Of a DNA stretch of 34,813 nucleotides, positions 1 to 34,813 are shown in pieces (position 1 is the stretch's first letter; each line of letters opens with the position of its first letter). This DNA is from Candidatus Aenigmatarchaeota archaeon (GTDB taxonomy: Archaea > Aenigmatarchaeota > Aenigmatarchaeia > QMZP01 > QMZT01), in NCBI GenBank assembly GCA_021162425.1, contig JAGGYQ010000012.1:1-34813 (forward strand), given 5' to 3'. Made by a program: the position numbers and the translations under genes. The notes beneath the pieces were generated by a model. It was given only the letters and a program-made list of their open reading frames with translations, was not told the DNA's origin and searched no databases.

Positions 1-90
1 CATTTATGCTGATAATTCTTAATTTTATCGGTCCTCTGATAAAGTTTTGAACCAAATCATATATTTAAATAAAAAACTTATATTTTCCTT

Positions 91-432
91 ATGAAGGAAA
101 AACAACATGTTAACATACAGATAGACCACAGCGAAGGCGGGTTTTATTGCGATTCCATAAGTGTTGTTTACAACCCATCGAAATTTGTGCTGGATTTTAG
201 GCAAACAACACCGAGAATAGACCAAATCCATGGGAAAAATCAGCAGACTCTGGCTGTTAAGCATAAGGTCATACTTCTTGATGTTAAATTCGCAAAGGTG
301 TTTCTGAACACACTCAAAAGCGCGGTTCAGGGTTACGAGAAAAAGTATGGTGAGATTAAACTTCCAAAAGCCAAAAAAACAAAGAAAAAAGCCGAGATTG
401 TCGATGCGAAAGACGAGGAATATATAGGATAA
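91..432 (+). CDS. DUF3467 family protein
   Basis: A 113-residue protein matching the small DUF3467 family of archaea and bacteria, whose biochemical role is not established. The N-terminal 80 residues carry the family pattern of an open strand, a surface segment 'YNPSKFVLDF', and a 'DVKFAKVFLNTLKSAVQGYEKKYG' helix region. The last 30 residues are a Lys/Ala/Glu-rich, probably disordered tail starting 'KAKKTKKKAE'. The ATG lies about 26 bp after the TATA-like ATATTTAAAT at 60-69, so a leaderless transcript is likely. It is monocistronic and ends in two T-runs. The 79-residue minus-strand ORF over its start is a shadow. The family call is by eye; function is unknown. Confidence 0.8.
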   Translation: MKEKQHVNIQIDHSEGGFYCDSISVVYNPSKFVLDFRQTTPRIDQIHGKNQQTLAVKHKVILLDVKFAKVFLNTLKSAVQGYEKKYGEIKLPKAKKTKKKAEIVDAKDEEYIG

Positions 433-725
433 ACCCTAAAATTCTTTTTTGACACCCCGTGTATAAATCTGTTTTTTTTCATTCTGCTGTAACTTCGCAC
501 GGGAACTCAACGAAATTCAGGCGTTGAACACGAATTATGAGGTTCAGCACTTGCAGGACTTCACCAAATTTTGTTCGCTAATACTCACAAACTTCTCGTA
601 ATCCGATATGTTATCGAGTGTAACAGATTTGCTCCACAAAGACGAAAAACCATCATATGACCTCAAAAATAAATATGAAAAGAAAAAAGACTTTTTGGGT
701 TTTCAGTTTTTTCAGTTCTTGTTAA
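433..725. other. Gene-free stretch, possibly a decayed ORF
   Basis: About 290 bp between the DUF3467 gene and the small minus-strand gene at 726. After the T-runs I find no tRNA, no repeat shared with the rest of the window and no ORF with a credible start. The minus strand holds an open stretch of roughly 50 codons (about 540-700) with no ATG and no ribosome binding site, which may be a gene remnant. Confidence 0.4.
441..480 (+). terminator. Probable oligo-T transcription terminator
   Basis: Two T-runs, TTCTTTTTT and GTTTTTTTT, lie 10 to 50 bp after the DUF3467 stop codon. Archaeal RNA polymerase terminates at such non-template T-tracts without needing a hairpin. Confidence 0.45.
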
Positions 726-953
726 TTAAAACTCCAAGATTTTCTTCGATACAAACTCTTTTACTTCGGGATCGTCTGGAATAGCGATTGATCTCTTGAA
801 TTTCTTTGCACCATCTGGCATGAAGAACCCTCGAGATATTGAGATGAACTCATTCTCGCCCTGTTCTGAAATTGCCTTTTTTCTCGCTATCTCCAAGAAC
901 TTATTGTTCCCGAATTTAATTTCCTCTGCTCTGATAGTTTCAAATTCTACCAT
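726..953 (-). CDS. Small conserved-looking hypothetical protein (75 aa)
   Basis: A 75-residue charged protein that I do not recognise. It begins 'MVEFETIRAEEIKFG' and has a central 'SRGFFMPDGAKKFKRSIAIPDD' section. The last third, 'DPEVKEFVSKKILEF', looks like a helix. The sequence is soluble, without membrane segments or cysteines. A strong Shine-Dalgarno GGAGGG sits 6 nt before the ATG, the best evidence that this is the real gene rather than the overlapping plus-strand ORF at 796-990. Its promoter must share the 180-bp divergent region with gyrB. A basic strand-like middle with a helical end could suit a nucleic-acid-binding or toxin/antitoxin-sized protein, but nothing in the sequence decides this. 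Confidence 0.7.
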   Translation of the reverse strand: MVEFETIRAEEIKFGNNKFLEIARKKAISEQGENEFISISRGFFMPDGAKKFKRSIAIPDDPEVKEFVSKKILEF

Positions 954-1070
954 TTTTTCCCTCCATTTTATAGGATTTATGCTTACTTAATTGGCAATTT
1001 GGTATTTAAAGTTAACGGTGCAGCCAAAGCTGACATCTGTCTCAAAAAACAGTGCAAAATCATAGTTTGA

Positions 1071-3041
<1,971 letters not shown>

Positions 3042-3049
3042 GTGTTTGA

Positions 3050-5482
3050 ATGGCAGAAGAAACTAAACACGAAAATATGAAAGAAAGGTTGATAGAAGAA
3101 GAGATGAAGACAAGTTATCTTGATTACTCGATGTCCGTTATCGTAGGGCGCGCATTGCCTGATATAAAAGATGGTCTGAAGCCTGTTCAGAGAAGAATTT
3201 TATATGCGATGTATGAAATGGGCCTGCTCCATAACAAGCCGTATAAAAAATGCGCAAGGATAGTTGGTGAAGTTCTTGGTAAATACCATCCACACGGCGA
3301 TCAAGCAGTTTACGACGCGCTTGTTCGACTGGCTCAGGACTTCTCCTTGAGACACCCGCTTATAGACGGGCAGGGTAATTTCGGTTCAATAGACGGCGAT
3401 GCCCCGGCAGCTATGAGATACACAGAGGCAAGGCTTCGTAACGAGGCAGAAGAGCTTCTGACCGACATAGACAAAAACACCGTAAACTTTGTTCAGAATT
3501 TTGACGCTTCACTTAAGGAGCCTCTTGTCCTACCGGGGAAGTTTCCAAATCTCTTGGTAAATGGGGCGTCAGGTATAGCGGTTGGTATGGCAACAAACAT
3601 ACCACCGCACAATTTAAGCGAGGCAATAGATGCTATAATCGCAACCATAGACAACCCAGACATTACTGTTGAGGAACTGATGGGATACATTCTTGGCCCT
3701 GATTTTCCTACAGGCGGGATAATTCTTGGTAAAGCAGGTTTGATACAGGCATACAAAACAGGGAAAGGATTGATAACAGTCAGAGGGCGTGCAGAGATTG
3801 AGCCAAGAGGAAGCGACAGAGAAAGAATCGTTATAAAGGAAGTGCCATATCAAGTCAACAAGGCAAGACTCATAGAGGAGATAGCGAGAAATGTAAGGGA
3901 AAAAAGAATAAAGGGTATAACCAACATACGCGACGAGTCAGACAAAGAAGGCATAAGAATCGTAATAGATGTTTCCTCAAATACACCCGCGAACGTTGTT
4001 CTGAACAACTTATACAAGCACACCCAACTACAAACGACCTTTGGCATAAATCTACTCGCCCTCGTCGACAATCAGCCTCGACTTCTCAATCTCAAGGAGA
4101 TGATAGTCGAATTCATAAAACACAGGAAAAATGTCGTCACAAAAAGGACGAAATTTGAACTCAGAGAAGCAATGGAAAGAGAACACATACTTGAAGGTCT
4201 TATAATAGCGCTTGACGACATAGACAGGGTGATAAAAACCATAAAATCATCGAAAAACGCCGAAGAAGCAAGGAAAAGATTGATATCGGGATTTGATTTA
4301 AGCGAAAAGCAGGCACAGGCAATACTTGACATGAAGCTTCAGAAACTGACGAATCTCGAGCAGGAAAAGATAAGAAAAGAACAGGAATCGCTCGTCAATA
4401 AAATAATGGAATTGAAAGATATACTCGAACATGAAGAAAAGATTTACGGTATAATAAAGAAGGAACTTGAGGAAATAAAAGAGAAATATGGCGATGAAAG
4501 GAGAACCGAAGTGGTGAAAGGACGTGACAGGATAGAGGACCTCGAGGATGACAGGCTCATCAAACAAGAGGATGTTGTAATACTGATATCCGAAAATGAC
4601 TACATAAAACGTGTCCCGCTCGACGAATACAGACAGCAGAGAAGAGGCGGGAAGGGGATGATAGGAACGCGAACAAAAGAGGGAGACATAGTAAAGAATG
4701 TCTACGTTGTCAATACGCACGATTACCTCATGTTCTTCACAAACAAGGGAAGGGTTTTCTGGTTAAAGGCATATAAAATACCAGAAACTAGCAGGTATTC
4801 AAGAGGGAAGCATATGGCGAATATACTCATGCTTCAAAAAGACGAAAAAGTAAAGGACATAATACCAGTTAAGAAGTTTGAAAAAGGCTTTTACATATTC
4901 TTTGCAACAAAGAAAGGATTGGTGAAAAAAACCGAACTCATGGAATACAGCAGACCCAGAAATTCTGGAATAATAGCAATAAGGTTAAAGGAGGGCGATG
5001 ACTTAATAGAAGCTAGGCTAACCGATGGGAATAAGGAAATAATCTTGGCTACAAAGAAAGGTTATGCCATAAGATTCAGCGAAGCAGACGTCAGACCAAT
5101 GGGGAGAATATCCTCTGGTGTTCGTGGGATAAGATTGAGAAAGGGTGACGAAGTTGTTGGAACAGCCGAGGTTGTTTACGGTGAGTCGTTGCTCACGGTA
5201 ACAGAAAAAGGTTTTGGTAAAAGAACGAAATTCTCGTTGTATAGACGACAGAAAAGAGGCGGAAAAGGAATAAAAAACATGAGAATAACTGAGAAAAACG
5301 GAGACATTATAGGTTGTGAATCAGTAAATGATGAGAATGAAGTGGTGTTGGTTTCCAGAAACGGTCTTGTAATACGGACATTTGCAAAAGACATATCAGA
5401 GGTTGGACGTGTTACTCAAGGCGTGCGTGTTATGAGATTGGATATTGATGATAAATTGGTTTCTCTTGCAAAGGCAGGTTGA
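3050..5482 (+). CDS. gyrA: DNA gyrase subunit A
   Basis: DNA-breaking and DNA-wrapping subunit of gyrase, full length at 810 residues. The winged-helix/tower domain carries the catalytic tyrosine at about residue 124 in 'AMRYTEARL'. The quinolone-pocket helix reads '[10 protein letters not shown]', so the residue matching E. coli Ser83 is Gln; the acidic residue matching Asp87 is kept. The coiled-coil arm covers about 360-480. The C-terminal beta-pinwheel (about 500-805) has the GyrA box 'QQRRGGKG' near residue 529 and a second box-like 'QKRGGKG' in a late blade. An intact GyrA box means the enzyme should wrap DNA and supercoil negatively, so it is gyrase rather than topoisomerase IV. It ends 8 bp from the 3' end of the convergent tRNA-Gly gene. 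Confidence 0.97.
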
Positions 5483-5504
5483 ATTTTGGATGCGCCGGCC
5501 GGGA

Positions 5505-5654
5505 TTTCCAACATAAGGGAGCCTTCCCCTCCCTTATCAACCCTTCCGAGCCATAAGGGAATAAGGGCGCCACGCCCGCCCTTATCAACCCATCCTACCG
5601 TTAAGGCGCCACGCCCTCCTTTATCAACCTTTCCGAGCCGATGGGGTTTCAGCT
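5505..5654 (-). other. 150-nt T-loop intron of tRNA-Gly with three-hairpin repeat array
   Basis: The insertion lies between nt 59 and 60. T-loop TTCA (54-57) pairs with TGGA just before the constant AAT, giving a BHB-like site with AA^A and AA^T bulges. Inside are three degenerate tandem units, each starting GGTTGATAA and folding into a hairpin. Two stems are perfect 9-bp: ATAAGGGCG/CGCCCTTAT and ATAAGGGAG/CTCCCTTAT, where one stem pair changes from C-G to A-T on both sides. The last unit is identical to the 3' end of the tRNA-His intron. The ORF-track protein here (VDKGGRGAL repeats) is an artefact of the repeat. Confidence 0.85.
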
Positions 5655-5683
5655 TTTGAACCCGGGTTACAGGCTTGGGAAGC

Positions 5684-5738
5684 TTACACCAGAGATTTCG
5701 AAAGATGTATGCCAAGCATACATCGATTTACATCCTGT
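5684..5738 (-). other. tRNA intron at 29/30 of tRNA-Gly with near-ideal BHB
   Basis: A 55-nt intron in the anticodon stem. The splice-site fold is a complete bulge-helix-bulge. Central helix: ACAC (nt 24-27) with GTGT at the intron 3' end. Three-nt bulges: GG^A on the 5' side and AA^G on the 3' side. Inner helix: CAGG/TCTG inside the intron. Outer pairs: AGG (21-23) with CTT (31-33). Position 29/30 is a known non-canonical archaeal intron site. Confidence 0.85.
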
Positions 5739-5786
5739 CCGTGTCCTACCAGGCTAGACTACCGGCGCATGAAACCTTTTTGGATT

Positions 5787-5797
5787 CTATTATATTT
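5787..5797 (-). promoter_or_regulatory. TATA box of the tRNA-Gly gene
   Basis: Minus strand AAATATAATAG, centred 24 bp upstream of the mature tRNA-Gly 5' end, the usual archaeal TATA-to-start spacing. Confidence 0.55.
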
Positions 5798-5865
5798 GCT
5801 GTTTGCAATAAAAATTTAAAGGGTAAAAAATAAGAAAAATTTTTTCATCCTCCCGGTTTCATCCC

Positions 5866-6243
5866 CTATTTCTTCTTTGCTTCAGGGCTCACGAAGAGGA
5901 TGATGGAACCTATGAGCACGATTATGTCTATGGGTGGGAGAAATGCTGCAATCAAAGCATATATTGCTGCTCCGTGGAAATCCTTGGATGCCATTTTTTC
6001 GAATGTCTTCCATATGAGGAAGAGTCCTATCAAAGACAGCACCACGAGTCCTGCTACAATTCCTGTCCAGAACGCCCCGAGACCTATCGGAGCGAACATC
6101 ATTGCATACGGGCCCAAAGAGAACGCTGTTATCGAAAAGAGTATCCCTATTATTTTCAGGACGAATGCCACCAGAACCACTATCTTCCCTATCTTCGCCT
6201 CAGTACTCAGACCCTCAAAGTCAACCAAATTATTTAAATCCAT
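5866..6243 (-). CDS. Small multi-pass membrane protein of unknown function
   Basis: A 125-residue integral membrane protein that I do not recognise. A short polar N-terminus, 'MDLNNLVDFEGLSTEAKIGK', is followed by hydrophobic segments at about 20-42, 47-76 and 90-118. The middle one is long enough to be two helices, so three or four spans are likely. The C-terminus 'SPEAKKK' is basic and probably cytoplasmic. There are no catalytic motifs. It is monocistronic between two tRNA genes on the same strand and has only a weak ribosome binding site. The two overlapping plus-strand ORFs are shadows, since the hydrophobic periodicity is only in this frame. Confidence 0.75.
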   Translation of the reverse strand: MDLNNLVDFEGLSTEAKIGKIVVLVAFVLKIIGILFSITAFSLGPYAMMFAPIGLGAFWTGIVAGLVVLSLIGLFLIWKTFEKMASKDFHGAAIYALIAAFLPPIDIIVLIGSIILFVSPEAKKK

Positions 6244-6300
6244 ACTATAGTTTTCGTGGCTCAGCTTAAAAAGATTTATAGAGGAGCGCTGGGTGCAGGA

Positions 6301-6493
6301 TTCCCGTGAGCCTTTTCCTGAAAAAGGCTCAAGCGAAAAGGAGCCTCACTCCACTTCGTTTCGCTCGGCTTCCATCGGAAGCGAACACAGAGATATTCCC
6401 AATGCTTTTGCCTTGAGGAAAAGCTTCTCGGAAGCGAGTGAGCCTGCGAGCGAAGCTCCTTTTGCTCCACCGCTTTTCTTGAAAAAGCGGTGT
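6301..6493 (-). other. 193-nt T-loop intron of tRNA-Ser
   Basis: Insertion between nt 59 and 60. TTCG (54-57) can pair with CGGG directly before the constant AAT; the G57-C pair replaces the A57-T pair seen in tRNA-Gly and tRNA-His. The insert is GC-rich and highly self-complementary, with hairpins near both ends (CACCGCTTTT/AAAAGCGGTG and GAGCCTTTT/AAAAGGCTC) and long arms AAAAGGAGC/GCTCCTTTT. Inner-helix pairing next to the bulges is poor, so it would be a relaxed BHB. Confidence 0.75.
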
Positions 6494-6511
6494 TTCGAAC
6501 CTGCGCGGGCG

Positions 6512-6630
6512 TACGAGCGAACGACGCACACTCCATGCGCGTCAATCTGGAGCAGCGAAAGACACACACTCCATGCGCGTCAATCTGGAGCAGCGAAAGA
6601 CGCACACTCCATGCGCGTCAATCTGCTTTT
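6512..6630 (-). repeat. Variable-arm insertion of tRNA-Ser with 3 x 38-nt tandem repeat
   Basis: On the plus strand, unit GAGCAGCGAAAGACGCACAC plus TCCATGCGCGTCAATCTG occurs at 6550-6587 and 6588-6625, with a slightly diverged copy ending at 6549. The two perfect-length copies differ at only one base. Each unit folds (GACGCGCA/TGTGCGTC). Probably an intron in the long variable arm, since GGGCG/CGCCC would close normally without it. The exact splice points cannot be fixed: several relaxed BHB registers are possible, for example GCGA/TCGC. Confidence 0.7.
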
Positions 6631-6763
6631 CGCCCACAGGGTTAGCAACCCTGCGCCTTAACCGCTCGGCCAACCCAGCTTGCTCCACAATACAAAATCT
6701 TACGCATAATCTTTATAAATATAAACTAGTTAATATCAATAAATGATTTTATGAGGTGAATAT

Positions 6764-7069
6764 ATGGCGATAAAGGTTGCTAGCATCTCTGACACATACG
6801 GAAAGGATGTTTTTACACACAAAGGGATGTTTTGCGGAAAAGTAGAAGATGTCGAGTGTGACCTTAAGAGATTCAAGATTCGTTCGCTCGTAGTCAGGGC
6901 TGCAAAGGAGTCATACATTTCAAAAATGCTCGGAAACAAGAAGGGGGTTATCATTCCGTTTCCCATGGTAGAATCAATAGGGGATATAATAATAATCAAA
7001 CACATATCCCTGCCCGTTTCTGAAGAAACGCCAAGTGAAGAACCACATGCGCAGGCAACGAGTATGTAA
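6764..7069 (+). CDS. PRC-barrel domain protein
   Basis: A 101-residue cytosolic protein. Residues about 1-80 fit the PRC-barrel fold seen in small archaeal proteins and at the end of RimM. Strand pattern: 'KVASISDTYGKDVFT', 'GKVEDVECDLKRFKIRSLVV' and 'PFPMVESIGDIIII'. The last 20 residues are a Glu/Ser/Pro-rich tail. Archaeal stand-alone PRC-barrel proteins are poorly characterised; links to RNA metabolism and to cell division have been proposed. The ATG follows GAGGTGA at good spacing, and a TATA box CTTTATAAAT lies near 6711. It ends 2 bp before the stop codon of the convergent aminopeptidase gene. Confidence 0.8.
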   Translation: MAIKVASISDTYGKDVFTHKGMFCGKVEDVECDLKRFKIRSLVVRAAKESYISKMLGNKKGVIIPFPMVESIGDIIIIKHISLPVSEETPSEEPHAQATSM

Positions 7070-7071
7070 GT

Positions 7072-8073
7072 TTATGAAAGCATTTCCGCTTTATTTTTTT
7101 TAATCAAAATCATATTCTCTATTCTGAATCCGCCAATGCCTTTTATATAAATTCCAGGCTCTATTGTCATGACCATGTTTTCCTTCAGCGTGTCAGGCAT
7201 TGGGTCATGGACATCGAGACCGACACTATGACCAAAAGAATGACAGACTTTGTAGCCCTTTTTCCTGAACAACTTTCCCTGCAACCTTTCAATAGCCTCT
7301 ATGCTTACACCAGAGGCAAGGTTATCAAATATGACGTCATGAATTTCCTTCACATCTTCAAACACAGCCTTCTTTTTCCCGGTTAATCTTCCGAACACAC
7401 GCGTGAGGTCGGAGCAATACCCATTAGACTTGCAACCAATATCTACAAGGACATGCTCGCAGCTTTTTACAATCTTTTCGTTGGGTTTGTGATGAACGAA
7501 GGATGATTGCTCACCCGATGAGACTATACTCTCGAACGCGTTTTCTACGTGATGCTTCTTGAAAAACATGTCTATCATCTCTGCAATTTCAATTTCAGAT
7601 TTCCCTGTGAATCTGCCTTCCACATATTTAAATGCTTTTTTCGTTACTCTTATCGCTTTTTTTATTTGATTCATTTCGTATTCATCTTTAACAACTCGCT
7701 GCATTTTTATGAACTTCTCAAACGGCTTCAGGGAGAGCTTCAACTTCTTCAACTTTTTGTATAACAAGACATTCATCTTCCTTTCGTCAAACCCTATGAT
7801 TCTGTATGGTCTGACTATCTTGAAGAGGTCTTCGAATTTTTTTATAAACATGACATGAGGATATACTGTCTTTATCTCGCTTTCAAGCAGGGTAGCGATA
7901 ATCTTTGGTTTGCGGTCGGCGGGGAATAGCATGAAAATCGCATCATCTTTGAATCCGAGGTAACCGGTGTAATAATATATGTCATTCTTGTCCGATGTGA
8001 GAACAGCCTCCACGTTTTTCTTTTTCATCAATTCGGCAAGTCTTTTCTGCCTCTTTTGGAAATCAGGCTTCAT
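7072..8073 (-). CDS. M24 family aminopeptidase (Xaa-Pro dipeptidase-like)
   Basis: A cytosolic two-metal peptidase of the pita-bread fold, acting on peptides with proline at the second position. The creatinase-type N-terminal domain (about 1-120) precedes the catalytic domain (about 125-333). Metal ligands are visible in order: Asp in 'VLVDIGCKSNGYCSD' (two Asp), His in 'SFGHSVGLDVHD', Glu in 'TIEPGIYI' and Glu in 'RIENMI'. The length of 333 is usual for archaeal PepQ-like enzymes. The start ATG is about 30 bp from the palindromic TATA box at 8101-8112, consistent with a leaderless mRNA. It could be an Xaa-Pro aminopeptidase or dipeptidase; these are not separable by eye. Confidence 0.88.
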   Translation of the reverse strand: MKPDFQKRQKRLAELMKKKNVEAVLTSDKNDIYYYTGYLGFKDDAIFMLFPADRKPKIIATLLESEIKTVYPHVMFIKKFEDLFKIVRPYRIIGFDERKMNVLLYKKLKKLKLSLKPFEKFIKMQRVVKDEYEMNQIKKAIRVTKKAFKYVEGRFTGKSEIEIAEMIDMFFKKHHVENAFESIVSSGEQSSFVHHKPNEKIVKSCEHVLVDIGCKSNGYCSDLTRVFGRLTGKKKAVFEDVKEIHDVIFDNLASGVSIEAIERLQGKLFRKKGYKVCHSFGHSVGLDVHDPMPDTLKENMVMTIEPGIYIKGIGGFRIENMILIKKNKAEMLS

Positions 8074-8100
8074 TCTATATATTTGCCTGAAATGAATAAA

Positions 8101-8112
8101 AGATTTAAATCT
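8101..8112. promoter_or_regulatory. Palindromic TATA box shared by divergent genes
   Basis: AGATTTAAATCT is a perfect 12-bp palindrome centred between the M24 peptidase (ATG about 30 bp away, minus strand) and the transketolase operon (ATG about 40 bp away, plus strand). It may serve as the TBP site for both directions, and it helps choose the transketolase start at 8150 over the ORF-track start at 8120. Confidence 0.5.
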
Positions 8113-8149
8113 GACTGTAATGAGTTTTATTTATTGGGGCGGGAAGAAC

Positions 8150-8965
8150 ATGCAAGACAATCTGAAAGCAGTAGCAAATAACATAAGAAAGGACATAATA
8201 AAGATGACAGCAGAGGCTGGTTCTGGTCATCCCGGCGGGTCGCTGTCATGTGTCGAAATTTTGGTTTCACTCTATTTTAGTGTTATGAATCATAAACCTG
8301 AAGACCCTGAATGGGAAGGACGGGATAGGTTCGTCTTATCAAAAGGACACGCTGCCCCTGCTCTTTACGCTGTTCTGGCAAGGAGCGGATATTTCCCTCT
8401 CGAGGAACTTGCAACTTTGAGAAAGTTGAATAGCCGCTTACAGGGACATCCGCACAGAAAATCACTTCCTGGAATTGAAGCATCAACTGGTTCGCTCGGT
8501 CAGGGCTTTTCAATTGCGGTTGGTATGGCTTTGGGATTGAAAAGCGATAGCAGACCAAACAAAGTATACGTTCTGCTGGGTGATGGCGAAATCCAAGAAG
8601 GTCAGGTTTGGGAGGCAGCAAACACGGCTTCACACTACAAACTCGATAATCTTATAGCGATACTTGACCACAACGGTCTGCAAATAGACGGTCATGTCAA
8701 AGATGTCATGAACATATATCCTATTGAAAAGAAATGGGAGGCGTTCGGGTGGGACGTTATCACTGTTGATGACGGTCATGATTTTGAAAAACTTCTTGCA
8801 GCTTTTGAAAAAGCCAAACAGCAGAAAGGCAGACCAACAATTATAATAGCAAACACGGTGAAAGGTAAAGGCGTTTCCTTTATGGAGAACAGGGCGGAGT
8901 GGCATGGAAAAGCACCGACAAAAGAGCAGGCTGAAATCGCTTTGAGGGAGTTGGAAACATGGTGA
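8150..8965 (+). CDS. Transketolase, N-terminal (thiamine diphosphate-binding) subunit
   Basis: One half of a split transketolase, which moves two-carbon ketol units between sugar phosphates in the non-oxidative pentose phosphate pathway. The residues '[11 protein letters not shown]' and '[11 protein letters not shown]' hold conserved active-site histidines. The ThDP/Mg motif is '[13 protein letters not shown]' through 'LDHNG'. I start at 8150 ([11 protein letters not shown]) because family members begin here, GGGGCGGGAAG precedes it, and the ATG at 8120 would fall before the likely transcription start. The protein is about 271 residues. It overlaps the C-terminal subunit by 7 bp (ATGGTGA), implying translational coupling. 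A split enzyme is typical of archaea. Confidence 0.95.
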
Positions 8966-9963
8966 ACCAGAAGCTTAACCCGGATATGAAACTTGCCGAA
9001 AATGTATTCAACAATCCTGAAATGATTCCAACCAGAAATGGATTTGGCGAAGCCTTGCTTGAACTCGGGGAGGAGAACAAAAATGTCGTTGTTCTTACAG
9101 GCGACCTTACAGAATCGGTCAGGGCACATAAATTCGGCGAGAAATACCCAAACCGACTTTTCCGTATGGGTATCGCTGAACAAAATATGATGAGTGTTGC
9201 CGCAGGATTGAGCGCAGTTGGAAAAATACCGTTCGTTGCAACGTTCAGTATCTTTGCAACCGGTCGCGCATGGGAGCAGTTGAGAACAAGCGTCTGCTAC
9301 AACGAATTCAATGTTAAAATAGCGGCCTCGCACGGTGGCATAACCGTCGGTGAAGACGGTGCCTCACACCATGCGACTGAAGATATAGGCATAGCAAGAG
9401 TTATACCGAACATCAAAGTTATAATTCCTGTTGATAGTATCGAAGCAAAGAAAGCGACCATAGAAGCGGCAAGAATTTACGGTCCGATGCTCTTGCGATT
9501 GTCAAGAGATAAATTCCCTGTTATAACGACGAACGAAACACCGTTCGAGATAGGAAAGGCGAACGTCATACGATTTGGCGATGATGTGACAGTATTTGCT
9601 TCAGGTGTAATGGTTTACGAATCACTACTTGCTGCAAAAACCCTTGAAAAAGAAGGAATAGATGTCCGCGTGGTGAATGTTCACACAGTAAAACCTATAG
9701 ACGAGAAAGCAATAATCACCGCTGCAAAAGAGACAGGCGTCGTGGTCACGGCGGAAGAGCATCAACACATTGGCGGTCTTGGCTCGGCAGTTGCTGAAGT
9801 CCTAATCGAAAATTACCCTGTCCCCATGAAGCGCGTCGGGATAAGGGATGTGTTCGGCGAATCTGGAAAGCCAAGAGAGCTTATGGAAAAATACAGAATT
9901 ACAAGCAAAGACATAGCAAAGGCTGTGAAAGAGGTTTTGAAAAAGAAATTTGCCTATAATTGA
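8959..9963 (+). CDS. Transketolase, C-terminal subunit
   Basis: Second half of the split transketolase, 334 residues. The pyrimidine-binding (PP-family) domain runs about 20-185 with '[20 protein letters not shown]' and the ThDP-activating Glu in '[15 protein letters not shown]'. The phosphate-contacting loop contains '[12 protein letters not shown]'. The transketolase C domain follows (about 200-325) with '[15 protein letters not shown]'. It must pair with the upstream N-terminal subunit to form the active site, which lies at the subunit interface. The start codon overlaps the upstream stop. DXS and pyruvate dehydrogenase E1-beta share the fold, but the split size and partner favour transketolase. 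Confidence 0.95.
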
Positions 9964-10042
9964 AAACTTGGGAAGCATGGGTTGGGAAAGTAAAACTTCT
10001 AGGAGCAAACCTCAAGGAAGCAAACTTGAGGGAGTATATTTC

Positions 10043-10201
10043 ATGTTGGCAGACCTTAGATATGTAAAAGGTTTAGATAAAGCAAAGGGTTTGGACGAGG
10101 CATTTTTGTGTAAAACAAAAGTTTCACCTGCAAGAGCAGAAATTTTTAAGAAAAAAGCACCAAAACTGTATGAAGCGGTAATTGGTGTGAAGCCTCTGTG
10201 A
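10043..10201 (+). CDS. Possible small protein (52 aa) downstream of transketolase
   Basis: Not recognised. The ORF-track version starts at 9950 inside the transketolase gene, but the better start is the ATG at 10043, preceded by TTGAGGGAG. The product is small and basic: 'LRYVKGLDKAKGLDEAF' followed by 'SPARAEIFKKKAPKLYEAV', probably two short helices. It would be the third gene of the transketolase operon. Whether it is translated is uncertain. The segment between the stop of transketolase and 10043 also contains a local near-repeat (AGCAAACCTCAAGGA / AGCAAACTTGAGGGA). Confidence 0.4.
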   Translation: MLADLRYVKGLDKAKGLDEAFLCKTKVSPARAEIFKKKAPKLYEAVIGVKPL

Positions 10202-10259
10202 TGGCTCTCAAATTGAAATTAACAATCATTTGATACGAAAATAAATGGGGCCGCCGAGA

Positions 10260-10312
10260 TTCACAGACGAAAAGCCCCTTTTGGAACAACAGCGTTTCTA
10301 CGCTGCCCGCCA
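10260..10312 (-). other. 53-nt T-loop intron of tRNA-Pro
   Basis: Between nt 59 and 60, leaving loop TTCAAAT. The constant AAT precedes the 3' T stem. TTCA (54-57) against TGTG gives three of four central pairs. The inner helix is the best of the four T-loop introns: GGCGGG against TTCGTC, including G-U pairs. Internal hairpins: CAGCG/CGCTG and AAAAG/CTTTT. Confidence 0.75.
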
Positions 10313-10350
10313 TTTGAACTCGGGTCGGCAGCACCCCAAGCTGCAATGCT

Positions 10351-10415
10351 CATAGCGCCAAGCTCAAAAGCTCGAGGTTGGCTAGGCCATTGCAGAGCCT
10401 TCCCTTAGAAGGCTT
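10351..10415 (-). other. D-loop insertion (about 60 nt) of tRNA-Pro
   Basis: Boundaries are approximate. It starts with a hairpin AGCCTTC-TAAG-GGAAGGCT. It then has CTGCAATG, which is exactly complementary to exon CATTGCAG (nt 23-30), followed by stem segments TAG/CTA, CCAA/TTGG and CTC/GAG. I could not find a convincing BHB register that also leaves the usual G18-G19, so the splice points are open. Confidence 0.6.
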
Positions 10416-10468
10416 GACTACACCACGGCCCCATTTTTCAATATAATATGTATTTAATTTATTATATT

Positions 10469-11110
10469 ATGATTTACAATCTCAAAAAGCTTCGAGGTGA
10501 ACAGATACAATTATCCAAAAAGGTTTCGCTTGAAAATGATATTCCTGAGAATGTAAAGACGGTGGGAGGTTTTGACCTTGCATATTCAGGAAAGACAGCG
10601 TATTCCGCTGGCGTGGTTTTCGACTTTGAAACCCTTGAATTAATGGAAAAACATGTGACAAAAATGAAAATAAATTTCCCATACATCCCTACATTTCTCG
10701 CATTCAGGGAATACAAACCCATAGTTGAGGTCTATAAAAAATTGAAAAACAAGCCAGATGTTTTGCTCATAAACGGTCAAGGCATTGCACACCCTTTGCG
10801 CATAGGATTGGCTTCACATGTTGGCGTTATGCTCGATAAACCAACCATAGGCGTTGCACAGAAAAAACTTGTGGGAAATTACGATGAACCAAAGATTGGC
10901 GAATATTCTAAACTTTTCCATAATGGTGAACAAATAGGATGGGTTTACAGGTCGAAAAAGCAATTTAAACCGATATTCATATCGCCCGGTCACAAAGTAT
11001 CACTCTTCACATCCATCGGAATAGTTTTAAATTGTATGAGAGACCACAAACTGCCAGAGCCTCTATGGAAGGCACATACATTATCTGTTCTGTCGAAAAC
11101 GAACCTTTAA
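10469..11110 (+). CDS. nfi: Endonuclease V
   Basis: DNA/RNA repair nuclease that cuts near deaminated bases, chiefly hypoxanthine (inosine). The RNase H-like fold holds the first catalytic Asp in 'GGFDLAY', then 'YIPTFLAFRE' (conserved Glu), 'LINGQGIAHPLRIGLASH' with the third acidic position altered in wording but the G-x-G-x-x-H-P core present, 'DKPTIGVAQKKL' and 'ISPGHKVSL'. About 213 residues, the usual length. I choose the eighth ORF residue (MIYNLKKLRG, 10469) because TATA-like ATATAATAT at 10441-10449 lies about 25 bp upstream, suggesting a leaderless transcript. In most EndoV proteins the GQG motif has Asp before it ('DGQG'); here it reads 'NGQG', noted under findings. Confidence 0.92.
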   Translation: MIYNLKKLRGEQIQLSKKVSLENDIPENVKTVGGFDLAYSGKTAYSAGVVFDFETLELMEKHVTKMKINFPYIPTFLAFREYKPIVEVYKKLKNKPDVLLINGQGIAHPLRIGLASHVGVMLDKPTIGVAQKKLVGNYDEPKIGEYSKLFHNGEQIGWVYRSKKQFKPIFISPGHKVSLFTSIGIVLNCMRDHKLPEPLWKAHTLSVLSKTNL

Positions 11111-11152
11111 ATATTTAAACATCTCACCTCTATATAAGTTATAGGTGATGAA

Positions 11153-11347
11153 ATGATTATACCCATTCGCTGCATGACGTGCGGAAAACCTGTAGGTCAT
11201 TTATGGGAGAAATATAAAGAGCGTGTTGCCCGAGGCGAAGACCCAAAAACAGTCTTGGATTCACTAGGGCTTGAAAGATACTGCTGCAGGTCACTTTTTC
11301 TAACGCACGTCGACCTAATAGACAGAATAGGGCAATTTAAAAAATAA
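11153..11347 (+). CDS. rpoN: DNA-directed RNA polymerase subunit N (Rpb10)
   Basis: A 64-residue zinc-bundle subunit that joins the D-L assembly platform of archaeal RNA polymerase. The family signature is complete: '[15 protein letters not shown]' with the CxxC pair, and '[20 protein letters not shown]' with the paired cysteines completing the zinc site. Length matches the archaeal family. The start is fixed by the invariant MIIP beginning and the Shine-Dalgarno AGGTGATG; a TATA box ATATTTAAA lies near 11111. In many archaea rpoN sits in the L13-S9 operon, but here it stands apart, directly after endonuclease V. Confidence 0.97.
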
Positions 11348-11411
11348 GACAGTCGCTTTAACCTATATTTCATAAAATCTATTTTTATACATCGAAATTC
11401 TTAAAAAACCT

Positions 11412-11520
11412 TGTTCTAATCATGTATCAGAATTCCAATGCCTGATCAAAAGGTAAGGCTGTTAAGCCCCAAGACCAGGTAAAGTTTTGCTGAACCCTGG
11501 TCAAATGGCTTTGGAATTTG
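11412..11520 (+). ncRNA. Possible structured RNA between rpoN and ogg2
   Basis: A gene-free stretch of about 190 bp contains a compact three-way-junction fold. The closing stem AATTCCAA-T-GCC (11431-11442) pairs with GGC-T-TTGGAATT (11507-11518), 11 of 12 positions. Inside are hairpin GGCT-GTTA-AGCC (11457-11468) and stem GACCAGG/CCTGGTC (11473-11479, 11496-11502) with a 16-nt loop. A TATA-like TTTTTATAC at 11382-11390 lies about 25 to 30 bp before 11412. It matches no family that I can name: no C/D boxes, no clear ACA box, not a tRNA. Confidence 0.35.
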
Positions 11521-11538
11521 AGCACGGGCACAGAGTTC

Positions 11539-12165
11539 TTATTTCAAGACCTTTTTTGTTTCCATATACCAGAGATAAAGGTCGAGCTCTGCGAGATTCA
11601 TACCAAGTTTTTCTGCTATCTTCCTCAAAACAGTTTCTATCTCAAAATATTTCCTCTTGGTGAGATGCCTCGGTTTTGTTACCAATCCGTATTTTGCGAG
11701 GACATCGAGAATGTGAAAATCGATAATCGCGAGATTTTTGAACCCTATGTTCCGCAGGAAGTGACTCGCCTCTTTGTAGCCAATCCCTTTTATATTTTTA
11801 ACCAACCATTCCCTTGCTTCCTGCTCGTCTTTAAACGAATTCAGGATACCTCTCAATGAGTTTATATATCTTCTCGCCTCAACAATGTATCTTGCGCGTG
11901 TGTTCGGATAGCGGTGACCCAGCTTTTTCAGCTTCCGGGCGAGCTCTTCCTCTGACAGCGTCAGAAAATCTTTGCCTATCGCTTCCTGTATTTTTATCCC
12001 TCTTTCAGCAGAAAAATTTGCGGTGAGTATGCAAAAACAAAGCTCCTGAAATATCATAACATCTGATGATTTTCCGATTATCTCGAATTCCCTTATTCTT
12101 TTTTTAACAACACTTCCGATATCATTCTTCATCCCATGCCCCAGATACTCCAAAAGCCTTTCCAT
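11539..12165 (-). CDS. ogg: Type-2 8-oxoguanine DNA glycosylase/lyase (Ogg2)
   Basis: Bifunctional base-excision repair enzyme that removes 8-oxoguanine and nicks the strand. A 208-residue HhH-GPD-superfamily protein of the archaeal Ogg2 type. Visible motifs: 'ELCFCILTANFSAERG', 'KKLGHRYPNTRARYI', then the helix-hairpin-helix 'IKGIGYKEASHFLRNIG' containing the catalytic lysine, followed by the conserved Asp in 'LAIIDFHIL'. Length agrees with the family (about 207). It is divergent from the M48 peptidase with a 47-bp AT-rich promoter region between them. With EndoV it makes a small cluster of DNA-damage genes, although on opposite strands. Confidence 0.93.
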   Translation of the reverse strand: MERLLEYLGHGMKNDIGSVVKKRIREFEIIGKSSDVMIFQELCFCILTANFSAERGIKIQEAIGKDFLTLSEEELARKLKKLGHRYPNTRARYIVEARRYINSLRGILNSFKDEQEAREWLVKNIKGIGYKEASHFLRNIGFKNLAIIDFHILDVLAKYGLVTKPRHLTKRKYFEIETVLRKIAEKLGMNLAELDLYLWYMETKKVLK

Positions 12166-12212
12166 TACACAAATTTAGTCTTTATTTATTAAAAATCAAC
12201 CAAAATATAATC

Positions 12213-13901
12213 ATGAGACTCTTCCTCGCATCAGTCTTCACGATTCTTCTGCTTTCTGGTTTCCTCGCTACAGCACTTTTTGTTCTGCTCTTTTTCGCTG
12301 GTTTCATCGATGCGGCAGTTCTCATATCCCTCGTGATCCTTTTCAACTTCGTTCTCTGGCTGGTCTCACCCAAACTCTCCGATTTCATCTACCGTTATTT
12401 CTTCAAAATGAGATGGATGAGCCTTGAAGAGCTTGGGAAGAGGAGTAGAAAAACGGTGGAGTTTCTGGAAAACACATGCAGAAAATACAATTTTCCCCTT
12501 CCTAAGCTTGGAATAATAGATGATAAAAACCCGAACGCATTCACGTATGGATCAGGGAGATGGAATGCGAGGATAATCGTTACAGAAGGGATTTTCCATT
12601 ACCTGGAGGAAGATCACATAGTCGCCGTTTACGCGCATGAGCTGGGACACATCAAGAACAGGGACTTCATAATCATGACGCTTGCCTCCACGATCCTGCA
12701 GCTTCTTTACGTTGTTTCGCAAATACTCATCCGCTCGAGATTATACGAAAGCAGCGGAAGGGGTGGTTCGAAAAGGGAAGGCGGTGGAATAATTTTGATT
12801 GTCGGTATAATCTCGTATATCTTCTACCTCATCGGCCAGTATATCGTTCTCTACTTGAGCAGGGTGAGGGAATATTACGCGGATGAATTCTCCGCAAGAG
12901 AGACGGGAAATCCGAACGCCCTCTCTCTCGCGCTGATAAGGATAGCGTACGGAATACTTGCAAATCCTGACAACGTTGAATTAATTAACACAACGAAACA
13001 TATGGGGATAGTAAACTTTCATGCCGCAAAGTCGACGGGTCTAACCTATCACATTTCCCAGAAATTAAGAGATGCTTCCATCCTCGAAAGGGCGTTTCTT
13101 TTCGATATTTGCAACCCTTGGGCATTTATTTCAGAACTCAATTCCACACATCCTCTAACAGGGAAAAGAATAAGAAGGTTGTGCATGCTTTGCAAGGATA
13201 TTGGTGTGAAATCCCTGTTCGATTTCGATAAGATTAGAGAGGAATATCAGGTAGACAGGAGGAAATTGAGATGGAATTTTGTGAAGGATATGTTTGTTCT
13301 CTTTCTTCCTGTTTTACTTGCGACAGGGTTTCCGGTAATTTACATTCTCCTTCACATAGGTATGAATTCAGATATTCTTTCTTCTTTATTCGTTCCTGGT
13401 TTTGTGGTGAGGTTAGCATTTGAATTGATACCCTTCTGGCTCATCATCATAGGTTTGACGATTGTCGTCAGGACACTTTATCGTTATCCTCGCGGGCGTG
13501 GAAAAGAGATGAGGATAGTCGATTTGTTATGTGATGTTTACGCTTCTCCGGTCAGGGGAAGAAAGGTTGTGGTAAATGGCAAGTTCATAGGAAAGGGTGT
13601 TCCGGGATTCATATTTTCCGAGGATATGATGATGAAGGATTCCACAGGGCTCATATACCTGAACTACGAAAGCTGGCTGCCATTCTTGGGAAATCTCATA
13701 TTCTCCGTTTCGAAGGTTAACGAGCTCATCGGGAAAGAAGCAAGGGTCGAAGGGTGGTTCTTGAGGGGGCTATCATCCCGGATAGATCTGGATTACCTGA
13801 AAAGCGGAGGAGAGATTGTGAAAAGCTACGTGAAACTTCTTGGAATACTTTCTGGGCTGATCATAGCGGGAATAGGTCTCATGCTAATTTTTGGTTTATG
13901 A
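12213..13901 (+). CDS. M48 (HtpX-like) membrane metallopeptidase with C-terminal extension
   Basis: Membrane zinc peptidase of 562 residues, about twice the usual HtpX. Two N-terminal membrane helices (about 4-28 and 32-52) precede the catalytic domain with zinc motif 'HELGH' at about 142-146 and third ligand Glu in 'REYYADEFS' near 220. Two further helices sit between them (about 152-172 and 190-215). After the peptidase domain come membrane helices near 358-380 and 395-425. A soluble beta-rich domain follows (about 440-535; 'VVVNGKFIGKGVPG' and 'EARVEGWFLRG' suggest an OB-like fold), then a final helix. Likely role: membrane protein quality control. The extension probably gives it a substrate or partner different from the shorter HtpX at 22679. 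Confidence 0.88.
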   Translation: MRLFLASVFTILLLSGFLATALFVLLFFAGFIDAAVLISLVILFNFVLWLVSPKLSDFIYRYFFKMRWMSLEELGKRSRKTVEFLENTCRKYNFPLPKLGIIDDKNPNAFTYGSGRWNARIIVTEGIFHYLEEDHIVAVYAHELGHIKNRDFIIMTLASTILQLLYVVSQILIRSRLYESSGRGGSKREGGGIILIVGIISYIFYLIGQYIVLYLSRVREYYADEFSARETGNPNALSLALIRIAYGILANPDNVELINTTKHMGIVNFHAAKSTGLTYHISQKLRDASILERAFLFDICNPWAFISELNSTHPLTGKRIRRLCMLCKDIGVKSLFDFDKIREEYQVDRRKLRWNFVKDMFVLFLPVLLATGFPVIYILLHIGMNSDILSSLFVPGFVVRLAFELIPFWLIIIGLTIVVRTLYRYPRGRGKEMRIVDLLCDVYASPVRGRKVVVNGKFIGKGVPGFIFSEDMMMKDSTGLIYLNYESWLPFLGNLIFSVSKVNELIGKEARVEGWFLRGLSSRIDLDYLKSGGEIVKSYVKLLGILSGLIIAGIGLMLIFGL

Positions 13902-13949
13902 ACCAGACTTCCATAACCCGTGAACGTTGTAGTATTTTGCAATTTTCAT

Positions 13950-14531
13950 TCAATACTCCTCGCACTTCAGCTCGAAATAATTCTTGGGATGACTACATAA
14001 TGGGCATTCTTCAGGCGGTTCTTCACCCTCGTGAACATACCCGCACTTCCTGCATACCCAGTAGACCTTCTTTTCCTTTTTGAACACTGTTTTCCCTTCC
14101 ACTTGTTTCAGGAGATTGCGGAATCTTTCCTCGTGATGCTTCTCCGCGATGGCTATTGCCCGCAGCCTTCTTGCTATTTCAGGCAATCCTTCTTTTTCTG
14201 CAATATCGGCGAACTCTGGATACATTTTTGTGTGTTCATAATTCTCTCCGGCTATCGCAGCCTTCAGGTTTTTAACTGTATCGGCGAGCGTGGTCGGGAC
14301 ATTCGTTTCGATTGATATCTCGAAATCTTCATCTAATTTCTTCTTCAGCTTGTTTATCAGCCTGAACAGCCATTTTGCGTGTTCTCTCTCGTTTTCGGCT
14401 GTAAGCAAGAATATCTCTGCAATCTGCTCGAAGCCCTCTTTTTTCGCTATTTTTGCATAAAATGTATATCTGTTCCTCGCTTGGCTCTCGCCGACAAACG
14501 CCTTCGCAAGATTTTCGACTGTTTTTCTCAT
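13950..14531 (-). CDS. rbr: Rubrerythrin
   Basis: Non-haem di-iron peroxidase protecting anaerobes from hydrogen peroxide, 193 residues. The ferritin-like domain (about 1-140) has the expected iron ligands in 'GESQARNRY', 'ENEREHAKW', '[10 protein letters not shown]' and 'IAEKHHEER'. A C-terminal rubredoxin-like domain has two Cys pairs, 'CRKCGYVH' and 'CPLCSHP', for the electron-transfer iron. It points to an anaerobic or microaerobic life with oxidative stress. Single gene; minus-strand TATA TTGTATATTTA near 14560 and the Shine-Dalgarno AGGGGCTGA before ATG. It converges on the M48 gene with about 48 bp between. Confidence 0.96.
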
Positions 14532-14659
14532 TTAATCAGCCCCTAAACATAAGTTCGATAAATATACAAATACATTCAGGTATAAATGATTCGAATTTCA
14601 AAGTTACAGCTAAATCCTCTGAAGGAAATTACAAACAGGAACAAGACATTTCTTAAGAT

Positions 14660-15778
14660 TTAATAGATATTCAGAAGTATTTTTTCAATGTCTTTTGGTT
14701 CGATTGGCTTGGGGTTCAGCTCGAGTCTGCGTGTGATGGATTCCTCCGCCAATAACGGAATATCGTTTTTATCCACGCCCAGCTCGCTTAATCTCATCGG
14801 CAGACCGAGGTTATTTATCATATTTCTAAAATTCTCGATTCCCTCATGTATATCGGACGTTCCTGTTATGTTGGCGATGGCTTTCATCTTTTCCGGAATC
14901 GCGTCTGCGTTGAAAGTCATGGTTTCGATTATAGTTAATCCGCACGCATGACCGTGAGGAATTCCATATCTGATTGTGAGCGGATAGGATATTGAATGCA
15001 TGACATTTGTTCCAATTGCGAGAGATATGCCGGCAAGCGTGGACGCAAGGGACATATTCTCTCTGTATATAATTTTTGGCTGCTTACAGGCATTTGGAAG
15101 GTTGTGGTAAATTAGCTCGATTGCTTTCAGCGATATTGCTTCTATTAAAGAATTCGCCTTTTTCGACCAGTATGTCTCCAATGCATGGGATAGAGCATCC
15201 AAACCTGTTACAGCTGTCAATTTCCTCGGCATGCTCATTGTCAGTTCAGGGTCAACTATAGCGAAGCACGGATACATGTAATCATGGCGGACAACAAGCT
15301 TCTTTTTTATTTCACTATCTGTTATCACAGCTGCGTTGTCTGCTTCGCTTCCTGTCCCTGCGGTGGTTGGTACTGCGATATACGGAATACCTTTATGTTC
15401 TATTGTTTTTTCCTTTCTCAGATATTCTTTCGTTAAGCCGTTATTTTCGGCAAGTATTGCTATGGTTTTCCCAGCATCCATCGCACTGCCACCGCCTAAA
15501 CCTATGACGAGGTCACAATTATTTTCTCTGCATAACATAATGCCTTTATCAACCGTTGTGTCGGACGGGTTTGGTTCAACCTGATTGAAAACAACTATCT
15601 CGTAATCAAGCATAGATTTTATTTTGCTGGTTATACCGAGCTTTTCCATCGAACTTCTCCCCGTTACGAGGAATATTTTTTTCGGCTTAATCTCATCTAC
15701 ACAATCCTTAAGTCTCTTAAGTGTATCTGCGCCAAAAATTATTTTTGTTGGAAGGGTGAATGACCACAAGCAGACCAC
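14660..15778 (-). CDS. Iron-containing alcohol dehydrogenase
   Basis: Group III (Fe-dependent) alcohol dehydrogenase of 372 residues, NAD(P)H-linked. The nucleotide-binding half has 'VIGLGGGSAMDAGKTIAI' and 'TTAGTGSEADNAAV'. Metal ligands are an Asp and His in 'GLDALSHALE', His in 'NVMHSISYP' and His in 'PHGHACGL'. The start is a GTG (MVCLWSF). A minus-strand TATA TTAAATTTTTAAG centred near 15805 lies 27 bp upstream, so transcription may start at that GTG. It follows enolase on the same strand with a 34-bp gap. Substrate is not predictable; a fermentative aldehyde reductase would fit the enolase neighbour. Confidence 0.92.
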   Translation of the reverse strand: MVCLWSFTLPTKIIFGADTLKRLKDCVDEIKPKKIFLVTGRSSMEKLGITSKIKSMLDYEIVVFNQVEPNPSDTTVDKGIMLCRENNCDLVIGLGGGSAMDAGKTIAILAENNGLTKEYLRKEKTIEHKGIPYIAVPTTAGTGSEADNAAVITDSEIKKKLVVRHDYMYPCFAIVDPELTMSMPRKLTAVTGLDALSHALETYWSKKANSLIEAISLKAIELIYHNLPNACKQPKIIYRENMSLASTLAGISLAIGTNVMHSISYPLTIRYGIPHGHACGLTIIETMTFNADAIPEKMKAIANITGTSDIHEGIENFRNMINNLGLPMRLSELGVDKNDIPLLAEESITRRLELNPKPIEPKDIEKILLNIY

Positions 15779-15812
15779 CGTTAGTTAATTATTATAGGCT
15801 TAAAAATTTAAG

Positions 15813-17090
15813 TTATTCAACTTTCCTGAAATTTCTGCCTATATACTTCGCCTTTTTGCCGAGTGATTCCTCTATCCTCAAAAGCTGATTGTATTTCGCG
15901 TTGCGTTCAGACCTTGCTGGCGCCCCGAACTTTGATTGACCCGCACATAAACCAACAGCCAAGTCAGCTATGAATGAGTCTTCTGTTTCACCCGACCTAT
16001 GAGAAACAACGACTGTCCAGCCGGCGGAAAAAGCTAAATTCGCTGCTTTTATTGTTTCTGTGACCGTTCCAATCTGGTTTATTTTAACCAAAAGTGAGTT
16101 GACGGCTTTGAGCTCTATGGCTTTCTTAATTCTTTTCGGATTTGTTACAAGCAAATCATCCCCGACTATCTGTATGCGTTTGCCTAATCGTTTGGTCAGT
16201 TCTGTCCACCCTTCCCAATCATCTTCCGCCATCCCATCCTCTATTGAAATTATGGGATAAGTCGAGACCAGCTCTTGGTAGAAATCAACAAGTTCAGGTG
16301 AAGTGTATTCCCTTTGCCCTATTTTGTATCGGTTGATATGAAAAAATTCAGAAGATGCAGCATCAAGCGCGAGCATTATCTTATTTTCATACCCTGTCTC
16401 TTTTATTGCTTCGAGTATGGTATCGAGCCTGTCCTGGATGTTCCGTAATTTCGGGACAAATCCACCCTCATCCCCGAGAAGTATACCCTGCGCTCCAAAT
16501 CGCTTTTTCAGTATGTTTTTCAATGTGTGATATGTTTCGACCGACATGCGAATGGCTTCAGAAAAAGTTTTTGCCCCTATCGGCATTATCATATGCTCCT
16601 GTATGTCATTTTTTATGTCCGCATGCTTGCCTCCGTTGATGACATTTAGTTGGGGGACAGGAAGCACACATCCTGAACGTCTGGACAGTTCGGCTATGTA
16701 TTCATACAATGGTTTCTTCAAGGCATGTGCACCTGCCTTGCAAACAGACATGGAAACCGAAAGGATGGCATTTGCTCCAATATTCGATTTATTTTCTGTT
16801 CCGTCGATCTCTATCATAACGTTATCTATACTCTCCTGCTCTCTGCAATCCATGCCTACTATTTTATTCGCTATTACCTCGTTCACATTTCTAACAGCTT
16901 TAAGCACACCTTTTCCCATATAGCGTTTTTCATTATCCCTTAGCTCTACTGCCTCATAACTTCCTGTGGAAGCGCCCGACGGAACAATTGAACGAAACAA
17001 ACCATCTTCTGTTACGACATCGCATTCGACTGTCGGATTTCCGCGCGAGTCCAGCACTTCCCTCGCTGTAACTTTTTTAATAATGCTCAT
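15813..17090 (-). CDS. eno: Enolase
   Basis: Glycolytic/gluconeogenic enzyme converting 2-phosphoglycerate to phosphoenolpyruvate, cytosolic, 425 residues (usual length). Signature segments: 'AREVLDSRGNPTVE' at the N-terminus, 'PSGASTGSYEAVELRD', acid catalyst region 'GDEGGFVP', metal ligands in 'LDAASSEF', 'SIEDGMAEDDW' and 'VGDDLLVTN', catalytic Lys in 'LLVKINQIG' and 'VSHRSGETED' near the C-terminus. The ATG follows AGGTGAGG, and the antiporter gene ends 11 bp upstream, so the two are probably co-transcribed. All ORFs on the plus strand across it are shadows. Confidence 0.98.
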   Translation of the reverse strand: MSIIKKVTAREVLDSRGNPTVECDVVTEDGLFRSIVPSGASTGSYEAVELRDNEKRYMGKGVLKAVRNVNEVIANKIVGMDCREQESIDNVMIEIDGTENKSNIGANAILSVSMSVCKAGAHALKKPLYEYIAELSRRSGCVLPVPQLNVINGGKHADIKNDIQEHMIMPIGAKTFSEAIRMSVETYHTLKNILKKRFGAQGILLGDEGGFVPKLRNIQDRLDTILEAIKETGYENKIMLALDAASSEFFHINRYKIGQREYTSPELVDFYQELVSTYPIISIEDGMAEDDWEGWTELTKRLGKRIQIVGDDLLVTNPKRIKKAIELKAVNSLLVKINQIGTVTETIKAANLAFSAGWTVVVSHRSGETEDSFIADLAVGLCAGQSKFGAPARSERNAKYNQLLRIEESLGKKAKYIGRNFRKVE

Positions 17091-17101
17091 TATACCTCAC
17101 C

Positions 17102-18445
17102 TTAAGTTTGGTTGTTCTGCCCTGCGATTTTCTTCTCATCTTCAGGAATTTTTGAGACGTCAACAAATGGCTCATCTGTCGTTTCATGCTTGACTGCGTT
17201 TTCTTCTGCTGACCTTTCCTTTTTATGCGAGAATTTGGATATGAGAGCCGCGGACATGGTTGAGAAAAGAACAGAAAAAAGCATTATCAGGAATATCACG
17301 TTAACTATGAGATTTGCCACTCCGTTCCCAGCCGCTTGTGATATGGTCCTTGCAACTATTGGTGCCATGGCTGCAGCTGCCAGTCCACGTGGAGCCACAA
17401 AGCTCATGAGCAATATATCAGACCTTGTGAATTTGTTTTTCATTTTCCCCAGTGTTGGTATGAGGAAAATTGGTCTGGAGAAGAAAATTATAAGGAAGAA
17501 TACAAAACTCTTTATGAAAAGGTTGAGGTCGAACACCATCATGACTTGCGCGCCAAGTAACGTGAAGACAGATATCCTCAACATTTCTGACAGCTGGTCA
17601 TCGAACCTTTTCACCTCCTCTTTTTCCGGGAATATCATATTGCCTGTTATGAGACCACAAACCGCGACCGCAAGCATGCCAGAGCCTCCTATATTTTCGG
17701 CCAATGCGTACGTTATCAAGGCTATGGAAAAGAGAAGCAATGGCGTGTACTCTTTGAGTGTTGCTCTCATAAGTTTTGACACCGCCAAGCCGACAACAAT
17801 ACCAGTCCCTATACCCGCTACTATCATAAGCCAGAATTGGCTCATGTATTTCAACGGTTCGATAAGAGCTCCTGGATCGGTGTTTATGAGGTCAAGAAAC
17901 AAAATAGGAAGCAGAACAGTAAGCGGTGAATTGAAAATAGATTCTACCTTTATGATAGTCAGGGCTTTCTTTGATTTCGATAGCGTATGCTCGAATGCAT
18001 ACAGCACACCTGTTCCTGTCCCTCCGAGTATGGCACCTAAAAGCAAAGTGTAAATTATGTTTATCCCGAAAATTAAATGCGCTGCAACACCAAAAATAAT
18101 AGTGTTGAACACCATGCCTACAAATGCAAGGTTTATGGAAACATCGGAAAGTCTTCTGAAGACCTTCCAATTCAGGTTAAATGTCCCGGTGAAAACTATC
18201 ATTATTAACGCCCACACGCGTAGGAAATCGGGTATTGCGCCCATTGCCGACACATCCACCAACGTTATGCTCACATACTTTGTAAGCGCGGGATTCATGA
18301 AAACAGTCGGTCCTAAAAGCAGGCCAAGAATTAAAAGAAAAAATGTGTCTGGAATTTTTCTTTTTTTGAGAATATTTGCAACTATTACACCAAAACCGAG
18401 CAGGAACGCAAAATAAGTCATCGTCAAGGTTATGTTAAACGCCAT
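17102..18445 (-). CDS. CPA-family Na+(K+)/H+ antiporter
   Basis: Integral membrane cation:proton antiporter, 447 residues, with about 12-13 hydrophobic helices and a charged cytoplasmic C-terminus (from about 395, 'SHKKERSAEENAVKHE'). The N-terminus 'FGVIVANILKKRKIPDTFFLLILGLLLGP' is typical of the NhaP/KefB fold. Two usual ion-site motifs are altered: the unwound helix reads 'GGTGTGVLYAFE' instead of a TDP-type sequence, and the next reads 'KVESIFNSPLTV' where NhaP proteins have ND. It may exchange ions with altered specificity or stoichiometry. It leads a run with enolase on the minus strand. Confidence 0.88.
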   Translation of the reverse strand: MAFNITLTMTYFAFLLGFGVIVANILKKRKIPDTFFLLILGLLLGPTVFMNPALTKYVSITLVDVSAMGAIPDFLRVWALIMIVFTGTFNLNWKVFRRLSDVSINLAFVGMVFNTIIFGVAAHLIFGINIIYTLLLGAILGGTGTGVLYAFEHTLSKSKKALTIIKVESIFNSPLTVLLPILFLDLINTDPGALIEPLKYMSQFWLMIVAGIGTGIVVGLAVSKLMRATLKEYTPLLLFSIALITYALAENIGGSGMLAVAVCGLITGNMIFPEKEEVKRFDDQLSEMLRISVFTLLGAQVMMVFDLNLFIKSFVFFLIIFFSRPIFLIPTLGKMKNKFTRSDILLMSFVAPRGLAAAAMAPIVARTISQAAGNGVANLIVNVIFLIMLFSVLFSTMSAALISKFSHKKERSAEENAVKHETTDEPFVDVSKIPEDEKKIAGQNNQT

Positions 18446-18478
18446 AATTATAATTAAGGTTTCTAAATAAAAACCTTT

Positions 18479-19114
18479 TTATTTTTTTCCCAGCCAACGT
18501 ACACCAAGATAACAGAATGGCGTGTCAAAAAGAGCTACAATAACCTTTAAGATGTAATAAGGTATTATCAGCGTGATAATGAAATCGACGGTGTATTTTG
18601 GTATTGCCATGTAGAAGGCGATGAACATAAAAATTGTTGTGTCTATAAGCTGTGATATGACCGTGCTTGCGTTATTTCTCAGCCAGAGGAAACGCCCTGA
18701 AGTTTTTTCTTTCCAGAAATTGAACGCCCATATATCGTGAAACTGCGACAGTATGAACGCAGTCATGCTTGCCAGCATAATGCGTATGGATGGGTTGAAA
18801 ACTTTTAAGAACGCTTCGTTGTGAGGGTAGCGAGGTGCAGGGGGAAGATTAACCGAAACTATAACATAGAGCATAGCCAAAATCACAGAGACAAATCCCG
18901 CACATACGAATCCCTTTACTTTTTCCTTGCCGAAGACCTCTTCCACTATGTCTGTGATGAGAAAGGTTACAGGATACATAAATATTCCTACAGATGCTGT
19001 AACAAACCATAATTGAATGATTTTCGTTCCTAATATGTTAGCAGAGATTATTGCGGTGATGAAAATCCCAAAAAGTATGTGCAGTTTATGTTCCTGTGAA
19101 AGTCTTATAACCAT
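18479..19114 (-). CDS. 7-deazaguanine (queuosine/archaeosine) precursor transporter, YhhQ/DUF165 family
   Basis: A six-helix or so membrane protein of 211 residues of the YhhQ/vitamin-uptake-like family, known in bacteria to import the 7-cyano-/aminomethyl-deazaguanine precursors of queuosine. Family hallmarks: 'SANILGTKII', 'YPVTFLITDIVEEVFGKEK', a central 'SQFHDIWAFNFWKEK' and 'RNNASTVISQLIDT'. In archaea the same precursor (preQ0) feeds archaeosine in tRNA, so salvage for tRNA modification is the likely role. The ATG lies inside the end of the upstream gene (10-bp overlap), so translation is coupled to the dihydropteroate-synthase-N-like protein. Confidence 0.88.
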   Translation of the reverse strand: MVIRLSQEHKLHILFGIFITAIISANILGTKIIQLWFVTASVGIFMYPVTFLITDIVEEVFGKEKVKGFVCAGFVSVILAMLYVIVSVNLPPAPRYPHNEAFLKVFNPSIRIMLASMTAFILSQFHDIWAFNFWKEKTSGRFLWLRNNASTVISQLIDTTIFMFIAFYMAIPKYTVDFIITLIIPYYILKVIVALFDTPFCYLGVRWLGKK

Positions 19115-19464
19115 TCTTCCAAGACCTCCTCCAGCTCATCTGCGATTTCCCTGCAATCAGAAACCTGTTTTTTCATTTTTTCGATCAGTAGCTGATAATG
19201 ACGAATTGTGCCCATTAACAAAATATCGGTCTCCGGGACAGAACAACTCACACAACCCCTGTTTACGGCAGCTTCTCCCCCTATCGACAGCATTTCCTGT
19301 TTTATTATATTTGCCGCAGGACTTCTGACATGACGGATTTTCACAACTTTAAATACTGCCTTCGGGACCATTATATCGACCCCTGAAGCACCTATTTTCA
19401 TTATTTCTTCTTTCGCATGGTTTTTGTCTCTTATTTCAATTATTTCGGGTTCGTGCGACGGCAT
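19105..19464 (-). CDS. Stand-alone protein resembling the N-terminal domain of dihydropteroate-synthase-like proteins
   Basis: About 119 residues. The central segment 'VRSPAANIIKQEMLSIGGEAAVNRG', followed by 'TDILLMGTIRHYQLLIEKM', resembles the N-terminal accessory domain fused to FolP-like enzymes in some bacteria and archaeal DHPS-related proteins. No TIM-barrel catalytic domain follows, so this is a detached domain of unknown activity. I start at M13 of the ORF (19464): the shared TATA (ATATTTTTAAAT, plus 19501-19512) would place transcription near 19480, downstream of the ORF-track start. It overlaps the precursor transporter gene by 10 bp. Pterin or 7-deazaguanine chemistry is an inference from this partner. 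Confidence 0.65.
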   Translation of the reverse strand: MPSHEPEIIEIRDKNHAKEEIMKIGASGVDIMVPKAVFKVVKIRHVRSPAANIIKQEMLSIGGEAAVNRGCVSCSVPETDILLMGTIRHYQLLIEKMKKQVSDCREIADELEEVLEEWL

Positions 19465-19500
19465 AAAGTTAAAATATAAACAAGGTTTTAAATTGTTCAC

Positions 19501-19512
19501 ATATTTTTAAAT
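19501..19512. promoter_or_regulatory. TATA box shared by nop5 and the divergent FolP-N-like gene
   Basis: ATATTTTTAAAT is 28 bp before the nop5 ATG (leaderless on the plus strand). On the minus strand it is about 40 bp before the preferred start of the divergent gene. Confidence 0.45.
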
Positions 19513-19534
19513 CCGATACGTCTCTATTTGTATT

Positions 19535-20617
19535 ATGAAGGCATACGTTGCGACAAATTTTTTGGGAGTATTTGCATTCAATGGTAACGGAAAGCTTGTG
19601 GATTTCGAGAGATTTGAGAAAGTTCCCGAAACAGTCGCCCAAAAAATTATGGATTTGTCAGAAGGAAAAATTGTTCATGAGGAGAAAAAGCTTCTTGACC
19701 GTCTGATTAAATCAGGTGTAAAAAAAATAATATGGGATAAAAAGTTGGAATATCCGGGTATTGAGTGTTTTTATGAGAGAATGCACACGGGAAAGGAAGC
19801 GTTAAGAAAATACAGGGAAATTTCTGTCCGAGAAGGCATTGTAAAAAGCGATGCTGAACTCAACAAACTCCTTTCAAATGTGTGTATGTATCTTACAGCA
19901 AATAAGTTGAAAAAGATGGTCAGAAAGGATAAAATAATAATGCTGATTGTGGGTATGATAGATGAGCTTAATAATTCGCTAAACAACCTCGTAGAAAGAC
20001 TTCGCGAACTTTACGGTTTGCATTTTCCTGAATTGAGCAAAGCGGTGAAGGACCACAAAAAATTCGCGGAACTTGTTGCGAGGTACGGAGAGAGATGTAA
20101 TGTAAAGGGTTTTGACAGTCTTGCAAAAAAATCGGTCGGTATGAATTTTGGAAAGGAAGATATCAAAAATACCCAAAGAATAGCGAGACAGGTGATTGAG
20201 CTTTACACAATGAAAGATGCGATGTCTTCATATCTTGAAGACGTATGCAAAAAGACTATACCAAACATGACGGCTGTGGCAGGTCATATGCTTGCGGCAA
20301 GGCTTCTGAACATTGCAGGCGGTCTTGAAAAGTTAGCGAAGCTCCCATCATCGACGATTCAGCTTCTCGGCGCGGAGAAAGCGTTGTTCAGGCATTTGAA
20401 AGGTGAAGGGAAAGCCCCAAAATATGGCGTGATATTTGGGCACCCGTTCGTTCAGCAGGCGCCAAAGCCGTTGAAAGGAAAAATAGCGCGCTTGGTTGCA
20501 TCGAAGCTCTCGCTGGCAGCAAAGATGGATTTTTATTCAAAGAAAGACCAAGGAGAAGATATGAGGAAAGATTTGGAGAAAAAGATCGAGGAGGTTTTGA
20601 AAGAATTTAAAAAATGA
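19535..20617 (+). CDS. nop5: Nop5 (Nop56/58), box C/D RNP core protein
   Basis: Scaffold of the box C/D ribonucleoprotein: it bridges L7Ae-bound guide RNA and fibrillarin for 2'-O-methylation of rRNA and tRNA. 360 residues. The N-terminal domain (about 1-120) binds fibrillarin. A long coiled coil follows (about 125-230, starting 'MIDELNNSLNNLVERLRELYG'). The Nop domain (about 240-345) has 'GHMLAARLLNIAGGLEKLAKLP', 'AEKALFRHLKG' and 'HPFVQQAP'. The end is Lys-rich. It is probably leaderless. Its usual operon partner, fibrillarin, is immediately downstream but on the opposite strand. Confidence 0.96.
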   Translation: MKAYVATNFLGVFAFNGNGKLVDFERFEKVPETVAQKIMDLSEGKIVHEEKKLLDRLIKSGVKKIIWDKKLEYPGIECFYERMHTGKEALRKYREISVREGIVKSDAELNKLLSNVCMYLTANKLKKMVRKDKIIMLIVGMIDELNNSLNNLVERLRELYGLHFPELSKAVKDHKKFAELVARYGERCNVKGFDSLAKKSVGMNFGKEDIKNTQRIARQVIELYTMKDAMSSYLEDVCKKTIPNMTAVAGHMLAARLLNIAGGLEKLAKLPSSTIQLLGAEKALFRHLKGEGKAPKYGVIFGHPFVQQAPKPLKGKIARLVASKLSLAAKMDFYSKKDQGEDMRKDLEKKIEEVLKEFKK

Positions 20618-20667
20618 TAGATATATCAACGGTTGAAAAATAGAGAAATGCATGGGTTTGGGTTGCT

Positions 20668-21321
20668 TCAAATTTTCTTCATAACGAGAAAAAGATGGTC
20701 TTTCTCATATGGGTCAAGCTTGACTTTGTCCAGAATTTCAAAATGCTTTTTCAGTTTTTCGATTTCCTTCCTGTAAATCTCGTCAGGCGATTTAACAACA
20801 TCAATCGACCTCGCCTTTATTGCCATCATTGCGAAGCCGTTCTTTCGAAGAAATCGTTCGCTGTTCCGAATCATTATCGGGGTTTGATCATCAGAGGCGA
20901 CATCCTCAAATATCAAATCAACGTCTTCAATCCATTCGTATTCCTCTGGTTTTCTTGCATCTGCAAGAATAGGAGCTATGTTGCCTCGTTTTTCGGCTAA
21001 AGGAAGTGTGTCGCGAATAGACCTGTCAGATATTTCAATTCCGTATATGATGCCTGATTTTCCGACTATGTCAGAGAAAAATGTGGCGGTCTGTCCGGAA
21101 GCGATACCTAAATACAGGACTTTCATACCTTTTTGCAACGGAAATTGTTTTAACCCTTTTAGTATTGCTGCAGCAGGTTTTGAGCGATGAGGGTTCCATT
21201 CGCGAAGCTCAAAGCCTTTGAATTTGAAAATATTCTTTGAATACGTCCGGTCACCTGGGACAAGATTTTTCGTGAATAAATGTTTGCCATCCTGCCAAAC
21301 GCATGGAAATATTTCCCGCAT
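20668..21321 (-). CDS. flpA: Fibrillarin, rRNA/tRNA 2'-O-methyltransferase
   Basis: SAM-dependent methyltransferase of box C/D RNPs. The N-terminal part reads 'FPCVWQDGKHLFTKNLVPGDRTY'. The Rossmann fold starts at 'VLYLGIASGQTATFFSDIVG' (SAM site) and continues with 'YGIEISDRS', 'PILADARKPEEY' and 'DLIFEDVASDDQ', and a catalytic-face 'MMAIKARSID'. I shorten the ORF to the fifteenth residue (MREIFPCVW, 217 aa) because archaeal fibrillarins begin near there and a TATA (CATTTAAATAG, minus strand, near 21345) lies about 25 bp upstream. It converges on nop5 with about 50 bp between, an arrangement unlike the common nop5-fib operon. Confidence 0.95.
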   Translation of the reverse strand: MREIFPCVWQDGKHLFTKNLVPGDRTYSKNIFKFKGFELREWNPHRSKPAAAILKGLKQFPLQKGMKVLYLGIASGQTATFFSDIVGKSGIIYGIEISDRSIRDTLPLAEKRGNIAPILADARKPEEYEWIEDVDLIFEDVASDDQTPIMIRNSERFLRKNGFAMMAIKARSIDVVKSPDEIYRKEIEKLKKHFEILDKVKLDPYEKDHLFLVMKKI

Positions 21322-21403
21322 TTGAAAATATTGAACACCACTATTTAAATGCTCTTCCCGCATAATTTCAAAAGACTGTCTGCTTTATATAAAATGTGAG
21401 TGC

Positions 21404-22423
21404 ATGAAAAGATACTATGATGTCTGTGACGGCAGGCTCCCTGCAAGATTTCTGATAGCAAAAACAATAAAAGTTGATTTTTCCGCATCTGAAAACGAAA
21501 AAAAGTTATGGAAAATTCACACATCCAAAATGAAAGAGTTCAGGGAAAAATTGAAGACAATCGACACAAAAAGGCAGGTTCCGAATGAGTCAGCATACGG
21601 AAACAGAACATTAGTCGACCTTAAACTCGAAATTGCAAAAAGAATGCTTGAGTCATGCGAATTTTGCGAACGGAAATGCTCTGTTAACAGGAAAAGCGGT
21701 GAAAAAGGATTTTGCAGTGTTGGTGAAACAAGTTATCTTTCGAGCCAGTTTCTGCATATGGGGGAGGAGAGATGTTTGATACCGAGTCACACATTTTTCT
21801 TTATCGGATGCAACTTTTACTGTGTATATTGCCAAAACTACACCATCTCAAGGCAGATAGAGCGCGGACATGCAGTTGATGGAGAGAAACTCGCGGAATT
21901 CGTCAGGGAAAAAGCGCACATAAGCAAAAACGTAAATTTAGTTGGTGGTGACCCGATACCACACCTGCATACCATAATCGAGATGTTGAAATATCTCGAA
22001 ATTAACAAGCCCATAATCTGGAATTCAAACATGTATATGACTGTGAAAAGCATGAAATTACTCGAGGGCTTGGTAGATGTTTATTTGGCAGATTTCAAAT
22101 ACGGGAATAACAATTGCGCAGAAAGACTTTCAAAAGTTAAAGACTATTGGGATATTACAACAAGAAATCTTCTCGCGGCGAAAATGCACGCAGATGTAAT
22201 TGTCCGTCATCTAGTTTTACCGGGTCATGTGGAATGTTGCTCCAGACGTGTTCTTGAATGGCTGGGTAAAAACCTGAAACACGCCGTGGTCAATGTAATG
22301 GACCAATATCACCCAGAATTTGAGGCTTCAAAGTACGACAAAATAAACAGATACGTGACAGAAAAGGAGATGTCAAGAGCTTTTAAAATTGCGAGAAAAA
22401 GCGGTATAAAAATGGAATTTTAG
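21404..22423 (+). CDS. Radical SAM protein, PflX/PFL-activase-like
   Basis: A 339-residue radical SAM protein. The iron-sulfur motif is 'GCNFYCVYCQN' (CX3CX2C), near residue 135. The preceding Cys-rich section, 'CEFCERKCSVNRKSGEKGFC' at about 85-104, fits the second Fe-S or zinc site of the PflX-like (COG1313) group. The barrel includes 'NLVGGDPIPH' and 'VDVYLADFKYGNNNCAERL'. Such proteins activate glycyl radical enzymes or act on unknown targets, and the substrate is not known. No glycyl radical enzyme is in this window. It is divergent from fibrillarin, with an 82-bp gap. Confidence 0.88.
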   Translation: MKRYYDVCDGRLPARFLIAKTIKVDFSASENEKKLWKIHTSKMKEFREKLKTIDTKRQVPNESAYGNRTLVDLKLEIAKRMLESCEFCERKCSVNRKSGEKGFCSVGETSYLSSQFLHMGEERCLIPSHTFFFIGCNFYCVYCQNYTISRQIERGHAVDGEKLAEFVREKAHISKNVNLVGGDPIPHLHTIIEMLKYLEINKPIIWNSNMYMTVKSMKLLEGLVDVYLADFKYGNNNCAERLSKVKDYWDITTRNLLAAKMHADVIVRHLVLPGHVECCSRRVLEWLGKNLKHAVVNVMDQYHPEFEASKYDKINRYVTEKEMSRAFKIARKSGIKMEF

Positions 22424-22668
22424 ATAAAGTTGTTATCCTTTAAAATTTCTGTTATTTTTTCAAGTGCTGTGATTATTGCCTCGAATCTTCGATTAATGTC
22501 GTTCTCCAATTGTTCAGCCCTGTATTTTTTCTGGTCAAAGACCTTTAACTCCCTCAGCACATTTTCAAGCGTTTCGCAGAATATCAATGCCTGCGGTCCC
22601 CCGAATTCTATACGTTTTCTGAGCAATTGGAGTTCCTCGTCAACCTTTTCCAGTCTTTTGCTTATCAT
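22420..22668 (-). CDS. Small coiled-coil protein in htpX operon
   Basis: About 82 residues, not recognised. It is almost entirely helical and charged, with heptad-like segments 'LEKVDEELQLLRKRIEFGG' and 'QLENDINRRFEAIITALEKI'. The ORF track starts at a GTG (22677), but the ATG at 22668 is better placed 7 nt after GAGGTGAT. The htpX stop codon lies within this ribosome binding site, so the two genes are translationally coupled. It ends by overlapping the radical SAM gene by 4 bp on the other strand. The overlapping plus-strand 195-residue ORF is a shadow. A regulator or adaptor of HtpX is a guess from position only. Confidence 0.7.
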   Translation of the reverse strand: MISKRLEKVDEELQLLRKRIEFGGPQALIFCETLENVLRELKVFDQKKYRAEQLENDINRRFEAIITALEKITEILKDNNFI

Positions 22669-22678
22669 TCCTATCACC

Positions 22679-23500
22679 TCAATCCAAATCTATTTCAGTC
22701 AGCACAGGCGGCTCGGGCATGCCTTTGTGCTCCATATCCTTTATTCTCTTCACGCGCCTTGCAGTCGGCGGGTGTGTGTTGAACCATGCATTTATTCCTG
22801 TTCTTGTATACGGATTTACTATCCACAAGCAGCTCATGCACGCAAAACCATCCAGCGGGAATTCGATTGCTATCTCATTCATTTTTTTGACGGTTTCTGC
22901 AAGTTTTTTGCTATCCTTTGCATACCGAACCCCATAATAGTCAGCTCTGTATTCTCTGACAGGCGAAAGCGAAAGGTGCGTGAAAAGAACGGCAAAAGGC
23001 ATCAGGATTATAGTTGATGCAAGAATCTTGGAGACAACCGCAGCTACTGACTGTATGAGTATATCCTTATTGCGTATATGCCATATTTCATGTGAGAATA
23101 CGCTTCTTATCTCTTCCCTGTCCATTGTCAGTAGGCCGGCTGTGACGCATATGATTGCCTTATCCCTTCCCCAGCCCGTTGAAAATGCATTCGGATTATC
23201 CATGGGAACTATGTAAATTTCAGGCAGTTTGTTTATTCCCGCGTTTAAGCATAGTGGCTTTAGTATTTCGTTCAGCTCTTTAACCTTATCGTCTTTAAGG
23301 GGCTTTGCATGGTATGTCTTCAGTATAATGAGAGGGGAATATCTGTAAAGCAACAAAATTGTGAGAAGTGAGAGAAGAAAAGACAAAACGAAGCCGTAAA
23401 ATATTCCAGACAGCCCGCGAAGCATAAAACCCAAAATCGAGCCCGTCGCAGATATCAAAGATAACAAAAGTATTGAAAACGCTACCAGCCTGTATCCCAT
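22679..23500 (-). CDS. htpX: HtpX-like M48 zinc metalloprotease
   Basis: Membrane-bound zinc protease for quality control of membrane proteins, 273 residues. Two N-terminal membrane helices (about 5-28 and 33-52). The catalytic motif is 'SHEIWHIRNKD' (HExxH), preceded by the family 'NPNAFSTGWGRDKAIICVTAGLL'. Two more helices follow, then the third zinc ligand in 'REYRADYYG'. The C-terminus 'THPPTARRVKRI' is the conserved HtpX ending. The Trp in HEIWH is unusual, where Gly is common. It is the first gene of a two-gene operon with the coiled-coil protein. Confidence 0.93.
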   Translation of the reverse strand: MGYRLVAFSILLLSLISATGSILGFMLRGLSGIFYGFVLSFLLSLLTILLLYRYSPLIILKTYHAKPLKDDKVKELNEILKPLCLNAGINKLPEIYIVPMDNPNAFSTGWGRDKAIICVTAGLLTMDREEIRSVFSHEIWHIRNKDILIQSVAAVVSKILASTIILMPFAVLFTHLSLSPVREYRADYYGVRYAKDSKKLAETVKKMNEIAIEFPLDGFACMSCLWIVNPYTRTGINAWFNTHPPTARRVKRIKDMEHKGMPEPPVLTEIDLD

Positions 23501-23539
23501 GAGAGCACCTAATAATAATTAATGCGAGAAATTAAATAT

Positions 23540-26500
23540 CTATTTTTTCTTCATCGAACCTTTTTTGTATTTGTATGCGAATTGCGTTAATTTTGTATAA
23601 TCGCCGCTGTATACTTTCCTTCTTAATTTTTCAACACTTTCGCTTACCTCGAAATCCGTTATTCTCTTTTGTTTTATTTTGTGGTGAATCCTTTTCATGT
23701 GCGAAACTATGTTGAGAATATCTTTTAACTTGGCTAAGGCAAAGTTAATCTTTAATTTAACCGACCTCTTTTTTGGTGGTGTGTAGCCAAATGCGGGATG
23801 GTATCCTTTCTTGGGCGGGAGCAGGAGATAAACAAGCAATGCTCCTATCACTACAACAGCTATCCCTATCCCTATAAATATCCACATATTTGAACTTTCT
23901 TTAGTCATTTTTTCTTCAATGAGTTTGTTTACTTCCTCTTGGAATGACTTAAGTGATTCGTTCGCTTCTTTCAGAAGCATGTATGCATCCACATATTTTT
24001 CAGCGCGCAGATAATTTTCTGCTTCTTTTAACATGGTTATTAGCCTTGTGTATGTTCTGTTGGCTCTTGTGTAGTTTATGTCCGATACCATTGTGGGAAT
24101 GATACCTTCGAATTGAAGGGAGATGTCGTTGAACATTTTTTTGATATCGTTGTATGTTTTATTTACGTAAATTTTTGTTTCTTCGGTTGGTTCCACGACC
24201 AATGTGAAATCCTTTGTGTCGTAAACGCTTGAATTTTCTGTTGCGTATGCTTTGAATTGAAGATTATAACGACCTATTTCTGTTTTATTGCTTACGCTGA
24301 CCTTGACGGTGAAAATACCTGAAATACCAGATAATAGCGTATAAGAGTCAGGGGATACAGAGAATGTGGTTCCGTTCAAAGATGGTATTATCTCAAGTTT
24401 TGTAGTGGCTGACAGGTCTCCTATATTTTTAACAGTAACCTTTAAGCTTGTTGTACTACCCTGCATAACGCTTGCTTCCCTCGGATACTCTGTTATGCTC
24501 AGCTTTCTCTGATAAGGGATACATACGTGATTTGAAACATGCCCATTTGGGCATGAAACAGCTGTGCATACCCCGTTTAAGCAATATTCTGAATCAGCGC
24601 AGTCGCTGTTGCTTGAGCATGTGCTGCTCTGTTGCTGTTGCGTTGCCTGCTGGCTCGACGTTGACGAATTATCTTTAACAGTCAGCCTTATACCTGTTAT
24701 ATTTCCAAAGTTTGCATGCCCGGATATTATCTTTACCTGCGCATTAGAGCATGACGAATCTTCACTCACAGAATTCCCTGTCAGCGTCCATGAGAGCTTG
24801 CACCATGACGCACAATACTCAGGGAAATTAGATATTTTCCAATCCGTCGTTGAAGCATTTTCTGCGCTGCAATTGTTGGTGGAAGTTGATACAGATACAG
24901 GGCAGGAGCCTTTGTCAAATCTTATCTGAAGATTTTTTGCCTCTAAAGGTCCATAGTTTCTCACGAGAACTGTGTAGACAATAGTTTCACCTTCATAAAC
25001 ATCAGGAGGGTGGTCTGTTTCTGAAAGGAAAATACCTGTATTATTTATCACAATCTGTTGGCTAGATGTGCCTGTTCCTGTGAGGTTTACACCATCTCCA
25101 CCTAAAACACTCGTGTTGAACCTCAAAGACACGATATAATAATATCTCCCACCAACGCTACCGCCGGGTAAGGTTGATTTTATCATGCAGATATGGGATG
25201 AATTATTTGAGGGACATGCTACACCACTTGGATTGTTGCCTGTGATGTTCTGCAATGTATAAGTCGTAGTGGTCACATTCCCCTCTTTTAGTTTAGTTGA
25301 GGTGAAATCGTATATTTTCATCGTTTCATTTTCAGATATGTATGAACCGTTGGCAAGTTTAACAGTTATGTTTGCTGTTATATTCGTTGAATTTTCCGTT
25401 TGTGAAACAAAAGTTGGTGAAACACTTGTAACATTAACTTCAAGATATTTTGTAAGATTGACCTCAATTATAACGACAAATTTCTTGAATGGGTATGAAG
25501 ATGAATTTGCACTTTGTGCACTTGTATCAAATGTTATGTTGCCTCTATAAACACCTTCGGTATCATTTGTTTTTGATGTATTTATGTAAATTGTTATGTT
25601 GAGTTCATCTGTAGAGTTTGCTTTTATTGGATTATCGGGCCATGTGACATTGAAATCTATGTATTTATCTGTATGAGCTGTATTGTTCAATTTATAATCA
25701 CTTGTTGTATTTGTATATGTTATGTTGTATTCACCGATATTCTTGACAGGTAAACTTACCTTTAATGCATTTGAACCCAATCTGTTGAAACCTATGTTAT
25801 CCTTTACACGAACAGTTACGGTTTCAAGTGTATTGTTTATGAGAAATGTTCCAGCCTTGACATGGAATTCCAAAGGTATTCTCATAGACCATTTATTCGT
25901 CTGGTAATACTCAATAAAGCCTTCGTAATCACCGCCTATTATATCCTCTTCGGGTATTTTAAGATAAACAGAAACATTTTTTGTTGAGTTAGCATTTCCG
26001 GTGGAATTGAATGTGAAGATGGTTGGATAATTCGAAACAACAATTGAGTTTGGAATCCATAAATAAACGGTTAGATTGTAATCATCTTTTATCTCGCTCT
26101 GGTTTTCAACTTTTATTCTCCAGAAACCATCGTTTGTCGTGTTAAATGGGCCATTGAATATTATTATTTCTTTTTGTAGACCATCAGTTACATTTGCATT
26201 GTAATATTTGCCATATGAACTTCCTATAAGATTATTGTTAGAATCGTTCAAAGATATTTTCCATTTGGTTGATCCTTTCCAGGACAAAACAACCTTGAGT
26301 TTTTGTGTGAAATCAGGAACAAGAAAATTGTAGGTCGTTGATTTGTTTGAACTCCATGCGTTTATGTGATAAACTTCTTTTCTCTCCTTGACATCTGAAA
26401 GGACAAGGTTACCTTCATTCACCAATGTATAATTTATAGTTTCAGATGTTTCATTCGGATCCAAAATATCAAAATCAAGGAGATCAATCTTTTGACTATC

Positions 26501-27388
26501 ATCACTTGTATTTGTCACATTCAATGTTGTGAAATATATCCATCCTGTGTAATTTACAGGTGAAGAAACATTGCCGTATATTTTCAACTTCCACATATCG
26601 GATGTTGATGGTATCTCATAAATCAGATACTCATTTCCATTCTTTTCGTTTGATTGTGTAAGTAAATTATCAGATGAATCGAAAAGGAAAAGATCAAGGT
26701 CTTGGTTGTAATTATCCCATGTGAGATTTACAGAAACGTATGTTGCATTTTCGGCTAGGCTTGTATTGAAATAGTAAATATGTGAATTTTTGTTTGCAGC
26801 ATCGCTTGTTGAAAATGTTCCTTTGAAACCTGCTTTATTTGTTGTTGAATTGAATGTGTTATCTCCACTTATCGGTATATTTACAGACATGTTTAAGGTA
26901 GCATAATCATTTGTCCCATTTTGAGTTACATTGAATTGACCAAAATAGTAACCAGGCGGGCAGAAAAGATATGGCGTAAGTGTGAATAATGAACTGTTCG
27001 TGTTGTTTAATTCATTTGTAATACTTACATATGCATCTGTTGAATTCTGCACCACGAACTTCATACCATTTTTTGTTAAAGATGTAAAACAGAGATCAAA
27101 TTCAATACCATTAAAATTAGGATATAATGTATTTCCTACTTTATAATCATCATTTGTGAAATATCTCGGCTCAACACTTGTTGATTCGTTGTTAATCAGC
27201 AGAACCACACTATCGTTATTTGATGTTAAATTTATCTTTGCGCTTGTTGACCAGTTGAGATAAACATTGTCGGGCGTTACTGTGAAATTTCCCGAATTAC
27301 TGTTGACGGCAGAACTCGGGAGAACAAAGACTATGGTCAAGAGCAATGAAACTATCACCCCAACATATAGTTTACGTTCGCTAGACAT
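23540..27388 (-). CDS. Large secreted, membrane-anchored surface glycoprotein
   Basis: A 1282-residue cell-surface protein. The N-terminal signal peptide contains 'VIVSLLLTIVFVLPSSAV'. The long ectodomain is Asn/Ser/Thr-rich, beta-sandwich-like, with a very high number of N-x-S/T sites for N-glycosylation. Segments such as 'VYEGETIVYTVLVRNYGPLEAKNLQI' and 'GSTTSLKVTVKNIGDLSATTKLEI' look like CARDB/APHP-type adhesion domains. A small Cys-rich module, 'CSSNSDCADSEYCLNGVC', follows at about 955-985. A helical stalk (about 1095-1170) leads to one membrane helix (about 1180-1200) and a basic cytoplasmic tail of about 80 residues. Role: adhesin, S-layer-associated or sensory; unknown. The cytoplasmic tail suggests coupling to something inside the cell. 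Confidence 0.85.
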   Translation of the reverse strand: MSSERKLYVGVIVSLLLTIVFVLPSSAVNSNSGNFTVTPDNVYLNWSTSAKINLTSNNDSVVLLINNESTSVEPRYFTNDDYKVGNTLYPNFNGIEFDLCFTSLTKNGMKFVVQNSTDAYVSITNELNNTNSSLFTLTPYLFCPPGYYFGQFNVTQNGTNDYATLNMSVNIPISGDNTFNSTTNKAGFKGTFSTSDAANKNSHIYYFNTSLAENATYVSVNLTWDNYNQDLDLFLFDSSDNLLTQSNEKNGNEYLIYEIPSTSDMWKLKIYGNVSSPVNYTGWIYFTTLNVTNTSDDSQKIDLLDFDILDPNETSETINYTLVNEGNLVLSDVKERKEVYHINAWSSNKSTTYNFLVPDFTQKLKVVLSWKGSTKWKISLNDSNNNLIGSSYGKYYNANVTDGLQKEIIIFNGPFNTTNDGFWRIKVENQSEIKDDYNLTVYLWIPNSIVVSNYPTIFTFNSTGNANSTKNVSVYLKIPEEDIIGGDYEGFIEYYQTNKWSMRIPLEFHVKAGTFLINNTLETVTVRVKDNIGFNRLGSNALKVSLPVKNIGEYNITYTNTTSDYKLNNTAHTDKYIDFNVTWPDNPIKANSTDELNITIYINTSKTNDTEGVYRGNITFDTSAQSANSSSYPFKKFVVIIEVNLTKYLEVNVTSVSPTFVSQTENSTNITANITVKLANGSYISENETMKIYDFTSTKLKEGNVTTTTYTLQNITGNNPSGVACPSNNSSHICMIKSTLPGGSVGGRYYYIVSLRFNTSVLGGDGVNLTGTGTSSQQIVINNTGIFLSETDHPPDVYEGETIVYTVLVRNYGPLEAKNLQIRFDKGSCPVSVSTSTNNCSAENASTTDWKISNFPEYCASWCKLSWTLTGNSVSEDSSCSNAQVKIISGHANFGNITGIRLTVKDNSSTSSQQATQQQQSSTCSSNSDCADSEYCLNGVCTAVSCPNGHVSNHVCIPYQRKLSITEYPREASVMQGSTTSLKVTVKNIGDLSATTKLEIIPSLNGTTFSVSPDSYTLLSGISGIFTVKVSVSNKTEIGRYNLQFKAYATENSSVYDTKDFTLVVEPTEETKIYVNKTYNDIKKMFNDISLQFEGIIPTMVSDINYTRANRTYTRLITMLKEAENYLRAEKYVDAYMLLKEANESLKSFQEEVNKLIEEKMTKESSNMWIFIGIGIAVVVIGALLVYLLLPPKKGYHPAFGYTPPKKRSVKLKINFALAKLKDILNIVSHMKRIHHKIKQKRITDFEVSESVEKLRRKVYSGDYTKLTQFAYKYKKGSMKKK

Positions 27389-27451
27389 TCGAGCCCCTTT
27401 TAAAAACCTTGCATATTCGTAAAATATCTTCTATATGCTATTTTTTAATTA

Positions 27452-28042
27452 ATGATTTATATATTATTTCTTATGCAAAATAAGATAATTTTTGTAATTT
27501 TATGTTTGGTGTTGTTTTTTGTTGCTCTTGGTTATTTGGTATATAACGACGCGTTTTTATACCGGTCAGCTGCAGTTGTTGACATCAGCGAAAATCAGAC
27601 GCTTATGCTAACAGACAGGGAATATTTTCCTTTTGTTCACAAACTTTTGAACTCAGCCAACCAGAGCATACACATAGTTATGTTTAGTATGAATTACTAC
27701 CCAGATTATCCTGACAGCAGCGTGAACATGCTGCTCAAAGATCTCGAAAACGCTGCTGGGCGTGGGCTTGATGTGAAGGTGGTTGTTGATGAACATGCAA
27801 CAGACAGCCCACTCCTCAAAATGCTCCAGAAAAAAGGAATAAATATAAAGTTCGATAGAAAAGATATTACAACGCACGACAAATTGATAATTATTGACGG
27901 AAAAATCGTCATCATCGGCTCCACTAACTGGAGTTATTATTCATTCGAAAAAAACCATGAGGCAAACGTTGTGATATACTCCAAAGAATTGGCTGATGAC
28001 TTCGAATATTACTTCGAAAAGATATGCGCGGAGAGTGGTTGA
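27452..28042 (+). CDS. Membrane-anchored phospholipase D-type nuclease
   Basis: 196 residues with a single N-terminal membrane anchor (about 10-32) and one HKD motif, 'THDKLIIIDGKIVIIGSTNWS' region (H-x-K-x4-D-x6-GSxN), near residue 141. A single HKD is typical of Nuc/PLD6-type endonucleases that dimerise to complete the active site. The domain faces outward if the anchor is a signal anchor, so extracellular nucleic-acid scavenging is one possibility. The start could be M1 (27452) or M8 (27473); no Shine-Dalgarno settles it. The stop codon TGA is directly followed by the lysS ATG. Confidence 0.87.
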   Translation: MIYILFLMQNKIIFVILCLVLFFVALGYLVYNDAFLYRSAAVVDISENQTLMLTDREYFPFVHKLLNSANQSIHIVMFSMNYYPDYPDSSVNMLLKDLENAAGRGLDVKVVVDEHATDSPLLKMLQKKGINIKFDRKDITTHDKLIIIDGKIVIIGSTNWSYYSFEKNHEANVVIYSKELADDFEYYFEKICAESG

Positions 28043-29533
28043 ATGGAGGGTGTGACATCGGAAATCGAGGAAAGAAAAAAGAAAGTAACGGAACTGAAAA
28101 GATCAGGTTTTGACCCGTATGGAAAAAAATACGAAAAAACGCATTACATTAAAGAGCTTGCTGATAAGTTTCATGACCTCAAAAACGGCGAGAAAAAAGA
28201 GAAATTCAAGGTATCTTTGGCAGGGCGCATAAGGTCTATAAGGAAGCACGGGAAGATAGCATTCTGCGATTTGCAGGACACATCAGGGAGAATTCAAATT
28301 TTCATAGAGACGAAGACCATAGGCGAGAGAAAATTCAAATTTTTCGATGAAATGGTAAACACAGGCGATATAATAGGTGTGAGAGGTTTTATCTTTCGGA
28401 CTCAGCGCGGTGAATTAACAGTTTGGGTTCAGGACTTTGAACTGCTAACGAAAGCTATACGTCCGCTTCCGAAGGAGTGGTTCGGACTCAAAGACAAGGA
28501 GCTTCGCTACAGGCAGAGATATGTAGACCTTATACTTAATCCAGAAGTGCGCGAAGTTTTCGAAAAAAGAAGAAAGATAAACGAGGCTATCCGTGAGTTT
28601 ATGCGCATGAAAGGGTTTGTCGAGGTCGAAACCCCCATCCTTCAGCCTATATACGGAGGGGCATCCGCGAGACCTTTTGAATCCAAACTCCACGCACTCG
28701 ACATGAAGGTTTATATGAGGATTTCAAACGAGCTTTATCTTAAGCGATTAATAGTGGGTGGGTACGAAAAGATATTTGAGTTTTCGCGTGACTTCAGAAA
28801 TGAGGGGGTTGACAAACTTCATAACCCAGAGTTCACACAGGTTGAAACAATGTGGGCTTACGCTGATTACAAGGATAACATGAGCTTCGCCGAAGAGCTC
28901 TTCAGCTTTATTGCCAAAAAAGTTCTCGGCACAACAAAAATAGAATATCAGGGAAGAAAAATCGACCTCAAGCCGCCATGGAAGAGAATAAGATTCGTTG
29001 ACGCTATAAAAAAGCACACAGGCATCGATTTTGAAAAAAATGCGACAACATTTGAAAAAGCAAGAAAAGACGCTGAGAAACTTGGTCTTGACGTTTCCGA
29101 TTGCGGAACATGGGATGAAGTAGCGATAAAAGTTTTTGAGGATTTGGTTCAGCCGAAGTTGATACAACCAACGCTTGTTTACGATTATCCAGCCGAGGCT
29201 GCTGGTCTGGCAAGGTTGAAAAAAGAAGACCCGAGGTTTGTCATGGCATTCGAAATCATAATAAATGGGTGGGAAATGGGTTTATCATACTGCGAGGAGA
29301 ATGACCCGGAGAGATTGAAGGAATTCTGGAAGAAATCCGAACAGCGGTTGAAAAAAGGTGATTTTGAAGCGCAGAAAATGGATAAAGATTTCCTTCGCGC
29401 GCTTGAATATGGTCTTCCACCAACATCAGGTTTGGGCTTTGGCATAGACAGATTAACTATGCTGCTTACGAATTCTCTGTCTATACGTGATGTCATATTC
29501 TTTCCATTTATGAGACCAAAAGATGACGAGTGA
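28043..29533 (+). CDS. lysS: Lysyl-tRNA synthetase, class II
   Basis: Charges tRNA-Lys. 496 residues. The N-terminal OB-fold anticodon-binding domain (about 50-150, 'VSLAGRIRSIRKHGKIAF') is followed by the class II catalytic core. Motif 1 is around 'VEVETPILQP'. Motif 2 is 'FEFSRDFRNEGVDKLHNPEF'. Motif 3 is 'GLGFGIDRLTMLL', ending with 'RDVIFFPFMRP' as in LysRS. Many archaea use class I LysRS instead, so the class II form is informative about lineage or transfer. The ATG abuts the stop of the PLD gene, so translation is probably coupled. tRNA-His follows 40 bp downstream. Confidence 0.96.
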   Translation: MEGVTSEIEERKKKVTELKRSGFDPYGKKYEKTHYIKELADKFHDLKNGEKKEKFKVSLAGRIRSIRKHGKIAFCDLQDTSGRIQIFIETKTIGERKFKFFDEMVNTGDIIGVRGFIFRTQRGELTVWVQDFELLTKAIRPLPKEWFGLKDKELRYRQRYVDLILNPEVREVFEKRRKINEAIREFMRMKGFVEVETPILQPIYGGASARPFESKLHALDMKVYMRISNELYLKRLIVGGYEKIFEFSRDFRNEGVDKLHNPEFTQVETMWAYADYKDNMSFAEELFSFIAKKVLGTTKIEYQGRKIDLKPPWKRIRFVDAIKKHTGIDFEKNATTFEKARKDAEKLGLDVSDCGTWDEVAIKVFEDLVQPKLIQPTLVYDYPAEAAGLARLKKEDPRFVMAFEIIINGWEMGLSYCEENDPERLKEFWKKSEQRLKKGDFEAQKMDKDFLRALEYGLPPTSGLGFGIDRLTMLLTNSLSIRDVIFFPFMRPKDDE

Positions 29534-29540
29534 GGAAATT

Positions 29541-29549
29541 AATATAAGC
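29541..29549 (+). promoter_or_regulatory. TATA box of tRNA-His
   Basis: AATATAAGC about 30 bp before the tRNA-His 5' end, just after the lysS stop codon. Confidence 0.45.
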
Positions 29550-29573
29550 TTTTGACATACTTTTATTAATCAT

Positions 29574-29737
29574 GGCCGCGGTAGTGTAGCCTGGCCTAGC
29601 ACGGGGGCCTGTGGAGCCCCAGACCCGAGTTCAAATAAGCCTCTCCATTACATATCATAAGGAGTGATGCCTTGACAGTAGGAAGGGTTGATAAGGGAGG
29701 GGAAGGCTCCCTTATGTTGGAAATCTCGGCCGCGGCC
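29574..29737 (+). tRNA. tRNA-His(GTG) with T-loop intron
   Basis: Acceptor GCCGCGG (29575-29581) pairs with CCGCGGC (29730-29736). G-1 at 29574 and C73 at 29737 are both encoded, the histidine identity pair. The D stem is GTGT/GCAC. The anticodon arm is GGGGC-CTGTGGA-GCCCC, anticodon GTG at 29611-29613. The T stem CCGAG/CTCGG is interrupted in its loop by 88 nt; its removal gives loop TTCAAAT. No CCA is encoded. The ORF called at 29672-29863 is an artefact. Confidence 0.92.
29636..29723 (+). other. 88-nt T-loop intron of tRNA-His
   Basis: Between nt 59 and 60. TTCA (54-57) pairs with TGGA before the constant AAT, four of four including one G-U. The 3' part contains the hairpin ATAAGGGAG/CTCCCTTAT and is identical, over 45 nt running through the intron end into the T arm (29681-29725), to the tRNA-Gly intron. 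The 5' half is unrelated to tRNA-Gly. Confidence 0.85.
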
Positions 29738-29765
29738 TATCTTCTAAAACAAGTTTTGGTGTGTT

Positions 29766-31847
29766 TTATTCTGCTATGCTTTCTATTGCCTGTCTTATCA
29801 GGTCACCGAACATTGCTGATGCACCGACAGCGACAAGAAAATACATTGACACCGCTATTATAAGCATTTTTCCAGCAGTATACCATTGGTAAACCTTGTT
29901 TTCACCCTTTGTTATTTTTGTTATAAACATCGCCAAGATAATGATAACTTCTATAAGATAAATGCCTATTATTATCTGGAACATTTCAGGAGAGACCGCG
30001 GTAGAAACATTGCCCACGCCTATTCCAAATAATCCCTGCGTCATATTTATAGACATGCCCTCTGTCCCCATGGTCATTGCCTGAAGTCTCAAAGACAAAA
30101 CAGTTAAAACTTTTATGATTATTTGTGCCATTGAGACAATGAGACCTGTGACCATAGGTGTGAGCATATACGCCTGAAACGTCATGGAAGAGACAGAGTC
30201 CTGAAGCAACTCCCTTATATATTCCTGCGTGTCCTTTATGCTTCTGAGATACTTTGCTATGGTTAGCATACCTTCCGCCGCGTACTTCACACCTTTTTTG
30301 CCTATGTCTATGACCATATACATGATGTTCTCTATAAGTCTGCTTGGATAGTAGTTCACGGCTCCCCACTTCGGATGAAAAAGCGCATCCTTGAAGGTCA
30401 TGCCTAAATTTTTGATGTTTCTTAATGCTGTTATAAAGAGACCTGAGATGGTAAGGTCCTTGACGTCATCTATTGATTTTTCAAGTGCCACTTCTGCGGG
30501 AACGCCCGCGGATATTCTGTTGCCGAGCTGGAACAACGCCAGTTCGAATTCGCTTTCAGTTTTTTCGATGTCACCCTGTATTTGCACTCGCTGGTAGTTC
30601 GAAAGCATGAAATATGTTGATAATGAAAATGCAATCCCCATTGTTATCATACAGGACATTATAAGCGATAAAACATCATGTGTTCCCTTGGCTGAAAAAA
30701 GAATTTCAGGGTTGGCTGAAAAGAAATACATAGGCGGTGTCAGGAAAATCAACGCAACCATGACTGCGAAGGGCAGAACAGGCAAAACTACTTTTTTATC
30801 GCCGAACCTCATAATAAACTTCCCATTGGGTGGCAGGTCTGGATGCTTTGATGTATCAACCTGCGAAAACGTGGACGGTCTTTTTTTCAGTATGGTATTT
30901 ATGAACCAGATGAGAAAGATGGGAAGTATAATATCATAGCCAATGGCAAAATATTCAGGTCTTGCAATGTCTGAAAGAAAAACTGCTGCCATTGGTGCCA
31001 TTATCGAACCCATCACAGGTAAAACAATACCCATCATATGAATTATGCTGACGGGCAGACTCAATTCCTGTGCGTAGTGCTTCATTCTGACTTTTGTACC
31101 TTCTAATATCGTGTCCAACGCCTCGTCAAGGACAGCACCCTGCCTGCTCATTGGTTGCGTCTGCGAATCTCTTATTAATCGCAACGCCTCGGCAAATTCC
31201 TCATTTTCGGGTTTCCATTTCGCTATATAATCAACGAGGGCGTGAGAAGCGGAATAATATTTCCCCATCTCTATATCCCATAAAAGTCTTCGCATATCCC
31301 ATGCAAGAGGTCCAGAGATGTTCGATGCAGCAAATCTCAAAGCCTGTTCAAGGTTTGGTGATACACGCATGGAGACAACCATGTAAAGTATAGCCAGAAC
31401 AACCTGCGAAGACGCTTGGATTCTATACGCCTTTAAAAGGTTTGATGGGTATTTCAGAAAGTAGTATGAAAGACCGACACCCGCGGCTGTTATAAAGAGG
31501 AAGCCTAGAACAGGAATGACACCCGCAGCTATCAAAAATATTGAAAGTATCACGGACGACATAGCTGTGAGAACAACGAGAGCCATGACATCCTCAGGCG
31601 TTATGCGCAGACCCGTGAACGATATGGAGTTTTTGAGTTCTTTTCTTGTATTTTCGTCAGGTGGACTTACCTTTATTATGCTTCCTGCAAACCTTGCAAG
31701 ATTTTCAAACCAAGAGTATGGAATTCTTTCTTTTTTTTTGAAAATTCTATACTCCCTCGATTCTATGTGCGGCTCTGATTCGCTGGGGAAGTATAACATT
31801 CTGTGTTCTTGCGAATCTTTGTTCTTTTTTTTGAAAAAACCAGTCAT
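29766..31847 (-). CDS. Archaellum/type IV pilus-type assembly membrane protein (FlaJ/TadC-like)
   Basis: A 693-residue polytopic protein with two T2SSF/GspF-type cytoplasmic domains (around 150-285 and 455-590) separated and flanked by membrane helices, the layout of archaeal FlaJ/TadC platform proteins. Landmarks: 'AILYMVVSMRVSPNLEQALRFAA', 'RDSQTQPMSRQGAVLDEAL' and, in the second domain, 'FELALFQLGNRISAGVPAEVAL'. The soluble N-terminal 90 residues are charged. It should form the inner-membrane base on which a secretion ATPase (FlaI/TadA type) acts; no ATPase or pilin is in this window. It follows the beta-helix surface gene on the same strand with a 29-bp gap, so that protein may be linked to the system. 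Confidence 0.87.
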   Translation of the reverse strand: MTGFFKKKNKDSQEHRMLYFPSESEPHIESREYRIFKKKERIPYSWFENLARFAGSIIKVSPPDENTRKELKNSISFTGLRITPEDVMALVVLTAMSSVILSIFLIAAGVIPVLGFLFITAAGVGLSYYFLKYPSNLLKAYRIQASSQVVLAILYMVVSMRVSPNLEQALRFAASNISGPLAWDMRRLLWDIEMGKYYSASHALVDYIAKWKPENEEFAEALRLIRDSQTQPMSRQGAVLDEALDTILEGTKVRMKHYAQELSLPVSIIHMMGIVLPVMGSIMAPMAAVFLSDIARPEYFAIGYDIILPIFLIWFINTILKKRPSTFSQVDTSKHPDLPPNGKFIMRFGDKKVVLPVLPFAVMVALIFLTPPMYFFSANPEILFSAKGTHDVLSLIMSCMITMGIAFSLSTYFMLSNYQRVQIQGDIEKTESEFELALFQLGNRISAGVPAEVALEKSIDDVKDLTISGLFITALRNIKNLGMTFKDALFHPKWGAVNYYPSRLIENIMYMVIDIGKKGVKYAAEGMLTIAKYLRSIKDTQEYIRELLQDSVSSMTFQAYMLTPMVTGLIVSMAQIIIKVLTVLSLRLQAMTMGTEGMSINMTQGLFGIGVGNVSTAVSPEMFQIIIGIYLIEVIIILAMFITKITKGENKVYQWYTAGKMLIIAVSMYFLVAVGASAMFGDLIRQAIESIAE

Positions 31848-31876
31848 ACTTAATATTTATCAGCGTCCCTTATATT

Positions 31877-34768
31877 TCATTTTGGTGTGATTTCAATCAA
31901 TACTTTACCTTGTGTGACGCCGCCGTGTTTTATTGATATTTTATGTTCACCTTTATGCAGTATTGCTCTGCCTGATACGTTGCCCAGGGGGATGACAAAA
32001 TCCACTTCGTATGTTCCGAGGCCAAAGGCAAATGTTGGTTTAGGGTATTTGAGGAATTCACCTCTGTTTATCAGGCTGATTCGTCTGTTCACAGTAACCC
32101 AGTTTCCTTCTGAAAAAATGACGAATATCATGGAATTCGGCATTTGCGTGTCGATGGCGATGGCGTAGTTTGTGTCTTGCGTATCTGTAAATAATGAAAC
32201 AGGATTATTGGATTTAAGGAGAAGTCCTGTGAGTATATTCTGCATGTAAGAAACTATGTAATAATATTTAGGATTCGTATAGGTTTGATTGTTTTTTGAG
32301 ACCTCGCCATAACCTGGCACGTATATACTTGCCTCTGAGTTGTTGAGAACTAATTTCACCTGAAGTGTTAAAGACAGGGAAGCGAAAGTAGTTTTATTGC
32401 TTCCTTTGTTTCCATTTTTGTCTTCGCCTGTTACGTTTATAGTCCATACACCAGATGCGTTATTTGGAAGTGTGTATATGTATTCGTATGTATAACCATT
32501 TGTAATTGATGTTGTCTTGTTCATGGAGCCTTCGCTAACTCTCACTTCGCCTAACGAGTCTGTTATGGTCACGGTTGCGCTCTTGATATCATCTCTTCCA
32601 TCGAAGTCTGTGATATTCACACGGATTATCACAGGTCTTCCTGATTTGAAAACAGTTTTTTCGATGTTTGCATACGTGTATGTTTTTGGTTCATACACTT
32701 TCGGCGGCTTTGTCAGCGTTATTACAATGGTTTGGGTTTCATTTATATTGACCGACATCCTTGTTATGCCGTAGTCCGAGTTATCTTTGGTCGCGGTGAA
32801 GGTGTAGTTTGTGTAATAGTATGTCTGGCTTGCAGTTTTCCAGAATTCTGTCAATGCCTTTCTTCTAATGCTTCCGTTTTCGTCGCTTAATTCCGAGAAT
32901 TTCCCTTTGCCGTATCGGTCTTCACATGTTATGTTTGCACCTTGAACAGGGGACCCTAGTGAATTTTCAACACGGACATCCACATACCATTTTACGGTTA
33001 TGTTGGCGGTTGAACCTGTCGCAAATGTTATATCTGATGTGTTGAATGTTACATTCGTCATTGTAATGTTTCCGAAGCCGTCGAGATAGACATCGCTGTT
33101 CCAGAAAGAATATATGATTGAATCGTTGAATTTGTTGACCTTCGAATCCTTTGAATATAAGCCGTATGTGTTATCCCAGCCAACAGCAAGGACAGCGACA
33201 TTTGAAAAGGCGTTCGCATCGGCGTTCGAAAGATAAATACAGTGCCCTTTGTTGCCCTTCGTGTAAATGGTGAGGTTGGTGATGTTGTTAAAAGATGAGT
33301 AATATAGATAAAGACCTCTGCTATACGAGGAGGTTGTGTTAATTTCGATGTTTGCCAAGGTATTGTACGATGAGTGTTCAATGTGTATAGCATCTGATGA
33401 GCCGTCGTCGTTCACAATTGTGTTGTTTTCGATTGTGGTTCTGTTTGAATATTTTACAAAAATGCTGTGTGCATAGTTGTTGCCTGAACAGAAGAGTGTG
33501 TGAAGGGTTGAATTCACTATCACGCTTTCGCTTGAGTTGTAGATATAGACTGCGTTTTCGCGGCCTCTTACTGTGAGGTTAGATGAGTTAAGTGTGAAGT
33601 TGGGCGAGAAGATAACCTTTACACCATGATTATGCGTAGTACAGTTTTGGACAGTGAAATTACTTGAGTTTACGACGATGAGCTGTGAAAACTCGCAGTT
33701 GTTCAGCGTAGAATTCGGTGAGTTCAGAAAGTAAAGGATGGGTTTGCCCCATGCATAATTTGATGTTATGTTGTGGATAAAATATGTAAGGGAGTCCCCG
33801 GAAAATTCTATGGCTGGTCCCTTCTCCACATTTATAGTGTTATTTGAGATGTTCGCAGCGTTTGAGCATCGATAAAAAAAGATACCATAGCTCCTTGGAC
33901 CATGGGCAATGATGGTGTTGTTTGTTGCGGTGACAGAATCACTCAGCCGCATTCCATACGAGGAATCAGCATAAAGCTCTATTGTGTTGTTGGTTACAAC
34001 GTTGTTTATGCTTGTTGGTCTAACAAATATACCTTTGGATTCCTGACCAGACATATTTATCAGGTTGTTTTTTATCAGTATGTTTTTGCTGCCTTCGTAA
34101 GGCCAGAGGCCAAGGGAGATTCCGCGGTTGTAAGTATTTCCGATTGATGTTGTCATGTAGATTTTGTTGTTTGTTATGTTGCAGTTTTCGGAGTTTATAA
34201 TGACTACAGCTTTTCTGTATCTGTAATTTACTGTTGAGTTTATCGTGTTATTGTCGATAGTGGCGTTGCTTGTATCTTTCAAGATGAGCCCGTAAACATT
34301 ATCTGATTTCGCATCCATCATGAATACGTTATTCTTTATCAGTATGTTGTTTGCTTGCACGACAATTCCCCTTGTAGTGATATCGTCTGAATAATACCCG
34401 AAATATCTGAAATGCGAGTCTGACACGGTGAGGTTGCTTCCGGGGTTATTTATGAATCCATAGTTAGCAAAGCCAGATGTGTTTCCCGATGTTATGGTTG
34501 AGGAATTGATTAAAAGTGTCCCGTTGTTTACGATTTTAAATTCGCCATTGAACGAGCAGTTGAGAATTAGTGTGACGTTTTTTAATGTCAGGTTGCCTGT
34601 TGGGTTAATTGTTAAATTTCCGTTGAGTGTTATGGTCTGGTTTTCGCAGTGTTCTTCTCCGTTCACGACCCAGCTGCCAGAAGGTGGGTTGTTGCAAACT
34701 GCAAACGCTTTTCCCGGCAGGATGAAAAGGAAAAACAACAAGGTCGCCAGCAAAATAATTTTTTTCAT
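31877..34768 (-). CDS. Secreted right-handed parallel beta-helix (NosD-like) surface protein
   Basis: 963 residues with an N-terminal signal peptide ('ILLATLLFFLFILPGKAFA'). Residues about 45-590 are repeated short strands with Asn ladders and PbH1-like turns ('NNTINSTVNYRYRKAVVIIN', 'SYNTLANIEINTT'), typical of NosD/pectate-lyase-like helices. Around 600-680 is a carboxypeptidase-regulatory-like beta domain ('VENSLGSPVQGANITCEDRYGK'). Around 695-795 is an Ig-like domain ('GRPVIIRVNITDFDGRDDI'). A beta-rich C-terminus has no membrane anchor. N-glycosylation sequons are abundant. It probably binds or processes polysaccharide, or is part of the cell coat. Its catalytic residues, if any, cannot be seen. 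Confidence 0.85.
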   Translation of the reverse strand: MKKIILLATLLFFLFILPGKAFAVCNNPPSGSWVVNGEEHCENQTITLNGNLTINPTGNLTLKNVTLILNCSFNGEFKIVNNGTLLINSSTITSGNTSGFANYGFINNPGSNLTVSDSHFRYFGYYSDDITTRGIVVQANNILIKNNVFMMDAKSDNVYGLILKDTSNATIDNNTINSTVNYRYRKAVVIINSENCNITNNKIYMTTSIGNTYNRGISLGLWPYEGSKNILIKNNLINMSGQESKGIFVRPTSINNVVTNNTIELYADSSYGMRLSDSVTATNNTIIAHGPRSYGIFFYRCSNAANISNNTINVEKGPAIEFSGDSLTYFIHNITSNYAWGKPILYFLNSPNSTLNNCEFSQLIVVNSSNFTVQNCTTHNHGVKVIFSPNFTLNSSNLTVRGRENAVYIYNSSESVIVNSTLHTLFCSGNNYAHSIFVKYSNRTTIENNTIVNDDGSSDAIHIEHSSYNTLANIEINTTSSYSRGLYLYYSSFNNITNLTIYTKGNKGHCIYLSNADANAFSNVAVLAVGWDNTYGLYSKDSKVNKFNDSIIYSFWNSDVYLDGFGNITMTNVTFNTSDITFATGSTANITVKWYVDVRVENSLGSPVQGANITCEDRYGKGKFSELSDENGSIRRKALTEFWKTASQTYYYTNYTFTATKDNSDYGITRMSVNINETQTIVITLTKPPKVYEPKTYTYANIEKTVFKSGRPVIIRVNITDFDGRDDIKSATVTITDSLGEVRVSEGSMNKTTSITNGYTYEYIYTLPNNASGVWTINVTGEDKNGNKGSNKTTFASLSLTLQVKLVLNNSEASIYVPGYGEVSKNNQTYTNPKYYYIVSYMQNILTGLLLKSNNPVSLFTDTQDTNYAIAIDTQMPNSMIFVIFSEGNWVTVNRRISLINRGEFLKYPKPTFAFGLGTYEVDFVIPLGNVSGRAILHKGEHKISIKHGGVTQGKVLIEITPK

Positions 34769-34813
34769 AATATTAATATTGGATTTTGATATTAGTATTT
34801 GGATGTTTTGAGT
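34769..34813. other. AT-rich window edge, probable promoter of the beta-helix gene
   Basis: AT-rich sequence upstream of the surface-protein start with repeated ATATTA/AATATT motifs that could hold a TATA box; cut by the window end. A 110-residue ORF running across it on the plus strand is a shadow. Confidence 0.35.

Follow-up and report, generated by a model that had tools for sequence, protein, structure and literature searches.

Introns in the variable region of archaeal tRNAs have been described in Thermofilum pendens (a variable-loop intron, named in the title of Kjems et al. 1989 as cited in PMC3978253) and in Caldiarchaeum and Crenarchaeota (V-arm introns; PMC3293823). In Thermoproteales, many introns per tRNA and the copying of introns between tRNAs have been described (2010 work summarized in PMC4033280 and PMC4090602), and Atabeyarchaeia and Freyarchaeia have intron-rich tRNA sets with several introns per gene at noncanonical sites (PMC11291895). 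The lengths given for archaeal tRNA introns in a 2014 review are 11 to 129 nt (PMC4090602). Here we describe a tRNA gene of an Aenigmatarchaeota archaeon in which a V-arm insert, by the features tested in its sequence, is a BHB tRNA intron, and in which the variant is a tandem array inside that intron. It has in common with the Thermofilum pendens, Caldiarchaeum and Crenarchaeota cases an archaeal tRNA intron in the variable region, with the Thermoproteales both several introns per gene and an intron sequence that recurs almost unchanged in different tRNA genes of a genome, and with Atabeyarchaeia and Freyarchaeia several introns per gene at noncanonical sites. It differs from the described V-arm introns in that the tRNA is a class II serine tRNA from Aenigmatarchaeota, a single site is interrupted in all three serine genes found, and the intron has an internal tandem array. 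Unlike in Thermoproteales, which belong to a different phylum, the piece shared between genes includes a tandem repeat with a gene-dependent copy number; Atabeyarchaeia and Freyarchaeia are Asgard archaea, and the parts of PMC11291895 that we consulted do not mention tandem arrays. In a partial literature search, we found no description of tandem repeats in archaeal tRNA introns and no paper on tRNA introns of Aenigmatarchaeota.

The window analyzed is the whole of one 34,813-nt contig (C52 in our numbering) from an assembly of 954 kb in 75 contigs that is 92.6% complete. ARAGORN leaves the window without a tRNA call, and at this locus the score of the Rfam tRNA model is only 23.4 bits, under its 29-bit cutoff. 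The tRNA-Ser(GCT) gene lies on the minus strand at 6287 to 6679 (393 bp) and consists of three exons and two introns, with a predicted mature tRNA of 83 nt that ARAGORN calls as tRNA-Ser(gct) only when both introns are removed; if either is kept, there is no serine tRNA call. Exon 1 (6628 to 6679) carries the 5' strand of the acceptor stem, the D arm, the anticodon arm and GGGC-GAAA of the V arm, its boundary being set by intronless orthologues. Exon 2 (6494 to 6510) carries GCCC of the V arm, the 5' strand of the T stem and TTCGAA, and exon 3 (6287 to 6300) carries the end of the T loop, the 3' strands of the T stem and acceptor stem, and G73. All exon stems are intact. The V-arm intron (6511 to 6627) is 117 nt long and consists of AGC followed by three 38-nt units. 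The second intron, in the T loop (6301 to 6493), is 193 nt long, and its BHB motif, UUCG-[AA↓A] and CGGG-[AA↓U] (arrow, exon-intron boundary), was read by eye from the sequence. Given the range of 11 to 129 nt, the V-arm intron is at the long end and the T-loop intron is outside it.

The array had been noticed in a first-pass annotation, which described a 119-nt loop (6512 to 6630) between GGGCG and CGCCC with three 38-nt copies, two of them almost identical, together with a 193-nt T-loop intron in a 393-bp gene. We confirmed these coordinates and lengths, and splice-site logic refines the 119-nt loop to the 117-nt insert at 6511 to 6627. TRF finds a period of 38 with 2.9 copies, 95% matches and a score of 206 at 6516 to 6625, and comparison of the units agrees. 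Unit 1 (6587 to 6624) forms the hairpin GACGCGCA-TGGAG-TGTGCGTC, and unit 2 (6549 to 6586) differs from it at 1 of 38 positions. Unit 3 (6511 to 6548) differs from both at 4 to 5 positions near its 3' end, and it is in this variant end that the splice motif has its 3' half (UCGU-AC). At period 38, the window's best match is 37/38, and 30 shuffled windows reach no more than 22/38. Apart from the weak tRNA match, no family of Rfam was found in the region. A viral origin of the unit was considered and set aside, there being no exact match in viral contigs, as was dispersal through the genome, in which strong copies are limited to the two serine tRNAs (GCT and CGA). A unit that resembles it (84% over about 45 nt) is found in an intron of another tRNA in genome G003.

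The first-pass annotation described the array as swelling the V arm; a swollen V arm kept in the tRNA is a reading that our comparisons do not support. The ends of the insert form the bulge AA↓A, the 4-bp helix GCGA/UCGU (in which one pair is G-U) and the bulge AC↓G, that is, two 3-nt bulges flanking a 4-bp helix (GCGA-[AAA] and UCGU-[ACG]), and cutting at these positions restores the V arm GGGC-GAAA-GCCC. The uninterrupted arm GGGCGAAAGCCC is present in intronless relatives, namely, tRNA-Ser(GCT) of G024 (L056) and both tRNA-Ser(TGA) and tRNA-Ser(CGA) of G006 (L169 and L182). Because these relatives carry exactly the predicted mature arm, both splice sites are fixed, and because their arm is uninterrupted, tRNA-Ser(GCT) has one boundary pair, with GGGCGAAA before the insert and GCCC after it. 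Removal of the insert thus restores a canonical tRNA that matches its intronless orthologues. The splice register was taken from tRNA-Ser(TGA) and from these orthologues; a first hand pairing (exon UGGGCGAA with intron UUCGCUCG) was dropped since it failed to leave bulges on both strands. Outside the 3' bulge, the exon helix has just 2 bp (GG/CC), and the intron helix is GC/GC with a bulged continuation; the flanking helix is stronger in tRNA-Ser(TGA) (CAGU/ACUG). In the minimum-energy fold of the three-unit arm, unit 1 pairs with unit 3 and the exact 3-4-3 BHB is absent, and the UUUCGC ends of the inner units could be competitors for the 5' splice site.

The genome has three serine tRNA genes that we could find (GCT, CGA and TGA), all with a V-arm insert at the same place, and serine tRNAs of five related Aenigmatarchaeota genomes have V-arm introns at this same site. 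The introns of these relatives are 32 to 72 nt long: L058 (G004), L161 (G007), L057 and L166 (G008), L175 (G021) and L038 (G049). We tested the register on eight V-arm introns from six genomes, excluding tRNA-Ser(CGA) of this genome as a near duplicate. The 3-4-3 motif is perfect in five of the eight and has 3 of 4 positions paired in another two; the G049 insert fails to match the motif when read in the tested register. In total, 26 of 32 pairs form at the chosen register and at most 21 of 32 at any other, the signal is lost by sliding either side, and the shuffle P value for splice-motif pairing across the eight introns is about 5e-6. The register had been spotted by hand before testing, but the intronless orthologues fix it independently for most rows. 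The sequence of the helix varies while pairing is kept (GCGA/UCGC, GCGC/GCGC and GUGC/GUGC), and the predicted mature V arms have a 4-bp stem in 8/8 cases and a GNRA loop in 7/8. Within one genus, the tRNA-Ser(CGA) intron is present in G008 and absent in G005, in which the intronless arm (L190; GGGC-GCAA) equals the arm predicted for the spliced G008 tRNA. At this site, sister tRNAs carry inserts of different sequence that share the splice motif. These comparisons make it almost certain that the V-arm insert of tRNA-Ser(GCT) is an intron, removed from the RNA by splicing.

The genome encodes both a splicing endonuclease and a ligase. A 400-amino-acid endonuclease (PF01974) on contig C72 matches ARMAN-2 EndA (PDB 4fz2) end to end with an E value of 7.8e-104; residues 3 to 400 align to residues 2 to 387 of 4fz2 as a single, collinear chain. 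Position counts in the printed alignment show identical residues opposite Y236, H251, K282, Y160, K161, R275 and W384. In 4fz2, Y236, H251 and K282 are catalytic, and Y160 and K161 belong to the ASL (PMC12397907). By its alignment, the C72 protein is an epsilon2-type splicing endonuclease, a full-length homologue of the ARMAN-2 enzyme with ARMAN-specific-loop residues aligned, and it differs in coming from Aenigmatarchaeota. The ARMAN-2 epsilon2 endonuclease cuts BHB and BHL substrates (PMC12397907). RtcB is encoded on contig C25.

The V-arm intron of tRNA-Ser(CGA) is shorter than that of tRNA-Ser(GCT) by exactly one 38-nt unit and otherwise differs from it by 2 substitutions over 91 nt, so that two tRNA genes of the genome hold near-identical introns. 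In both genes, the terminal unit departs from the inner units in the same way, which means that the two-unit intron predates, or coincides with, copying between the genes, and the two-unit form common to both points to such copying. After the two-unit form, one further unit was apparently gained in tRNA-Ser(GCT) or else lost in tRNA-Ser(CGA). The recent expansion proposed in the first-pass annotation on the basis of near-identical units is supported. The T-loop intron region (6301 to 6493) also has 85 identical nucleotides in common with the T-loop intron of a class II tRNA on contig C31 (L007). Shorter stretches of it are in common with many tRNA introns of other genera.

On the basis of the sequence, the geometry of the splice motif, the presence and absence of introns among relatives and the enzyme genes, we consider it very likely that the repeats lie inside a V-arm BHB intron that is excised by the epsilon2-type enzyme, with joining of the exons, and that the array grew by duplication and was copied between serine tRNA genes. 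We infer the splicing itself, which enzyme performs it, and how and in what order expansion and copying took place, as follows. The epsilon2-type (ARMAN-like) endonuclease of this genome would cleave the precursor within the two bulges, GCGA-[AA↓A] and UCGU-[AC↓G], the exons would be joined, probably by RtcB, to give a normal GGGC-GAAA-GCCC V arm, and the second BHB intron would be taken out of the T loop. The V-arm intron would have been enlarged by tandem duplication of the 38-nt hairpin module, to two units and then to three in tRNA-Ser(GCT), with changes in unit number arising by slippage or unequal crossing-over, and it may have been copied between tRNA-Ser(GCT) and tRNA-Ser(CGA) by intron transposition or gene conversion.

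The V stem GGGCG/CGCCC encloses the array and, as judged from the fold, could form without splicing, so the 38-nt units might in principle be kept in a working mature tRNA as a long, hairpin-rich arm. This is highly improbable given a splice motif placed exactly at the boundaries, the predicted arm seen in intronless orthologues and differing inserts at the same site in sister tRNAs; moreover, the T-loop insert of the same gene cannot stay without breaking the T arm, and ARAGORN gives no serine tRNA with the V insert kept. That the gene is instead a pseudogene or nonfunctional copy, with another tRNA-Ser(GCT) doing the work, we regard as extremely improbable. It is heavily interrupted, and in a 92.6% complete assembly another copy may be missing; however, the other serine tRNAs found are interrupted alike, the exon stems are all intact, and the gene adjoins a 101-amino-acid gene beside which several relatives also have a serine tRNA. 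The named relatives of this neighboring gene are Candidatus Aenigmatarchaeota in nearly all cases. The first-pass annotation had named another normal tRNA-Ser(GCT) as one finding that would overturn its reading, and we found none: the genome has a single GCT serine anticodon arm by a search that would miss any copy with an intron inside the anticodon arm.

An error of assembly could alter the unit count but not the existence of the intron. Tandem repeats collapse or expand easily in a metagenome-style assembly of 75 contigs, and the true intron could hold another number of units. We consider this very unlikely: at just 114 nt the array fits within an ordinary short read, unit 2 carries a private substitution, the 3' end of unit 3 is distinct, and the two-unit version is on a separate contig with different substitutions. 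It is also very unlikely that the array functions independently, for instance by yielding a small RNA when the intron is spliced out. Each unit has a stable hairpin, and some archaeal tRNA introns nest box C/D RNA (PMC4090602), but the region matches no Rfam family except for the weak tRNA match, and the unit is confined to two serine tRNAs of the genome.

Tandem hairpin modules are not limited to this intron. A second, unrelated hairpin unit, GTTGATAAGGG...CCCTTAT, occurs, mostly in tandem, in the T-loop introns of at least 7 other tRNA genes of the genome, as counted by reading and with isotype names read from anticodon loops; the reversed control of this pattern gave no match. Since this second unit is also tandem in several tRNA introns, tandem hairpin modules in tRNA introns are a habit of the genome and not a single accident. 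Two of these tRNA genes fall in the window, and ARAGORN misses both. One is a disrupted tRNA, probably tRNA-Gly(CCC), at about 5487 to 5768 on the minus strand, with an insert near the D or anticodon arm and tandem units in its T-loop intron (TRF match at 5513 to 5606); the other, probably tRNA-His(GTG), is at about 29575 to 29740 on the plus strand and has one unit in its T-loop intron (29687 to 29714). Elsewhere, the unit is found, mostly in tandem, in T-loop introns of L240, L242, L243, L246 and L248 (Val(CAC), Gly(TCC), Leu, Ala(CGC) and one truncated at the end of its contig), and near-identical introns are common to several of these genes.

In related genomes, TTGACG hairpins that resemble the 38-nt unit are present both within introns and in intergenic positions. 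For most genomes, the TTGACG...CGTCTTT pattern is about as frequent as its reversed-pattern control or exceeds it slightly; only in G006 is the excess clear, and with counts so weakly above control we make no claim of a hairpin family. Hairpins of this pattern are found between genes in G006 (L222, L227 and L239), some of them right beside tRNA genes. These intergenic copies are possibly free copies of intron modules. A more general suggestion, which we put forward tentatively and think doubtful, is that the short hairpin modules are, in this archaeal family, small mobile elements that enter tRNA genes in the form of BHB introns, are also present in intergenic positions, spread among tRNAs and multiply in tandem within the introns; the V-arm array would then be a case caught with different copy numbers in two genes.

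If the V-arm array is indeed part of a spliced intron, a small-genome archaeal lineage has tRNA introns with tandem arrays that vary in copy number from one sister gene to another, and an intron-rich tRNA set together with an epsilon2-type endonuclease would be placed in Aenigmatarchaeota. With the same tRNA interrupted in some genomes and intronless in others, even inside one genus, the lineage would provide a clean comparative set for tRNA intron gain, copying and enlargement. It would also explain why standard tRNA finders miss many tRNAs in Aenigmatarchaeota.

Elsewhere in the window, at 1134 to 5482 and 28043 to 29533, this archaeal genome carries a gyrB of bacterial type, next to which lies a gene recognized from its sequence as gyrA-like, and a class II lysyl-tRNA synthetase, also of bacterial type.
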